Source: Gimesia sp.
GTDB taxonomy: Bacteria > Planctomycetota > Planctomycetia > Planctomycetales > Planctomycetaceae
DNA: 64,000 bases
Direction: 5' to 3'
Assembly (NCBI RefSeq): GCF_040219335.1
Contig: NZ_JAVJSQ010000020.1
Span: 186,001 to 250,000 of the forward strand
This document shows, in pieces, positions 1 to 64,000 of this stretch; position 1 is the first letter of the stretch; each line of letters starts with the position of its first letter. The position numbers were made by a program, and so were the translations under genes. The notes under the pieces were generated by a model, which did not search any database, had not been told where the DNA came from, and worked only from the letters and a program-made list of their open reading frames with translations.

Positions 1-1686
1 ACTGAGGACGCCCCCTTCGTAACGGTTGGCGTTATCATCGACCAGGGTCTGTCCGGCTCGCGGGAAGGCGACCACGGGGGACCCGCTGGCATCAACGATG
101 TAAATATTGTCTGTGGGATTGGTGCGGAGTGCATCGTACATCCGGTTGGGTTCGCCCCAGCGACCGGCGTAGAGGTCGATGACATCACTCTGAGTTCCAT
201 TGGCGATCGGACTGGGTGCAGTGAATTCGGGCCGTCCGAAGTTCAGGAAGAAGTATTCCATGTTCGATACTTCACGCCAGTCCCGGGTGTTTTCATACGC
301 CGTCTGGAAGTCGCCTGCCCCCGCATAAGCACGAGGTGAAGCGATAGCACCATGTGGGTAAGGATAGCCACCGAAGAACAGACGATGCTGCTGGAAGACG
401 TCGGCTGCTGAGGCGGATGATTTCAAATCGCCGCCTGAGGTTTCCAGTTCCGGACGGGCATTGAGTACCCACTGGGGATTGACTTCCCCGGGTGAGGAGA
501 GCCCCATGTTGGACCGGGAGAGGAACAGATACTTGTCGGTATAGATCGAGCTGTGCTCGCCAAAGAAATTATTACTGGGAGTGTAGTTCAGATCGATATC
601 GCCGGGGCGTCGCATGTTGCCGGCCGTATTCAGGTTGACCAGGCCGTCCATATCGTAAACGGTAAACGAGAACAGCGGCAGAATATATTTGGTTGGATCG
701 CTGGGACTCTGAATCGGCGGAAAGTCGAGGTCCATCCAGATCCCTTCCAGCAGACCGTCGCTGTCGTTGTCGACATCAAGTTCGACGACCGGAGCTCCGA
801 GGTTGAAGGAATTCGTGAAGATCCCCAGTTCGCCATGAGTGGTCGCATTCCCACCGGGATTCGTCAGCGGCTGAAAAGGGAACGAGCTCGTGAATCGAGG
901 TGTCGTCGTAATAGTGCCATCAGGGGCCACGAAAACATGGCTGGGATGCGGACGTAAAACCATTCTTGTTGTTTCTTGTTCAGGAAGAACAGAACCATCA
1001 TTCTCATACCAGTCATTGACATGAACACCAGTATTACTATTTCGTAAAAACTGTGGCCTGAGGAAAGACGGAATGACAACCCGACTCCAATTCCCGTTTA
1101 AAAGCGTGTACCCGTCGTAAGCCAGGAACAGGTTATTGATATCGGGAGCCGTGTAATCGACGTCCGGCTTCGGAAAAGTGGCCGTATCTGGATATGTAAC
1201 TCCATTGTAAGCGGTGGGGCTCAGATTGATATTTTTGAATACGGCATTGTCAGGGGTCGTATTATAATCCTGGTCAACCGCCACGATCCCAGAGGTATCC
1301 ATGATGACGTTAATTCCCTCCCCATTAAACGGGTGTAGGTCAGAACCAAACATGTTAGTCAACATGGAATACCGATTGATTGTTTCCTCTGTTAATCCGG
1401 TCGCCAATGCACTGTTGTAAAGTCCATTCTCGGGGCCTTTGACGAGTTGTTCCAGACCCCAGTTGAACAGAACATCGGCATCGAGGCCGGGGTCGGCTTC
1501 GTTGAGCGAGGCTTCTGTGAAGTACTGCGCGCTCCGCTCTTCCTGGGCTGCGAAGGTGTAGAAGACTACCCCGAGCAGGGAGAGCATCGCCAACAGGGCG
1601 ATCACGACCAGCAACGTCGATCCGCGTCGGGACCGGTTCAGCTGAGTCTCATTGTTCTGTTTTTGTTTAAGCTTCATGGGTTTCAT
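1..1686 (-). CDS. GspK/PilX-like minor pseudopilin, C-terminus beyond window edge
   Basis: 562 residues are visible; the frame stays open to base 1, so the C-terminus is missing. The N-terminus has a short basic leader ending RSRRG (Gly22) followed by a long hydrophobic helix (STLLVVIALLAMLSLLG), the class III signal typical of pseudopilins. The Glu expected at mature position 5 is Val (residue 27), as is common in GspK, which caps the pseudopilus tip. A large globular domain follows, with an Asp-rich DVDNDSDG loop near residue 303 that could bind calcium. The ATG at 1686 is chosen because GGGAGG lies 7 nt upstream; a second in-frame ATG is at 1677. It is the last visible gene of the pseudopilin run. 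The GspK assignment rests on architecture and position, not on an alignment. Confidence 0.75.
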   Translation of the reverse strand, partial: MKPMKLKQKQNNETQLNRSRRGSTLLVVIALLAMLSLLGVVFYTFAAQEERSAQYFTEASLNEADPGLDADVLFNWGLEQLVKGPENGLYNSALATGLTEETINRYSMLTNMFGSDLHPFNGEGINVIMDTSGIVAVDQDYNTTPDNAVFKNINLSPTAYNGVTYPDTATFPKPDVDYTAPDINNLFLAYDGYTLLNGNWSRVVIPSFLRPQFLRNSNTGVHVNDWYENDGSVLPEQETTRMVLRPHPSHVFVAPDGTITTTPRFTSSFPFQPLTNPGGNATTHGELGIFTNSFNLGAPVVELDVDNDSDGLLEGIWMDLDFPPIQSPSDPTKYILPLFSFTVYDMDGLVNLNTAGNMRRPGDIDLNYTPSNNFFGEHSSIYTDKYLFLSRSNMGLSSPGEVNPQWVLNARPELETSGGDLKSSASAADVFQQHRLFFGGYPYPHGAIASPRAYAGAGDFQTAYENTRDWREVSNMEYFFLNFGRPEFTAPSPIANGTQSDVIDLYAGRWGEPNRMYDALRTNPTDNIYIVDASGSPVVAFPRAGQTLVDDNANRYEGGVLS

Positions 1687-1764
1687 CTCAAAACCTCCCA
1701 AAGTGACCAAAGGCCGTGGCCCGGATTCGGCACATTGGGGAAATTGCCTGCTGAGTTGTGTCTG

Positions 1765-3360
1765 TTAACCTTCACCCTTATTCCGCAACGGCTGAATGAG
1801 GGTCATCTGCCTGAGCTGTCCACTGGATTGATCTTCGTAGCGAATTTCGATGCGAATCGATGTCAGGGGAGCAGCCCTGGGAACTGGTGTCTGGTTAGCC
1901 AGATCGTAAACGGGAACCTGGGGCGCAACAGCGGAAACTGTTGAATCGGACAACATCGGATAAGGTGGATCCTGATCGCCACCACTGGAGACGGCCCGAA
2001 CGTGCCAGGTATCAAATACGTTCTGAAATACATTGTTGCCGTGAACCGTGTTCTGGCGTGCGCCCGGAGCAAAGCGAACCGCGGTTGCACCGCCGATATC
2101 GACATAGTCCTGGGCACCGTCATCGAAGACTTTGATATCAAACGAACGCACATTGGAAAGCACCAGGTCTTCTGAGCGACGCGATCCGTTACGGAGCAGG
2201 TCGATGACACGATCGTTGGGATTGACCAGCAGGGAGGGGCCGGACGGATCCATGGGATTGCCGCCACCACCGATAGAAGAATCTGTCAGATCCTGTGGGT
2301 AGTTGAAGTGCCGATGTGAAGTCTCTTCATGGGTGAACCGTCCGATGAACAGTTCCGGGTTCGAACCGGCAGAACTGGGTACGAATTCGCGGGAAAGGCC
2401 TGTCCCGTGATTAAAGCCGAACCGATATTGCGGCATACCAAGTGGATACCGCACTTCACTCCCGGTCGGGTCGTTATTTTTCAGCTCGCTCAGGTCATGA
2501 AAATGGACATAAGGGTTCATCGGATCAACGACATCCCTGAAGGCCGAGAAATCAAAGTCACGCCAGAAATTGTCGCCGGAAGTATATGCTTCCCCATACA
2601 GAGGACCGGGAGTACTGGTTGACCTCAGAAAGAAGGGCGTACTATTGTTATCTGAGGCTATAGGCTGTGCCGTCTGCGTGCTGGAAAGCGCCAGCGGTTC
2701 GCGAATCAACATGACCCGTCGATAGAGATTGCTGCCCCGCAAAAAGTAGGAGATTTCGGCTGCAGAAGACTGCGACGTTCCATCGGCGGTAATACGACCG
2801 TCATCGGCCTCCGGCTGGTTGGGATGGCGTGACAGAGTCGTTCCACCACTGGGGGCACGACCACTCAGATCGACGGCTTTACCGTAATAGAAATCTTCGG
2901 TGTCGTCTGCACGAGACGGATTCGCATAACGGGAAACCGTAAACTGAATGAAATCATCCGTATCATCGTTCGGATCATTTTCCGAAATGTAGAAGTAACC
3001 TTTCCGGTCCTCTTTGTGGTACAGATAGCTGCGGGGATCGGTGGGAGCAGGATTGACGCCTGCGGGCGTTGTGAAAGTCTGATAGTTACTGAATGGGAGC
3101 AGGTACTGGAACGTACGGCTATCCAGGTCTGCTTTCAGCACGGTGACCAGCAGACGTTCCCGCTGATCGTTTTCGGAAATCCCCCGCTGCGTGGTCATGG
3201 ACCCGGAGAGCAGCTGGAAAATTTCGGTAAACATCAACATCATCAGCAGGACCAGGGCGACTGAAACCAGCATTTCGACCAGCGTAAAACCGGCGCGGAC
3301 GCCGCGATTGGCGGCGCTGCGATCTGTAGGCCCCTGTTGTCTGATGTGAAAGGTGTTCAT
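1765..3360 (-). CDS. GspJ/PilW-like minor pseudopilin
   Basis: A 531-residue prepilin-like protein. The processing site is RAG|FTLVEMLVSV (Gly24/Phe25, Glu29 at mature position 5), followed by a roughly 20-residue hydrophobic helix. The C-terminus (SIRIEIRYEDQ, then TLIQPLRNK) resembles the closing strands of GspJ/PilW proteins. At over 500 residues it is more than twice the size of a proteobacterial GspJ. An acidic stretch, ENDPNDDTDDF, lies near residue 130. It sits between the GspK-like and GspI-like genes, the usual place for GspJ. It is predicted to be an inner-membrane-anchored subunit of the pseudopilus tip. Confidence 0.8.
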   Translation of the reverse strand: MNTFHIRQQGPTDRSAANRGVRAGFTLVEMLVSVALVLLMMLMFTEIFQLLSGSMTTQRGISENDQRERLLVTVLKADLDSRTFQYLLPFSNYQTFTTPAGVNPAPTDPRSYLYHKEDRKGYFYISENDPNDDTDDFIQFTVSRYANPSRADDTEDFYYGKAVDLSGRAPSGGTTLSRHPNQPEADDGRITADGTSQSSAAEISYFLRGSNLYRRVMLIREPLALSSTQTAQPIASDNNSTPFFLRSTSTPGPLYGEAYTSGDNFWRDFDFSAFRDVVDPMNPYVHFHDLSELKNNDPTGSEVRYPLGMPQYRFGFNHGTGLSREFVPSSAGSNPELFIGRFTHEETSHRHFNYPQDLTDSSIGGGGNPMDPSGPSLLVNPNDRVIDLLRNGSRRSEDLVLSNVRSFDIKVFDDGAQDYVDIGGATAVRFAPGARQNTVHGNNVFQNVFDTWHVRAVSSGGDQDPPYPMLSDSTVSAVAPQVPVYDLANQTPVPRAAPLTSIRIEIRYEDQSSGQLRQMTLIQPLRNKGEG

Positions 3361-3412
3361 AAATAACTTCGCTTTATAACGGATGACTGACTGTCATTAT
3401 TGATTTCAAATA

Positions 3413-4717
3413 CTAGCGTGTTTTGTTGCCTAACGGATAAACCTGTACGACGTGCGGCATGAGGATCAGACCTGAAGCCGGTGTGTCATCTGCACTGGGG
3501 TTGATTGACTGAATGATGGGTTGATCCAGTGTGATATCTGCTGTGGGGCTACCGATCGGATAGTTATCCACTTTCTGAATGCGGTACCAGCGGGCGTTGA
3601 TGGTATCGAAGACATAACCGCCCCGCTTGAGATTGGGTGGATCCACATTCGTGTTAAAGCGAACGCGGAAGGCACGCCGCCGGTAATCATCGGACCCAGC
3701 GGCCCCCTGCTCTCCTGCCTGTTCGTCGGTGGAACCATCGTTGTCGTCATCCACCCCCGAGATTCCCCAGTCCCCGTCGGGACCTGGTAACCACTGGGCA
3801 ACGAAGTTTTCGACTTCGTGAACTGCTTCAAATTCGGGTGAAAAGTTGCGACGGAAGAAAACCACGACATCGACCGAGGCGATATCGCTGGCGATCGAAC
3901 GACGGACGGTCAACAGGTAGGAGTATTGTGGATCGAGTGTCTCAAGACGGATCTTGGAAATACTGTCATACAGACCGTTGTTGGGCAGCGGATCAGAAAA
4001 ACTGATTGTCGCTGCACCGCTGTTGATATTCGCGCCGGTAATAAAACGTTCCTGCATCTGCTTACCGGTGGTATCGTAAATCAGAATCCGCCCACCGACG
4101 GCCGACCCGGTTGCCGGAGTGACGATCTGTGAGACTTCATCCAGGTTGACAACCCCGGAAGCGATATCGTTGGCATCGATTGTAATCGTGTCGCGTGCCC
4201 CGTTGATTCCAGCTGGAATTCCGGAATAGAGTTCATCCCAGCTGTCCTGCTGGGTGAAGAAATTCAACGCCTGCAGCTGTGTCGTCAGGCCTGCATTGAA
4301 GCGACGGATGTTTGGAAACGGACTGCTGGAGCCATCGTTACCGAACCGGGCTTCGAGGCCGGTCCCATCCAGTGAGGCATAGTAGGCACCGAGGGGATCC
4401 ACCACGTATTTGCGGTTTGCCCGCTGATGGGCGATATGCCCGTTCGCATTCAGAGTGCCATCCGGATCGAAGACAAAGTGAGTCGGGAAGGAATCGATGA
4501 GTGCTTCCGCGTTGTAACGCAATACGGTCGCGTTTGTCAGCTGAGTCGCCTGGACTCCCCGCAGAATGGAAATCGGAAACAGGGACGCGAGGGAAACCAC
4601 ACCGATGCTCATAATCATGACTGACATGAGAACTTCCATCAGCGTCACACCGGCGCGCTGCTGTGAACCGGGAGTGCGAAGAACGGGTTGGCCTGATTTG
4701 AAACGGAATGTTTTCAT
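3413..4717 (-). CDS. GspI/PilV-like minor pseudopilin
   Basis: A 434-residue prepilin-like protein with processing site RAG|VTLMEVLMSV (Gly23/Val24, Glu28). The helix with the motif SIGVVSLASLFP is characteristic of PilV/GspI proteins. A glycine/aspartate loop (GPDGDWGISGVDDDNDG) lies near residue 310 and resembles a calcium-binding loop. Its start codon overlaps the stop of the upstream GspH-like gene by 4 bp (ATGA), so the two are probably translationally coupled. Predicted role: a subunit of the I-J-K tip complex. It is much longer than classical GspI (about 120 residues), the extra length being a periplasmic domain I do not recognise. Confidence 0.8.
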   Translation of the reverse strand: MKTFRFKSGQPVLRTPGSQQRAGVTLMEVLMSVMIMSIGVVSLASLFPISILRGVQATQLTNATVLRYNAEALIDSFPTHFVFDPDGTLNANGHIAHQRANRKYVVDPLGAYYASLDGTGLEARFGNDGSSSPFPNIRRFNAGLTTQLQALNFFTQQDSWDELYSGIPAGINGARDTITIDANDIASGVVNLDEVSQIVTPATGSAVGGRILIYDTTGKQMQERFITGANINSGAATISFSDPLPNNGLYDSISKIRLETLDPQYSYLLTVRRSIASDIASVDVVVFFRRNFSPEFEAVHEVENFVAQWLPGPDGDWGISGVDDDNDGSTDEQAGEQGAAGSDDYRRRAFRVRFNTNVDPPNLKRGGYVFDTINARWYRIQKVDNYPIGSPTADITLDQPIIQSINPSADDTPASGLILMPHVVQVYPLGNKTR

Positions 4718-6054
4718 TTGGCGGTCTCCCCGGATTCTGCATAGTAAAAGACATCAGGTGCCTGTCCGGTAGGAACGCTGACCGCGTTATCGAAGAACAG
4801 CGGATAGGCGCTGACATTCCCCGTGCGGGTAAAAATGGAGAGTAAAGAAGGAGTCGAATTCAATTCCACTTTCCAGGTGACACCGCCATCGGTAAAGGTG
4901 GCGCCTTCGGTGCGAGCAGTTGCTCCCATGAAAATGGAGGGGTTGCTGCCACTCGTGCCGGTGGATGACACTGCCGTATACATGCGATCGTAAGGTTTAA
5001 AATTCATATCCCAATCAAGGGTACCGGGCGTGATGTACCGGGCAGGTAAGAGCACGCGGTCCCCTTCGGAATAGCCTGTGGTTGAGAGCCAGGTCGACCG
5101 GGCATTTTCAATGGTATCGATGACGAAATGAATCTTGCCCCCTCCCGCTTCGCTGCCGGAAACGGAGCCACGGGGTGAAAACATCAGGTCAAGCTGGCTG
5201 GAATAGAGACGGATATCATCTGATCCGGGCCAGAGGTATTCACCATTGTCATCGGTACCGCCGGAACCATCATCATTAACGCCGGCTTTTCCGGGCTGAC
5301 CATCATCACCGCCAGACACACCTGTAATCCGCCAGCTGGCGGGCAGGTAGGAACGATCGAGGTCGATGCAGGTATTGTTAGGAAGCAGTGTCGGCTCTTC
5401 TCCTGAAAGTACCACAGGGGGCAGCTCCAGCAGATAGGTCGAAGGACCACTGCCGGGTGCGAAGGCCACAACTTCAGAGGTATCGGACGTACCCGGGTCC
5501 CGGTAGGCTGTCGTCAGGCGGAGGATTTCGGTTCCCCCGGTCACGGGTGATTGATTCAGATTGATAGTGTACCAGGATCCGCTGGCATCGCCGGGGATCT
5601 TGATCCGAGCACCATCCACCAGCTGACCACGGTTGTAAAGGAAATTCCAGTCAGTACCATCACCACGCACATGCAGGATCGTATCAGGTGTGCCATCACC
5701 GATAGTATCGATGCGTTCCAGGCGAATCACACCCTGGCTCCAGTCAGGGCTGGGCGCGATATAAACCATGCTGGTCACCATGGCTGGATTATTCGGATCA
5801 ACCAGGAAACGAACCCCCCGGGGTTCCTTGGCATAGATGGCCCGGTCGCGAGCCCCCGCCAGGTAAGACTGAACCTGTCGTGAGGCACTCCGCGTCACAT
5901 CGCTGGAGAGTGCCAGATTGATCGAGGAGACGGTCATCACGGCCAGAATCGCCAGGATGGAAATCACGACCAGCAGCTCGACCAGCGTAAAGCCAGTGCG
6001 GCGTTCTGATGTGAATCGCAGCGGTAACTGATTGTCCTTATGAAAGGCGTACAT
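4714..6054 (-). CDS. GspH/FimT-like minor pseudopilin
   Basis: A 446-residue protein with a textbook type III signal RTG|FTLVELLVVISILAI (Gly21/Phe22, Glu26). The segment after the helix (ARDRAIYAKEPRGVRF) and a later FSPRGSVSG motif match the GspH/FimT pattern in which FxPxG precedes the last strands. A Gly/Asp-rich loop (DDGSGGTDDNGE) is present near residue 265. It starts 5 bp after the stop of the GspG-like gene at 6060 and overlaps the GspI-like gene by 4 bp, so it lies in a tight operon. Confidence 0.82.
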   Translation of the reverse strand: MYAFHKDNQLPLRFTSERRTGFTLVELLVVISILAILAVMTVSSINLALSSDVTRSASRQVQSYLAGARDRAIYAKEPRGVRFLVDPNNPAMVTSMVYIAPSPDWSQGVIRLERIDTIGDGTPDTILHVRGDGTDWNFLYNRGQLVDGARIKIPGDASGSWYTINLNQSPVTGGTEILRLTTAYRDPGTSDTSEVVAFAPGSGPSTYLLELPPVVLSGEEPTLLPNNTCIDLDRSYLPASWRITGVSGGDDGQPGKAGVNDDGSGGTDDNGEYLWPGSDDIRLYSSQLDLMFSPRGSVSGSEAGGGKIHFVIDTIENARSTWLSTTGYSEGDRVLLPARYITPGTLDWDMNFKPYDRMYTAVSSTGTSGSNPSIFMGATARTEGATFTDGGVTWKVELNSTPSLLSIFTRTGNVSAYPLFFDNAVSVPTGQAPDVFYYAESGETAK

Positions 6055-6059
6055 AGACG

Positions 6060-7109
6060 TTACCTTCCTCCGGCTCGTTGATTGTGGTTGGTAATATTAT
6101 CGAAGACACCTTCGACAATAGGAATGACCGGCTGTGCCAGCACACCCGTGTTGACTTCGTCGTGCGGTTCCTGCAGCCCCAGGATGCCATCCTGGCCAGC
6201 GGAAACGATCAGGGGCAGCCAGAATGTATTCATGACGCCATACTGACCGGTCACATACTGTGAGTCTGCACTGCTGTTAAATAACGGCGTCAGCAGATCC
6301 CCCGAACGATTGTTTTCGTGCTGGATCCGACCTTGAGGATCGTCGGCGTCAACGTTCATAGGGTCTGCTTCGTTGAATCCGGCTGCTGAAGCGGGGGGCA
6401 GTCCGTTAAAGAAGGCACTGGCAATGTCCCGCCGAATAGTCGAACCATCAGGCTTGATCAGACGGGTCGGCCAGCGGTAGAACCGAAGTGGTTTGCCCCA
6501 GCCATCGACGAACTCCATGAGCCCGTCACCATCAGTGTCGGCAACTTCCGATGCGAGAAACGCATCTTCCCCGACCGGCGAGACCCCATAGGTTTCATGT
6601 TTGGTGAGGATGTAATACAGGTATTCCGAACTGATACTGGCACCAGCATCGGCCCCCAGATTTCCGGCAGCACCAGAAGCGACCCCCTGCTGGGCGTCCA
6701 TGGCGGCATTGACACTCGGATTTTCCGCGACATATTGAGGCAGGTTCTGTCGAAAGATGTCTTTACGGACCAGGATTTCGACGACCGGCTTGGGAATACT
6801 GCGGTATTTTGCACCGTAGTTGTTCACCAGCGATGTATATTTCTGCCCCACCAGGGACTGCAGCTGCTGCTGGTTTTTCGTGGAGTCGAGTGCTTTCCGC
6901 ATGGCTTCGATGCGATCCTGCATCAGACCATTCACTTTGACGATGGTCGACATGGTCTTTTTCTCACGCGCTTTATTCCCGATGTTGCGAACCACAAATG
7001 CGGACGTAGCAATCAGGAACAGCAGAATGCCAATGACCACCAACAACTCGACGATCGTAAAACCGCTTCGCGCTGATCGAACAGATTGATGAGTTATATT
7101 ACGACGCAT
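6060..7109 (-). CDS. GspG-like pseudopilin (second of two)
   Basis: A 349-residue protein with processing site RSG|FTIVELLVVIGILLFL (Gly16/Phe17, Glu21). The N-terminal helix continues into a charged coiled segment (NKAREKKTMSTIVKVNGLMQDR). Near the C-terminus SAGQDGILGL resembles the S-x-G-x-D-G motif that closes GspG-type pseudopilins. DTDGDGLMEFVDGW near residue 195 is a canonical Asp-x-Asp-x-Asp-Gly loop of the calcium-binding type. It lies 54 bp downstream of the 306-residue pseudopilin gene. Which of the two is the major subunit cannot be told from sequence. Confidence 0.78.
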   Translation of the reverse strand: MRRNITHQSVRSARSGFTIVELLVVIGILLFLIATSAFVVRNIGNKAREKKTMSTIVKVNGLMQDRIEAMRKALDSTKNQQQLQSLVGQKYTSLVNNYGAKYRSIPKPVVEILVRKDIFRQNLPQYVAENPSVNAAMDAQQGVASGAAGNLGADAGASISSEYLYYILTKHETYGVSPVGEDAFLASEVADTDGDGLMEFVDGWGKPLRFYRWPTRLIKPDGSTIRRDIASAFFNGLPPASAAGFNEADPMNVDADDPQGRIQHENNRSGDLLTPLFNSSADSQYVTGQYGVMNTFWLPLIVSAGQDGILGLQEPHDEVNTGVLAQPVIPIVEGVFDNITNHNQRAGGR

Positions 7110-7163
7110 TGAAAACCTGACATCATTGATGAGAGAGACACAAATGAATTTATGAACTACTGA

Positions 7164-8084
7164 CTACTTCAACGCCCCGCCGACAAAATTGGTGATATTG
7201 TCTGCTTCAACAGTCCGACCGGCCGGGAAGTTTTTATTGGCGTCATAATTGCCGCCGGTCCCGAACTGATAGTCAGCACCGGGTGAAATAATCTGATATG
7301 ACTTGGGCTTGAAAGGTGTACTGTTAGTCGACGGAGTCGTTGAAGGATCTCCCTGGAAATAGACGCTGGTCATACCTGTCCCGGTAATATCCGCCACGCG
7401 ATAGCCGCGTCCGTCATAGCTGCTGACGTAGATATAAGGCTTCTGTTGACTGGGAAAGGGATCAAGGAATTCGGGGGAAAGATCACCGTCTGTATCAACA
7501 AAACGACTGTTATCAAATTCGAAGTAGGGCCCCAGACGTCCGGAATTCGTCGCTGTCAGAGAAGCAGAGTAACCTGGATCTGCTGAAGTATGGCCGGGAT
7601 TTAGAAAAGGACGGGCTGGATTTTTTGAGAAGCCAAACACCCGAAACGTGCCATCAGCAGCCCGTTCCGAAACACCTCCCAGGAAGAAGACCAGACATTC
7701 CCCTGCATTCAGTGCAATCACGTCTGTGGTGTCCCCATCCCCGTTGATATCTTTATCAAGGCCGAAGTTAAACTGTGGCCACATTTTGCGGATCAGTCCT
7801 TTGCTGCGCTGATCCCAGGTGGCACTGCCGGATTCATAGAGCACGATGCCACTGGGGGGATCCATACCGAAATCCTGCCTGAAGGCAGTAATGGCACCTT
7901 CCAGGCTGGTAATTTCCGTTCTGACGTTCGCCTGCTGTGCTCGGAGACGGACGGCACCTACGGCGGGGATGAGGAGGCCGATCAGAATCAGGATGATCAC
8001 GATCACAATCATGAGCTCGATCAGAGTAAACGCACTCCTGTTGTGCTGCGACGCCGAAGGGGCATTTGGCGACCGTTTTTGCAT
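7164..8084 (-). CDS. GspG-like pseudopilin, candidate major subunit
   Basis: A 306-residue pseudopilin and the first in the run. The signal is NRSA|FTLIELMIVIVIILILIG. Residue -1 is Ala18 rather than the usual Gly, while Phe19 and Glu23 are as expected. The helix is followed by RLRAQQANVRTEITSLEGAI and a GspG-like fold. ISPGADYQFG near the C-terminus matches the GspG closing motif, and DKDINGDGDTTD and DTDGDLSPEF are calcium-loop-like. It is preceded by a 240-bp gap, so it may have its own promoter, as expected for an abundant subunit. Confidence 0.8.
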   Translation of the reverse strand: MQKRSPNAPSASQHNRSAFTLIELMIVIVIILILIGLLIPAVGAVRLRAQQANVRTEITSLEGAITAFRQDFGMDPPSGIVLYESGSATWDQRSKGLIRKMWPQFNFGLDKDINGDGDTTDVIALNAGECLVFFLGGVSERAADGTFRVFGFSKNPARPFLNPGHTSADPGYSASLTATNSGRLGPYFEFDNSRFVDTDGDLSPEFLDPFPSQQKPYIYVSSYDGRGYRVADITGTGMTSVYFQGDPSTTPSTNSTPFKPKSYQIISPGADYQFGTGGNYDANKNFPAGRTVEADNITNFVGGALK

Positions 8085-8324
8085 TTTTAACTCCTAACTC
8101 TTTTCATTGATTCATTTTAGCATTAGAAAACATCCCGTTTGCCTGATACAGGCGGGTTCAGCCGGGACTTTTCTACAATATATATAGGGCAAATTTTATG
8201 CCCGACTTTCACTATTTAAGTTAAGTCATTTTTATATAACAACTTATCACCATTCAGGCAGTATCAGAGAGGGGCGAAAAACTGTATTATTCTGCAACAC
8301 CCCTCTCAAAATACTACGATATAA
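8085..8324 (-). promoter_or_regulatory. Leader region of the pseudopilin run
   Basis: A 240-bp non-coding, AT-rich gap between the GspF/PilC gene and the first pseudopilin gene, the longest inside this half of the locus. It contains a small inverted repeat (GGGCA/TGCCC, 8187-8203) and a longer-loop one (AGAGGGG/CCCCTCT, 8268-8306). The position suggests a separate promoter or processing site for the pseudopilins. I could not fix a convincing -35/-10 pair. Confidence 0.35.
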
Positions 8325-9587
8325 CTAGGACAAATCGTTGAGCAATTTAATCAGAGGCATGAAGAGTGCGATGACGATGAACCCCACGATGAGCCCCAGT
8401 ACGATCACCATCAGAGGTTCCAGCAGACTCACCAGGGCGTCCACGAGCACAGCGACTTCTTCGTCGTACACATCCGCCACCTTGTAGAGCATGTCATCGA
8501 GCGCACCGGTCTCTTCACCCACGTCCACCATGTTGACCACGATATCATCCACGATGCGGGCTTCCTTCAGCGGAACCGCCATGGTCTCCCCTTCGCGGAT
8601 CGCGGCATAAATCGTATCGAAGGCCCTCTGGAAGACCATGTTCCCCGCCGTGTCACGGGCGATGATAATCGCTTCCAGAATGGGTACCCCGGATGAAATT
8701 AATGTCCCCAGCGTTCGACAGGTTCGCGCGGTCACCGACTTACTGATAATTTTCCCTAACAAGGGTATTCGTAGCGAAATCCAGTCGACAATAAACGCTC
8801 CTTTCTTGTTCTTCCTCACAATCTTGATGAAGATCCAGAGCGCAATCGGAACGGCCGGGAAAAGATAGAAGTAGTTCACCACAATATCACTAACATTCAT
8901 GAGCATGAGCGTAATACCGGGTAGTTCAGTACCGAAGTCGAGGAAGATCTTTTTGAACTTCGGAATAATCCAGTACATGATGAAGCCCACGATCAAACTG
9001 GCTACCGTGATCACGGCGACCGGATAGATCATCGCCCCCTGCACTTTTTTCTTCAGACTCTGGGCCCGTTCCTTGAACTCGGCCAGACGCTGCAGAATGA
9101 TTTCGAGCGCACCACCGGCCTCACCGGCTTTCACCATGTTGACGTACAGGTTATCGAAGCACTTAGGCTGCTTGGCCATGGCTTCGGAGAGCGTGTTCCC
9201 CGATTCAATATCTTCAATAACGCCATCCAGGGAGGCTTTGAGCGGCCCCGGTTTGGCCTGCGATTCCAGAATTCGCAGACTTCTCAGGATCGGCAGACCA
9301 GCGTCCTGCAGCGTGGATAGCTGACGGGTGAAGGTACAGAGCTGTTTGGGACGCACGCCGCCGATGGAGAACCCACCTTTCTTGGCGCTGGCTTTCTTGG
9401 CAGCTGCCCCCCCTTTGCCGCCTGCTCCTTTTTTCTGTTTTTTGCCGCGGCCTTTTTCAGCAATTTTGGTAACGAAAAAGCCCTTCTCTTTGATCATGGT
9501 CTGGGCATCGGCTTCGGAAGGTGCTTCGATGGTATCTTTGACCTCGAGCCCTGTGTTATCCATGGCCTCATACTGATAAACCGGCAT
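8325..9587 (-). CDS. Type II secretion/type IV pilus inner-membrane platform protein GspF/PilC
   Basis: A 420-residue polytopic membrane protein with two GspF domains (roughly residues 84-205 and 286-410). The first shows LCTFTRQLSTLQDAGLPILRSL and MVKAGEAGGALE, the second repeats the pattern with CRTLGTLISSGVPILEAI and MVDVGEETGALDDML. Three membrane segments are visible (about 185-210, 235-255 and 385-412). It anchors the assembly ATPase and passes pseudopilins into the fibre. A Lys/Gly/Ala-rich linker (residues 46-72) separates a conserved N-terminal cap (MPVYQYEAMD) from the first domain. It is the only GspF/PilC in the window although three ATPases are present. Confidence 0.93.
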   Translation of the reverse strand: MPVYQYEAMDNTGLEVKDTIEAPSEADAQTMIKEKGFFVTKIAEKGRGKKQKKGAGGKGGAAAKKASAKKGGFSIGGVRPKQLCTFTRQLSTLQDAGLPILRSLRILESQAKPGPLKASLDGVIEDIESGNTLSEAMAKQPKCFDNLYVNMVKAGEAGGALEIILQRLAEFKERAQSLKKKVQGAMIYPVAVITVASLIVGFIMYWIIPKFKKIFLDFGTELPGITLMLMNVSDIVVNYFYLFPAVPIALWIFIKIVRKNKKGAFIVDWISLRIPLLGKIISKSVTARTCRTLGTLISSGVPILEAIIIARDTAGNMVFQRAFDTIYAAIREGETMAVPLKEARIVDDIVVNMVDVGEETGALDDMLYKVADVYDEEVAVLVDALVSLLEPLMVIVLGLIVGFIVIALFMPLIKLLNDLS

Positions 9588-9650
9588 GGCGTTACTCCGT
9601 CATTAGTCGTCTTGAAAAAGTGTGTTTTGCATGTACCTGGTGGTAGCAGA

Positions 9651-11357
9651 TTATTCGATATCTTCCATAACGGTTTCCCGCACGACCTCGTCGATCGTGG
9701 TGACTCCGTCAAAAATCAGTTTCAGCCCGGCTTCACGCAGCGTGGTCATTCCCTGGCTGCGTGCCACATTTCGAATGTCGTCGACCGACGCATCCTCGGT
9801 GATCAGGTCGCGAATTTCGTCGGTGACGTCCATGAGTTCATACAGACCGGTACGGCCTTTGTATCCCGAGTTATTACAGGTGGCACAACCTTTTCCATAG
9901 TAGAAGCTGTACTGTCGTGCCTGCTCGATGGGGAGTTGCAGTTCCATGAGCAACTCATCGCTGGGCTCGAACTCGGTCCGGCACTCTTTACAGATGGTTC
10001 GCACCAGACGTTGTGCCTGAATCGCTTCAACCGTCGCGGTGATCAAGAAGGTCGGAACCCCCATATCACGCAGTCGAGTGATCGCCGACGGTGCGTCGTT
10101 GGTGTGCAACGTGCTGAATACAAGGTGACCGGTCAAAGCACTCTGCACCGCGATTTCGGCGGTTTCGTAGTCACGAATCTCACCGATCAGAATCTGGTCG
10201 GGATCGTGTCGCAGAATCGCCCGCAGCACTGATGCGAAGGTCACCTGGATATCGGGATTCACCGGTACCTGAATCAGGCCGTCGATGTCGTACTCGATCG
10301 GGTCTTCGGTTGTAATAATTTTTTCTTCGATGACGTTAAGCTCATTCAACGCCGAGTAAAGGGTCGTGGTTTTCCCACTCCCCGTCGGGCCGGTCACCAG
10401 TACGATCCCGTTGGGGCGATGAATCATTTCGCGGAAACGGGTGAGTGTATTCGGATCCATGCCGATTTTATTCAGGTCTAGCTGAACCACGGTCCGGTCC
10501 AGAACTCGCATAACGACCGCTTCGCCGAACAGGGTAGGCAGCACACTGACACGCAAGTCGACCGGGTTGCCGCCGACGTTCAATTCGATACGACCGTCCT
10601 GCGGCAGACGCCGTTCGGCGATGTCGAGGTCGGCCATAATTTTGATACGGGAGACGATGGCATTCGCCAGGTGGCGGGGAGGAGGAACCATTTCATACAG
10701 CACACCGTCGGCGCGAACACGGATCTTGAATTCATCTTCAAACGGTTCCATGTGGATGTCGGAAGCTTTATCTTTAATCGCCAGCAGCATGACCATGTTG
10801 AGCAGCTTACGAATCGGAGCCGCATCGACGAGTTCATCCGTATCGGTGATGTTGTAGACGTTTTTGCCGGTCTCCTCACCCAGTTCATCCTCGATAGCTC
10901 CGATGACGTCTTCGATGCTGTCCTGATGCTCGGAGTAATGTCGTTCGATGGCCGCTTCAACATCTTTCAGGTTCGAAACCGCACCGCGGACATCGTATCC
11001 CAGAAAGTTACGCAGGTCATCGAGGGCTGCCACGTTCTGAGGATCAGCCATGGCGACGGTCAACACGCCGTCTTTCAGGGAAACGGGCATGATCTTGTAA
11101 ATCGAGGCCATCGTTTCCGGAACCAGTTCCAGCACCTTGGGAGGAATATTGGTTTCACTCAGTTCAACAACAGGCATACCCCACTGTTCGGCGAGTGCCT
11201 GGGTGACCTGCTCGTCAGTCACGAGGCCCATGCGGATCGCCACCTGGCCGATCACTTCCCCCGGACTCTGCTTCTGTTCTTCCAGAATATCCCATAACTG
11301 ATCTTCTGAAATGTATCCCAGATCGACCATGATTTGACCAAGGCGTCGTGCTGCCAT
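9651..11357 (-). CDS. GspE/PilB-family assembly ATPase (copy 1)
   Basis: A 568-residue secretion ATPase. An N-terminal MshEN/GspE_N domain (residues 1-150) precedes the catalytic core. Walker A is GPTGSGKTTTLYSAL (about 321-335), the Asp box and Walker B are in ILRHDPDQILIGEIRD, and the His box is STLHTNDAPSAITRL. The zinc-binding tetracysteine is CKEC...CATC near residue 465. It is predicted to be a cytoplasmic hexamer driving pseudopilus assembly through the adjacent GspF/PilC, 63 bp downstream. The adjacency makes this the more likely partner ATPase of the PilC than copy 2. Confidence 0.93.
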   Translation of the reverse strand: MAARRLGQIMVDLGYISEDQLWDILEEQKQSPGEVIGQVAIRMGLVTDEQVTQALAEQWGMPVVELSETNIPPKVLELVPETMASIYKIMPVSLKDGVLTVAMADPQNVAALDDLRNFLGYDVRGAVSNLKDVEAAIERHYSEHQDSIEDVIGAIEDELGEETGKNVYNITDTDELVDAAPIRKLLNMVMLLAIKDKASDIHMEPFEDEFKIRVRADGVLYEMVPPPRHLANAIVSRIKIMADLDIAERRLPQDGRIELNVGGNPVDLRVSVLPTLFGEAVVMRVLDRTVVQLDLNKIGMDPNTLTRFREMIHRPNGIVLVTGPTGSGKTTTLYSALNELNVIEEKIITTEDPIEYDIDGLIQVPVNPDIQVTFASVLRAILRHDPDQILIGEIRDYETAEIAVQSALTGHLVFSTLHTNDAPSAITRLRDMGVPTFLITATVEAIQAQRLVRTICKECRTEFEPSDELLMELQLPIEQARQYSFYYGKGCATCNNSGYKGRTGLYELMDVTDEIRDLITEDASVDDIRNVARSQGMTTLREAGLKLIFDGVTTIDEVVRETVMEDIE

Positions 11358-11437
11358 GTGTGTCTACCTCTGATTAACACCTAGTTTATTCCAGACAGAA
11401 AAGGACGACGTCACTGTGTCGCCTTTCTGTTTTGATC

Positions 11438-12559
<1,122 letters not shown>

Positions 12560-12961
12560 CCAAAGTACTTTCTGAAAACGCGATATTTGGATCTGGAGCG
12601 TGTTCGACGAAGATCGGAAATGAGATCAACGCCGGAAATCGAGGATCATTCTGTGACTTGAGGCAATCCTTTTCTCAGAACGATCATGAACTTCCGGCTT
12701 TCCGTGAACCACCTGATGTAACAAGTTATCCGAGAACAAAATAACGTAGATTTAGATAAGACGATTTAGAAATGTATTTATGAATTCGGGCCGCTTTTGA
12801 GTGCGAATCCGATGTAATTATCCGGTAATGTCAGGCAAAACTCAACAAAATCAGGGAATTTAGATCAATATCTTCACATGAAAAGTCAGAACGATCAGCA
12901 CCTGGAACCGGGTGATTGCCCTTAAAATGCTCCTGAAACAGAGTGTCTGAACGCGACCAGA
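12560..12961. other. Intergenic region between pilT and second GspE/PilB
   Basis: 402 bp without a convincing gene; the short open frames here lack ribosome-binding sites and family features. It lies upstream of pilT on the minus strand and so probably holds the pilT promoter. I see no clear terminator or RNA gene. Confidence 0.5.
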
Positions 12962-14662
12962 TTAAGAATCCATGCCCTTAGCCAGCTTCATTGCTTCCGA
13001 GAGTGTTGTGATGCCCAGCAGGGCCTTATCAGTAGCATCCTCTGCAAGTGATTTCATCCCGTGCAGGATGGCCTGCCGCCGAATGTTTTGTGAAGCCTCA
13101 CTGCGGAAAGTCATCTCACGTATAGCGGAATTCATCATCATCAGTTCAAAAACCGCCTTACGCCCTTTGAAGCCTGTGTGTGAACATGTGTTGCAACCCT
13201 TGCCTCGATTGAAGATCGCTTTCTCCATCTGGCTGGAGGTGATACCGAGGTACTCCAGCTCCCCTGGATCGGGTGTGTATTGCTCCACACATTTACCACA
13301 GACAACACGCACCAGACGCTGTGCCATGACCGCCATCACACTGGAAGCCACAAGGAACGGCTGAACACCCATGTCGATCAAGCGTGTAATAGAACTGGGC
13401 GCGTCGTTCGTATGTAGGGTACTGAATACCAAGTGTCCTGTCAAAGATGCTTGAATTGCCATCTCAGCAGTTTCCACATCGCGAATTTCTCCCACGAGGA
13501 TCACGTTGGGGGCCTGTCGCAACATAGCACGAATGATTCGGGAAAAATCCAGACCAATGCTGTGCTTCACTTCCACCTGATTGATACCAGGCAAATAGTA
13601 TTCGACCGGGTCTTCGGCGGTAATGATCTTCCGGTCGGGTCGGTTCAGCTCACCCAGAGCACTATACAAAGTTGTAGTCTTACCACTCCCCGTAGGCCCC
13701 GTCACGAGAAAGATGCCGTTGGGGCGCCGAATGATCGTCTGGAAGCGGCGGTAGTTCTCTTCCGAGAAACCGAGGTTTCGAATCCCGACTTTAATGTTAT
13801 CCCGGTCCAGAATACGCATGACCACTGCCTGGCCATGGTTGGTTGGCAGAATACTGACACGCAGGTCGTAGTCCTTACCGGAAATAGTGGTCTTGATACG
13901 ACCGTCCTGCGGACGACGTTTCTCAGCGATATCCATTTTCGCCATAATCTTGAAACGGGAGACCAGGGCGGAGAGCAGACGGCGGGGCGGGCTGTCCCGT
14001 TCGATCAGGGAACCATCGATCCGGTACCGAATTCGGATCCGGTCTTCGAAGGGTTCGACATGAATATCACTGGCCCGCATATTAACCGCTTCACTAATGA
14101 TCAGGTTGGCCAGGCGGATAACAGGGGCACTCTCGTCCTCTTCTTCTACACTGGTGGACGTCGCCAGCTCGGTCGCGGTGATATCGATCTGAGTTTCAGT
14201 GAACTCTTTCAGCATCGTATCGACCGACTCAGTCTCACTTTGACCATAATGCCGGTTGATTGCGGCCTGAATCGCTTCGATGGGGGCCATCACCACATCG
14301 ATATCGCGGTTGATAATGAACCGCAACTTGTCCAGAACTTCGTACTTCATCGGGTCGTGCAGGGCGATCTGCAGTGAATCCCCCCGCATCCCCACTGGAA
14401 TTACCGTGTTTTCACGGGCCATGGACTCCGGCACAAGTTCGATCACGGACTGGGGAATTTCCAGGCCTTCCAGCTCAACGAACTCATAACCATACATGGA
14501 TGCCTGGGCCTGGGCGATCACCTCGGCTCCGACGTAGCCCAGCTTGACCAGCGCTTCCCCAGGAGAAATTCCCATTGAACTGGCCAGACTGGAAGCTTCG
14601 TCCAGCTGTGCGGGACCAAGATATCCATCATCGACTAACTGTTGCATCCAATCATCGGCCAT
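12962..14662 (-). CDS. GspE/PilB-family assembly ATPase (copy 2)
   Basis: A 566-residue ATPase with the same layout as copy 1: MshEN domain (1-150), Walker A GPTGSGKTTTLYSALGE (about 321), Walker B MLRQAPNVILVGEIRDVET, His box STLHTNDAPSSITRLIDMG, and tetracysteine CGKC...CNTC near residue 460. The two copies are clearly different proteins outside the motifs, so this is an old paralogy. It is separated from pilT by 402 bp. It could drive an alternative fibre or form a mixed ATPase with copy 1. Confidence 0.92.
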   Translation of the reverse strand: MADDWMQQLVDDGYLGPAQLDEASSLASSMGISPGEALVKLGYVGAEVIAQAQASMYGYEFVELEGLEIPQSVIELVPESMARENTVIPVGMRGDSLQIALHDPMKYEVLDKLRFIINRDIDVVMAPIEAIQAAINRHYGQSETESVDTMLKEFTETQIDITATELATSTSVEEEDESAPVIRLANLIISEAVNMRASDIHVEPFEDRIRIRYRIDGSLIERDSPPRRLLSALVSRFKIMAKMDIAEKRRPQDGRIKTTISGKDYDLRVSILPTNHGQAVVMRILDRDNIKVGIRNLGFSEENYRRFQTIIRRPNGIFLVTGPTGSGKTTTLYSALGELNRPDRKIITAEDPVEYYLPGINQVEVKHSIGLDFSRIIRAMLRQAPNVILVGEIRDVETAEMAIQASLTGHLVFSTLHTNDAPSSITRLIDMGVQPFLVASSVMAVMAQRLVRVVCGKCVEQYTPDPGELEYLGITSSQMEKAIFNRGKGCNTCSHTGFKGRKAVFELMMMNSAIREMTFRSEASQNIRRQAILHGMKSLAEDATDKALLGITTLSEAMKLAKGMDS

Positions 14663-15051
14663 TCAATTTCTCCACGGAATAGAATCAGATTTCACCAGCA
14701 ACGCTTTTTGTTTGTCCCATAACGCATGCAGGGAATCAAGACTCTGGTTCGATCTGGTTTGTGAAATTTCTATGAACTCAAGGCGATTCGCTCGGCAGAA
14801 ACAGGCTCCTGTTACGACTCCAGCACCGATCAAACTCAGTTCGACTGAGCTGATTAATCTCGGTTCATCATGTTTCGTTCAGGATAATAGTTTGCAGATA
14901 GGTCGAGCTAGAATTGCCTATTTTAATTTTGAAGTGAATGAGGAAGAGTGTCAAGCAAGTAATTGCTATACATAAAATACTCGAAGAGTTTTCCCCGGCA
15001 GGTTTTACGCCAAAAAAGGCGTCTCTATTCACTCATCGTCATTAACGGGGA
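14663..15051. other. Intergenic region with probable promoter of the GspE/PilB copy 2 gene
   Basis: 389 bp without a gene. On the minus strand TTGACA (14949-14954) is followed after 17 bp by CAAAAT (14926-14931), a plausible sigma-70-type promoter that would give a leader of about 255 nt. A short hairpin with stem ACGCC/GGCGT (15007-15022) lies just past the cysteine desulfurase stop and could be a weak terminator. Confidence 0.35.
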
Positions 15052-16224
15052 TCAGACTGAAAAAGAAACAGCCAGCTCCTGCATGGCAGAGAGCGTTGTC
15101 TCAATCTGAGACCGTGTTGTAAAAGGCCCGGGACTGAAGCGAATCGTGCCCCCCCACTCTACGGAACGAATTGAGTCATGAATGCGCGGAGCACAGTGCA
15201 GACCGGCTCGAACCTGAATCCCGAAGTTTTCATCAAGAATCGATGCCAGCACCTGTGGTTCCACCGCCTGATTGATCAGGCTGACCACCCCCACGCGGTC
15301 TGCTACCTCCTGCGGTCCGGGCACTTCAAAGCCAGAAAGAGAACGAAAGCTTTCCAAAAGACACCCCGTCAACTCCTGTTCGTGCCGCCTGATATCCTCA
15401 AGGCCTCTGTCCTGCAGGTATTCCAGTGCAGCTTTTAAACCAACCAGGCCGGGAGTGTTGTGGTTGCCCGCCTCGTATTTATCGGGTTGAGTCAGGGGCT
15501 GGGTCTCTTCTTCGCTGCTGGTTCCTGTCCCGCCCTGCTTCAGGCTTTCAACCTGCTCCGCCAGATCGGCCCGGATATAAACCAGCCCTGTCCCCAAGGG
15601 CCCCAGCAGCCCCTTATGGCCGGGACAGGCCAGAAAGTCGATCGGCTGCGCGGAAACGTTCAAAGGGAGATGCCCGACAGACTGTGCTGCGTCGACCAGA
15701 AAGAGTACCCCCGCCTCGCGTGCGATCTCTCCTACTTCATCAATAGGTTGAATGCTGCCGGTGACATTCGAAGCATGGTTCAGAATGATGAGCCGGGTAT
15801 TTTTGCGGAGTGCCTGTTTAAAAGCGAGCGGATCGACCACTGACTCTGCATTCGCGGGGATATATGTGACCTCCAGCCCCCAGCGCTGTTTCAGTGTCTG
15901 TAAGGGACGGAGCACGGAATTGTGCTCAACATCGGATGTAATGACATGATCGCCCGGGCGGAGCAGACCGTGAATCACTGTATTGAGACTGTCGGTGCCA
16001 TTAAACGTGAAGCTCACTTCTTCAGGTCGGCTCGCCCCCAGAACTTCAGCTGCCAGCTTACGACACTGATCTACATCAGATTGTACCTCGACCGATTTTC
16101 GATAGGCCCCCCGGCCGACAGGTGCACCGCAGTGGCGATTGTATTCATCGATGGCGGTGTAAACTGTATCCGGCTTGGGATAGCTGGTCGCCGCGTTATC
16201 CAGATAGATCAGCTGCTCGTTCAT
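15052..16224 (-). CDS. Cysteine desulfurase (class V aminotransferase family)
   Basis: A 390-residue PLP enzyme. N-terminal YLDNAATSYPKP is the family signature, DVEHNS holds the His that stacks on PLP (about 101), and CPGHKGLLGPLG holds the Schiff-base Lys (about 204). RAGLHCAPRIH near residue 345 carries the Cys that accepts sulfur as persulfide. It resembles the desulfurases related to SufS and CsdA rather than NifS/IscS. It starts 33 bp after moaA and is probably cotranscribed with it. The inferred role is to supply sulfur for the MoaD thiocarboxylate; general Fe-S assembly is the alternative. Confidence 0.88.
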   Translation of the reverse strand: MNEQLIYLDNAATSYPKPDTVYTAIDEYNRHCGAPVGRGAYRKSVEVQSDVDQCRKLAAEVLGASRPEEVSFTFNGTDSLNTVIHGLLRPGDHVITSDVEHNSVLRPLQTLKQRWGLEVTYIPANAESVVDPLAFKQALRKNTRLIILNHASNVTGSIQPIDEVGEIAREAGVLFLVDAAQSVGHLPLNVSAQPIDFLACPGHKGLLGPLGTGLVYIRADLAEQVESLKQGGTGTSSEEETQPLTQPDKYEAGNHNTPGLVGLKAALEYLQDRGLEDIRRHEQELTGCLLESFRSLSGFEVPGPQEVADRVGVVSLINQAVEPQVLASILDENFGIQVRAGLHCAPRIHDSIRSVEWGGTIRFSPGPFTTRSQIETTLSAMQELAVSFSV

Positions 16225-16257
16225 GTATCGTTCACCGTCAGGAAGGAACCTGCGAGA

Positions 16258-17259
16258 TCAGCCTCCGATGGAATACATGGGACGATCGGGCTGAATGAAA
16301 CGGGCGGTATTGATTTCGTGCCCCTCTTTTTTGGCAGCGATGCTCTTTTTCACGGCGTCGATGACTTCCGCATCGGGTGCGTCTGTACGGAATAGTTTGC
16401 GGATATCGGTCTCATCCAGGCTGAAAAGGCAGTTTCTTAACTTGCCGTCCGCAGTCAGGCGAAACCGGTTGCAACTCATGCAGAAGGGGTTACTGATCGA
16501 GGCAATAAAACCAATTCGCCCGACTCCGTCTTCAAACACGAAGTCTGATGCGGGGGCACTTTTGTCGGTCTGCTCGACAGGTACCAGCGGCATGATCCCC
16601 TGCGTGAGGATTTCGCGGATTTCCTGTGCGAACAGAACCTTCTCGCGTTCCCATTTGTTGTCGGCATCGAGGGGCATGAATTCGATAAAGCGGATTTCCG
16701 CCCCGGTTTCCCGGGCCAGCTGCCCAAAGGGAACTATCTCGTCTTCGGTCAGATTGCGAATTGAGACGGCATTGATTTTTACGGGATCAAATCCAGCCGC
16801 GTGAGCAGCACGAATTCCTTCCCGTACTTTCTCGTAATCGTCTCGGCGGGTGATCTCCTGGAATTTCTGTGCGTTTAATGCGTCCAGACTGATATTAATT
16901 CGTCTGAGTCCGGCATCGAACAGAGCTTGCGCGTATTGAGGCAACAGAATTCCGTTCGTGGTAATCCCGATATCCTGAATTCCGGAAATCTCGGCGATCA
17001 TCTTGACCAGTTCAGGAATGTTTTTGCGAACCAGGGGCTCTCCCCCGGTGAGGCGGATTTTATTGACTCCGAGCGGGGCCACCAGTCGCACGAATCGTAC
17101 AATCTCTTCAAAGGAGAGGATCTTGCTGCGGTGGACGAACTGGACATCTTCCGAAGGCATGCAGTAAAAGCAGCGGATATTACAGCGATCGGTGACGCTG
17201 ATTCTCAGGTTATTATGCGCCCGTCCGAATGAATCGATGAGCTGATTCTGCAGTTCCAT
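16258..17259 (-). CDS. moaA: GTP 3',8-cyclase MoaA
   Basis: A radical-SAM enzyme that, with MoaC, converts GTP to cyclic pyranopterin monophosphate, the first step of molybdenum cofactor synthesis. The N-terminal cluster motif is CNIRCFYC (Cys26, 30, 33). The C-terminal cluster that binds GTP is CMSC...C with a 13-residue gap, inside NPFCMSCNRFRLTADG. The protein ends in the conserved Gly-Gly. A TTG precedes the chosen ATG at 17259; GAGAGG 5 nt upstream supports the ATG. MoaC is not in the window. Confidence 0.95.
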   Translation of the reverse strand: MELQNQLIDSFGRAHNNLRISVTDRCNIRCFYCMPSEDVQFVHRSKILSFEEIVRFVRLVAPLGVNKIRLTGGEPLVRKNIPELVKMIAEISGIQDIGITTNGILLPQYAQALFDAGLRRINISLDALNAQKFQEITRRDDYEKVREGIRAAHAAGFDPVKINAVSIRNLTEDEIVPFGQLARETGAEIRFIEFMPLDADNKWEREKVLFAQEIREILTQGIMPLVPVEQTDKSAPASDFVFEDGVGRIGFIASISNPFCMSCNRFRLTADGKLRNCLFSLDETDIRKLFRTDAPDAEVIDAVKKSIAAKKEGHEINTARFIQPDRPMYSIGG

Positions 17260-17362
17260 CAATGCCTCTCGCGTTTGACGTCGGTTAAACGCTGACGTGG
17301 TTATTAAAGTCCAATGATTTGTCTATCTACTATTATAGCCGCGATCTGCGGTTCCACAGGGA

Positions 17363-17794
17363 TTATTCTGCCGTGACCCCCGGATGTTCCCATTCCGTGG
17401 TCCCGTCGGCCCAGTTCTCTTTTTTCCAGATGGGAACGATTTCTTTCAGACGATCAATCAGGAACCGGCCGGCTTCGAACGCTTCATTGCGATGTGCCGA
17501 GCTGACGGCGATCGCCACGCTGATTTCTCCCAGCGTCAGATGTCCGACACGGTGTTCAATGCCGATTAAATGCACATCCCATTTCGCACGGGCTTCGTCA
17601 ATCAACTGCTGCATCGTTTTATACGCCATCTCCGGGTACGCTTCGTAGTCGAGCGCGACGGTCTGCTTGCCCTGGGTCATTTCCCGGACCGTCCCCATGA
17701 ACAGCACCACGGCACCACAGGCATTCGAACGAACCTGTTCGGTCAGGGCAGTGTAGTCAATCGGTTCTTCTACAATCGCAATCGAGTCGGGCAT
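17363..17794 (-). CDS. moaE: Molybdopterin synthase catalytic subunit MoaE
   Basis: 143 residues, the normal family length. Conserved motifs are FMGTVRE, LDYEAYPEMAYKTM, IEHRVGHLTLGE, SSAHRNEAFEAG and VPIWKKENWADG. The last contains the active-site lysine and the residues that contact the MoaD C-terminus. MoaE transfers two sulfurs from MoaD thiocarboxylate to cyclic pyranopterin. GGGAG lies 5 nt before the ATG. The gene is 38 bp downstream of moaD and 100 bp upstream of moaA. Confidence 0.95.
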   Translation of the reverse strand: MPDSIAIVEEPIDYTALTEQVRSNACGAVVLFMGTVREMTQGKQTVALDYEAYPEMAYKTMQQLIDEARAKWDVHLIGIEHRVGHLTLGEISVAIAVSSAHRNEAFEAGRFLIDRLKEIVPIWKKENWADGTTEWEHPGVTAE

Positions 17795-17832
17795 GATGCT
17801 CCCAGTTTTAATGGTTTTCTTACTCGGACGAG

Positions 17833-18087
17833 TCAGCCACCGCTTACCGGCGGGAAACAGGCAATTTCCTGTTCCGCGGTGAGTGGCTGTTCTTCGCCTG
17901 CATAAGCATTGTCGATGGCGATAAACAGTTGACCGCTCAAGGACTGCAGTTCAGGATACTGTTCTGCAATCGCAGTTCGCAACCCGGCCACCGTCATGTT
18001 GTCAACGGCTTTGATGCTGATGGTATCACTGCCTGCCAGTTCCCGGGCACGGGCAAATAATCGGACCTGAATGGAGGAGGCTGTCAT
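17833..18087 (-). CDS. moaD: Molybdopterin synthase sulfur-carrier subunit MoaD
   Basis: An 84-residue ubiquitin-fold sulfur carrier. The start (IQVRLFARARELAG) and the C-terminal FPPVSGG are diagnostic; the terminal glycine is adenylated and converted to the thiocarboxylate. The start codon overlaps the stop of the upstream FAD/Fe-S dehydrogenase by 4 bp (ATGA), a sign of translational coupling. No MoeB-type activating enzyme is present in the window. Confidence 0.93.
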   Translation of the reverse strand: MTASSIQVRLFARARELAGSDTISIKAVDNMTVAGLRTAIAEQYPELQSLSGQLFIAIDNAYAGEEQPLTAEQEIACFPPVSGG

Positions 18088-21062
18088 GATACGACCAGTT
18101 TTTTCTTCTGCGGCTGCAAAGACCGTTCGAGTTCTGGCATGAGCCCATAAGAAAGCGCCAGTAGCTTGATCGGATGAATGGTGGGAATCGCAGATTCCTG
18201 CTCCATCTGCATTTTACAGCTGCTGCACTCCGTCGCACCCGCGTGAACATTCGTTATTTTCATATGATCGATCAACTCCTGACCGATCTGCTTGGAAGTC
18301 TCAAAGGTTTCCCGGGCCAGACCGTAAGTACCTGCCATACCCGAGCAACCTTTTTCAATTGTATTCACCTGCAGCTCAGGAATCAAAGCGAGAAGCTCTT
18401 TCAAAGCGGACCGTGACGATAAAGCCTTGATATGACAGGGGGTATGATAATCCAGCTCCATCGCCAGCCGTCCGAAATCGGTCCTCAAACGACCTGATTC
18501 ACGCCGCTCCCACAGATATTCTCCCGCTTCCAGTACCTGGCTCGCGATTACCTCACTGTCTTCTCCGGGTACCAGCATGGGATATTCCTGCTTGAGACAG
18601 ATAGCGGCTGCCGGCTCGGTACAGACGATGCGATGCCCTTCGCGGGCGAATTCACTCAGGATCTGAATGTTTTCCCTGGCCAGACCACGGGCCGCGATCA
18701 GATCTCCTGCCGACACCATCGCCATGCCTGAAGCAAGCTGCAGGGGTGGAATGTAGACCGGAATCTGGTTATGTTGCAGAATGGCCAACAGGGCATGCGC
18801 GAGTTCTGGATCATGGTAGTTGGCGTAGTAATCGACGAAAAAGATCACCAGGTCGGGATCGCTTCCCGGCCGAGGGCGTTTTGTCAGTTTACGGGGGACC
18901 GACCGCAGAAACGATCTGCGGGAAAACAGAGGCAACTTTCGGTGCCGATGAATGCCCATCATCTTTTCCATGACCCAGCGGGCCGTCGAATTGTTGATCG
19001 CCCAGTTGGCGGCCATAGAAAGAGTACTGCCCAGTGCACCGAAGGAATGGGCACGGGAAAGAATCCAGTCTGTGTGGTCGAGCCCATTCGCAGAAACGTA
19101 AGCCGCCTTGGCTTCGATGGCCATCTGCGGAATATTCACCGAGGAAGGACAGTCGAGCACGCACTGCTTACAGTTCACGCAGGTATCCGCGAGTCGCTTG
19201 GTATCCTGGGAGGAGAGCTCATTGGGATGAATGGCTCCCGAGAGCAGACCGCGAAACAGGTTGGCTTTGGCACGGGGTGAAGCCTCTTCGACTGGTTCGA
19301 TGCGGAATACGGGACACATGCGGGAACCGTCATCCTGACGACGACAGGAACCACAGCCGTTACAGCGACTGGCCTCGTTCTGCAGTTCCTGGGGCGTCCA
19401 GTTCAACTGCAGGTCGATCAGCTCGGGAAATTTTTCGGGAACTGGACGCAGGTTGCGAATCGTCACGTGCGGATCATCATTGATGATCTTGCCGGGATTG
19501 AGCAGGTTACTGGGATCGAAGATGTCTTTGACTTCACGGAAGACACGATAGAGATCGCCGTACTGGGAACGGAGGAACGCCGTGCGTGCCAGGCCGTCGC
19601 CGTGCTCTCCACTGATGGTTCCGTTAACGGAAAAGACCGTCTGGTAGAGGTCGCGGGCAATGCTTTCCAGAATAGGTGCATTCTGCTCGGTCAGAGCAGG
19701 CAGAAAGGGCCTCAGGTGAATCTGCCCCGAGGCGGCGTGCGCGTAAAACGTAGCCGTCACCTCGTGGCGTTGAAAGACTTTCTGCGCTTTCTGTGAGAAC
19801 TCGTTGAGCCGTTCCGGAGGCACCGCGATATCTTCGACAAAGGGCTGCGGTCGGGACTCCCCCGGGAGACGACTGAGTGAAGGCACTACCTTTTGAGGCA
19901 GCGACCAGAGAAAATCGACCTCGTCCGGCTGATGGGTTTCCATCGCCACCACCACGCGGGAGTTAATGTTTTTTACAGCCAGCGTTACGTTGTGCAGACG
20001 CTGCTGAACCTGGGCATCACTGAAGCCAACCTGCTCTACGAGCAGTGCTGCTTCGGCTGCAGGTGAAATCAGTGAAGCGAAGCGGGGATCAGCGTCCCGC
20101 GCCAGCGATAACAGGCGACGGTCAAGCAGGTCACACGCCGAGGGTTGCTCGTGGATGATGGTCTGCACTGCTTTGATCGCAGAGGAGAGATCCCCGAACA
20201 AAAGCAGCGCCACGCCTCGATGAGCGGGTAAAGGAGATACGTGCAGAATCGCCGAGGTGAATAGCCCGAGTGTTCCTTCGGATCCCACCATCATCCGCGC
20301 CAGGTTGAGGTGCTCCCGGGATTTAATCCCTTTGAGAAAGTAGCCGCTGCAGTTGGGAATTCCGGTACGCTGCTTCTCCTGAATGAGCTGAGCATTATCG
20401 GTGAGCAGCTTCGACATTTTACTCAGAATCGTTCGTCGGGTCTGTTCGCCGCGGACTTCGGGGGACGGTTCACTGAGCAGAGAAGTACTCGAACCGGCGA
20501 CAGGCTGATTGAGAATCGACAGACTTTCGTTCCCCACATCAAAACAGGTTCCGTCTGCCAGCACGACTTCAATGCGATTGACATGATCGCGGGTCGATCC
20601 GACGCGAATTGCACGGGAGCCGGCAGCATCGATGGCCAGCATGCTGCCGACTGTCGTGACTTCTGTATTTGAGGGATCCGGAGGGAAATAGAGACCCAGC
20701 GGCTTGAGATAGCGATTGAGACGCGCATGTACCACGCCGGGCTGGACCAGAATCAGATTGTCATTGAGTAGTTCAAATCCGGTCATAAACCGCGAGCAGT
20801 CAATTACAATTCCGGTGCCGATCGCATCTCCGACCAGGCCCGTTCCTGCACCACGGGGGATGATGGGGATATGCATCTCCGAGGCATACCGGGCGATGGC
20901 GATCATATCCTCGCGATCACGGGGATAGGCGACACAGAGGGGAGGCATCTGATAGAGGCTGGCATCGCTCGAGTAAATCGACAACGACACCGGATCGCAT
21001 CGCACATCACCTGCAATCAGGCTGGAGAGATCTTCTGCGATTCGTTGCTGTTGACGGTCCAA
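18084..21062 (-). CDS. YdiJ-like FAD-linked oxidase / Fe-S dehydrogenase fusion
   Basis: 992 residues, close to YdiJ in length (about 1,000). The N-terminal half is an FAD-binding PCMH domain (PRGAGTGLVGDA; DPSNTEVTTVGSML) followed by the GlcD-type FAD-oxidase C-terminal domain ending in SGEHGDGLART. The C-terminal half has two 4Fe-4S motifs (CNGCGSC...CP and CVNCKQCVLDCP) and cysteine-rich CCG domains (HTPCHIKAL, GCSGMAGTYG, CSSCKMQ). Such enzymes oxidise D-2-hydroxyacids such as D-2-hydroxyglutarate or D-lactate at the membrane. The start is a TTG with GAGAG about 9 nt upstream. Overlap with moaD suggests one operon, though a direct link to molybdopterin is not obvious. The substrate cannot be told from sequence. 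Confidence 0.85.
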   Translation of the reverse strand: MDRQQQRIAEDLSSLIAGDVRCDPVSLSIYSSDASLYQMPPLCVAYPRDREDMIAIARYASEMHIPIIPRGAGTGLVGDAIGTGIVIDCSRFMTGFELLNDNLILVQPGVVHARLNRYLKPLGLYFPPDPSNTEVTTVGSMLAIDAAGSRAIRVGSTRDHVNRIEVVLADGTCFDVGNESLSILNQPVAGSSTSLLSEPSPEVRGEQTRRTILSKMSKLLTDNAQLIQEKQRTGIPNCSGYFLKGIKSREHLNLARMMVGSEGTLGLFTSAILHVSPLPAHRGVALLLFGDLSSAIKAVQTIIHEQPSACDLLDRRLLSLARDADPRFASLISPAAEAALLVEQVGFSDAQVQQRLHNVTLAVKNINSRVVVAMETHQPDEVDFLWSLPQKVVPSLSRLPGESRPQPFVEDIAVPPERLNEFSQKAQKVFQRHEVTATFYAHAASGQIHLRPFLPALTEQNAPILESIARDLYQTVFSVNGTISGEHGDGLARTAFLRSQYGDLYRVFREVKDIFDPSNLLNPGKIINDDPHVTIRNLRPVPEKFPELIDLQLNWTPQELQNEASRCNGCGSCRRQDDGSRMCPVFRIEPVEEASPRAKANLFRGLLSGAIHPNELSSQDTKRLADTCVNCKQCVLDCPSSVNIPQMAIEAKAAYVSANGLDHTDWILSRAHSFGALGSTLSMAANWAINNSTARWVMEKMMGIHRHRKLPLFSRRSFLRSVPRKLTKRPRPGSDPDLVIFFVDYYANYHDPELAHALLAILQHNQIPVYIPPLQLASGMAMVSAGDLIAARGLARENIQILSEFAREGHRIVCTEPAAAICLKQEYPMLVPGEDSEVIASQVLEAGEYLWERRESGRLRTDFGRLAMELDYHTPCHIKALSSRSALKELLALIPELQVNTIEKGCSGMAGTYGLARETFETSKQIGQELIDHMKITNVHAGATECSSCKMQMEQESAIPTIHPIKLLALSYGLMPELERSLQPQKKKLVVS

Positions 21063-21320
21063 AGTAACTGACTCTCAGGTTGAAATAATTCGCAAGCAGG
21101 TTTGAGGCTTGGGACAGCCTGTATTGTACGCGAAGGCGGGTCAGGGTTTGAATAGTCAATTGCCCCAAACGATCCGACCTAAGCGAATTCGAAGACTGCT
21201 GCGCAAGAACCCGCAGAACAGGCTTATTCCGCAAGCTCTCTGCAGAACCCCCTGAAGCAGCAGATTAACCAGGCACGCGTCAACAGCCCCAGTGAAGCGT
21301 GTACACGTCCTTCCGATCTC

Positions 21321-22349
21321 TCAGTCTGACCCTTTTCCAAAGCTGGAAGTATCACGAGACTGCTGCGACAGCCAGGCGCAGGCTGGTTCCGGTAATCCTT
21401 CATGCCCCCCTTCAAAAATGGTGACGCGGGCCTGCCCCGACTTGCGACGGAGATGAATATCGCGGCCGTAAGTTTCGTCAGGGGTCTCATCGGCAGACTG
21501 AGGCGTTGTGAGTTTCCCCTGATCCCACAATTGATGCATTTCTGCATCAGTAATTAGGGGGCTGTTATTCTTTTTCGCCAACTGATTGTAGGCCTTCAGT
21601 GTATGCATGAAGGGCACGGAACCGGTCTGGCCATCAGTGACACCGGCGTTGAGATCCAGCGGTACTTCACTGGCATTCGCAATCCAGTACAAAGGGGAGC
21701 GGTCACGATACTGGGCATCTACCTCTTGACTGGTTCCCGGTTTGGCAGTCAGCGACTTGAGAATCATCTGGGCGTACCGCTGGGGTTTACCATCTTTGAC
21801 GTGGAAGCGATACCAGTCTGCGAGATCACTGATGCCGACCCAGGCTGAGGCGGCAGAGAAACGATCCGGATGATGACCAACCATGAGCATTGTCATGTGT
21901 CCGCCCCCCGAAGAACCCGCCAGGTAGATTCGCGACTGATCGACATCATAGTGTTGAATGACATAGTCGATCGCATCGAGAATGTCCTGTCGAGCCAGTC
22001 GAGAACCACAGGCTTCCGGCTGCTGATTGACGCCCCGGAAATTGGGATGCAGGTAAATCCATCCGCGTTGTTGTGCCTCTTTAAGCCACTTGGCGTTGTT
22101 CTGCTTATAATTGCCACTCCAGGAATGCAGGAAGACAAACAATGGTGTGGGACTGGATTTGGCAGACTTCGGCGCCCAGATGAGAGATGGCTGCATGCTC
22201 TGATCCAGCGTGCTTTTGACTTCAATCTTTGTGAGAACCGGATTGTCCGCCGGCTGTGCTTCAGGCAACTTTTCTGCAGCGGTCGATGTATGACTGCCAG
22301 ACAAACCCCAGGCCAGCATCAGGGCGACGGAACATAATTTTCGGAACAT
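21321..22349 (-). CDS. Secreted alpha/beta-hydrolase (PHB depolymerase/esterase-like)
   Basis: About 342 residues. The ATG at 22349 is chosen because GAGGAG lies 9 nt upstream and a clear signal peptide follows (MFRKLCSVALMLAWGLSGSHTSTAAE). The nucleophile elbow is LAGSSGGGHM, and PLFVFLHSWSGNY holds the oxyanion-hole strand. A late EGGHEG supplies the catalytic histidine. Predicted to be an exported serine esterase or peptidase of the S9/esterase D type. The substrate is unknown. It follows the 163-residue secreted protein gene by about 40 bp. Confidence 0.8.
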   Translation of the reverse strand: MFRKLCSVALMLAWGLSGSHTSTAAEKLPEAQPADNPVLTKIEVKSTLDQSMQPSLIWAPKSAKSSPTPLFVFLHSWSGNYKQNNAKWLKEAQQRGWIYLHPNFRGVNQQPEACGSRLARQDILDAIDYVIQHYDVDQSRIYLAGSSGGGHMTMLMVGHHPDRFSAASAWVGISDLADWYRFHVKDGKPQRYAQMILKSLTAKPGTSQEVDAQYRDRSPLYWIANASEVPLDLNAGVTDGQTGSVPFMHTLKAYNQLAKKNNSPLITDAEMHQLWDQGKLTTPQSADETPDETYGRDIHLRRKSGQARVTIFEGGHEGLPEPACAWLSQQSRDTSSFGKGSD

Positions 22350-22388
22350 CAATCGGAACTCCTCAGTTAGCTGAATCAAAGGCTGCTG

Positions 22389-22880
22389 TTACTTGTCGTT
22401 TTCAGAATCGGTTTTCTCTTTGGCGTACTCAATTTTACCCCAGAGGCTTCCGCCTACTTTGCCGTGCTGCCAGGTCCCCGCATAACGACCATCGTAGAAC
22501 ATGACCCGGGAAGTGAATGCGTTACCGAGACCGGGGATCGAAATATTCGTCAGTGAGATCACCGGAGTGTCGCCGGCCCAGTAGACATTCAATGGGATCG
22601 GGACATTGACATCGTTGTCACCGTACTTGATACGGGCTGTCAAGACCCACTGGTCACCCTGCAGTTTTTTGGCTGAGGCGATTTCATAGCGTTCCTCGCG
22701 GAGTGGATTTCCGTTCTCTCTGCCATCGACTGTAAAATGTCCCACCAGCGTGGCACCGGACATTTCTTTTTCGAATTTCTTTTCCAGTTCCGCCTGCTGA
22801 GTGGAATCGTCGGCGAACGCGGTACTCAGAGACAACATCATTACACAGACTGCCAGTGAACTTTTCTTGAGAAAACTCAT
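22389..22880 (-). CDS. Secreted protein of unknown function
   Basis: 163 residues with a clear signal peptide (LAVCVMMLSLSTAFADD) and no membrane segment afterwards. The mature part looks like a single beta-rich domain (GHFTVDGRENG, WVLTARIKYGDNDVNVPIPLNVYWAGDTPVI, GTWQHGKVGGSLWGKIE). I do not recognise a named family. It is probably cotranscribed with the downstream hydrolase and divergent from mazG. Confidence 0.75.
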   Translation of the reverse strand: MSFLKKSSLAVCVMMLSLSTAFADDSTQQAELEKKFEKEMSGATLVGHFTVDGRENGNPLREERYEIASAKKLQGDQWVLTARIKYGDNDVNVPIPLNVYWAGDTPVISLTNISIPGLGNAFTSRVMFYDGRYAGTWQHGKVGGSLWGKIEYAKEKTDSENDK

Positions 22881-22987
22881 GATTTATGCCTCATCGATTG
22901 GTTGTGAATTTTCAGGAACAAGCGAATTCGCTACGATACATTCATCCTACACGATCCGAGCCTTCAGGTGAATCATACGGTAGCACA

Positions 22988-23926
22988 ATGACAGATTCTG
23001 TCCCCCCAGCCCGATACGAGAACACTCAGGGTAGCTCTGCTCCCCTGCCGGGTACTCCTCCCGATTATAGCATTCTAACCCCCGCCTTTGAAAAGCTTTG
23101 CGACGTGATTGCCCGACTGCGATCGCCGGAAGGCTGTCCCTGGGACCGGGCACAGACGCTGGAAACGATCAAACCCTATACCCTGGAGGAGACTTACGAA
23201 CTGCTGGAAGCCATCGACTCGGGTAATGATCAGCATATCATCGAAGAACTCGGGGATCTGCTGCTGCAGATTGTTCTCGACTCGCAGATCGCGGCGGACG
23301 AGGGTCGGTTTGATTTAACCCACGTGGTTGATGGTTTGACCCGTAAGATGATTGAACGTCATCCGCATGTGTTCGGTGACGTGAGTGCGGAAACGCCGGA
23401 TGAAGTCCGCAAAAACTGGGATCAGATCAAAGACCAGGAAAAACAGCGACACTCGATCTTTGATGGCCTGCCCGAGGCACTGCCGGCATTGGCTCGTGCA
23501 TCGCGGGTCGCGGAGAAAGCGGCCAAGGTGGGTTATGATTTTCCTCACCGCGACATGCTGTTTGATAAGCTGCGGGAAGAAATCCAGGAACTGGCAGACG
23601 AACTGTTTCCTGATGGACGACTGCCTGAAACACCAGCCACCGTGGAAGCGGAAGTCATTGCGGACCAGGAACTGGACGATCCGGAGCTGCAGGCCCGGGT
23701 GGAAGGCGAACTGGGAGACATCCTGTTTGTGGTCGCGAACATTGCCCGTCGCTGGAAGATCAACCCGGAAGAAGCCCTGCGAAAGAGTAACCGCAAGTTT
23801 CAGGCGCGGGTCCAGAAAATCGAACAGGCCCTGGAAGCGGAAGGCCGCTCGATCCAGGAAGCGACATTGCAGGAGATGGAAGCTATCTACCAGGCAGTCA
23901 AACAGCAGGAACGTGCACAGCGCTGA
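22988..23926 (+). CDS. mazG: Nucleoside triphosphate pyrophosphohydrolase MazG
   Basis: 312 residues from the ATG at 22988. An upstream in-frame ATG at 22886 would leave only 5 bp to the divergent gene, so it is not preferred. The first MazG domain has [30 protein letters not shown] and [11 protein letters not shown]. The second has [12 protein letters not shown] and [28 protein letters not shown]; these EExxE/ExxD helices bind magnesium. It hydrolyses (d)NTPs to monophosphates and PPi as house-cleaning. An insertion of about 30 residues sits inside the second domain, explaining the length above the usual 260-280. Confidence 0.93.
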
Positions 23927-23932
23927 AGCAAT

Positions 23933-24889
23933 TTAGAACGGCAGATCGACGCCGAGCCCTTCTTGCAGTGCATACTCATAAACCTGAACGCCCATCGCGA
24001 CATCTTCGGCTGCGATGCCCACCGACTTAAACAGAGTCACCTGATCATCGGTAGCCCGGCCGGTTTCGCGTTCGGCGACGATCTCTGAGAGATTGTGCAT
24101 CAGCCGCCAATCCGTGATTCCTTCGTCGACCGGCTGCATGAAGTCGCCGGCTTCGATCTTACACTGTTCGATGTCATCACAGACAATCACATCGGCCCGT
24201 TTAATCGTGGTGCGATCAATCTCGCGGCGGCTGCGATGATTCGATCCGATGACATTCAAATGCGTCCCTTCATCCAGAACCCGTCCATCGAAGAGGGGGG
24301 CTTTGGCGGTGGTGGCGCAAATCACAATGTCTTTTTCGGCTGCCGTCTCGTCGGGGGAATGACAGGCACTGACTTCGACATCGCAGAGTTCGGTCATTTC
24401 TTCAGCGAAGCGGCTGCAGTTTTCGTAATTGCGCGAATAGACCTGCACGAACTCAATCTTGCGGGTCATACAGATGGCCTGTAATTGAGTGCGTGCCTGC
24501 AGACCGGAACCAAACAGGCCGACAACCTTGGAATCCGGGCGAGCCATGAATTCGGTAGCGACAGCACTGGCTGCGCCGGTGCGCAGCTGGCCGAGGAAAT
24601 CGGCTTCGATCAAGGCCCGCATCTCACCCGATTCCTGATCGTAGATCGCCACATGAAAGCGGGCTGACTCTTTGGTGGTAGTGTATGCTTTCCAGCCGAC
24701 ATAGTTCAGATATTCATTGGCAGCAGACATGGTATGCAGCATGACGCCTGGTGCCCGCACCCGTTGTCGAGGGGCATTCATCACTCGCCCGCTTGCGATT
24801 TCTTTGAAAACCTTGTGCGTGATGAGAATGGATTTCTCCATGTCCATCAGGGAACGGACATCGTCTTCGGAGATATAGAGAGCCGCCAT
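23933..24889 (-). CDS. Ornithine cyclodeaminase / mu-crystallin family protein
   Basis: 318 residues. Family motifs are the N-terminal LYISEDDVRSL, the substrate Lys in YVGWKAYTT, LIEADFLGQLRTGAASAVAT, the Rossmann loop LFGSGLQARTQL, and NVIGSNHRSRREID. Family members catalyse NAD(P)-linked cyclodeamination of ornithine, or oxidise/reduce alanine, ketimines or related amino acids. Neighbours (MazG and a GNAT protein) give no clue to the substrate. The ATG has AAAGGT about 9 nt upstream. It converges with mazG, with 6 bp between the stops. Confidence 0.88.
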   Translation of the reverse strand: MAALYISEDDVRSLMDMEKSILITHKVFKEIASGRVMNAPRQRVRAPGVMLHTMSAANEYLNYVGWKAYTTTKESARFHVAIYDQESGEMRALIEADFLGQLRTGAASAVATEFMARPDSKVVGLFGSGLQARTQLQAICMTRKIEFVQVYSRNYENCSRFAEEMTELCDVEVSACHSPDETAAEKDIVICATTAKAPLFDGRVLDEGTHLNVIGSNHRSRREIDRTTIKRADVIVCDDIEQCKIEAGDFMQPVDEGITDWRLMHNLSEIVAERETGRATDDQVTLFKSVGIAAEDVAMGVQVYEYALQEGLGVDLPF

Positions 24890-24980
24890 CTACGGTTACC
24901 TTTCCATGGACATTTCGGAAATCAGCAGAACCAGCGTGCCTGTCGAGAGTTATACAAACAACGCGACAGTCAGTTACACG

Positions 24981-25937
24981 CTAACGAGAAACGCGCTGAT
25001 ATACAATACCAGTATCCACCTGATAATAGCCCACCGCTTCTGCGACGTGCCAGGCAACCGCGTTTGTTTCGGCGACGTGCAGTTCGAGCTTGGTGATCAG
25101 CTCGTCCTGTAGACGACGGCCGATTTCCAGCAGGAGCGACTGACCGTAGCCTTTGCCGCGTTCTGTTTCTTTCACGTAGACATCCGTGAGACCGATCACA
25201 CGTTCTTCCCATTTGGGAATGTAGAGGTCCAGTCCCACGACGGTTGCCGAGGCCATGGCATCATAGCCGGACTTGGGCACGAGTTCGAAATGCAGCGTTT
25301 CAAGTCTTCCCAGACGTGTCAGCCACCACCAGTTGGGGGCCTGGTAATCATCGGAGATTTCCAGCTGCATTTTTCGGCGGAGGTTCACGAGGTGAAATTT
25401 AATCGGCGGTTTCTGACCGAGCAAATCACGCTGATAGATGCGCGTGGAGCCGATAGCTTTGTAGCCCAGACTCTCAATGAAAGGAGCAGCCAAAGGATCA
25501 GAGAGCAGAAACCCAGAAGGGCGTGTCCCACCATACAGGCCGACCAGATAGGGTGAGAGCAGTCCGGAGGGACCGGCGGTGATCTGTGTAGCGCCTTTGG
25601 CGAGCAGGTATTCTTCAGCTCGACGGACCAGTTCGCGACCTATACCCCGACGACGGAATTCCGGATGTACGATAACGGCACAGATGACGCCTTCAGAGAA
25701 ATTGAGGGCCGAGAGTTCCTGGTTCGGACCGAAGCCAGCCAGCACGAAACCGACGACTGCACCATCTTCCACAGCGACGATCAACCCTTCCGGGTCAAAG
25801 TAGGGCTGAGAAAAGATGAGAACTTCAAATGCATCGTTGGTGAGACATTCTGCGGCACCTCTCCCTAATCCTGCAGAATGCCAGAGTTTCAGCAGCTGCG
25901 GCGGGTCAGTGTTGTGGAAGGCGCGAAACTCAGTCAC
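24981..25937 (-). CDS. Tandem GNAT N-acetyltransferase
   Basis: 318 residues made of two GNAT domains. The first has the acetyl-CoA motif VHPEFRRRGIGRELVRRAE (about residue 90-108); the second has YVKETERGKGYGQSLLLEIG (about 253-272) followed by HVAETNAVAWHVAEAVGY. Both halves keep the R/Q-x-x-G-x-G/A core, so both could bind acetyl-CoA. The gene starts with GTG and has GAGAG 6 nt upstream. The acyl acceptor cannot be predicted. Confidence 0.85.
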   Translation of the reverse strand: MTEFRAFHNTDPPQLLKLWHSAGLGRGAAECLTNDAFEVLIFSQPYFDPEGLIVAVEDGAVVGFVLAGFGPNQELSALNFSEGVICAVIVHPEFRRRGIGRELVRRAEEYLLAKGATQITAGPSGLLSPYLVGLYGGTRPSGFLLSDPLAAPFIESLGYKAIGSTRIYQRDLLGQKPPIKFHLVNLRRKMQLEISDDYQAPNWWWLTRLGRLETLHFELVPKSGYDAMASATVVGLDLYIPKWEERVIGLTDVYVKETERGKGYGQSLLLEIGRRLQDELITKLELHVAETNAVAWHVAEAVGYYQVDTGIVYQRVSR

Positions 25938-26000
25938 AAAGTTCTCTCACAGAATGTGAATGGGTCGTATGAATCAATTTATCAGGAACAATTATCGACA

Positions 26001-26028
26001 AAGCCCCCCTGAAAAATCAGGAGGGCTT
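26001..26028 (-). terminator. Rho-independent terminator after transketolase genes
   Basis: An inverted repeat with 12-bp arms (AAGCCCCCCTGA / TCAGGAGGGCTT, one mismatch) and a 4-nt loop, about 11 bp past the transketolase C-terminal gene stop. Read on the minus strand it is followed by a short T-run. Confidence 0.75.
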
Positions 26029-26038
26029 GCCATTCTGC

Positions 26039-26992
26039 TTATTTCACTTTTTTGACAGCTTCAACGATCGCTTCAGCAGTCAGACCGTACTTGTGGAGCA
26101 GTCCCTGAGGATCGCCACTTTCAGCGAAGCAGTCGCCGACGTTAACGAATGCCATGGGGACCGGGTCGATCTGTGAGACAGCCATGGCGACAGCAGATCC
26201 CAGTCCGCCGTGTGCCAGGTGTTCTTCAGCGACCACAATCCGACCTGTTTCACGGGCTGCCTTGGCAATCGCGTCTGTGTCCAGCGGCTTGATGGTGTGC
26301 ATGTCGATGACGCGAGCGCTGACACCTTCTTCAGCCAGTTTGGTGGCAGCGTCCATCGCACCGGCGACCATCAGGCCGTTAGCGATGATAGTGACATCGT
26401 CACCTTCACGAACGGTGTTAGCCTTACCGATTTCAAAGCTGTCACCATCTTTGTAGATTTCAGAAACGTTGGGACGTCCCAGACGCAGGTAGACAGGACC
26501 TTCGTGCTCCAGCATGGCTTTGGTTGCTGCTTTGGTGGAGAAGGCATCAGCAGTTACCATCACGACAACGCCGGGCAGGCTGCAGGCCAGGGAGACGTCT
26601 TCGATACCCATCTGTGAAGGACCATCTTCACCGATAGAAATCCCGGCGTGAGTACCAACCATTTTGACGTTCATGCCTGGGAAAGCGATCGACATTCTGA
26701 TCTGGTCATAAGCGTTGCACATCAGGAATGCGGCAAAGCTGGCGACGACGGGGATGTGACCGGTTGAGGCCAGACCACCGGCCACGCTGACCATGTTGCT
26801 TTCTGCGATCCCAACGTTGAAGGCACGTTCGGGGTATGCCTTGGCGAAGACTTCGGTACGAGTCGAGTTTCCTACGTCACCATCAACGGTAACGACAGTT
26901 GAAAACTGGTCACCCAGATCTTTCAATGCATCGCCAAACGCATCGCGGGTGGCCTGTCCGATTTTCAATCCGCTAAGTTCACCTAAATACAT
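26039..26992 (-). CDS. Transketolase, C-terminal subunit
   Basis: 317 residues comprising the pyrimidine-binding and C-terminal domains of transketolase. ERAFNVGIAESNMVSVAGGLA carries the conserved catalytic Glu that activates the TPP aminopyrimidine. GTHAGISIGEDGPSQMGIED is a transketolase signature, and the last third (GLMVAGAMDAA, HTIKPLDTDAI, EEHLAHGGLGSAVA) is the C-terminal domain. Together with the gene at 27104 it makes the split, two-chain form of transketolase in the pentose phosphate pathway. A DXS-type enzyme is unlikely given the length and split. Confidence 0.92.
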   Translation of the reverse strand: MYLGELSGLKIGQATRDAFGDALKDLGDQFSTVVTVDGDVGNSTRTEVFAKAYPERAFNVGIAESNMVSVAGGLASTGHIPVVASFAAFLMCNAYDQIRMSIAFPGMNVKMVGTHAGISIGEDGPSQMGIEDVSLACSLPGVVVMVTADAFSTKAATKAMLEHEGPVYLRLGRPNVSEIYKDGDSFEIGKANTVREGDDVTIIANGLMVAGAMDAATKLAEEGVSARVIDMHTIKPLDTDAIAKAARETGRIVVAEEHLAHGGLGSAVAMAVSQIDPVPMAFVNVGDCFAESGDPQGLLHKYGLTAEAIVEAVKKVK

Positions 26993-27103
26993 AATGCTTT
27001 ATCTCTTTTGTCTGTGTTTTGCCTGTAGATATTGTTTGATTCGAACTGCCGGCAACCTGACGCCGCCCGGATGTTTACCGAGCGGTCAGGAACAGCAGGG
27101 GTA

Positions 27104-27946
27104 CTAACTGAGCAAGGCCAATGCTTTTTCTGCCAGTTCGGGAGAAAGCGGCTTGCCGTGGTAGTTGGTATCGCCAGCTTCTTCGAGTACCGGCAGGATG
27201 CCATACCCTTTTTTGGTCTGCGAAATAATGGCTTTGGGCCGGTCGGTGACTTTAGCGGCTGCTTCCAGTGCTTCGACTACCGTTTCCTGGCAGTTACCGT
27301 TGATGGTCTGGGTATGCCAGCCGAAGGCGGCGATCTTGTCTTCGAAAGATCCCATATCCAGAACGTCTTTCGTGGCACCGGTCTGCTGGTAACCGTTCTG
27401 ATCGATAATCGCGGTCAGATTACCGAGCTTGTATTTCTCGGCGGCTGCGAGTGCTTCCCAGACCTGGCCTTCACCCATTTCGCCATCGCCGATGACGACG
27501 AAGACGTTGGCACCGTTTTTATTCAGACGAGCGCCGAGGGCCTGACCGATCCCCAGTGAGAGTCCCTGCCCCAGTGAGCCGGTGGAGGCTTCAATCCCGG
27601 GCAGACGCTTCATGTTGGGGTGACCTTCGAAGGGGCTGCCCAGTTTACGGAGCGTCATGACATCATCAGTGGAGAAGTAACCGGCTTCCGCCATCGCGGC
27701 GTACAGCACGGGAACTGCGTGACCTTTACTCAGAATGAAGCGATCGCGGGCTTCCCAGGTGGGGTTCTGTGGATCGTATTTCATGAACCCGCCAAACCAG
27801 AGTGCGTTCACCACTTCGACGGCAGACAGACTGCTGCTGGGGTGTCCACTGCCAGCTTCGGTCGTCATTTTGATGATCAGACGGCGAAGGACTTTTCCTT
27901 TTTCCTTCAATTCTTCCATTGATAAGGCATTTGCTTGAGCAGCCAC
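27104..27946 (-). CDS. Transketolase, N-terminal (TPP-binding) subunit
   Basis: 280 residues from the GTG at 27946, which has AAGGAA 6-7 nt upstream. Longer in-frame starts up to 28102 lack a ribosome-binding site and would add a non-conserved extension. TTEAGSGHPSSSLSAVEV and ILSKGHAVPVLYAAM are family motifs, and VVIGDGEMGEGQVWEAL ends in the TPP-magnesium motif (GDGEMxEGxxWEA), continued by NLTAIIDQNG. The partner chain is encoded 111 bp downstream. Confidence 0.92.
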   Translation of the reverse strand: MAAQANALSMEELKEKGKVLRRLIIKMTTEAGSGHPSSSLSAVEVVNALWFGGFMKYDPQNPTWEARDRFILSKGHAVPVLYAAMAEAGYFSTDDVMTLRKLGSPFEGHPNMKRLPGIEASTGSLGQGLSLGIGQALGARLNKNGANVFVVIGDGEMGEGQVWEALAAAEKYKLGNLTAIIDQNGYQQTGATKDVLDMGSFEDKIAAFGWHTQTINGNCQETVVEALEAAAKVTDRPKAIISQTKKGYGILPVLEEAGDTNYHGKPLSPELAEKALALLS

Positions 27947-28406
27947 TGTATTTCCTTCAATTCTTCTAAACGAACCATAAATCATCACGCGCCCGACTCT
28001 GAATCCAGTTCCCCTCTGCGATAATGGAACCTGCTGTCTTCTGAGGACCGAAAGAAGGGTGTTACCTGATCTGACAATCAGAGAATGGAGCTGTGACAGC
28101 ATTCAGGCGCCACCAGGCGCAACTTAAGCGCGTCAATTTTCTTCCGGTATGCTAACGAGCAAGCCTTCCAGCCACAACCATTTGAGCTGCAGAAACCCGT
28201 TTGTGCACTGGAAAAGCCAGTCGACGACCTACTTTTTCTGTAAAATACCTGCTTCGCCTCAGGCAGCTTTCTTCAGAAATTAACGGTTTGCCCTTTCTGG
28301 TCAAAATCACAACTGTTTATCCGACTAGTCTTTAAAGCGAGAATCCATTCGTCCATAATGAAGTGGTGGTAAAGAAATCTCCCGTACTCTTCCCGTGGGA
28401 TGCAGC
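27947..28406. other. Divergent intergenic region between transketolase and anti-sigma-like gene
   Basis: About 460 bp without a supported gene. It should contain promoters for both directions. A short direct repeat (CAGGCGC twice, near 28103-28120) is visible; no terminator or RNA gene is evident. CATAAT near 28355 is a possible -10 for the plus-strand gene, but without a good -35. Confidence 0.35.
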
Positions 28407-28829
28407 ATGACTGAAAGCAGCTTCACCGATCAGGAATTACTGTCGTATCTGGATGAAAGTCTGTCGACAGACCTGATGTCGCAAATCGAGGCGGCGCTCC
28501 GTCAATCTGATCGTTTACGGGTCCGGCTGGCGGAACTTGCGCGACAGCGCGACGAAGGAGTGCATTCTGTCGGCGAGATCTGGAGACGGAACCGTTTGAG
28601 CTGCCCGACCCGGAGTCAATTAGGGGGCTATCTGCTGGAGACCCTGCCGGCGGAATTCCAGAGTTTCGTTGAATTCCATCTGCAACAGACCGGTTGTCGC
28701 TACTGCAATGCGAACCTGGAAGATCTGAAAGCGGGCCTCTCGAATCTGTCTGCCGACTCCCAGCGCCGGCGCGAGAAGTACTTTCAGTCCTCGGCCGGCT
28801 ACTTCAGTTCCCAACAGGATGACGAATAA
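28407..28829 (+). CDS. Small anti-sigma-factor-like protein (zinc-finger type), unnamed
   Basis: 140 residues from the ATG at 28407 (TGGGA 6 nt upstream); a GTG lies 4 codons earlier. The N-terminal TDQELLSYLDESL, followed by a helical IEAALRQSDRLRVRLAEL, resembles planctomycete zf-HC2 proteins. Later HLQQTGCRYC gives a His-x5-Cys-x2-Cys cluster like the zinc site of ZAS anti-sigma factors. No membrane segment and no adjacent sigma factor gene are seen, so the regulatory role is inference. Confidence 0.6.
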   Translation: MTESSFTDQELLSYLDESLSTDLMSQIEAALRQSDRLRVRLAELARQRDEGVHSVGEIWRRNRLSCPTRSQLGGYLLETLPAEFQSFVEFHLQQTGCRYCNANLEDLKAGLSNLSADSQRRREKYFQSSAGYFSSQQDDE

Positions 28830-28843
28830 ATCCGCGTCCCACT

Positions 28844-30439
28844 TCAGTCGAGCGGAGCAGCTTCAAAGTCCGTCTTGTTAACCCAGCCCGCTTTGAGCGG
28901 TTCTCCCCTCATATAGCGTTCGTAGAAATTCCGCGTGCGGAGATCGGAATACTGATAAGCTTCGAAGACGCCCCCCTTGCCTGTCATCCGAGGATCCTGT
29001 TGCGCTTTGAGTTCCGCTTCCAACTGCTGTTTCAGGGCCTGTTTGACTTTCTGATATTCCGGCGCTTCTGCCAGGTTCGTCATACACTCCTGATCATCGT
29101 CGATCGCAAACAGTTCTTCGGACGGTCGTTTCCCGAACGCAAGTTCCCAGAACTGCTGCTGACTGCCGTCGCGTCGAAGATCAAGGATGACTGACTTCGT
29201 CGGGCTGCCATCACAATTCAGGTAACCGGTCTCTGGATTGCCGGCGGGCCAGCGTCCTGTTTCGTAATTGTGCAGGTAAAGCATCCCCCCTTTGACGATA
29301 CCACGGATCGGATATCCCTGATCGTGAGGGCGACCGATGTCGTGGCGTTCTTTGCCGATGAGGACATGATCGCGGGCGGGATTGACCTGCCCCGATTTTG
29401 TTGACTGAAAAATATCGGTCAGGCTGTGGGCGGTTGCGGGCTGCATCCCGGTCTGATTCCATTTGAGTCCTGCGACTTCGATGAACGTGGGCGCGAAATC
29501 GATGAAGCTGACATAATCTTTGATGACGCGCCCGGGGGCTTTAATGCCATTTGGCCACATGATGGCCAAGGGGAGATGGTTGGAGAGTTCGTATTCCTGT
29601 CCCTTGATCCTGGGGAAAGGCATTCCGTTATCCGCTGTCACCACGACCAGGGTATTGTCCAGTTCGCCCCGCTCTTCCAGCAGTTTCAACATGCGTCCCA
29701 AGTGCTGATCGAAGTGTTCGATTTCATACGCATAGTCGAGCATGTCGTTGCGAATGACTTCGTTATCGGGCCAGTAAGCGGGAACGCGATCGATGTCCGT
29801 GATTTTCTTGCCGGCGTTTTTCGCCCCCGAGCCGTATTCATAACGTCGATGCGGTTCAAAGCCGCCGTACCAGAAGCACCAGGATTTCTGGTCGGGGCAG
29901 GTCTTGAGAAATTCACCGAAGTTCCCGGCATAGTCGATGGATGAAATGCCGTTAGCGGGAGGTTTGAGTTTCTGTCTGTTAAACGCGGGACCGGCCAGGT
30001 TTCGCCGTTTGCCTTGTGCATCGACGGCTACACCAGGTGCCCAGCCTTTCGCTGTTTTCCCGACGACATAACCGTGCTCTGCCAGGGCTTCGACATAGGT
30101 TTTGAATTCCGGCGGAAAGAACGCCATATGATTGCCGGCCTCTTTGAGCTGCCAGGAATTGCGTCCGGTCAGGATACAGGCACGGGAGGGTGCACACTTC
30201 GCATTCGGCGTATACGCGTTCGTAAAGAGCAGACCTTCGCGAGCCACCCGGTCGAAGGCGGGCGTTTTGACCCAGTCACAACCGTATGCCCCCATGTGCG
30301 GATAAGAGGCATCATCGGCGATACAGAACAGAATATTGGGGCGACTGTTTTCGGCAGCGTGCGAATGGTCAGTCATGAACCCAGCGAGCAGCAGACAGAT
30401 ACAGATCACCTGCCAGAAATTTGTGAAGCGCAAATTCAT
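28844..30439 (-). CDS. Secreted sulfatase
   Basis: 531 residues with an N-terminal signal peptide ([23 protein letters not shown]). The metal site starts with [11 protein letters not shown]. The formylglycine motif is [12 protein letters not shown] (Cys converted to formylglycine), and [11 protein letters not shown] contributes the second metal-binding Asp/Asn pair. It hydrolyses sulfate esters, most likely of algal or host polysaccharides, after export. It is one of three sulfatases here and is not next to a glycoside hydrolase, so the substrate is open. It converges with the anti-sigma-like gene, 14 bp between the stops. Confidence 0.93.
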
Positions 30440-30566
30440 CGAAATCGATTCCCGGAGAAGAGACTGGGGATAAAATCAAACAGTAGACTTTATCTTAAGT
30501 CAGTGTGTCAGCAGTCACAAGCAATTTTGCTTATCCGGGAAGGCATCGCAGGAACGGAAGAGCACT

Positions 30567-31274
30567 TCAGTTCAGGCTGAATCCGTTGGAAGGGATCGCG
30601 GCGGCGGGATCGCGCTGTTGCTGGCGATGGATGCTCTTCAGAAAACTCAGAAGCAGATCGCTCCGCTGATCGACATCCTGTTCTGCCAGGATCAGTTGCT
30701 GCAGTGGAGATTCGAGCGGCAGCGAACCAGCGAGTGTATCACAGAGAATCCCCAACTCGACATCGCGATGAAGTTGATGGAAGTATGTGGGTTCAGAAAC
30801 GTGATCGGTAAAGATCTGCGAGTAATGTTCGATCAGTTCCAGTTGACGATGTTCCCGGTGAATCACCGGTTCCTCGGGATAGTAATCGGGTTTGAGATCC
30901 AACAGTGCGGTGCGATAAGGCGTATCCGTATTGAGCAGTGTCACGGAACGGGCCCGACAATGTCCCTGAACCAGCAGCGAATAGTGCCCCGATTCCAACT
31001 GAGATGGTGCAATGATCGAAGCCAGACAAACGGGACGAATGTCTGTTCCGGGAGAGAGAATTGATCCAGTGCGGGAACAGACCTGCTGCAGATCGATGGC
31101 GAGCAGAGATCCGGAAGCGAGAACATCTGAGATGAGCTGGCAATCGAGGGGCGCAGTGATTCTCAATAACTGCAGCGAGTGGGGCAGTAGAACCGTGTTC
31201 TCCAGACTCAAAACCGGTACAATACCTGCGCTGGCTTCCAGCCGCTGCTCAATCATTTCCGAATCAGATACCAT
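30567..31274 (-). CDS. LON substrate-binding domain protein
   Basis: 235 residues. The pattern (IVPVLSLENTVLLPHSLQLLRI, then SLLAIDLQQV and GHYSLLVQGHCRARSV) is that of the N-terminal LON domain of protease La. There is no AAA+ or protease domain. Stand-alone LON-domain proteins are common in bacteria and their role is not settled; substrate recognition or an adaptor function is possible. The ATG has AGGA 9 nt upstream. It lies 127 bp upstream of the sulfatase gene on the same strand. Confidence 0.8.
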   Translation of the reverse strand: MVSDSEMIEQRLEASAGIVPVLSLENTVLLPHSLQLLRITAPLDCQLISDVLASGSLLAIDLQQVCSRTGSILSPGTDIRPVCLASIIAPSQLESGHYSLLVQGHCRARSVTLLNTDTPYRTALLDLKPDYYPEEPVIHREHRQLELIEHYSQIFTDHVSEPTYFHQLHRDVELGILCDTLAGSLPLESPLQQLILAEQDVDQRSDLLLSFLKSIHRQQQRDPAAAIPSNGFSLN

Positions 31275-31406
31275 CTGCTAATTCCTGTCGATTCATTGAA
31301 AAAGAATCCGGGGTCTCCCATACTGAGACCAGTTCACATACTCGCCGGTGAAAACCTGCGATGTCACTCAGAGTAGCACTCCAGTTTGGGAAATGTCATT
31401 CAGAAT

Positions 31407-32108
31407 ATGGCCAAAAAAACGAAACCCGTTGAGTCAGGTTCCAGTTATGCCGACTCACTTGATGATAAAAAGAAACATGCCCGCAAAATCGCACGCGGAC
31501 TGGCCCGCCTGTTCCCTGAACCCGAGTGTGCCCTGATTCACGATTCACCGTTTCAACTGCTGGTTGCCACGATCCTCTCAGCGCAGTGCACCGACGAACG
31601 CGTGAATGCAACGACGCCGACCTTGTTCAAAAAATATCCCACTGCAGCGAAACTCGCTGCCGGCAAGCAGGCTGATGTGGAAAAGATCGTTTACCCGCTC
31701 GGCTTTTTCCGCGCGAAAGCGACGAACATCCGCAAGATGGCCCAGGCTTTGATGGAAGATCACGAGGGGGAAGTTCCGAAGACGCTCAAAGAACTGGTCG
31801 CCCTGCCGGGTGTCGGCCGCAAGACCGCGAATGTGGTTCTGGGAACGGCTTTTGATATTCCCAGTGGTGTGGTCGTTGACACGCATGTGAAGCGGATCTG
31901 TAATCTTTTCGGACTGACGACCAGTAAGAACCCGGAGATCATCGAGCGGGATCTGATGGAGGTCCTGCCGAAGAAGGAATGGATCGCCTTTTCGCATCGG
32001 GTCATTTTGCACGGTCGAGCAACCTGTGTCGCCCGCAAGCCGCGCTGTCAGGAATGCGCTCTGCTGAAAATCTGTCCGCGGATTGGTTTAAACCCCCTGA
32101 ACCAGTAA
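31407..32108 (+). CDS. nth: Endonuclease III
   Basis: 233 residues from the ATG at 31407; an upstream TTG is possible. The helix-hairpin-helix is LPGVGRKTANVVLG with the catalytic Lys region SAQCTDERVN earlier, and VVDTHVKR holds the catalytic Asp. The 4Fe-4S motif is CVARKPRCQECALLKIC (C-x6-C-x2-C-x5-C). It is a DNA glycosylase/AP lyase that removes oxidised pyrimidines. The N-terminus has a Lys-rich extension of about 20 residues. Confidence 0.94.
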   Translation: MAKKTKPVESGSSYADSLDDKKKHARKIARGLARLFPEPECALIHDSPFQLLVATILSAQCTDERVNATTPTLFKKYPTAAKLAAGKQADVEKIVYPLGFFRAKATNIRKMAQALMEDHEGEVPKTLKELVALPGVGRKTANVVLGTAFDIPSGVVVDTHVKRICNLFGLTTSKNPEIIERDLMEVLPKKEWIAFSHRVILHGRATCVARKPRCQECALLKICPRIGLNPLNQ

Positions 32109-32237
32109 TTGCCTTTCGGTTGACGACTTGTTCCCGATTCTGAAAACGTCCGCCTGAACTGTTGAAAGCCGGTACGCCGCGGTTTATGGTTCCAGTATGC
32201 GAAGTCTTCCTTCAACCTTCACAATAATGAGTCGCCG

Positions 32238-32810
32238 ATGATCCTGACCGGGAAAGAAATCGAAAAACGCCTGGGAACCGATATTGTCATTGAGCCGTAT
32301 AATGCAAAGTATCTGAATCCCAACAGCTATAACCTCTGTCTGCACAATGAGTTGATGGTCTACGAGGAAATCGTGCTGGACATGGCCCGTCCGAACCGGC
32401 TGGGGAAATATGTGATCCCCGAAGAGGGGATGGTTCTTTACCCCGGACAACTCTATCTGGGACGAACCGTCGAGCGGACGGAAACTCACAACCTGGCTCC
32501 CCTGCTGGAGGGCCGCTCTTCCATCGGACGACTGGGAATTTCTGTTCACGCTACCGCGGGGGTAGGTGACATCGGATTCTGCGGCTACTGGACTCTGGAA
32601 ATCACCGTGGCTCAGCCGGTCCGCATTTATGCAGGCATTCCGATCTGCCAGATCATTTACCACACCGTGGAAGGCGAGATCGTCGAATACAACAGTGACA
32701 AGTACCAGAACAACAAAGGCATTCAACCCAGCCTGCTGTTCAAAGAGCTGAATCCCAACGAGAATCGCCAGATGCGACTTTCTTTCGGCGAAGAGAAAAC
32801 GTCGGACTAG
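32238..32810 (+). CDS. dcd: dCTP deaminase
   Basis: 190 residues, the usual length. Motifs are NPNSYNLCLHNEL, LYPGQLYLGRTVE, the active-site LEGRSSIGRLGISVHATAG and GYWTLEITVAQPVRIYAG with the general-base Glu. It converts dCTP to dUTP, the source of dUMP for dTMP synthesis. Whether it is mono- or bifunctional (also removing PPi) cannot be told. It is followed by a strong bidirectional terminator. Confidence 0.92.
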   Translation: MILTGKEIEKRLGTDIVIEPYNAKYLNPNSYNLCLHNELMVYEEIVLDMARPNRLGKYVIPEEGMVLYPGQLYLGRTVERTETHNLAPLLEGRSSIGRLGISVHATAGVGDIGFCGYWTLEITVAQPVRIYAGIPICQIIYHTVEGEIVEYNSDKYQNNKGIQPSLLFKELNPNENRQMRLSFGEEKTSD

Positions 32811-32834
32811 ACGTCTGAAATAATTCACTCAAAG

Positions 32835-32871
32835 AAAAAGGCGTTACAGCAGAAACTGTAACGCCTTTTTT
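32835..32871. terminator. Bidirectional terminator between dcd and korB
   Basis: Near-perfect inverted repeat AAAAAGGCGTTACAG / CTGTAACGCCTTTTT with a 6-nt loop, flanked by an A-run and a T-run. It can terminate both convergent genes. Confidence 0.92.
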
Positions 32872-32891
32872 CATAGAATAATGTAAACCGG

Positions 32892-33914
32892 TTACACGGT
32901 CCAGGTATCCCCGGTGTTGAACAGAGCTTCCAGGTTCCCCTCTCCGTTACGTTCAGTAGCGGATTTAACCTGGTCGTAAACCGCTTCGTTGTAGGTCGGA
33001 TGTTCGACACAACGGAAGACACCCATGGGTTCGGGCATTTCCGGATATCGCATGCTGGCCAGCAGGAATGCAAGATTCATGTCTTCCGATTTTTCATCGT
33101 GGAACAACAGATCGTCTTCGGTAATGCCTTTACCCAGTTCGACGACTTCGGGCTGATCGTGGCTGTTGAGCCGAATCCCTTTGTCGCGATCTTTACCGAA
33201 GATCAGCGGCTTACCGTGTTCGAGATAGATGACGTTTTCTTCCTTTTCGCCCTTCTTCGAGGCAAATGCGAAGGCACCGCTGTTGAAGACGTTACAGTCC
33301 TGGTAGACTTCAACGAAGGCGGTTCCCTTGTGGTTGGCAGCCCGTTCGAGCACGCTGCAGAGGTGCTTAATATCAACATCGACCGAGCGGGCCGCGAAAG
33401 TTGCACGAGCGCCGATGGCGACAGACAGTGGGTTCAACGGACGGTCGACCGAGCCGAACGGCGTACTTTTGGTTTTGGTACCCGTGGGGCTGGTCGGTGA
33501 GTATTGTCCTTTGGTCAGACCATAAATCTGGTTGTTGAACAGAATGACTTTGACATCCACATTCCGCCGCAAGACGTGCATGAAGTGGTTCCCGCCGATG
33601 GAGAGCGAGTCGCCATCACCGGTGATCACCCAGACCTGCAGATCGGGGTTGGCAAGTTTCACGCCTGTCGCAACTGCCGGTGCACGACCGTGGATACTGT
33701 GCATGCCGTAGGTATCCATGTAGTACGGAAACCGGCTGGAGCAGCCGATACCGGACACGAATACGAATTTTTCCTTGGGGATTCCCAGGGTGGGCAGAAC
33801 TTTTTTCATCTGGGCGAGAATGGAATAGTCGCCGCAGCGCGGGCACCAGCGGATTTCCTGGTCACTGGCAAAATCTTTTGGCGAGAGGACAGGTAGCGAG
33901 GTGTCTACACTCAT
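32892..33914 (-). CDS. korB: 2-oxoacid:ferredoxin oxidoreductase, beta subunit
   Basis: 340 residues from the ATG at 33914, which has AAGGA 8 nt upstream. WCPRCGDYSIL and GIGCSSRFPYY supply cysteines for the 4Fe-4S cluster. TGDGDSLSIGGNH and FNNQIYGLTKGQYSPTS form the TPP-magnesium site. The TSPTGTKTKSTPFGSVD region is typical of KorB-type (2-oxoglutarate) enzymes rather than PorB. The enzyme oxidatively decarboxylates a 2-oxoacid to acyl-CoA and reduces ferredoxin. It works with the fused alpha/gamma subunit encoded 68 bp upstream. Confidence 0.92.
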   Translation of the reverse strand: MSVDTSLPVLSPKDFASDQEIRWCPRCGDYSILAQMKKVLPTLGIPKEKFVFVSGIGCSSRFPYYMDTYGMHSIHGRAPAVATGVKLANPDLQVWVITGDGDSLSIGGNHFMHVLRRNVDVKVILFNNQIYGLTKGQYSPTSPTGTKTKSTPFGSVDRPLNPLSVAIGARATFAARSVDVDIKHLCSVLERAANHKGTAFVEVYQDCNVFNSGAFAFASKKGEKEENVIYLEHGKPLIFGKDRDKGIRLNSHDQPEVVELGKGITEDDLLFHDEKSEDMNLAFLLASMRYPEMPEPMGVFRCVEHPTYNEAVYDQVKSATERNGEGNLEALFNTGDTWTV

Positions 33915-33982
33915 TTTATTATCCTTAAACGCAATCAATCGTTTCTAAAATAGTTTTTCTGTTGGTCTGTGAAAACGATGGT

Positions 33983-35854
33983 TTATTTGTCTTCGATCAC
34001 TTCTCTGATCTTCTGCTTGACTTCGCTGATCAGGAACGGTTTCCCCTGGACCTTGTTCAAACCAACGGCATCTGCCAGATAAGTGCCGCGAATGATCATT
34101 CGCAACTGCCCGGTATTGAGTTCCGGAATCAGGACTTTCTTGTAGTTCTTGATCACGTCGCCCAGATTTTTGGGGAACGGATTCAGATACCGCAGGTGAG
34201 CGTGTGCCACCGAAAGTCCTTCTTTGATCGAATGTTTGACGGCGGTACGGACAGCACCGTAAGTTCCGCCCCAACTGATCACAAGCAGGTCGCCAGATTC
34301 CGGGCCTTCTACTTCCTGTTCTGGAATGAAGTCGGCGATGCCGGCGATTTTATTGGCTCGCAGAGTCGTCATGTACTGATGGTTCTCGGGCGAGTAATCG
34401 ACGTTACCGGTGACATCCGATTTTTCCAGGCCACCCACGCGGTGTTCACAGCCGGGTGTACCAGGCACAACCCAGGGACGGGCCTTCTTTTCATCCCGCA
34501 GGTATGGCATGAACTGCTCGCCATCCTTCTGCCGGTTTTCATGTGAGACTTTGATCGGCTTGAGCGAGGACATTTCCGGAATCTGCCAGGGCTCGGCACC
34601 GTTGGCGATGTAACCGTCGCTGAGCAACATGACGGGGGTCATGAATTCCACAGCAATCCGCATCGCTTCCTGTGCCATGTGGAAGCAGTCTGCTGGAGAA
34701 GCAGGAGCGACCAGAGGCAGCGGGCAGTCGCCGTTACGTCCGAACATGCACATATAAAGGTCGGACTGCTCTGTTTTGGTCGGCAGACCGGTACTGGGTC
34801 CGCCGCGCTGGACATCGACGATGACCATCGGCAGTTCCATAATGGCGCCCAGTCCCATGCCTTCCCCCTTGAGGGCAATCCCGGGACCACTGCTGGCAGT
34901 AATCGCCAGGTCGCCGGCATAGGAGGCTCCCACCACACTGGTGATGGCGGCGATTTCGTCTTCTGCCTGGAAGGTGACCACGTTGAAGTTTTTCAGTTTG
35001 GACAGCTCATGCAGAATATCGCTGGCAGGTGTGATTGGATAACCGCCGTAAAACAGCTTCTTACCGGCCAGTGTAGCTGCGGTGACGAAACCGAAGGCGA
35101 TCGCTTCATTGCCGGTTACTTTGCGATATTTACCCGGTGGCAGTTCTGCAGGATCAACACGATAGTGCACGGTCATCGCTTCGGTGGTAATCCCGAAGTT
35201 ATAGCCGGCCTGCAGTGCCTTGAGGTTTGCTTCGACCAGTTCCGGTTTCTTGGCAAACTTACTCTTCACCCATTCTTCGGTCGGTGTCGCATCCCGCTGG
35301 TAGAGCCAGTAGACCAGCCCCATGGCGAAGAAGTTTTTGCAGCGTTCTGCTTCACGAGGCGAGAGTCCCAGCTCTGCGACAGCGTCACGGGTGAGGCTGG
35401 TCATCGGCACTTTCTGAACCTGGTAAGCTGCCAGTGACTCTTCATCATCGAGTGGATTACTGTCATATCCCGCTTTAGTAAGATTGCTCTTCTCGAAAGC
35501 GTCTTCGTTGACGATCAGGGTTCCACCCCGTTTGAGGTCGGCAACGTTCGTCTTGAGAGCAGCGGGGTTCATGGCAACCAGGGTGTCGACTTCATCGCCC
35601 GGCGTATAGATGTCGGAACTGGAGAAGCAGATCTGGAAACCACTCACGCCACCCAGCGTACCGGCGGGTGCGCGAATTTCTGCGGGGAAATCCGGCAATG
35701 TGCTGACATCATTACCGAAGACGGCCGACACGTTGGTAAACTGCGTGCCAGCCAGCTGCATCCCGTCTCCACTATCTCCACAAAAACGGATAACAACAGC
35801 ATCCAGTTGTTCGCTGATTTTGCCGTTAGCACCAGACACGTCTGTGGTCGCCAT
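33983..35854 (-). CDS. korA: 2-oxoacid:ferredoxin oxidoreductase, fused gamma-alpha subunit
   Basis: 623 residues. The N-terminal gamma domain (about 1-200) starts with [16 protein letters not shown] and includes [20 protein letters not shown]. The alpha domain (about 225-623) has [17 protein letters not shown] and [36 protein letters not shown] is the KorA signature. It forms the catalytic complex with KorB and could run the oxidative or reductive direction of the 2-oxoglutarate step. No separate delta (ferredoxin) subunit is encoded next to it. Confidence 0.93.
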
Positions 35855-36606
35855 TCTGCTTGTTACTCCCTGGCAGTCTGTTCTGTTGCCAGCTCAGACT
35901 GTTTCAGTTGAAAGAAAATTGTATTGTAAGTTTTTTGCTGCGTTTTTATTCCTGACAGCAGTCTGTCTTCTCGACAGCAGCCCGTCTTATGGATGTCCGT
36001 TCCTCTGGTCTGGCCCTGTTCTCCGATAACGCAAAAACCAGACTGCCCATCACTGAATATATGAAACCAGGGAAAACGCGATGTGGTCTCTCAGACATGA
36101 CACGGGCCCGTTTGAGCATGACCCTGATGAGGAGGGAAAGACGCAGGAGTATTTCACACTTGATTTCAAAACTTGATGAATCATTCCGTCTGGTAAGCGA
36201 AATCGATTCAATCCCCGTCAGGGATTGAAGTTCGGCTTCAGACTTCCATATATTCCTCATTGACCGTTCACCATCGCTCCATCAAACGGTAAACCCAATG
36301 AAATAGAATTATTCCTTATAATCGGCATTTTTACACCAAATTCACCACAGGGAAAGCCTTGAAATAGCACATTCTTGCGTGTTTCTTGAGAATTTCCATG
36401 AGAATGTACTCAAGCGACTTCCCCTGCCGGAATTATAGTCATAACCGTTACAGATCCAAACCAAAGCGTATCTTTCTGTCCATTTTATTGGGTGAATGAC
36501 ATTAAGCTCAGTTAAATCAACGGATTCAGGGAATAGCCCAAAAACACGACAGCAGAAACATCTTCATTTCTGCTGTCGTAGAGGACACATCACAATCTCA
36601 AAAGGC
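35855..36606. other. Long intergenic region, no supported gene
   Basis: 752 bp. Open frames of about 80-105 codons exist on both strands (35946-36260) but lack a ribosome-binding site and overlap each other. It should hold the korA promoter at its left end and the terminator of the methyltransferase gene at its right end. A perfect 9-bp hairpin (TTCAATCCC/GGGATTGAA) lies at 36207-36229 and could belong to a small RNA. Nothing else is recognised. Confidence 0.4.
36546..36579 (-). terminator. Terminator of methyltransferase gene
   Basis: A perfect 13-bp inverted repeat (ACGACAGCAGAAA / TTTCTGCTGTCGT) with an 8-nt loop, 27 bp past the stop of the gene at 36607. On the minus strand it is followed by GTTTTTG. 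Confidence 0.85.
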
Positions 36607-37692
36607 TCAGGCTGCCTTGGTGGTCGTATAGAAATAATTCATGATGTCATGGGGCAATTCCTGTACATCCACTTTCTCAAAGCCGGCGGTCTGCAGCATT
36701 TCGCAGGCAAGCTCTTTCCCCCAGCAGGTTCCGAGCCCTGCCCCGCCCTGGGCAAGCGAAACGGTCATGCAGTGCATGGTGGAGATGGTATAGAACATGG
36801 GCCCCAGTGGATTGCTGATGTTCTGTTCCACATTGCTCGAAGCGGCGATGTCCTGCATCAGGAAGGTGCCGCCCGGTTTCAGCGAAGCATTGACCTGGCT
36901 GAGTACTACTGCTGGCTGGGCCTGATCGTGAATCACATCGAAAGCAGTAATCAGGTCAAAGGATTCCGGCTGGTCCATGCGGGCCACATCCTGCACTCGA
37001 AAGGTGACGTTCGTCAAGCCGCGTTCCGCCGCAGAGGCCTGCGCCCGGCCGATTGATTCTTCCGAGATGTCATAGCCAGAGAAGCGGCTATTCGGAAATG
37101 CGGCTGCCATTTCGATCAGTGCCATCCCGCTGCCACAACCGATATCCAGTACTTCGATACCAGTCTGCAGTTTCTCTTCCAGTCCGGGAACGAGGGGGAG
37201 AATATGCTCGAAGAGTCCGCAGACCACCGAGTTATAACTCTCCTCCGCCATCACTTCATGGAAGCGGGCAAATTCGGAATAGGGCACCCCGCCCCCTTCC
37301 CGGAAGCAGTCGACGATTTGATCTTCGACGCTCCCCAGCACCGAGAACCACTGCATCGTTGTCGCGAAATTGTTAGAGCCGGCGGCCCGTGTCAGCAGGG
37401 CCGCATGTTCTGCCGGCAGGAAGTACGTCTTCAGCACCGAGTCGTACTCCACAATGCCTCCGGTCACCATGGCTCCCAGCCATTCGCGTACATAGCGTTC
37501 ATTCAGGCCTGACTGTTCGGCGATCTGACTGCTGGTGGCGTGTTCCATTTCGCTCATGATGTCAAACAGTCGAGCGCGGTGCCCGATGGAAATCATGAAA
37601 GAGAGTCCGCTGTGATTGACGATCTGCAGCAGTTTCTGCCCGAATTCGTCTGTCCGCTCGGCATCAATATTCAGGTTACAGTTATTACACAT
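36607..37692 (-). CDS. Class I SAM-dependent methyltransferase with N-terminal winged helix
   Basis: 361 residues. The N-terminal part (RLFDIMSEMEHATSSQIAEQSGLNERYVREWLGAMVTGGIVEY) is a winged helix-turn-helix/dimerisation domain as in Rv2258c-type and O-methyltransferase-like proteins. The SAM-binding Rossmann motif is VLDIGCGSGMALIEMA (about 180-195), followed by FSGYDIS and FDLITAFDVIHDQ. The extreme N-terminus MCNNCNLN holds a CxxC. The acceptor is unknown. It is followed by its own terminator, so it is probably monocistronic. Confidence 0.85.
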   Translation of the reverse strand: MCNNCNLNIDAERTDEFGQKLLQIVNHSGLSFMISIGHRARLFDIMSEMEHATSSQIAEQSGLNERYVREWLGAMVTGGIVEYDSVLKTYFLPAEHAALLTRAAGSNNFATTMQWFSVLGSVEDQIVDCFREGGGVPYSEFARFHEVMAEESYNSVVCGLFEHILPLVPGLEEKLQTGIEVLDIGCGSGMALIEMAAAFPNSRFSGYDISEESIGRAQASAAERGLTNVTFRVQDVARMDQPESFDLITAFDVIHDQAQPAVVLSQVNASLKPGGTFLMQDIAASSNVEQNISNPLGPMFYTISTMHCMTVSLAQGGAGLGTCWGKELACEMLQTAGFEKVDVQELPHDIMNYFYTTTKAA

Positions 37693-37756
37693 GGTCGCTC
37701 ATACTCCTTTGCAGTAGTGTGACAGCAATTTGTTTTGGGGGACAAGCACAGGCCCG

Positions 37757-37779
37757 CTGTCCTTCCATCTGAAGGACAG
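37757..37779 (-). promoter_or_regulatory. Hairpin in leader of methyltransferase gene
   Basis: A perfect 9-bp stem (CTGTCCTTC/GAAGGACAG) with a 5-nt loop, 65 bp upstream of the methyltransferase ATG on the minus strand. It is not followed by a T-run, so it is more likely a leader structure or protein-binding site than a terminator. Confidence 0.35.
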
Positions 37780-37931
37780 AGCGGTAAATCAGGGAGTATG
37801 TTACCCTGTTTTTTAAAAAAACGGGCATCGGGACCTGACCGATCCCACCTAAACACCAACCATCAAGACAGTTATGCAAATAAACAACTGATTGATTTCA
37901 TTTCGAACGACTTCAATTACTCGCCGTAGAG

Positions 37932-39356
37932 CTACTGTTTACTCGCTTTGAAAGTTGGATTCCGGAGTGGCATCTGAGCTCCCACCTGTTTGAGGTGAGT
38001 CTGCAGCCGCTGGTAGAGTCGGGAGGTCAACTCAGGCTGTTCGGCTGACAGATCGCGTGTTTCGCCCAGATCATCAGCCAGGTTGTAGAGTTCATTGCGG
38101 CCGCCTTCGTAGTAATGGATCAGCTTATGATCGCCAACACGGACGGCACTGTAAGGGACTCCGATAAAGACGTTGTAATGCGGGTAGTGCCAGTAGAGAG
38201 CATCGCGGTTGAGTGCAGCCTGCGGATCTTTGAGAACGGGAACCAGCGAGATGCCATCCACGTTTAGATTGTGGGCGGCGTTTCCCTGAACGCCGGTGAT
38301 TTCAAGAATGGTGGGATAGAAGTCCATCGTGATCGTAGGAGTCTGGCAGACTGACCCGGGACGAGTGACACCGGGCCAGAGGACGATCGCAGGCACACGG
38401 GTTCCCCCTTCCCAGTGCTGGCCTTTTTCACCTCGCAGGGGAAAGTTGCTGCTGGTCTTGCGACAGACGCCGCCATTGTCAGAAGTGAAGACGATCAACG
38501 TGCGATCTGCGATGCCGCTCTGTTCCAGTTGAGCGCGGACACGACCGACGGCAGTATCGACGGAGTGGACCATGGCTGCATACTCGGGGTTATGATGATA
38601 CTTGCCACGAGGCTGCTGTTTGAATTTCTGCACCAGGTCAGGTCGCCCCTGAATCGGTGCATGTACCGAATAGAAGGCAAAGTAGAGGAAGAAGGGATTG
38701 TCCTGCTGCTCACGGATGAGTGTCACTGCCTCGTCGGTGAGCCGATCGGTGAGGTAGCGTCCCGCGCGCTGTTCTTCGGTCAGTCGACTGTCCCACTTCA
38801 GTGCATCACCACCATAGGGAAAGTGATAACTGCGGGGCAGTCCCCGGTTCGTACCGCTGATGTTAACATCAAAGCCGTGATCTTCAGGCAGGTTGCCTGG
38901 CCCGCCGAGATGCCATTTGCCGACGTGCAGAGTTTTGTAGCCTGCCTTGCGAAGCGCTTCAGGGAGCGTTGTGTATTTCTGTGCGAGGTGCTGCTGCCAC
39001 TCGGGTGGTTTGAGTGGAAAGTCGCGGTACTGCTTCGCCCAGCCGGGAATCCAGTCGGTCAGGTGAGTGCGGGCGGGATACATACCGGTCATCAGGGCAC
39101 CGCGGGTCGGCGAGCAGGCATTGCAGGCCGCATAGTTCTGTGTGAACTTCATCCCTTCTGAAGCGAGACGATCGATATTCGGCGTCTGATAATAGTCACT
39201 GCCATAACAGGCCAGATCGGTCCAGCCGAGATCGTCGACGAGAAAGAAAACCACATTCCACGGACGCTCGGCTGCGGTGAGGTTTGTAGCCCCACTACCA
39301 AGGGTGATGAGCAGGACGACACTGAAACAGCAGACACGTTGCAGCAGACGGACCAT
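37932..39356 (-). CDS. Secreted sulfatase (arylsulfatase A-like)
   Basis: 474 residues with a signal peptide (FSVVLLITLGSGATNLTAAE). The metal site is VVFFLVDDLGWTDLACYGSD, and the formylglycine motif is CSPTRGALMTGMYPAR. HVGKWHLGG and IVFTSDNGG complete the active site. It is the most canonical of the three sulfatases. AGAGGAAC lies just upstream of the ATG. The substrate is not predictable; export and a role in sulfated polysaccharide breakdown are inferred. Confidence 0.95.
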   Translation of the reverse strand: MVRLLQRVCCFSVVLLITLGSGATNLTAAERPWNVVFFLVDDLGWTDLACYGSDYYQTPNIDRLASEGMKFTQNYAACNACSPTRGALMTGMYPARTHLTDWIPGWAKQYRDFPLKPPEWQQHLAQKYTTLPEALRKAGYKTLHVGKWHLGGPGNLPEDHGFDVNISGTNRGLPRSYHFPYGGDALKWDSRLTEEQRAGRYLTDRLTDEAVTLIREQQDNPFFLYFAFYSVHAPIQGRPDLVQKFKQQPRGKYHHNPEYAAMVHSVDTAVGRVRAQLEQSGIADRTLIVFTSDNGGVCRKTSSNFPLRGEKGQHWEGGTRVPAIVLWPGVTRPGSVCQTPTITMDFYPTILEITGVQGNAAHNLNVDGISLVPVLKDPQAALNRDALYWHYPHYNVFIGVPYSAVRVGDHKLIHYYEGGRNELYNLADDLGETRDLSAEQPELTSRLYQRLQTHLKQVGAQMPLRNPTFKASKQ

Positions 39357-39497
39357 GGAAGTTCCTCTGATCGGGGATCATTCAACTGAGCCAGGAAACA
39401 AATCGAAACGCTTGCCTGCGTTTTATGATAACGATCACAGAAGTCAGATGAAACGTTGAGCAGACGAAAGACAGGTCAAGGTTTGCTGCCGCTCGCA

Positions 39498-39866
39498 TTA
39501 ATAGATCGAGTCCACGATTTCATCGGGGGGTGGCAGTTCCAGAAGTTTCACTGCCTGGATTGTAGTATCTCCCTGGCTGAGCGCTTTCGCCACGCGATGT
39601 GCCCCGTCGAAGAGCTGGCCTTCTGGATCCAGAATGATCGGATAGTCAGAATCGACCTGTTCCATTCTTACGAAATGTTCAACCACGTTACGGAGAGTGG
39701 GCGGGAAATTGTCGTCGAACCAGCAGACACCGTCGAGGTGTTTGAGCGATTCGATCTCGATCGTAATCACCGGCAACTGTGCCGCCAGTTTCCAGAGTCG
39801 CTCCGTATACCAGACGTGGTATTTGTCACCCACCTTCTGAGTCGTGCGATCAATGCGTCGTGTCAC
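39498..39866 (-). CDS. Small ParB/Srx-like domain protein
   Basis: 122 residues starting at a GTG with GGAG 7 nt upstream. ITIEIESLKHLDG, then YPIILDPEGQLFDGAHRVAKAL, resembles the ParB N-terminal/sulfiredoxin-like fold (the conserved D-G-x-H-R). There is no helix-turn-helix or partner ParA, so a chromosome-partitioning role is unlikely. It may be a small nucleotide-using enzyme. The function is unknown; the family call is by motif only. Confidence 0.6.
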   Translation of the reverse strand: MTRRIDRTTQKVGDKYHVWYTERLWKLAAQLPVITIEIESLKHLDGVCWFDDNFPPTLRNVVEHFVRMEQVDSDYPIILDPEGQLFDGAHRVAKALSQGDTTIQAVKLLELPPPDEIVDSIY

Positions 39867-40166
39867 TCGGGCGCTCCGTTTGAGATCTCATGTAGCGCTT
39901 TCCGTTCTCTCTGAAGATCAGAGGCGGAAAATATCTGCAGATTCATCATACCAGAATCGTGAGTCTCCGAGCCTGTTTTACCACGGAAACAGCCTCTGCC
40001 AGAGATTTGCTGATTCTCAGAAGACTGGCAGCCCACAGACCAGACCGCAGGCTGAGACACCCATGTTCAGTATCATTTCCACTAAATCACCGCCTCGAAA
40101 ACTCTGGCATATGAATTGCGATTGATAGAAGACGTACCTCCGTAGCTCATGCAGGAGCGATAACCC
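39867..40166. other. Intergenic region before the YihY-family gene
   Basis: 300 bp with no supported gene. It separates divergent genes and should hold promoters for both. GGAGCGATAACCC directly before the ATG at 40167 is the ribosome-binding site of the YihY-family gene. Confidence 0.4.
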
Positions 40167-41144
40167 ATGGATTATCAAAAATTACGTAATGTTCTGAAAC
40201 GAGCCGGTTCTGATTTCCTCGATGACGAATGCATGTCCAGTGGCGCTGCGATTGCGTATTACACCATTTTTTCGCTGCCGCCTCTGCTGGCGATCGTCTT
40301 CGCATTGACCACACAATTCTGGTCAGCGGAACAGGTCTCTTCAGTGATCAATTCCCAATTAGGACTCCCAGTCGAACAGACTGTCGAAGCGGAGGATGAC
40401 GTAGATACGTCTGCAGGGTTCGACCTGACCAGTGTCGCGGAACGTGTGCAGTCAGGCCAGACACCGGAGCGCCCCCTCTGGTCCCAACTTCTGGGAGCGG
40501 CCGTACTGATTTTTTCAGCCAGCGGTGTGCTGGCCCAGTTGCAGTCCGCGTTGAATAAAGCCTGGAATGTCGAACCGGACCCGGAACAGGGTGGCATCAT
40601 GGCTTTTATCAAAAAACGATTGATCTCACTGGCGTTTCTGATCGTTGTCGGTCTGCTGTTGTTAATCTCACTGGTGCTGACCACGTTTGTCGATGAATTT
40701 ACGCGCTGGCTGGACTATGGATATCTGGACGTCGGCATCCTGTCTGCAGTCATGATTGTGAATACTCTGCTGACGCTGGGCCTGGCGACCCTGCTGTTTG
40801 CTGCGACCTTCAAAGTTCTGCCTGACGCAAATATTAAATGGCGGGATGTGTTCGTGGGAGCGGGAGTCACGGCGTTCCTGTTCGTGATTGGTAAAAGCGG
40901 TATTGCCTGGTATCTGCAATTCTCTGAGGCAGGGTCCAGTTGGGGGAGTGCAGCGACATCCATGATCGGGATTCTGATCTGGGTCTATTACTCGTCCCTG
41001 ATCATTTTACTGGGAGCTGAATTCACACAAAGCTGGTCGATTGAATTTGGTGACGGCCTGATGCCGGCCCCCGGAGCCGTACTGGTGACTGCTGAGAAAA
41101 TCTATCACCGAAATGAACCAGAGAATCTGTCCTGTAAAAGTTAA
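40167..41144 (+). CDS. YihY/BrkB-family inner-membrane protein
   Basis: 325 residues with about six membrane segments. The N-terminal CMSSGAAIAYYTIFSLPPLLAIV and the later RPLWSQLLGAAVLIFSASGVLAQLQSALNKAWNV are family hallmarks, and the last helix pair contains GILIWVYYSSLIILLGAEFTQ. The family was once labelled ribonuclease BN in error; its real role is unsettled. A hydrophilic, acidic insert of about 30 residues lies in the first periplasmic loop. DUF4112 and GNAT genes follow on the same strand. Confidence 0.88.
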   Translation: MDYQKLRNVLKRAGSDFLDDECMSSGAAIAYYTIFSLPPLLAIVFALTTQFWSAEQVSSVINSQLGLPVEQTVEAEDDVDTSAGFDLTSVAERVQSGQTPERPLWSQLLGAAVLIFSASGVLAQLQSALNKAWNVEPDPEQGGIMAFIKKRLISLAFLIVVGLLLLISLVLTTFVDEFTRWLDYGYLDVGILSAVMIVNTLLTLGLATLLFAATFKVLPDANIKWRDVFVGAGVTAFLFVIGKSGIAWYLQFSEAGSSWGSAATSMIGILIWVYYSSLIILLGAEFTQSWSIEFGDGLMPAPGAVLVTAEKIYHRNEPENLSCKS

Positions 41145-41197
41145 CTCCGTCTCTTACTCCATCATAACACGACTTACCGAACTGAAAGGCGAGTCCC

Positions 41198-41623
41198 ATG
41201 ATTCAGAAAATAAAACAGAACCGTTCCCTGGCCGAATATCTTTTCCCTCCGTCCGCTGATCAGGGTGCGTATCGCGCGGAACGCGTCGATCGTTTTGCCC
41301 GGTTTGAAAAGCTGACCAGCCTGCTCGACGATTCGTTTACCATCCCGGGAACCAGTATCCGGGTCGGCTGGGACTCGATCATCGGGATTGTGCCTGGGCT
41401 GGGGGACATGATCTCCACGGTTTTATCGGGTTACCTGATCTACCAGGCAAAGCAACTCGGCGCTTCTAACTGGGTGCTGGCCCGGATGGTCGGTAACACG
41501 GGTCTGGACTTTCTGCTGGGTTCGATTCCCGTCGCCGGAGATATTTTTGATGTGTTCTTTAAATCGAACCGCCGTAATTCCCGGTTGCTGAAAAAACATC
41601 TCGACCGCCGGAACGCGAGTTGA
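41198..41623 (+). CDS. DUF4112 membrane protein
   Basis: 141 residues. RFEKLTSLLDDSFTIPGTSIRVGWDSIIGIVPGLGDMIS is the DUF4112 signature, and SIPVAGDIFDVFFKSNRRN the closing part. Two hydrophobic segments (about 60-85 and 100-125) suggest membrane insertion. The function of the family is unknown. It is 53 bp after the YihY-family gene, so cotranscription is likely. Confidence 0.85.
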   Translation: MIQKIKQNRSLAEYLFPPSADQGAYRAERVDRFARFEKLTSLLDDSFTIPGTSIRVGWDSIIGIVPGLGDMISTVLSGYLIYQAKQLGASNWVLARMVGNTGLDFLLGSIPVAGDIFDVFFKSNRRNSRLLKKHLDRRNAS

Positions 41624-41779
41624 ACCAGGGTTTGCTGAGTATGATCATTTCCGTCTGGGACAACAAAGGGTCCTCGAATTCAGCTAGAAATCCGGATACT
41701 GTAAAGTGCCTGCATTTGATACCATGCTCGGGAAGTGAACGATATATTTTGTTTGAGTCCTGAACATAAAGGTCTCACC

Positions 41780-42217
41780 GTGGATGCTCAAATCAGAGAA
41801 GCCCATACCGAGTCGATTGAAGCCGAGGTCAGCCGGATCCTGTCCGCGAATGCTGAGACGACGGGATTTCCCTACGCGCCGGAACCGCTGAAAATCAAAA
41901 TTGAGCTGGACGGAAAGCTGGTCGCGGGGCTGGTTGGGTTCACGCTGTGGGAATGGCTGTATATTCAGACGCTGGCAGTCGAAGCGGATTTGCGGGGACA
42001 GGGGCTGGGACGCCAGCTGGTGCTTGAAGCGGAACGGATCGCCCGCGACAGAAAGTGCCACGCTGCCTGGGTCGATACCTTCAGCTTTCAGGCCCCGGCC
42101 TTCTACACGCAACTGGGTTATGCTCCGTTCGGGACGCTGGCAGACTTCCCCACCGGACAGGAACGGATCTTTCTCTATAAGAATCTGACAACAGAGCCGT
42201 CTCAGTCTGACGACTGA
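41780..42217 (+). CDS. GNAT N-acetyltransferase
   Basis: 145 residues from the GTG at 41780 (AAAGG about 6 nt upstream); a longer in-frame GTG at 41735 is less likely. Motif A is LAVEADLRGQGLGRQLVLEAE, preceded by the beta strand LYIQTL, and the C-terminal SFQAPAFYTQLGYAPFGTL is typical of GNATs acting on small molecules. The acceptor is unknown. Confidence 0.82.
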   Translation: MDAQIREAHTESIEAEVSRILSANAETTGFPYAPEPLKIKIELDGKLVAGLVGFTLWEWLYIQTLAVEADLRGQGLGRQLVLEAERIARDRKCHAAWVDTFSFQAPAFYTQLGYAPFGTLADFPTGQERIFLYKNLTTEPSQSDD

Positions 42218-42603
42218 ATCATTCAGTGAATGGACTCGCGCGTCCCATCAAAGAGATTTGATATTTCATTTTAATGCCTGTTTCAGGACTGTTTTACAAC
42301 CTGAATCTGAGAACCCCAATCCTCTCGACCTGCTGGTCTGATTTTGTGAGGAATTGCTATTTGTGATTTTGGGCAAATGGCTTAATATCGCGGCCCTGAT
42401 TCAAGTCAGTCCCCGATGGCGAGCGCTCGTTCCAGTTGATTCTGTAACGACACAGTGAATGGATTCACCTTCATCTGGAGGCGATTTTTTTAATCGATCT
42501 CTGGTCTGCATTCACCGGGCTGCTCTCTACTCCCGGATCTGATCGTGTTAACCCCACAACTATAATGGTCCGTCTGGATCAGCGTCAGAAAGTAGAGTCA
42601 CCG
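42218..42603. other. Intergenic region before putative oxygenase gene
   Basis: 386 bp with no supported gene. The 10-mer CAGTGAATGG occurs twice (near 42228 and 42452). The region should hold the promoter of the gene at 42604; no clear -35/-10 pair is identified. Confidence 0.35.
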
Positions 42604-43389
42604 ATGGAGCTTGCATCCCCGTCCGCCAGTTCACAGATTACCCAGCACGTGTTATCGCATATGATCAACCGTTTGAGTGCCGTCGATCCGTGTGAAGATC
42701 CTTATCCCCATATCAGCGTTCGCGATATTTTCCCGCAGGACGTCTATGCCGATCTGATTGATCTGCTGCCGGAAGATTCCGTTTACACTACCATGGGTAA
42801 GCGGCACATCATGGAAAACGGCGAATCGAATCGTTTTGAATTTCAGCTGTCCGCGGAGAACATCGACGCGAACCTGACCGACAGCCGTCACACACTCTGG
42901 ACCGGCATCCGTAATGCGTTGAATGCCCCCGAACTGAAAAAGGCGGTCTTTAATCGTCTGAGTGCAGGCATCGGATATCGGTTTGGTATCGATCCCAAAG
43001 ATGTCAACCAGGTAGAAGCGTTTCCCCGTCTGAGCCTGATGCGGGAAAAGCCGGGCTACTTCATTACGCCTCACCCTGACACCCGTAAAAAGCTGGTCAC
43101 GTTTCAGATTGCCCTGCCCCGCGATCGCTCACAGCTGGACCTGGGCACCATGATCTACAAACGCAACCTGTCACCTAAGTTTCTGCTCAACCGTCCCAAG
43201 GGATTTCGCGGCTTCGAAAAGGTGAATCAGTATCCGTTCGAACCAAACAGCGCTTTCGCATTTTCCGTGATCAATTCGGTTCGTAAAAAGAGCTGGCACG
43301 GCCGCGAACCTCTGGAAGGGGAATCGGGCATTCGCAACAGTCTGCTCTGCATCTACTATGCCTCCAAAGAGAATGCAACGACCTACTAA
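42604..43389 (+). CDS. Putative 2OG-Fe(II) dioxygenase
   Basis: 261 residues from the ATG at 42604; an in-frame ATG at 42565 would add 13. The facial triad candidate is His-Pro-Asp in YFITPHPDTRKKLVTFQIALP and the later His in KKSWHGREP, with an Arg (GIRNSLLCIYY) about 12 residues on for the 2-oxoglutarate carboxylate. This order H-x-D...H...R is that of the prolyl-hydroxylase superfamily. The start (YPHISVRDIFPQDVYADLIDLLP) also fits family members. The substrate is unknown. The gene ends in a strong terminator and seems monocistronic. Confidence 0.65.
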   Translation: MELASPSASSQITQHVLSHMINRLSAVDPCEDPYPHISVRDIFPQDVYADLIDLLPEDSVYTTMGKRHIMENGESNRFEFQLSAENIDANLTDSRHTLWTGIRNALNAPELKKAVFNRLSAGIGYRFGIDPKDVNQVEAFPRLSLMREKPGYFITPHPDTRKKLVTFQIALPRDRSQLDLGTMIYKRNLSPKFLLNRPKGFRGFEKVNQYPFEPNSAFAFSVINSVRKKSWHGREPLEGESGIRNSLLCIYYASKENATTY

Positions 43390-43414
43390 AGCGGGGCGTA
43401 AAATAATAAAATTG

Positions 43415-43451
43415 AACAGGCCGGGACTTTTTTACAGAGTCCCGGCCTGTT
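43415..43451 (+). terminator. Strong terminator after putative oxygenase gene
   Basis: A perfect 14-bp inverted repeat (AACAGGCCGGGACT / AGTCCCGGCCTGTT) with a 9-nt loop. The following bases are moderately T-rich (TGCGTTTCTG) on the plus strand. Confidence 0.85.
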
Positions 43452-43483
43452 TGCGTTTCTGAAATCAATATGGGGGAACAGTC

Positions 43484-43930
43484 ATGAACTTTAAAACGAC
43501 TCTGCTGACAGCCGTGATTGTTGTGCTTTCAGTGGTCACAACACTGTTTGCCATTCAGAAACAGGCAGTCCGTCAGACTCCCCGTGCGATCCGGGTCGGT
43601 CAGAATATCCAGGAAGCGATCCAGGTCATGGAACGGGCCGGGCTCAAAGAATATCTACCTTTACAGATCGCCCCTGCGAAAAAAACGGAGCGATTGACCG
43701 GCTGGCCCGTGAGTGAGGGGCATCTGATAGCCTGTTACTCAGTCGTCGATCATAAGATTGTCGACCTCGAATTGTACCTCGTCGATCAGGATTGCCAACG
43801 CCGCTTTAAAAGTGAGCAGGTACGGAATCTGACCTTCGAAGTGAAAGCCTATGCGCCGGACACAGGGGATATCCTGATGAAGGTCCCCCACAAAGGCATG
43901 CCATCTCAACAGCGTCCCCAGTCCAGATAA
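43484..43930 (+). CDS. Small exported or membrane-anchored protein of unknown function
   Basis: 148 residues. One N-terminal hydrophobic segment (LLTAVIVVLSVVTTLFAI) could be a signal anchor. The rest (RVGQNIQEAIQVMERAGLKEYLPLQIA, then IACYSVVDHKIVDLELYLVD) looks like a small alpha/beta domain similar to SmpA/OmlA-type folds, but without a match I can name. GGGG lies about 8 nt upstream of the ATG. Confidence 0.65.
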   Translation: MNFKTTLLTAVIVVLSVVTTLFAIQKQAVRQTPRAIRVGQNIQEAIQVMERAGLKEYLPLQIAPAKKTERLTGWPVSEGHLIACYSVVDHKIVDLELYLVDQDCQRRFKSEQVRNLTFEVKAYAPDTGDILMKVPHKGMPSQQRPQSR

Positions 43931-44048
43931 CCGTGAATTCGACTGTCGCTGCTGCTGGAACCACGCGTCAAATCACGCTACGATAAAGAGCCGTCTGATA
44001 TCAGGACATATTTGGGACAGCTCTGTCGTATCTGAGGTCTGTGGAAAC

Positions 44049-44369
44049 ATGATCCGCCGCAATCGAAGTTACCTCGAAGAATTCGCCATCCGGATTCGCG
44101 AACACAACCTGTTCAAGGCAACCAGGGAACGGCTGCTGATTGTCCGTCACATTCATGAGCAGTACCGCCAGCGGGAAAGCTTTACCGGCGTTGATGTCGC
44201 GGAATCGATCAAGGTAGCGACACCGCGGCGGGTTTCCCTGTCCACGGTCTACCGCACACTCAGATGCCTGCTTGAAGTAGAACTGCTGGACCGGCTGGAA
44301 CAGGAACCGTCTTCCCAGTCGGAGCCCCCATTAATTCTGTATCGTTTGCCTGTTGCGTGGCGTGACTGA
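44049..44369 (+). CDS. Fur-like winged-helix protein lacking the metal-binding domain
   Basis: 106 residues. KATRERLLIVRHIHEQYRQRESFTGVDVAESI, then RVSLSTVYRTLRCLLEVELLDRLE, is the Fur DNA-binding domain: the R-L-x-I...H start and the recognition helix S-x-x-T-V-Y-R-T-L. The C-terminal dimerisation/metal domain with its HHDH and CxxC sites is absent; the chain ends shortly after SEPPLILYRLP. It is therefore either a DNA-binding-only regulator or a decayed Fur. Confidence 0.7.
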   Translation: MIRRNRSYLEEFAIRIREHNLFKATRERLLIVRHIHEQYRQRESFTGVDVAESIKVATPRRVSLSTVYRTLRCLLEVELLDRLEQEPSSQSEPPLILYRLPVAWRD

Positions 44370-44630
44370 CAGTTTCTTTTCGTAAGATCAGATAGGATTT
44401 CAACCACGAAAAGTACTAAATACATGATTGTTGTCCTGCGATACTGATCTGCTGTGAAGCATGTTGTTGCGATGCTGAAATACGTTGCCAATCTGCATCA
44501 GGCATCCGTTTATTGTTGATTCTGCCCGTGAAATATTGGATAACAGGGGTAATTCAAACATTCTCGCCTGAAGTTCTGCAACTTCAATCCCTCCATTAAA
44601 TTGCTGATTCATAAAGGAAGCGCACCTGTG

Positions 44631-46550
44631 ATGCTAAACTTAAAGACCAAGCTGACGCTCATATTGTCTGCCTGTCTGTCACTGTCGACAGTCTCGGCGG
44701 CGGAAAACTCTGACGACGCAAATAAACTTTCCACCGCGGAAAAGAAAAGTGGCTGGAAGCTGCTGTTCGACGGCAAGACCACCGACGGCTGGAGAAACTA
44801 TCAGAAAGACAGCGTCAGTGATGGCTGGAAGGTTAAGGACGGCGTACTGACCCGCGCTGAAAAAGGGGCCGGCGATATCATCACCGATGATGAGTTCAAG
44901 TACTTCGAACTCTCACTGGATTACAAGATCTCCCCAGAGGGGAACAGCGGACTGATGTTCCACGTCACCGAAGAAGAAAAAACTCCCTGGCGGACCGGTC
45001 CCGAAGTGCAGATCCAGGATAACGTTGACGGCCACGATCCCCAGAAAGCGGGGTGGCTCTATCAGTTGTACAAACCGGCTCCTCCCCGGGCAGGCTCTGA
45101 TGAAGAAAAGAGCAAACCTGCCGATGCCACACGTCCGGCCGGCGAGTGGAACAACCTGTTCCTGCGAATCGGCCCCGATCGTTCCGAAGTCGTGATGAAT
45201 GGCATTCGCTACTTTCGCTTTAACAAAGGGAGTGCCGACTGGGACAAACGGGTGGCTGCCAGCAAGTTTTCCAAGTTCCCGAAGTTCGGCAAAGCAGAGA
45301 AAGGACACATCTGCCTGCAGGACCATAACGACCTCGTCTCCTTCCGCAACATTAAAATCCGGAAGCTGGCCGACGATGGTTCTGCACCCGACCCAAGTGA
45401 TGGCGCACTGGCAATCAAAGGGGTTCCTGCATTTCCCGGTCTGAAATGGGAAGGCTGGGAAGCCGTCAATGAAGAGACTGGTAAAATTGTGCCACTGCGT
45501 CCTATGGTTGTGAAGAGTGCTGATGACAGTGGACGCCTCTTTGTCGCGACTCAGCGGGGCATGATTCACACAATCGACACCAAGTCCCCCAAACAGGCGA
45601 AGCTGTTCCTCGACATCCGCGAGGCAGTCGCTCCCTGGAAGAAGAACAACGAAGAAGGTCTGCTCGGTCTGGCGTTCCATCCCGACTTTGCCAGGAACGG
45701 ACAGTTCTTCGTCTACTACACGGCTGAAGGAATGCCGCGGAAATCAAAGATCTCCCGCTTCCAGGTTTCTGACAGCGATCCCAACAAGGCGGATCCAAAG
45801 AGCGAAACCGTGATCATGGAGATCGATCAACCGTTCGGAAACCATAACGGCGGTTCAATTGAATTCGGCCCCGATGGATATCTCTACATCGGTCTGGGTG
45901 ACGGCGGTTCGGGGAACGATCCGCTGGGCAACGGCCAGAACCTGGAAACCCTGCTTGGTTCGATTCTGCGAATCGACGTCGATCATCAGGCAAACGGCAA
46001 GAACTATGCGATCCCCGCGGACAACCCGTTCGTCGATCGTGCCAAGGCCCGCCCGGAAATTTACGCTTACGGACTGCGGAATGTGTGGCGTTTGAATTTC
46101 GATCCCAAGACCGGTACGCTTTACGCCGGTGAAGTCGGCCAGGAACTGTGGGAAGAGATCGACATTATCAAAAAAGGTGGCAACTATGGTTGGAGTGTGC
46201 GTGAAGGCACACACAACTTTGGTAATCGCCCCGAGACCGCGCAGGAGAAGCCGATCGCCCCGATCTGGGAATACGATCATGGTATCGGTCGCTCTGTCAC
46301 AGGCGGTACCGTGTACCGCGGCAAGAAGCTGCCCGAACTGGACGGCATGTACGTTTACGCCGACTTCGTCTCGGGCAAAATCTGGGCACTAAAATATGAT
46401 GAGAAAGCAGGAGAAGTCACCAAGAACCTGCGTCTCTCCACGAGCACGGTTCCCGTGATGGCCTTCGGAACCGACGCAGACGGCAATCTGTATTACTGCG
46501 TCGAAACCGTCAAAGGGGGCGAAGGGATCTTCCGGCTCGAAAAAGAGTAG
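44631..46550 (+). CDS. Secreted DUF1080 / PQQ-type sugar dehydrogenase fusion
   Basis: 639 residues from the ATG at 44631; a GTG three bases earlier fits the AAGGA spacing slightly better. A signal peptide (LTLILSACLSLSTVSAAE) is followed by a DUF1080 (3-keto-disaccharide hydrolase, concanavalin-like) domain: WKLLFDGKTTDGWRNY, GNSGLMFHVTEEEKTPW, GPEVQIQDN and a RNIKIRKL end. Residues from about 280 form a six-bladed glucose/sorbosone dehydrogenase domain (EEGLLGLAFHPDF, FGNHNGGSIEFGPDGYLYIGLGDGG, RNVWRLNFDP, GWSVREG). The second domain uses PQQ in characterised relatives. It acts outside the cytoplasm, probably on sugars. No haem c motif is present. Confidence 0.9.
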   Translation: MLNLKTKLTLILSACLSLSTVSAAENSDDANKLSTAEKKSGWKLLFDGKTTDGWRNYQKDSVSDGWKVKDGVLTRAEKGAGDIITDDEFKYFELSLDYKISPEGNSGLMFHVTEEEKTPWRTGPEVQIQDNVDGHDPQKAGWLYQLYKPAPPRAGSDEEKSKPADATRPAGEWNNLFLRIGPDRSEVVMNGIRYFRFNKGSADWDKRVAASKFSKFPKFGKAEKGHICLQDHNDLVSFRNIKIRKLADDGSAPDPSDGALAIKGVPAFPGLKWEGWEAVNEETGKIVPLRPMVVKSADDSGRLFVATQRGMIHTIDTKSPKQAKLFLDIREAVAPWKKNNEEGLLGLAFHPDFARNGQFFVYYTAEGMPRKSKISRFQVSDSDPNKADPKSETVIMEIDQPFGNHNGGSIEFGPDGYLYIGLGDGGSGNDPLGNGQNLETLLGSILRIDVDHQANGKNYAIPADNPFVDRAKARPEIYAYGLRNVWRLNFDPKTGTLYAGEVGQELWEEIDIIKKGGNYGWSVREGTHNFGNRPETAQEKPIAPIWEYDHGIGRSVTGGTVYRGKKLPELDGMYVYADFVSGKIWALKYDEKAGEVTKNLRLSTSTVPVMAFGTDADGNLYYCVETVKGGEGIFRLEKE

Positions 46551-46579
46551 CGGGCAGTCTTCAGTTGAGTTTGAAACCG

Positions 46580-46614
46580 GTGCCAGGTTCCAATGCGGGG
46601 CCTGGCACTTTTTT
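46580..46614 (+). terminator. Rho-independent terminator of DUF1080-dehydrogenase gene
   Basis: Perfect 8-bp stem GTGCCAGG / CCTGGCAC with a 13-nt loop followed by TTTTTT, 29 bp past the stop codon. Confidence 0.92.
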
Positions 46615-46650
46615 GTTTGCCTTCAGAGTGACCGCATTCACCAACATCAC

Positions 46651-46800
46651 TCAGCGCTGGTTGAATTCCTGGGCCCAGTTGCGGACGGCTTTTTTGATTT
46701 GCTTCTGATCGAAGGCGGCGAAGCCGAGGACCATACCTGGGACCTGCTCCGGTTCCCGCGCATATATACGGACGGCATGATATTCCATACCGACGCGGTC
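46651..46800 (-). pseudogene. C-terminal remnant of MocR/PdxR-type GntR regulator
   Basis: The minus strand encodes an open C-terminal end of about 50 codons ending at TGA (46653-46651): RIYAREPEQVPGMVLGFAAF, then KKAVRNWAQEFNQR. This matches the end of MocR regulators, a winged helix fused to a class I aminotransferase domain (pattern ...PGLVLGFAA...IxxAVRxWA...). Upstream in the same frame the similarity fades and a TAA appears, and no aminotransferase core or HTH domain remains. It is a decayed gene; PdxR-like regulators usually control pyridoxal or taurine/GABA genes. Confidence 0.65.
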
Positions 46801-47158
46801 GGGCTGATTACTGGTATCCAGCTCCGCGCCGTTGCACTGGGCAGTTGCCTGTTACTGTTAACTTTTGCGTTGTGCATGACATTCGGCACCGGCCTCGAAG
46901 GGCCGCTCTCGTTCTCTGTCTGGACGGCATCGGCGGCCTCCCTGCTGCTGGCCACTCATCCACAATTACGCAGCCCGGCTGCCGCTTAGTCAGACTTTGT
47001 ATCACAAAACTTGCTGCGCATCATGGTTTTCAGATTCCCTGCCTGGTTGTGTCAACGCTGTCTTTTATAATATGGTAGAGTGATATGAGACCGTGTCAAC
47101 TCTAATATTTCGTCAACTCTGATGACATGATGCATGCCTCCTGCCGGCGAGTTGTCAC
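46801..47158. other. Non-coding region downstream of MocR remnant
   Basis: 358 bp. It probably includes the rest of the decayed regulator gene, no longer recognisable, and the promoter of the gene at 47159. Open frames on both strands here are below 100 codons and unsupported. Confidence 0.4.
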
Positions 47159-47461
47159 ATGATCTCCCTGGAAATTCTACAAACGGTTTTTCTCGTTTTG
47201 CTGTTCATCGCCGGTGCTTCAAGTATTCGACTCTTGATTCTGTTGAAACAGGCTAACTGCTGGCAGCCGGTGAAGGCATTTGGCTTTGAAATCTATAACT
47301 GGGGATTTCACGGGAGTATCGCGCATTTCTGGAAACAGCGTGCGCAGGTCGATCCGATCATCAGGAAGAAGATCTACTTTCATCTGGTATTTGGCCCGTT
47401 CTGCTTTATGATGACAGTATTGATGTTGCTGTTGTCTGCATTTAAGGCCCCGACTCCCTGA
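47159..47461 (+). CDS. Small membrane protein of unknown function
   Basis: 100 residues with two hydrophobic helices, one at the N-terminus (LQTVFLVLLFIAGASSIRLLILL) and one at the C-terminus (YFHLVFGPFCFMMTVLMLLLSAF). Between them lies a polar, aromatic-rich segment. No family is recognised. It is 9 bp upstream of another small membrane protein gene, so the two are probably cotranscribed. Confidence 0.6.
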   Translation: MISLEILQTVFLVLLFIAGASSIRLLILLKQANCWQPVKAFGFEIYNWGFHGSIAHFWKQRAQVDPIIRKKIYFHLVFGPFCFMMTVLMLLLSAFKAPTP

Positions 47462-47470
47462 AAGTCTGTC

Positions 47471-47773
47471 ATGATTCCGCATTCGAGTTCTGACAAACCG
47501 TTTGCACGCGTGATGTATGGCGTCTTCTTCGTCATCGGCGTCGCTGTGATCTATTTCGCCACCCTGTTTCGAAAAGATGCCTGGCTGATTCTGGCGATCA
47601 CGTTCGCGCTGTATGGGATCTTCAGAGTTGCGGGGAGGTTGCTGGCCGGCTTATCGGAGGTAGCCATTCTTAAACTGGAGAAAGTAACTTTCTACCTGTT
47701 TGTGGTGAGTGCCCTCAGTCTGGTTGGGTATTGTTTCTGGGCCGAGATTATTCCCGTGAAGTTCTTTGGGTGA
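47471..47773 (+). CDS. Small membrane protein of unknown function
   Basis: 100 residues with three predicted membrane helices (VMYGVFFVIGVAVIYFATLF, AWLILAITFALYGIFRVAG, TFYLFVVSALSLVGYCFW). No family is recognised. It follows the gene at 47159 by 9 bp. Confidence 0.6.
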   Translation: MIPHSSSDKPFARVMYGVFFVIGVAVIYFATLFRKDAWLILAITFALYGIFRVAGRLLAGLSEVAILKLEKVTFYLFVVSALSLVGYCFWAEIIPVKFFG

Positions 47774-47854
47774 CAGGCAAGAGTCAACATTCGCAGCTGT
47801 TCCTGGCGAACTGCTGTTTCATTTCCCCTTCAGTGTAGATCGGCTGTGAATTCC

Positions 47855-48562
47855 ATGCCTGTTTCCAACGAGACCCTGATACGCATTGCACATGCAAGCG
47901 TGATGAAGGATATGCTCTTCTCTCAATCCCTGGATCATTGGCAACGCCAGAATCAGGAGGATCATTCGGTTCAGACAACTCCAGGCCGCCGCGACACTAC
48001 CAGTTTCAGAGGAGTTCCTATGATGGTCATTGAAGGGGACTGTAATGAGGACCTGGAGGCAGATGAGGGGGGCCTGATCCATATCTATGGGAACCTGAAT
48101 GCGACGATTGAAGTCAAAGGCATTTCGGAAATCATTATCACCGGTGATGCAGGACCACAGGCGGAAATCAGAGCGGATGGAATCTGCCACATTTTTATCG
48201 GAGGGCGTTTCACCGGCAGACTTCACTCTGTTGACTCCCTGAAAGTCTGGATTGAATCCGACTTCGATGGCATTCTGAAAACCGGGGCGCCTCACACAGA
48301 CATTTACGCCGGCGGAAACTTCCATGGTGAGATTTTGCCTGTTGAAAAAGGGGCGTTGCTCGAGCTGACCGTGGTGGGTTTTGCTTCCCAGCACTCACTT
48401 AACAGAATCAAGGATTACAATTACACCCAATTTCATGCGTCGATTGGAATCAGTGATGTGGCACCCGGGTTGTACCCAAAGACAGAATACTATCGACGGA
48501 CATCCGATGGAAACAGTTATAATCGCTGGTGTGTGCGAACAGAGAGGCAACCGGTAGAGTGA
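47855..48562 (+). CDS. Bactofilin-like beta-helix protein, unnamed
   Basis: 235 residues from the ATG at 47855; a GTG start at 47846 is possible. The middle (about 55-175) is a run of short beta-strand repeats (MVIEGDCNEDLEADEGGLIHIYG, then IEVKGISEIIITGDAG, EIRADGICHIFIGGRF, DIYAGGNFHGEI), the look of a right-handed beta-helix or bactofilin-like stack. There is no signal peptide and no membrane segment. The family call is by pattern only; a polymerising or scaffold role would be inference. Confidence 0.55.
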   Translation: MPVSNETLIRIAHASVMKDMLFSQSLDHWQRQNQEDHSVQTTPGRRDTTSFRGVPMMVIEGDCNEDLEADEGGLIHIYGNLNATIEVKGISEIIITGDAGPQAEIRADGICHIFIGGRFTGRLHSVDSLKVWIESDFDGILKTGAPHTDIYAGGNFHGEILPVEKGALLELTVVGFASQHSLNRIKDYNYTQFHASIGISDVAPGLYPKTEYYRRTSDGNSYNRWCVRTERQPVE

Positions 48563-48727
48563 TAATCCCACCGATCCCATTTCGATCTTCATGACTTGAG
48601 TCTAGAGAAGATGGAAGACACTACCACTGGCACCTGATACACTAAGTAATCTGCTGAAAGAAAAAGATTGACGGTCCGCACCGTCCCCACGCAACATTGA
48701 TCCCGTTTTTCGATTCAGGAATTCAAA

Positions 48728-50140
48728 ATGAAAAGACGCTCGCTGCTGTTCCTGTTTGTACTCTGTTTCGCTGTTCCTGCTTTCGCTGCAGACAAGCCGA
48801 ATGTGCTGTTTATTGCCGTCGACGATTTGCGGCCTGAACTGGCCTGTTATGGGAAGCAGCACATTCACTCGCCGAACATCGACAAGCTGGCGGAAAGCAG
48901 TACGCTGTTCGAGCGAACCTACTGCATGGTCCCTACCTGCGGGGCTTCGCGGGCGAGTCTGATGACCGGAATTCGCCCGGCCCGTAAGCGGTTCGTCAAC
49001 TTTCTGACCTGGGCCGACCGCGATGCACCGGGCATTACGACTATGAACACCCAGTTCAAACAGAACGGCTATTACACGGTTTCCCTGGGGAAAATCTTCC
49101 ATCATCCCCAGGACAGTGCACAGGGTTGGTCAGAACCGGCGTGGCGTCCCAAAGGCATCGCCTGGTATCAGCGGCCCGAAAATCAGAAACTGCACGAAGA
49201 GCGACAGAAACAGGGCAAGCGAAAGGCCAAGGGGCCCGCGTGGGAGTCAGCCGACGTCGCTGACAATGCCTATGCAGATGGCGTGCTGGCTGAGAAAGCG
49301 ATTGAGAAACTGCAACAGTTGAAAAAGCAGGAGCAACCGTTTTTCCTGGCCGTCGGTTTCTTCAAGCCACACCTCCCCTTTATCGCGCCCCAGAAATACT
49401 GGGACCTGTATGATCACGACAAGATCCAGCTGCCCGAGAATTATAAAGTTCCACAGGACGCACCGGAGGAATCGATTCATAATTCGGGCGAGCTGCGGGC
49501 TTACGCGGGCATTCCCCGCAAGGGCCCCGTGTCTGAAGAGACCGCCCGCAACCTGATTCACGGCTACTATGCCTGTGTGAGTTACACCGACGCCCAGATC
49601 GGCAAGCTGCTGGCGGAACTGGATCGCCTGCAACTGAGCGACAATACAATCGTCGTGCTCTGGGGCGACCATGGCTGGAACCTGGGCGACCATACGCTGT
49701 GGTGCAAACACAGCTGCTATGAAAGTTCGCTGCAGATTCCCCTGCTCGTCCGGGCGCCGGGCATCCAGGGAGGACAACGGCGGTCCGCGTTAATCGAAAC
49801 GATTGACGTCTACCCTTCCCTCTGCACACTGGCTGGGATTCCACTACCCGAACACCTGGCGGGCCAGAGCTTTGTCGAACTGATGCGGAATCCGGATACG
49901 AAATGGAAAGAGGCTGCTGTGAGCCGTTTCCGTAACGGCGACACGATCCGCACCGACGCACTGCGTTACACGGAATACACCAATCCCAAAGGGAAACGGA
50001 CATCACGCATGCTCTACGATCACAGTTCCGATCCGCTGGAAAACCAGAACGTGGCGGAGAAACGAACCGACGAGAGTCAAACGCTGTCGAAACAGTTGAA
50101 CCAGATCAAAGGCCGCGACGGGAGACTGGGGCGGAAGTAA
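48728..50140 (+). CDS. Secreted sulfatase (iduronate-2-sulfatase type)
   Basis: 470 residues with a signal peptide (LFLFVLCFAVPAFAAD). The metal site is NVLFIAVDDLRPELACYGK. The formylglycine motif reads CGASRASLMTG, so Ala replaces the usual Pro of C-x-P-S-R; formylglycine-generating enzymes are known to accept C-x-A-x-R. VVLWGDHGWNLGDHTLWCKH is typical of iduronate-2-sulfatases. Export and cleavage of sulfate from a uronate-containing glycan are inferred. GATTCAGGAA lies upstream of the ATG. Confidence 0.93.
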   Translation: MKRRSLLFLFVLCFAVPAFAADKPNVLFIAVDDLRPELACYGKQHIHSPNIDKLAESSTLFERTYCMVPTCGASRASLMTGIRPARKRFVNFLTWADRDAPGITTMNTQFKQNGYYTVSLGKIFHHPQDSAQGWSEPAWRPKGIAWYQRPENQKLHEERQKQGKRKAKGPAWESADVADNAYADGVLAEKAIEKLQQLKKQEQPFFLAVGFFKPHLPFIAPQKYWDLYDHDKIQLPENYKVPQDAPEESIHNSGELRAYAGIPRKGPVSEETARNLIHGYYACVSYTDAQIGKLLAELDRLQLSDNTIVVLWGDHGWNLGDHTLWCKHSCYESSLQIPLLVRAPGIQGGQRRSALIETIDVYPSLCTLAGIPLPEHLAGQSFVELMRNPDTKWKEAAVSRFRNGDTIRTDALRYTEYTNPKGKRTSRMLYDHSSDPLENQNVAEKRTDESQTLSKQLNQIKGRDGRLGRK

Positions 50141-50172
50141 TACACAAGTCGGTGATCAGAATTCGGAATTAG

Positions 50173-50589
50173 ATGGTGATACAAGATTCAGACAGTCTGA
50201 TTTTGAAAACGCTTCTGGAGTCGCTCCCCGAGTTGTATCAGTCCTGCAAAGCGGACAGGAAGCGATTGCATGACTGGGAATGGGAGCAGGAGGATGCTCC
50301 TTCCATTCTGGGGGAGATGGAGGTGCGTGCTACTACGATCGCCGGTTATGCAACTTCGCTGCAGAAACCAGACTACAATGGCAGCCGGGATCTTCGGGCA
50401 ATGGTCAGTGGACTTCAGCAGGCCTCAATTCACCAGTCTGAAACTTTGAGAAACTGGATGCAGACGGAAGCGCAGCACTATCCTGATTTTGCTCTCTACA
50501 TTGAAACACTGGAAGCGCTACTCTGGCTGGCTGTGAAACAGGTTCGGCAGGAAGTCATACTGAGGAAAGAAACAGACCGGGGTACTTAA
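50173..50589 (+). CDS. Small soluble helical protein of unknown function
   Basis: 138 residues, almost entirely alpha-helical by composition (LPELYQSCKADRKRL, RDLRAMVSGLQQASIHQSETLRNWM, YIETLEALLWLAVKQVRQEVIL). No motif, signal or membrane segment. It is 32 bp after the sulfatase stop. Function unknown. Confidence 0.5.
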   Translation: MVIQDSDSLILKTLLESLPELYQSCKADRKRLHDWEWEQEDAPSILGEMEVRATTIAGYATSLQKPDYNGSRDLRAMVSGLQQASIHQSETLRNWMQTEAQHYPDFALYIETLEALLWLAVKQVRQEVILRKETDRGT

Positions 50590-50601
50590 TTATTCCCCGC
50601 G

Positions 50602-50916
50602 TCAGTTCTCGTTATTCACTTCCAGTTCGAGATAGCCTTTGCGGTCGATGAAGACTTTGTAGAGGCTGTGGGCGCCGTGCCAGCTGGGGAGTCCGCTGCG
50701 GACCGTCAGACATTGATCGTGGGTGCCATCGATTTCGAGGGTGCGACTGCCGCACAGATCGACGCGGGCTTCGATTCGATGTTTCTGTGGATTGATTTCG
50801 GAGTGAAGCGTTTCGCCCTCCGCGATGGAGCCGATGGAAACGCCGTCCACCAGAATTGAAAACTTGCGCATCTTGTCGGCACAACCGGGTTCACGTTTGA
50901 CGGTGAGTTTCGACAT
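50602..50916 (-). CDS. Small beta-rich protein of unknown function
   Basis: 104 residues. GGGAGG lies just upstream of the ATG, a strong ribosome-binding site that supports it as a real gene. KFSILVDGVSIGSIAEGETLHSEINPQKHRIEARVDLCGSRTLEI suggests a beta-sandwich domain. No known family is recognised. It converges with the 138-residue gene, 12 bp between the stops. Confidence 0.65.
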   Translation of the reverse strand: MSKLTVKREPGCADKMRKFSILVDGVSIGSIAEGETLHSEINPQKHRIEARVDLCGSRTLEIDGTHDQCLTVRSGLPSWHGAHSLYKVFIDRKGYLELEVNNEN

Positions 50917-51075
50917 GACAGGACCTCCCTCTCTGCAGCAAACAGAATTCGCGTATGAATTACATTTGTACGATTGAGTTGGCGTCCTTCTATTTTAGGC
51001 AGTCCCTGTCCGGGTTTCCAGAAAAATCAACGATGGCCGTTTACACCTTTCGATAAGCCGATACCTGTCAACAGC

Positions 51076-53004
51076 TTACCGGGCCTGAGGAGCGGGCGGT
51101 AAATTGGTCTGCGGTACAATCTGAATCGCATTGAACATGGAATAATCGCTGTCCGCACGAAAGCTGGTCAGGGTCAGTTCCTGGCCCGTCTTGATGTCAA
51201 AATCGAAGCTGACGTACTGCACGCCTTCGCGGTAGGGCTGATTGCGATAGTTCCAGGTGCCGTCACTGGCGGTCGCTTTCTGACCGATGATGCGCTTACC
51301 GACTTTGAGTTCAATTTTCGCGTTCTGATTCGGTGCATCACCGTGCGCGAAGACATAGATTTTGTATTTCCCGGCCGGCAGATCGAGGACCCTGGTCTGC
51401 AGATCGACACAGCGGCAGTTGTGATAGATGTACCCCTGAAAGATGCCGGACTGGCCCTGAATGCCCCACTCACCATCGTGCCGGGTGACACGCAGGCGAA
51501 CGGTGCTGGGCATGGCATCGCTATACCGTGTGTAGTCAACCGCGGTCGTGCCGAGGTCAACCATGTTCCAGATATCCTGCGGACGCCCCACGACGCCATC
51601 GTAATTTCCAATTCCCGGATCGTGGGCAAAGACGATATTCAGTGAACGGACCGCGGGACGGTTCTCTTCGAATACCCGAGGTTGCTGTTTACCATTTCTG
51701 AGCATGACCTTTCCCGGAGGCTGAGGAAGCGGCTCCTGAACGCTGGTCTGTGCTGGGAGCTGTTGTGATTGTGCCACGGCTTTCAACAGGACATCCGGTC
51801 CTCCGCTGGGTTCGGACTTCGCGTGGGCTGTGATTTTTGCATGTGTCTGCAGCGGCCGATCGAGTCTCACTACCTCCTGTATCTGGGGTAGATCAGCAGA
51901 TGCGTCTATCGCGAAGGCGACCGGGAGGATTGCCAGTAGACTAGTCAGCGCGACAAAGGTGAAGGTGAGTGCCAGTCGCGTGCGGAGGCTGGCCGGACGT
52001 CGGTCGCGGGTCTCCTGTAGGATGGACTTCAGGCGGCGGGAAAACCCACTCTCTGCAGCCAGCGAGACGGCTGTCAGTTTCAAGCTGCGGCTGGATCGAA
52101 ACGCGGAGACTACCTGCAGGAGTTGATCTGCATAGTCAGACGCCCGGGTGCCGTGCTGCAAAACGATGTCATCGCAGGCATGTTCGCGTTCGAGATAGAG
52201 TTTCCGTGAGGCGAACCAGACCAGGGGATGAAACCAGTAGCAGGCGTGTGTCAGTTGTACGAGCAGTTGCCAGAGACAGTCGCGTCGGGCCACATGCGCC
52301 AGTTCGTGCAGCAGGGCACAGCGGACTTCCTGTTCCCTCCAGTTCTGTGCTTCGCGGGGCAACAGAATCGAAGGACACCTTACACCCCACGTCATGGGGA
52401 GCGAACGTTGATCGGTCGTTAACAGGGAGACGGATTGAGAACAGTTCAGTTCAACGCGACATTGTTGCAGCAGATCGAAGAGCGGCCCCTCTGTGATGAT
52501 GTTACATTGTCTGCTGAAAGCGTGGAGGCGAAACTGCAGCAGCGCCAGCCGAAACAGCATCACCAGAACTCCCGTCAGCCAGATAGCATTCCAGTGAATG
52601 CCGATACGCGGGAGGGATGCAGCGCTGTCTTGTGCGTTCTGAAGTTGTGTATTACAGGCCGCTGGAAGCTTCATATGGGCCGCAGGCTGTGCTGAGACTT
52701 CAGGTAAAGATCCTGGGAGCGTCTGTTGCGTGCTGCTGGTCACGGGTGTGGAGAAGGACGATGCTGTTTCCTGAGTCGCGAGCGCTGGTCGCGTCAGCTT
52801 GGGCATACTCCCGTTGACGAAGAATAAGGCGAGCACCGCCAGCAGGGCGCCGCTCCAGACCGTGTGACGAACGGCTGCACTGGCCTGTGGCAGCAGTCGC
52901 GTGGCGACCAGTGCGACGAGCAAGATCACAGTCGACTTGATAATCAGGTCCAGCAGGAAATCAGGCTGCCCGATGAACGGAATGGATTGCAGAATCGTTT
53001 GCAT
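51076..53004 (-). CDS. BlaR1-like M56 metallopeptidase sensor with beta-sandwich ectodomain
   Basis: 642 residues. Four membrane segments (about 20-37, 50-64, 139-157, 345-365) frame the M56 peptidase. Its zinc site is LLHELAHVARRD (HELAH at 233-237) and EREHACDD (about 272-279), as in BlaR1. The C-terminal ectodomain (about 370-642) is not the penicillin-binding fold. It has a Pro-rich linker and then a beta-rich domain (RSLNIVFAHD, VRLRVTRHDGEWGI, LPAGKYKIYVFAHGDAPNQ, FNAIQIVP) resembling carbohydrate-binding or malectin-like modules. It is encoded 3 bp after the BlaI-type repressor gene and should relay a signal by degrading it. The ligand is unknown. Confidence 0.88.
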   Translation of the reverse strand: MQTILQSIPFIGQPDFLLDLIIKSTVILLVALVATRLLPQASAAVRHTVWSGALLAVLALFFVNGSMPKLTRPALATQETASSFSTPVTSSTQQTLPGSLPEVSAQPAAHMKLPAACNTQLQNAQDSAASLPRIGIHWNAIWLTGVLVMLFRLALLQFRLHAFSRQCNIITEGPLFDLLQQCRVELNCSQSVSLLTTDQRSLPMTWGVRCPSILLPREAQNWREQEVRCALLHELAHVARRDCLWQLLVQLTHACYWFHPLVWFASRKLYLEREHACDDIVLQHGTRASDYADQLLQVVSAFRSSRSLKLTAVSLAAESGFSRRLKSILQETRDRRPASLRTRLALTFTFVALTSLLAILPVAFAIDASADLPQIQEVVRLDRPLQTHAKITAHAKSEPSGGPDVLLKAVAQSQQLPAQTSVQEPLPQPPGKVMLRNGKQQPRVFEENRPAVRSLNIVFAHDPGIGNYDGVVGRPQDIWNMVDLGTTAVDYTRYSDAMPSTVRLRVTRHDGEWGIQGQSGIFQGYIYHNCRCVDLQTRVLDLPAGKYKIYVFAHGDAPNQNAKIELKVGKRIIGQKATASDGTWNYRNQPYREGVQYVSFDFDIKTGQELTLTSFRADSDYSMFNAIQIVPQTNLPPAPQAR

Positions 53005-53007
53005 CGT

Positions 53008-53391
53008 TTAGTTTCCTTTTTCTCGAGCTGCTTTAATCAGTTTGACCATTTCGCGTAATTCGTCGTCCGAGAGGGCTTCGTCATCACTGGCGAGCTGTGC
53101 TGCCAGTGCCTGCTTGAAGGAACCATCAAAGAAAGTCTGAACGACATGTTTGAGGGCTTTGGTGCCTTCCGGGCGTCGGGGAGACGTGGGTGCGTAAACA
53201 AATTCACGCCCCTGCTTGTGCCTCTGGATCAGCGACTTGTCCATCAGGATGCGGAGCATGGTGCGAATTGCAGTGGGGGTGGGCGGACTGGGCAGATCGC
53301 TCTGGATCTCCAGCACGGTCGCTTCCCCGCGCGAATAAAGCGAATCCATGATCTGGCGTTCCCGCCGACTGAGTTGGGCCTGTTGTGACAT
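53008..53391 (-). CDS. BlaI/MecI-family transcriptional repressor (system 1)
   Basis: 127 residues from the ATG at 53391, which has AGGAAA 6-7 nt upstream. LSRRERQIMDSLYSRGEATVLEI and TAIRTMLRILMDKSLIQRHKQGREFVYAP form the winged-helix DNA-binding domain. The C-terminal helices (QTFFDGSFKQALAAQL, DDELREMVKLIKAA) dimerise. It is expected to repress its own operon with the M56 gene; two matching inverted repeats lie in the promoter region. Confidence 0.92.
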   Translation of the reverse strand: MSQQAQLSRRERQIMDSLYSRGEATVLEIQSDLPSPPTPTAIRTMLRILMDKSLIQRHKQGREFVYAPTSPRRPEGTKALKHVVQTFFDGSFKQALAAQLASDDEALSDDELREMVKLIKAAREKGN

Positions 53392-53424
53392 GGGCTGTTT
53401 CCTGTGCATGGCAGCAATTGTTAC

Positions 53425-53438
53425 GCTAATTTTTTAGC
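53425..53438. promoter_or_regulatory. Proximal BlaI operator, system 1
   Basis: Inverted repeat GCTAA-TTTT-TTAGC, extended to ACGCTAA/TTAGCGT on the flanks. It overlaps the predicted -10 box of the blaI promoter, 34 bp upstream of the ATG. A second copy is centred 43 bp upstream. Confidence 0.7.
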
Positions 53439-53459
53439 GTTTCCACGAAGGGTCGTCAA
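53431..53459 (-). promoter_or_regulatory. Promoter of blaI-blaR1 system 1
   Basis: TTGACG (53454-53459) and TAAAAA (53431-53436) with a 17-bp spacer on the minus strand. The -10 overlaps the proximal operator. Confidence 0.55.
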
Positions 53460-53467
53460 TACGAAAA

Positions 53468-53481
53468 GCTAATTTTTTAGC
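53468..53481. promoter_or_regulatory. Distal BlaI operator, system 1
   Basis: Inverted repeat GCTAA-TTTT-TTAGC, identical in its 14-bp core to the proximal site. It lies just upstream of the predicted -35 box, about four helical turns from the proximal site. Confidence 0.7.
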
Positions 53482-53551
53482 GAATACATTATCCAAGTGT
53501 GATATGCGTTCCACGGGTTACGGAATGCAAAGCATCTAACCCGATTCATTC

Positions 53552-54271
53552 TCACCGGTTATAGATCACAGGCATCTGCCCCTGCCACTGTTGCCAGATT
53601 TCGTCCTGGGTCACCAGTTCCGCCATGAAATGGGCTACGTTGATGCGGCTGGTCTTGCCGGGGTTGAAGATTGCACTGCGCGTGGGTGAAGGGGAAACGT
53701 CATACGCAGAGACTTCATCCAGATTGATCAGGGAATCGGGGCGGACGGCGGCCCACTGAAGACGGTCATGGTTCTGACCGATGTGCGTTCGCAAATAGTC
53801 AGCGGCCTGTTCGTTATCCCGGTGTGGAGGGACCAGAGTGCGTATAAGCCCCACCACGCAGCGCTGGGCGAATGACACCGGCTCCACGAGATCGCGGTTA
53901 CGGTTGCCCGCGGTATTCATGAGCACCACGCGGACAGGCTGCGCGGTGCCTGAGTCAGGAACTGCTGCACACAGCCTGCGGATCGTATCGGTGACGAGTA
54001 GCCTCGGTTTGCCGAAGATCCCCTTGAAGGTCAAGTTGTGCCCCAGGCAGGAAGTGAGCGCGGTACAGCCTGCGACATGACGCGCGAGTTCATCAGGACT
54101 CAAGTCAAGCACGCTGGCCTGGATTTCGGTGAAGTCGGGATGTGTGGTGATGAACTTATTGAACGTACCGGTCCGGCGCACGAGGGCTTTCACGGGTTCG
54201 TTCCGTTTGAGTAACTGTTCCACGAGCAGCCGTCCGGTGGCACCGGTAGCGCCGACAACGAGGGTGGTCAT
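53552..54271 (-). CDS. NAD(P)-binding SDR/NmrA-like protein
   Basis: 239 residues. The N-terminal VVGATGATGRLLVEQLLKR is the Rossmann GxxGxxG motif of atypical short-chain dehydrogenases. LTSCLGHNL and RVVLMNTAGNRNRD follow as further strands. It probably binds NADPH as a sensor or reductase for a small substrate. It is on the same strand as and downstream of the system-1 operators' divergent side, with no sign of shared regulation. Confidence 0.82.
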   Translation of the reverse strand: MTTLVVGATGATGRLLVEQLLKRNEPVKALVRRTGTFNKFITTHPDFTEIQASVLDLSPDELARHVAGCTALTSCLGHNLTFKGIFGKPRLLVTDTIRRLCAAVPDSGTAQPVRVVLMNTAGNRNRDLVEPVSFAQRCVVGLIRTLVPPHRDNEQAADYLRTHIGQNHDRLQWAAVRPDSLINLDEVSAYDVSPSPTRSAIFNPGKTSRINVAHFMAELVTQDEIWQQWQGQMPVIYNR

Positions 54272-54337
54272 ACTATGAATCTTTCACTGGTGATTGCAGT
54301 CGGATCGCCTGCTGAGCATACTGCCCCACGCCGTTCG

Positions 54338-56356
54338 TTACTGTTGCGGAATGAATTTCAGTTCTGCGAGCCATTCCAGGGACTGTTTCTGCCAGGCATC
54401 CCAGGAGGGACCTTTGTAGCCGTTGAGGCCATGTCCGCCATCGGGGAGTTCGAGCAGTTTGGATGGAATCTGTTTTTCCTGCAGGGCTGCATAGAGTGCC
54501 TGGCTGTTTTTGATGGGCACCGGTTTATCGTCGACCGCGTGGGCCAGAAAGATCGGCGGTGTCTGATCGGTGACCTGTTTTTCATTCGAGAACAGTTCGA
54601 TCATCTCAGCCGTGGGTTCGGGACCGAGCAGATTCTTTTTCGAGCCGCCATGCGTGGTTTCTCCCATGGTGACAACGGGATAGACGAGAATCGCGAAATC
54701 GGGACGGGAGCTTTGTCGGTTGATGGGATCTTGAGCCTGGGAATCGCCGGCATCAAAGTGTGTGGCGGCGGTGGAGGCGAGGTGCCCGCCTGCGGAGAAG
54801 CCCATGATACCGACCTTCCCGGGATCGATGCCCCAGTCTTTCGCATGCGCGCGAGCCATGCGGATCGCCCGCTGGGCATCCATCAGCGGAACGAAGGAGC
54901 GACCGTCGGGCATGCGATACTCGAGGACGATCCCCGTCACGCCATGCCTGTTGAGCCAGGCAGCGATGCCGTGCCCTTCTCCGCCGGTGACGACGCGCTG
55001 ATATCCGCCGCCGGGACAGATGACGATGGCAGCACCGTTCGGTTTTACGGGGCGATGCAGCGTGAGTTTCACGTCTGCCTCTTCGAACTGGTCCGCACCG
55101 ACCGGGGCTTTGCCGTCCCAGAGGGAGAAGACTTCGGGGGGCAGACTGGTCTCTGAAGCAGAGTTGGTTTCGCCTTCCGGAATGAGCAGCGTTGAGAGTA
55201 CCTGGGCATAGACGCGGTGCCCGAAGTCGTTGGGATGATTCACTCCGTTACCGGTCAGGTCCCAGTCCTGTTTGTGTTTGAAGAATTCGGTCCAGAGGGA
55301 GGTCATGTCGGCTAAAGCGACTCCCGGCTGTGTGAGTTCCGCCAGCGCGTCGCGATACTGGGGAAACAGTTCATGTTTGAGTCGAATCCAGTCCCGGTTC
55401 CCCAGCATGGGGGCGACCAGAATGAATTCTGCCCGGGGCTGTTTTTTGCGAATCTGTTCGATCAGCGCCTTGGTGTTGGCTTTAAATTCTTCCGCCGAAC
55501 GACCAGCTGAGTCATTCATCCCAAAGGCGATGATGACCAGGTCGGGGTCGGCCTTGACGACTTCGTCAACTTGTGTCAGGGCCCACTTCGTGTCTTTGCC
55601 GCCGACGGAAAGATTGGTCAATGCGATCCGGTTCTGATAATGGTGCTGCAGGTTCTCCTGAAGCAGTCCGAAGAATGCCGGCTGGAAGGGAGCTCCCCCG
55701 GCCCAGCCCGAGGCATTACAGCCGGTGGAGATGCTGTCACCCAACAGGACGATGGATGTCGTGTCGTGTTTCTGCAGTTTCTTGATCGTACGAGGCAGCG
55801 ATTTGGCATTAAAGACCGGTTCGATCTTACTCCAGTCGACGGGTTCGTGGGTATAAGTGATGCAGGTCTGCAGATCGTGGTATTCGAGTTGTCCACCGAA
55901 GAAGATTTCACCGTGGCCATCGCGGTGCGTCAGCTTGTGCCTTTGTGAGTTCGCGGGGCGCCGCATCTGGGTGGGAAACTTCCAGACGATGCGTGTGTTT
56001 TCGGGGAGTGTGATTTCGCGCGAACCGGGTTTCCAATGGTAGTCGCGACCTTCTTCGTAAGTAACGTCTCCCGCGCTGTTCGTAATCTTGAGCACTTTCT
56101 GTGCTGGGAACAGCAGTGAAGCTTTCGTTTGACCCGTTCTCAAATCACGAATAAACAGGACTGATTCACCGCGAACGGTATCGCCTTTCCAGACCGGTTC
56201 GAGTAGTTCCTCTGAGAACTGCCACTGCCCGGGTGCGGGTTCCTCTGCGTGAGTGAGAGACGTCAGACAGATCAGCGTCAGCAGACTGAAGACCAGCGTT
56301 AAACAAACAAAGGGGCGACGCGCGGTGGAAATTGGCTTGAGCACGTGAATCTCCAT
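54338..56356 (-). CDS. Secreted SGNH-hydrolase / alpha-beta-hydrolase fusion
   Basis: 672 residues with an N-terminal signal peptide (FVCLTLVFSLLTLICLTSLTHAEE). An SGNH esterase domain (about 200-395) has the GDS block VLLGDSISTGC, the conserved NLSVGGKDT and the AFGMNDS Asn, ending with the catalytic Asp/His in NHPNDFGH. A second, alpha/beta-hydrolase domain (about 430-672) has the HGGG-like CPGGGYQRVV and the nucleophile elbow GFSAGGHLAS, with the catalytic His in DGGHGLNGY. Two ester-cleaving modules suggest deacetylation of acetylated polysaccharide. The substrate is inferred only. Confidence 0.88.
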   Translation of the reverse strand: MEIHVLKPISTARRPFVCLTLVFSLLTLICLTSLTHAEEPAPGQWQFSEELLEPVWKGDTVRGESVLFIRDLRTGQTKASLLFPAQKVLKITNSAGDVTYEEGRDYHWKPGSREITLPENTRIVWKFPTQMRRPANSQRHKLTHRDGHGEIFFGGQLEYHDLQTCITYTHEPVDWSKIEPVFNAKSLPRTIKKLQKHDTTSIVLLGDSISTGCNASGWAGGAPFQPAFFGLLQENLQHHYQNRIALTNLSVGGKDTKWALTQVDEVVKADPDLVIIAFGMNDSAGRSAEEFKANTKALIEQIRKKQPRAEFILVAPMLGNRDWIRLKHELFPQYRDALAELTQPGVALADMTSLWTEFFKHKQDWDLTGNGVNHPNDFGHRVYAQVLSTLLIPEGETNSASETSLPPEVFSLWDGKAPVGADQFEEADVKLTLHRPVKPNGAAIVICPGGGYQRVVTGGEGHGIAAWLNRHGVTGIVLEYRMPDGRSFVPLMDAQRAIRMARAHAKDWGIDPGKVGIMGFSAGGHLASTAATHFDAGDSQAQDPINRQSSRPDFAILVYPVVTMGETTHGGSKKNLLGPEPTAEMIELFSNEKQVTDQTPPIFLAHAVDDKPVPIKNSQALYAALQEKQIPSKLLELPDGGHGLNGYKGPSWDAWQKQSLEWLAELKFIPQQ

Positions 56357-56583
56357 TAGTGAGGACTCTGAAGAACGATCACAGGTGTTTGATGATAGCC
56401 CTTATTATAGCTGTGCACATCCCCTGTGTCTGCTCATTCTCAAAGAAGAGTTGCCCGGGAATCGTGAAGAATTCTCTTAGGATCTGCAGCTTGACCCGCT
56501 ATGATGAAGGTACCTTTCCCTTAAGTGCTCAAACGGGAACACACTGTTACAGAATCAGAAATTCCTTTTTCAACAGGCTCCTC

Positions 56584-57117
56584 ATGATTCATTTCCGTTC
56601 TGTGTTCTTAATGATGCTGATGATCCTGCTGGCAGACATCGCTGCTTTGCTGGCAGATGCGGAGAAGAAATCTGAGCCTGAGCTGAAAATCACCGAACCT
56701 AAACTGGATAATTCGGACGTGGAATGGGAAGGCAATTTCTTTGGGTTCTTTCCACGCATTTCCCGGCGGGCGACCCGGTTTGCGAAACACATTTCCCCGG
56801 AAGATAAAAACTGGCTGCTGAAGAATCTGAAACACAAAGACCGGACTGCGATCTGTCATCTACTGCTGATCGAGTACTGGGGGCCACCTGCCGCAGAGGG
56901 TGAGATCAAGCACTCACTCTCCGCCTGGTACGGACTGACGGCAGAGCTGCAGGCCTCCGGTGAAATACGCTATGACGAGGCAGACCGAGAAAAATTATTC
57001 AAGCTCTGGACCAAAGTGTTGTCCGACCCAAAAAACAGATTTAAGCACGGTGAAGGAAATCTTTTTTTGCGGGATCCGTTTAAACGGAAAAAGAAACAAC
57101 AGTTGGATGATCAGTAA
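56584..57117 (+). CDS. Secreted protein of unknown function
   Basis: 177 residues from the ATG at 56584; an in-frame start at 56359 would add 75 non-conserved-looking residues. A hydrophobic N-terminus (SVFLMMLMILLADIAALLAD) is a likely signal peptide. The mature part is charged (KKSEPELKITEPKLDNSDVEWEG, then PEDKNWLLKNLKHKDRT). No family is recognised. Confidence 0.6.
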   Translation: MIHFRSVFLMMLMILLADIAALLADAEKKSEPELKITEPKLDNSDVEWEGNFFGFFPRISRRATRFAKHISPEDKNWLLKNLKHKDRTAICHLLLIEYWGPPAAEGEIKHSLSAWYGLTAELQASGEIRYDEADREKLFKLWTKVLSDPKNRFKHGEGNLFLRDPFKRKKKQQLDDQ

Positions 57118-57127
57118 GCCAGATCCA

Positions 57128-58150
57128 TTAATTTTTACCGGACCCGGTTTTTGAAACCTCTAACTGCCATTCGTCCTCGGGATCAAGTTGCTCGCGACAG
57201 GCTTTGCCCTGCAGCCACTGGCGGGCCTGTTTGCTGTCGAGGAGGTAGGTGTCCCAGAAAGCGGTGGTGACGGCGAGAATTGATTTGTGGTGGTTGGGAT
57301 TCCGGCGCGCCAGACCGCGGCGCTGTCGTCCATCAGAAAATGCGGAGTGTTGCGCGTCGAACAGGACGAGTTCGTATTTGTCGATGCTGTCCGGCAGGCC
57401 CTGATAGACTTCGCGGCGGTCGGCGACGGTGGTGTCGTTAATGGGTGAGGTATCTTTGGTGCCGGTGAGTAACATCCAGGGTATCGAAACCTGTCCGAAG
57501 GAGTCTGCAGGTTCCGCCCGGCCGTGAATGCTGGGGCTGAACATCACAGCGGCTTTGATGCGGGGATCGGTATAACGTTTTCCCAACAGCCGCCAGGACT
57601 GACCACTGACGCCCTGCGTGGTGACTGCTCCATAAGAGTGGCCCGACATGCCGACGCGGCTGAGGTCCATTCGCTGATGAAACTGATGTTGTGAATCAGC
57701 ATTCCAGCGGGTGAGTTGATCGAGGACGGCACTCACATCCTGGTAACGGTCGACGGTATTCTGCAGGGTGGTCGCGGACTTGAGTGCCCGCAGCCGCTGC
57801 AATGCGGGGACGTCTTTCCAGACTGCTTCATCACTGCCGGGATGCTGCAGGTAGACCACAACATAACCGCGGGCCGACCAGTGCTCTCCCAGGTACTGTG
57901 AGCCGGTACGGGCGCCTCCCAGACCGTGACTGAATAACAGGACCGGCGCGGGCTGCTCTGATTTCGGGAGATAAACCCGCAGGGGGATATCGCGATTTCG
58001 ACTTTGATCCTGCATGGTGAGATCAACGGGAGCCGCGGATTTGCCTGACTCTGTTTTAAGGGGATCGTACTGTGCCGCCTGCGTGACAGAGAGCGGTGAA
58101 AGCAGGAGCCCTGAAAAAAGTAACCACAGAGAGAATCGTATAACTTTCAT
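57128..58150 (-). CDS. Secreted alpha/beta-hydrolase (acetylhydrolase/chlorophyllase-like)
   Basis: 340 residues from the ATG at 58150 (AAAGAGAAGAGC before it); a further in-frame ATG at 58189 is less likely. A signal peptide (LWLLFSGLLLSPLSVTQAAQ) precedes an alpha/beta-hydrolase fold: PVLLFSHGLGGAR, the nucleophile elbow GMSGHSYGA, and a late His in FDAQHSAFSD. These features resemble PAF-acetylhydrolase- and chlorophyllase-like esterases. Substrate unknown. Confidence 0.82.
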   Translation of the reverse strand: MKVIRFSLWLLFSGLLLSPLSVTQAAQYDPLKTESGKSAAPVDLTMQDQSRNRDIPLRVYLPKSEQPAPVLLFSHGLGGARTGSQYLGEHWSARGYVVVYLQHPGSDEAVWKDVPALQRLRALKSATTLQNTVDRYQDVSAVLDQLTRWNADSQHQFHQRMDLSRVGMSGHSYGAVTTQGVSGQSWRLLGKRYTDPRIKAAVMFSPSIHGRAEPADSFGQVSIPWMLLTGTKDTSPINDTTVADRREVYQGLPDSIDKYELVLFDAQHSAFSDGRQRRGLARRNPNHHKSILAVTTAFWDTYLLDSKQARQWLQGKACREQLDPEDEWQLEVSKTGSGKN

Positions 58151-58526
58151 GCTCTTCTCTTTCGACGGAAACAGACATCTGCATGGCACAGGTAAGCGGC
58201 TTACTGATTTAACACCAGCGTCTGCAGGATGTCTCTGAAAGATAACGGGAATCCTGCGGATTCAAATCAAATTCGGCAGCAGACCTCAATATTAAACATT
58301 ATTAATAATTAATGGGATTAAACGAATAATCAGGTTGACCACTAATACACAAATTCACATACTAATTTGAGACATGGTCTTCTCCGTGTCTGGCACCCTT
58401 CACCCCAACACTTTCGATGTAATTCACAACGAGACGAAAAGCCCTGAAAAACAGGCACAATACATTTCTTCCTAAACTTTACGAACAGAATTGGCAGGTC
58501 CTGTCAATTCAGAAAGAGGGTGCTCT
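58151..58526. other. Intergenic region
   Basis: 376 bp, AT-rich (near 58270-58350 it is mostly A and T), between divergent genes. No supported gene or terminator. It probably holds both promoters. Confidence 0.4.
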
Positions 58527-58862
58527 ATGCTTTCGCGTTTGTTACGTTTGTCAGGGTCAATTTTACACGGACCATCCGGTTTATGCGCGTTTTTATTCGC
58601 GTTCCTGACGGGTCTCCTGCTGTTGTTAAATCACCTGATTTTTGTCGATGCAGAAGGGGTCACACTCATACCGGCGAATAAGAACATTCGGGGAATGGGG
58701 CCGGTGACACGCGAGCTGATTGAACTGACCCAGGATATTGACTGGGCTAAAAATCCGGAAAAGAAGAAACGCGTGTTTGAGTTGAACTCCCGTCTGACGG
58801 ATCCGGAGCGACAGAACAAACCTTATATCGATCCGGTCCCCTACCCGGTTCAAGTCGACTGA
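58527..58862 (+). CDS. Small membrane-anchored protein of unknown function
   Basis: 111 residues from the ATG at 58527 with GAGGG 7 nt upstream. One hydrophobic helix (GLCAFLFAFLTGLLLLLNHLIFV) and then a charged tail (PVTRELIELTQDIDWAKNPEKKKRV). No family is recognised. It converges with the 172-residue gene. Confidence 0.55.
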   Translation: MLSRLLRLSGSILHGPSGLCAFLFAFLTGLLLLLNHLIFVDAEGVTLIPANKNIRGMGPVTRELIELTQDIDWAKNPEKKKRVFELNSRLTDPERQNKPYIDPVPYPVQVD

Positions 58863-58883
58863 GGGAATGGGAATGGATGTCTC

Positions 58884-59402
58884 TCAGTCTTCACCTGTGA
58901 CACGATCCCGGTATGCTTCCCAACCTGCGAAACCTTTCTGCAAAAAGGCGCCCAGTTCTTCAGCAGAGGCAAGAATAAGTACATCAGGCCAGCGGGAAGC
59001 CACCCGATCTGCCACTTCGCGCGAGGTGACCAGGGGACGCGTCTCTTCCATCGCGGGAAGCATGACCATGTTTCCCGCCTCGGCCAGAGCATAAAGCACG
59101 TTGAGAATTTCCGTGGTCAGTCCACGCAAGGCAGCCATACCTCCTGAGACATCGGCATCGGAGTCCAGGTGATCCATAAAAAGTTCAAATCCGGAACCAT
59201 CGGAGAAATCAAACTGGTAACAGTTGGAGTCCAGTGGCAAGGTCGCTCCATGAGACGTCAGCAATTCACGTAACGCATCACGGTCGGCCGGTGAAAGAGA
59301 CTCCCCCACCGGCTTCTGCATGACTTCGCCAGTAAAAGGATTCACGGCTTCCTCGGTCTGATCACTGAGGCGAGACGTCTGGAAGAAAATATCAAAACTC
59401 AT
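58884..59402 (-). CDS. Soluble protein of unknown function
   Basis: 172 residues. MSFDIFFQTSRLSDQTEEAVNPFTGE, then FDFSDGSGFELFMDHLDSDADVSGGMAALRG, suggest a compact alpha/beta protein. The start resembles small planctomycete and myxobacterial hypothetical proteins. No signal or membrane segment and no recognised family. Confidence 0.6.
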   Translation of the reverse strand: MSFDIFFQTSRLSDQTEEAVNPFTGEVMQKPVGESLSPADRDALRELLTSHGATLPLDSNCYQFDFSDGSGFELFMDHLDSDADVSGGMAALRGLTTEILNVLYALAEAGNMVMLPAMEETRPLVTSREVADRVASRWPDVLILASAEELGAFLQKGFAGWEAYRDRVTGED

Positions 59403-59504
59403 GGGAGTTCCTTTGGATTCTGACGGAGAGCGTGGGAATTCAATTTCAGGTCAGACTAACTGTTGCGGGACGACAGTTCAATTAGAATTTTAATGTGCCA
59501 GGGT

Positions 59505-62500
59505 TTATTCAGCCTCTGAAGAGGGAGAATTCAGATCGCCGAGAGAGATTTGGCCGAAATCGTGAGTGTTGCCACTTGTTGTCTGAAAACGCAGATGGAT
59601 GCCATTGGGCGTTTTATACCGCGTATGAGAGAGCGACAGGTAGTGCTCGAGCCCTGGTAACACACCTTTGAGGCGGAAAGAACCATCGGCGGCGGTGGTC
59701 GTGAGTTCTCCGACAGCCGTGTAAGTGTCGCGGTCGCCCTGCTGCTTTCGATAGAGAACAATTCGCGTGCCGGCGATCGGCGCGCCGGTTGGTTCGTGCA
59801 CAGTCCTGCCTTCCACAAAGCCGAGCTGCTGCAGTTGGACTTCGATTGGCTGTTCGAGAGGAGCATTCTGTGGGGGACGCTGCACCAGTAATTGCGCGCC
59901 GAGCGTATCGTCGGCATTGCGGATGACAACTTCGTGCAACTGTTTTTCCTGATCGGAGAAATCCGTCATGAAGAGCTGATCGAGCCGATACTCTCCCCGT
60001 GCATCGGAGACACCATGAATGGGTATAAAACTTTGAATGACGCTCCCATCCATCAACTGAACCGATCGTGTGCTGGTTGCCGCAGTGCGAATGTCGGCCC
60101 CAGGGACCGGTTGGCCCTGGGGATCTTTGATGATAAGTTGAATGCGGGGTGCCGGCTGCAGTTCGATGACAGGTTGGCTGTCAGGCCCCTTTTGTGAGAC
60201 GCTGACTCGTTTTGCGGGCTGTGGCTGCGAGGAGTTGAATTGAAAACCCCGAATGCGCCCCCGCGTCTGGAAGGCAAATTCTCCCGACGGACAGTGAACC
60301 AGAAAATAGCCGTCGGCATCAGTCGTCACAACGTGAGGTGGATGCAGGTGCGGAGTCTCAGGAATGAACTGCGATTGCTGCAGGTTCCAGGCAACCGGGG
60401 CATCTGGCACGCCGGCTCCTGTTGCCTCGTTGATCACGCGACCGCGGACCGGAATTCCTTTTGGCAACCTGATCTCGACTTCCAGCAGACGCGTTTCCGC
60501 GGGCCACGTGAAGAGGTTGCTGTAAGCGAGGTAGGCAGTGTGTTCCGGCGGATAGACGGTTGCCAGGAACTGCGTCTGTTTGAGATGCATGATTTCGATG
60601 ACGCCGTCCTGATCGTGCTGGCGAGGAGGGACCTGGTAGCTTTGTTGATCAGGGATATATCGCACTCCGGGAATCAGTATTCCCGTTTCATCATCGACAA
60701 CCCGCAGACGGAGACGGTACCCCGGTTCCAGTGTCACTGCGATCTCGCCGGTCTGGACCGGACGTTTCGACAGGGCTTCCATCTCGGGGGCCAGTTGAGG
60801 AACGGTCGCTGCGTAGAGATCGTGCAGCAGGTATTCGGGATGCGAGACCTGCAGGCAAAGTCCCCGCTCTGCGACGAGCCCTTTGAGTTCAAAGCGACCA
60901 GTGGCATCGGTTGTGGCCACGGGCGCGTCCCGGAAACCATCGAGGGCGACAAACTGGCGATCCTTCCCGCTGGGCCAGCGTCCCTGCTCCAGGTCAGCCT
61001 GTGTGATGTGCCGGAGTGACATCAGATGTTTGAGACGCACTTCGGCGTGGGCAACGGGCTGACCTGCTTCATCTATCACGCGGCCCGTTGCTGCAGTCGG
61101 CTTCTCAAGGGTCAACCTGATGTTGGTCACCGGTCTGGTGGTGAGCACGTGCTTCCAGCCCAGGGCATAGCCATCCTTCAAAGCGACGAGATCAACGGGG
61201 GCGAACACGCGATCCTGTTCGACATACAGTACGTCTACAAAACGGAATTTTCCCTGTGCATCGGTGGTTGTGCGTGCCAGATCCTGCCAGGGTCTGGGAA
61301 TTCCCCGACCGCTGCGGGCACGCATCGACTGTCGCAGATAGACGGTGGCTCCGGCAACAGGTTTTCCAGCCGAATCGAGGACCTTTCCAGACAGATCGGG
61401 AACCGGCACACCGTCTGTGACAAACCGCTCAATCGACGGCGCTGCATCGTGACTGTGGACCGATTCTACTACCGGTGATTTCTCTACCTGCTGTAATGCT
61501 ACGTTTGACCGGGATACCAACCCGAGTGAGAACATGCAGAGAGCCAGACAGATCCAGAGAGCAATCCCCGATCCCGAACCAGCGCGTTTCAACCCCAGCA
61601 GGGCGTGAATGCGGATGGTGAGATCACTGCCTGTTGCTGCTAAGGCAGGTGACGGGAGTTGTGCCTGTTCGGCGAGGGAAAGCAGTGCCCGGGAAAAGGT
61701 GAGTTTGTCTGCGGTGAGTGCGACGACCGCGGCATCGCAGGCGAGTTCCCGCTCGAGCCGGATGCGGCGGGAGAGCCAGTAGACTCCCGGATGGTAAAAG
61801 AACAGGGTTTCAATCAGGCATTGCAGGAGATTGACCAGGAAGTCGTGGCGGCGGAGATGGAGCAGTTCGTGCAGTAACAGGCACTCGATCTCTGCGGGAG
61901 TGAGTGTTGTAAACAGGGATGCCGGCAGGAGAATGACCGGCTTGACCCAGCCGAGCGCTTGCGGCACTTGGACCACGGAGGATTCGATCCAGCGGATGGC
62001 ACGCGTGAGCTCAACCAGATCTGCCAGTTGGTTCACGCGGGCAGTCCATGCATCGCGCAGGGGCCTACCGTTGCTGACATGGTTGCGTACGATCAGCCAA
62101 CCGCCGATCATTCGCAAAGATAAGATGACCACGCCACAAGCCCAGACTGCGACCAGCCAGGGGAGCGTGTTTACCAGAGCAGAAACCTGGAAGAGACCTG
62201 GTTCGTTTGGGGGAAACGGCTTTGCATCAGTCGAGCTCGGTGCTCTGGACGCTGCAGGAGACTCTGCTCCCTGAAGAAGTCTGTCTGTTGAAGTAGTTCC
62301 CACTTCTGGAACGTGGGCGAACGGAGCGGCGTTTGTCGTCGATTGAGCTCCTGTGGCCGGCGTTTCGCGCTGAATGTGTTCTCCCAGGTTCAGCCAGGTG
62401 ATGACAGGGCAGAGCAGCATCAGGAACAGGCAGCCGGTGGCCAGCAGATAGCGGAGTTGAGCCGATTGCCGCTGACATATCCAGAGTACCACCCAGGCCA

Positions 62501-62597
62501 GCAGCGCGAGCGCGGCTCCCTGCCAGACGAAGTGCAGCAGTACGGCGCCCCAGTGGGTCACCAGCGGATGATTCAGGAATTCGTGGAATCCATTCAT
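59505..62597 (-). CDS. Giant BlaR1-like M56 metallopeptidase with carboxypeptidase-regulatory-like repeats
   Basis: 1,030 residues. Membrane segments at about 20-41, 48-68, 145-165 and 343-363 bracket the M56 peptidase; the zinc site is LLHELLHLRRHD (HELLH at 243-247) and RELACDAAVVAL. The ectodomain (365-1030) is a string of beta-sandwich modules of the CarboxypepD_reg type: LSGKVLDSAGKPVAGATVYL, ATGRVIDEAGQPVAHAEVRL, VRGRVINEATGAGVPDAPVAW, IIKDPQGQPVPGADIRT and a last EGRTVHEPTGAPIAGTRIVL. No penicillin-binding domain is present. The start overlaps the repressor stop by 4 bp. Probably signals by cleaving the adjacent BlaI. The ligand is unknown. Confidence 0.88.
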   Translation of the reverse strand: MNGFHEFLNHPLVTHWGAVLLHFVWQGAALALLAWVVLWICQRQSAQLRYLLATGCLFLMLLCPVITWLNLGEHIQRETPATGAQSTTNAAPFAHVPEVGTTSTDRLLQGAESPAASRAPSSTDAKPFPPNEPGLFQVSALVNTLPWLVAVWACGVVILSLRMIGGWLIVRNHVSNGRPLRDAWTARVNQLADLVELTRAIRWIESSVVQVPQALGWVKPVILLPASLFTTLTPAEIECLLLHELLHLRRHDFLVNLLQCLIETLFFYHPGVYWLSRRIRLERELACDAAVVALTADKLTFSRALLSLAEQAQLPSPALAATGSDLTIRIHALLGLKRAGSGSGIALWICLALCMFSLGLVSRSNVALQQVEKSPVVESVHSHDAAPSIERFVTDGVPVPDLSGKVLDSAGKPVAGATVYLRQSMRARSGRGIPRPWQDLARTTTDAQGKFRFVDVLYVEQDRVFAPVDLVALKDGYALGWKHVLTTRPVTNIRLTLEKPTAATGRVIDEAGQPVAHAEVRLKHLMSLRHITQADLEQGRWPSGKDRQFVALDGFRDAPVATTDATGRFELKGLVAERGLCLQVSHPEYLLHDLYAATVPQLAPEMEALSKRPVQTGEIAVTLEPGYRLRLRVVDDETGILIPGVRYIPDQQSYQVPPRQHDQDGVIEIMHLKQTQFLATVYPPEHTAYLAYSNLFTWPAETRLLEVEIRLPKGIPVRGRVINEATGAGVPDAPVAWNLQQSQFIPETPHLHPPHVVTTDADGYFLVHCPSGEFAFQTRGRIRGFQFNSSQPQPAKRVSVSQKGPDSQPVIELQPAPRIQLIIKDPQGQPVPGADIRTAATSTRSVQLMDGSVIQSFIPIHGVSDARGEYRLDQLFMTDFSDQEKQLHEVVIRNADDTLGAQLLVQRPPQNAPLEQPIEVQLQQLGFVEGRTVHEPTGAPIAGTRIVLYRKQQGDRDTYTAVGELTTTAADGSFRLKGVLPGLEHYLSLSHTRYKTPNGIHLRFQTTSGNTHDFGQISLGDLNSPSSEAE

Positions 62598-62980
62598 TCT
62601 GATTTCTCCTCGAGTTGGTCCAGGAGTTTGCGGAGAGATTCAATTTCCGCGGGGGTGACTTTGCGCAGGGAGAGTGCCTGCATGACGAGTTTTTCAGTGG
62701 CACCGCCAAACGCCTGCCTGACCAGGTCGTCGATCAGTTGGCGTTGCGTCTGTTCCGCCTGTATTGCGGCGTGGTAGATATGCGACCGGCGGGATTCGTC
62801 GCGGGTGACGAGTCCTTTGTCAGCCATCTTCTGCAGGATTTTGAGCGTGGTGGTGTAGCCGGTCTCTTTGCCTTGCGAGAGGATTTCGTGAATCGCCCGG
62901 ACGGTCGCCGGCCCGTGCTCCCAGAGGACAGAGAGGATTTCCAGTTCAGCTGTGGTGGGTTTGGGGCGTTGCTGGTTCAT
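62594..62980 (-). CDS. BlaI/MecI-family transcriptional repressor (system 2)
   Basis: 128 residues from the ATG at 62980. PTTAELEILSVLWEHGPATVRAIHEIL and YTTTLKILQKMADKGLVTRDESRRSHIYHA are the winged-helix BlaI/MecI domain. The C-terminal helices (DLVRQAFGGATEKLVMQALS, AEIESLRKLLDQLEEK) dimerise. The ATG is only 6 nt from the predicted -10 and has no Shine-Dalgarno, so a leaderless mRNA is likely; a GTG at 62998 lies inside the operator and is rejected. It should repress its own operon with the giant M56 gene. Confidence 0.92.
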   Translation of the reverse strand: MNQQRPKPTTAELEILSVLWEHGPATVRAIHEILSQGKETGYTTTLKILQKMADKGLVTRDESRRSHIYHAAIQAEQTQRQLIDDLVRQAFGGATEKLVMQALSLRKVTPAEIESLRKLLDQLEEKSE

Positions 62981-62986
62981 GCCGGC

Positions 62987-63015
62987 AATATACGACACGA
63001 GTCGTAGTTTGTCAA
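62987..63015 (-). promoter_or_regulatory. Promoter of blaI system 2
   Basis: TTGACA (63010-63015) and TATATT (62987-62992) with a 17-bp spacer on the minus strand: a near-consensus sigma-70-type promoter. The -10 ends 6 nt before the ATG at 62980, so transcription should start at or just before the start codon. Confidence 0.72.
62991..63006. promoter_or_regulatory. Proximal BlaI operator, system 2
   Basis: Perfect 6-bp inverted repeat TACGAC-ACGA-GTCGTA lying inside the spacer between -35 and -10 of the blaI promoter. Binding would block RNA polymerase directly. Confidence 0.75.
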
Positions 63016-63029
63016 CGACGTTTGTCGTA
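63014..63029. promoter_or_regulatory. Distal BlaI operator, system 2
   Basis: Inverted repeat with half-sites ACGAC and GTCGT around a 4-bp spacer (GTTT), overlapping the -35 box; centred 23 bp from the proximal site. Confidence 0.72.
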
Positions 63030-63233
63030 CTTCAATCCCATGACTCCCATCGATGGTGGCTGACACCTGCTCTCGAACCCCGCTTTCTGGCGATTCTTTT
63101 CTGAATTCCCGGTTTAATTTGCTCATATGTGCAGATAGAATCAGAACCCATTTCCGAACCAGGAAACACGCGCCCACTCAAACCCTTATCAGAACAAGCC
63201 AGACTGGGCAACTATCCCGAGGTCGATTCTCCC
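63030..63233. other. Divergent region between blaI system 2 and the FGE-like gene
   Basis: About 200 bp holding the promoter of the plus-strand gene at 63234. No additional copy of the operator motif is seen in it. Confidence 0.4.
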
Positions 63234-64000
63234 ATGAGCGCAACACAACCGCCTGCTGATTTCAATCCATATCACAAGTGGCTGGGCATTCCCGAAAAGA
63301 AATGCCCGCCAACATTCTATGAACTGCTGGGAATCTCTCTGGATGAAGAGGACCGTTCCGTCATCGAATCAGCGGCGAAACGACAGCGGACTCACGTAGA
63401 AGACTACCTGGGTACGGAGTGGAACAAATTTGCCAACCAGGTGATCAGCCAGATTGATGAAGCAGAATTGACTCTGGTGAACCCGGAACTGCGGCGGGAA
63501 TATGATCGTAAGGTCAGTCTGTTTAAGAAACGCCGGAAGAATCGGCAGATCGATCCCTATGCACCTCGTCGCGCTCGCCCAGCGGGAGGAAAAAACAACC
63601 GGGTTGTCGGCGAAGGAAGCGGACTGCTCCGCGATTACGCGGGAATTGTCTCGATTCTGGCGATCGCATTTTTCGGAATGGCGGCAGCTTCTTTCTGGTT
63701 ACCCTGGGGCAAACTGCAGGCTGATCCTGAGCAAAGTGAACAAGTCAACGAACCTCCCGTGGAAAAAAAAGAGGTCGTCGTGAAAGCAGAGGAACCTCCA
63801 GAACTTCAACTGGGCGTCGGAATGGAATTTAAACGTCTGCCGGCGGGGACTTTCGTGATGGGAAAAAAAGGAAATAAGAGCCCCAACACACTTCTGCACC
63901 AGGTAACCATCAGCAAACCATTTGATATGGGGATTCATGAGGTAACTCAAAAACAATATGAAGCCATCATGGGTTCCAATCCCAGTCAGTACCCAGGTCC
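63234..64000 (+). CDS. Formylglycine-generating-enzyme-like (SUMF1) protein, C-terminus beyond window edge
   Basis: 255 codons are visible and the frame is open to the right edge. The ATG at 63234 has GAGGTC about 11 nt upstream. The N-terminus (PYHKWLGIPEKKCPPTFYELLGI, then HVEDYLG..., LVNPELRREYDRKV) is a planctomycete module with a J-domain-like look. A membrane segment (YAGIVSILAIAFFGMAAASFWL, about 140-161) and an acidic linker follow. The sulfatase-modifying-factor domain starts at FKRLPAGTFVMG and reaches MGIHEVTQKQYEAIMGSNPS. Whether it really makes formylglycine or is a paralogue with another role (the catalytic Cys region is outside the window) cannot be told. Confidence 0.8.
   Translation, partial: MSATQPPADFNPYHKWLGIPEKKCPPTFYELLGISLDEEDRSVIESAAKRQRTHVEDYLGTEWNKFANQVISQIDEAELTLVNPELRREYDRKVSLFKKRRKNRQIDPYAPRRARPAGGKNNRVVGEGSGLLRDYAGIVSILAIAFFGMAAASFWLPWGKLQADPEQSEQVNEPPVEKKEVVVKAEEPPELQLGVGMEFKRLPAGTFVMGKKGNKSPNTLLHQVTISKPFDMGIHEVTQKQYEAIMGSNPSQYPG

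Follow-up and report, generated by a model that had tools for sequence, protein, structure and literature searches.

A planctomycete BlaI-M56 operon with tandem operators in its promoter and a chain of transthyretin-like modules on its BlaR1-type protease: a candidate self-regulating circuit

To our knowledge, BlaR1-BlaI is known almost solely as an antibiotic-resistance switch, and signalling in Planctomycetota is poorly known. The autocleavage loop of S. aureus BlaR1 is at Ser283-Phe284. BlaR1 and MecR1 of Staphylococcus and Bacillus are proteins of about 600 residues with a gluzincin membrane core and a penicillin-binding sensor domain, and they adjoin a gene for a BlaI-family repressor (BlaI or MecI), with more than one operator before the operon. 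The zinc ligands of BlaR1 are H201, H205 and E242, and D210, Y261, D246 and R294 also matter (PMC9834060). CopY/CopR, of the same repressor family, likewise has two operators before its operon, with a 16-bp operator frame RNYKACANNTGTMRNY (PMC7253601). A further type of membrane-bound regulator is represented by ECF sigma factors that carry a transmembrane extension at the C-terminus, e.g. ECF48/52/53 (review PMC8999054). The Gimesia locus described here appears to be a variation on the regulated proteolysis of BlaR1-BlaI; what is new is an operon promoter interleaved with tandem TACGAC-N4-GTCGT[T/A] dyads. A literature search, with subscription papers mostly outside its coverage, found none on M56-CarboxypepD_reg proteins or on a planctomycete expansion of BlaI/M56.

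The M56 gene occupies 59505-62597 on the minus strand of the window, i.e. the whole 64,000-nucleotide stretch analysed. The open reading frame begins with ATG, shares its first 4 bp with the end of the BlaI gene and encodes a BlaR1-type membrane metalloprotease of 1,030 aa. Pfam places Peptidase_M56 (PF05569) at residues 108-330 (E=9e-40, 137 bits against a cut-off of 31) and CarboxypepD_reg (PF13620) in five separate stretches (E=5e-31). An AlphaFold2 model from 26 sequences (mean pLDDT 77, pTM 0.48) has a core of helices, a loop of low confidence at residues 78-137 and a final membrane helix at 343-369, followed from residue ~397 to 1019 by almost exclusively beta strands. These form a beta-sandwich chain that divides into six modules, whose orientation relative to one another is unreliable. 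The membrane core and gluzincin protease (residues 16-323; 61629-62552, minus strand) best match S. aureus BlaR1 8exs (Z 19.4, 249 residues, 5.0 Å), the best match other than BlaR1 being Ste24p (Z 12.0). For individual outer modules, the matches are to the carboxypeptidase D TTR domain (Z 11.1, 1.4 Å, 81 residues), the SusC N-terminal extension and Cna-B domains of pilins. The first-pass annotation had described five or more CarboxypepD_reg repeats and an outer part built as a chain of transthyretin-like modules, and both descriptions agree with the Pfam stretches, the model and the fold matches. The six TTR/CarboxypepD_reg-like modules span residues ~396-1019 (59541-61412, minus strand) and are predicted to be periplasmic or extracellular. 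Unlike in SusC and Cna-B pilins, the chain is fused to M56, and neither a TonB-receptor barrel nor a sortase signal was seen.

The protein is far longer than BlaR1 and MecR1, as first noted, but it is no isolated case: among the 150 listed M56 frames of the phylum, 64 reach at least 900 aa. It scores 94.7 bits against the NCBIfam BlaR1 cut-off of 400 (NF000326). A penicillin-binding (transpeptidase-like) domain was not found in it by Pfam with E up to 1. Since that domain is missing from the Pfam result and residues 396-1019 are TTR-like modules, we rejected beta-lactam sensing.

The zinc ligands match those of BlaR1. By alignment, H243, H247, E284, D252, F301, D288 and R329 are the counterparts of BlaR1 H201, H205, E242, D210, Y261, D246 and R294, in that order. 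The first six belong to the core segment, with the motifs H243-E-x-x-H247 and E284-x-x-x-D288, and R329 lies just past it. The H-E-H, D, E, D and R residues are kept in all 52 aligned BlaI-paired M56 proteins across the phylum, so relatives with an inactive site, which would have spoken against a signalling protease, did not appear in this set. A real oddity is F301 (61695-61697), which replaces the Tyr backing the first zinc His in BlaR1; Phe is also present in L030 and in the twin encoded by G012, a second genome of the genus, and Tyr in most relatives. The G012 counterpart is 98% identical along its entire length, and a full-length remote relative from another family (L128) is 37% identical in M56 and 32% in the outer part, which indicates that the gene is maintained. 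Used as a query of the genome contigs, the full-length M56 protein returned no relative and a paralog query nine loci.

The partner gene, at 62594-62980 on the minus strand, encodes a BlaI-family repressor (Penicillinase_R, PF03965; E=3e-27, 95.7 bits against a cut-off of 22.6), an assignment in line with matches to solved MecI/BlaI structures. Translation probably starts at ATG 62980 rather than at GTG 62998, because the latter sits within operator 2. The ATG lies ~7 nt past the -10 box (62980-62992), as it does in G012 and G165, and with so short a distance the BlaI transcript may be leaderless. In family, number of operators and 16-bp frame the repressor resembles CopY; however, it scores 54.1 bits against the NCBIfam CopY cut-off of 121.95 and has zero cysteines, hence no CxC metal motif. 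CopY-like metal sensing was rejected on this ground.

Pairing of BlaI with M56 is usual across the phylum. The source genome has 14 M56 genes and 17 BlaI genes, and every one of the 14 lies directly behind a same-strand BlaI, with a gap of -26 to +56 bp that is often -4. Three BlaI genes (G000:C37:830, C5:269247 and C14:148072) have no same-strand M56 directly downstream. BlaI is linked to M56 in 27/27 loci of relatives, a rate biased by the choice of some loci by similarity, and in 29 of 32 further loci. Of the 150 M56 genes listed for the phylum, no fewer than 127 stand beside BlaI, a lower bound because among the 23 misses at least three, each of them in the source genome, do have one; for listed frames of at least 900 aa the count is 58/64. 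The genes overlap in 74 of 85 pairs, and over these 85 pairs BlaI and M56 distances are strongly correlated (Mantel r=0.81; largest of 1000 permutations, 0.09). A lack of linked BlaI genes elsewhere, which would have undercut the first-pass annotation, is thus contradicted by the counts. They also bear on a different reading, in which M56 would be a membrane quality-control protease with other substrates, BlaI would only set its dose and the outer modules would be non-sensing spacers or an adhesive stalk. The fold in common with Ste24-type proteases would suit it, as would the TTR/Cna-B-like chain, typical of pilins and adhesins; yet the distance correlation and the near-constant coupling point to BlaI as the partner, and we consider this reading very improbable.

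The region upstream of BlaI, TACGACAAACGTCGTTGACAAACTACGACTCGTGTCGTATATTG, carries two dyads of the form TACGAC-N4-GTCGT[T/A], 23 bp apart from centre to centre. A sigma-70 promoter is predicted from the sequence at 62987-63015 (minus strand), with -35 TTGACA (63010-63015), a 17-bp spacer and -10 TATATT (62987-62992), and these boxes overlap and enclose the dyads. Operator 1, TACGACAAACGTCGTT (63014-63029, minus strand), overlaps the -35 box at its first bases, and operator 2, TACGACTCGTGTCGTA (62991-63006, minus strand), lies mostly within the -35/-10 spacer. The layout is similar in relatives, and the tandem operator scores above all 100 dinucleotide shuffles at both sizes. The operator of BlaR1-BlaI is, in contrast, TACANNTGTA.

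An exact search of 392 planctomycete genomes with the pattern TACGAN6TCGTTGACN(1-7)TACGAN6TCGT gave six matches, against none for the reversed pattern. All six lie directly upstream of BlaI and five head a BlaI-M56 pair; in the sixth (G424, L168:1397-2773) the M56 frame is short and followed by a small frame, and the gene seems broken. A seventh tandem-operator locus, L128, was found via protein similarity. The tandem-operator BlaI proteins included in the tree fall in one clade (support 100/96), although not in a single subclade, and sister subclades have related tandem dyads, ACGA-N6-TCGT or GCGA-N6-TCGC, with altered flanks in the same place. Position, recurrence and clade tracking suggest that the tandem dyads are operators to which BlaI would bind.

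The window holds a first M56/BlaI pair at 51076-53409 on the minus strand, with a 642-aa M56, a 133-aa BlaI, its own tandem operator, CGCTAAAAAATTAGC[T/G], and the word GCTAAAAAATTAGC twice. Its BlaI (L004 in the tree) falls in another clade than that of the 62594-62980 repressor, which bears out the earlier view of two distinct pairs built alike. Other paralogs of the source genome have further words: TAGAC[A/G]TATGTCTA twice (L021), TCTAATTATTTAGA twice (L020), TTTAA..AATTAAA twice (L019) and one BlaI-like CACTACAAATGTAGTG (L017). Among the 14 paralogs, less than half have tandem dyads that score above all shuffles.

The pair lies in a ~6.7-kb segment that starts at 59436, fills the window to 64000 and ends at ~66123 in window numbering. 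It is present in the source genome (G000) and G012, whereas the two sister genomes G005 and G001 lack it, although their flanks are ~92-94% identical on both sides; it may have been gained in the G000/G012 line or lost in the others, as both fit. The segment holds the M56 gene, BlaI, an FGE-sulfatase-like gene and one further gene, and no integrase was seen by eye among its ORFs. The FGE-sulfatase-domain gene (63129-64505) is divergent, runs beyond the window, has its intergenic region in common with BlaI and could be co-regulated. A 172-aa gene at 58884-59402 was rejected as a conserved third gene serving as target; it is outside the variable segment and not beside remote relatives.

Which genes BlaI would control is the point at which two readings part. 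BlaI/MecI and CopY control targets besides their own operons, and by analogy the M56 protein could be a conventional sensor whose BlaI also acts on genes elsewhere in the genome via single or degenerate operators, or on the divergent gene at 63129, with which the pair has intergenic region and variable segment in common. One intergenic single operator match (L161) would fit such a regulon. However, the single-site count in the source genome is not above the reversed control, almost every other single match falls within an ORF, and inspected ORF lists show no FGE-sulfatase-like gene beside the pair in L128, L129 or L136. We therefore think a wider regulon unlikely. A pattern search of the 7.9-Mb source genome found no second tandem operator of the TACGA type, and no beta-lactamase or other target was found here, unlike in BlaR1-BlaI. 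With single sites at control level, this suggests that the product of the circuit would be the surface protein.

The domain build, zinc ligands, gene coupling, tandem operators, clade tracking and exchange of outer parts can all be read from the DNA, and the reading we prefer and hold to be probable is an autoregulated, closed BlaI/M56 circuit. BlaI would bind the two tandem operators in its own operon promoter and keep the operon shut. The M56 protein would be held in the inner membrane by its BlaR1-like core, with the zinc protease facing the cytoplasm and the six modules outside. Engagement of the outer chain by a ligand, by cell-wall or polysaccharide contact or by damage would switch the protease on, which would then cleave BlaI and induce the operon; more of the surface protein itself would therefore be made. 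Three observations count against the closed circuit: the small share of paralogs with tandem dyads above all shuffles, Phe at 301 where BlaR1 has Tyr, and the seemingly broken M56 gene at the tandem-operator locus L168. The architecture of a one-operon M56-repeat-BlaI unit, as first proposed, is confirmed; its sensor role is putative, and the operators suggest a unit that regulates itself and not a wide regulon.

The outer parts vary widely around this core. CarboxypepD_reg is above cut-off in 8 of the 14 source-genome paralogs, one of which ends in AhpC-TSA/redoxin; other paralogs have DUF1559 or weak TPR matches in its place. Among the 52 BlaI-paired M56 proteins of the phylum, a few of them chosen by similarity, at least 16 have CarboxypepD_reg and single proteins have LysM, AcrB-type, PDZ, secretin N0 or PEGA domains, these counts being lower bounds as the ends of the loci truncate many frames. 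Inside the one BlaI/operator clade, the six TTR modules of the query are replaced by TTR with a WCGPC thioredoxin (G204), thioredoxin with DUF3738 (G165), SLBB/polysaccharide export (G113), or beta-helix, NosD, TTR and AhpC-TSA in a protein of 2,094 aa (G129). Conversely, L129 has an outer chain in common with the query (33-36%) and a BlaI in another clade. As judged from these sequences, the operator-BlaI-M56 core appears to be a chassis with an exchangeable outer part.

Long CarboxypepD_reg chains are also joined to ECF sigma factors through a hydrophobic segment (L130:3366-6569, L131:3474-6845, L138:2423-6202 and L139:3888-6851). These related TTR chains, which come from other members of the taxonomic class and are 24-28% identical to that of the query (blastp), liken the locus to ECF48/52/53-type sigma factors, whereas its output module is a protease and a repressor. 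More tentatively, and with the balance somewhat against it, Planctomycetota may use a plug-in chassis. Tandem operator, BlaI and M56 core would travel as a unit with its own operator word per copy, which would allow a dozen or more copies per cell without cross-talk. The exchangeable outer parts would be sensor and effector in one, the only product being the surface protein, and would come from a parts pool common with membrane-bound ECF sigma factors.

In summary, the protease-repressor core of a resistance switch is a multi-copy family in Planctomycetota, and its outer parts show no beta-lactam-binding domain. The operator words let the wiring of each copy be predicted from sequence, which makes both the insulation of paralogs and the closed-loop idea directly testable.
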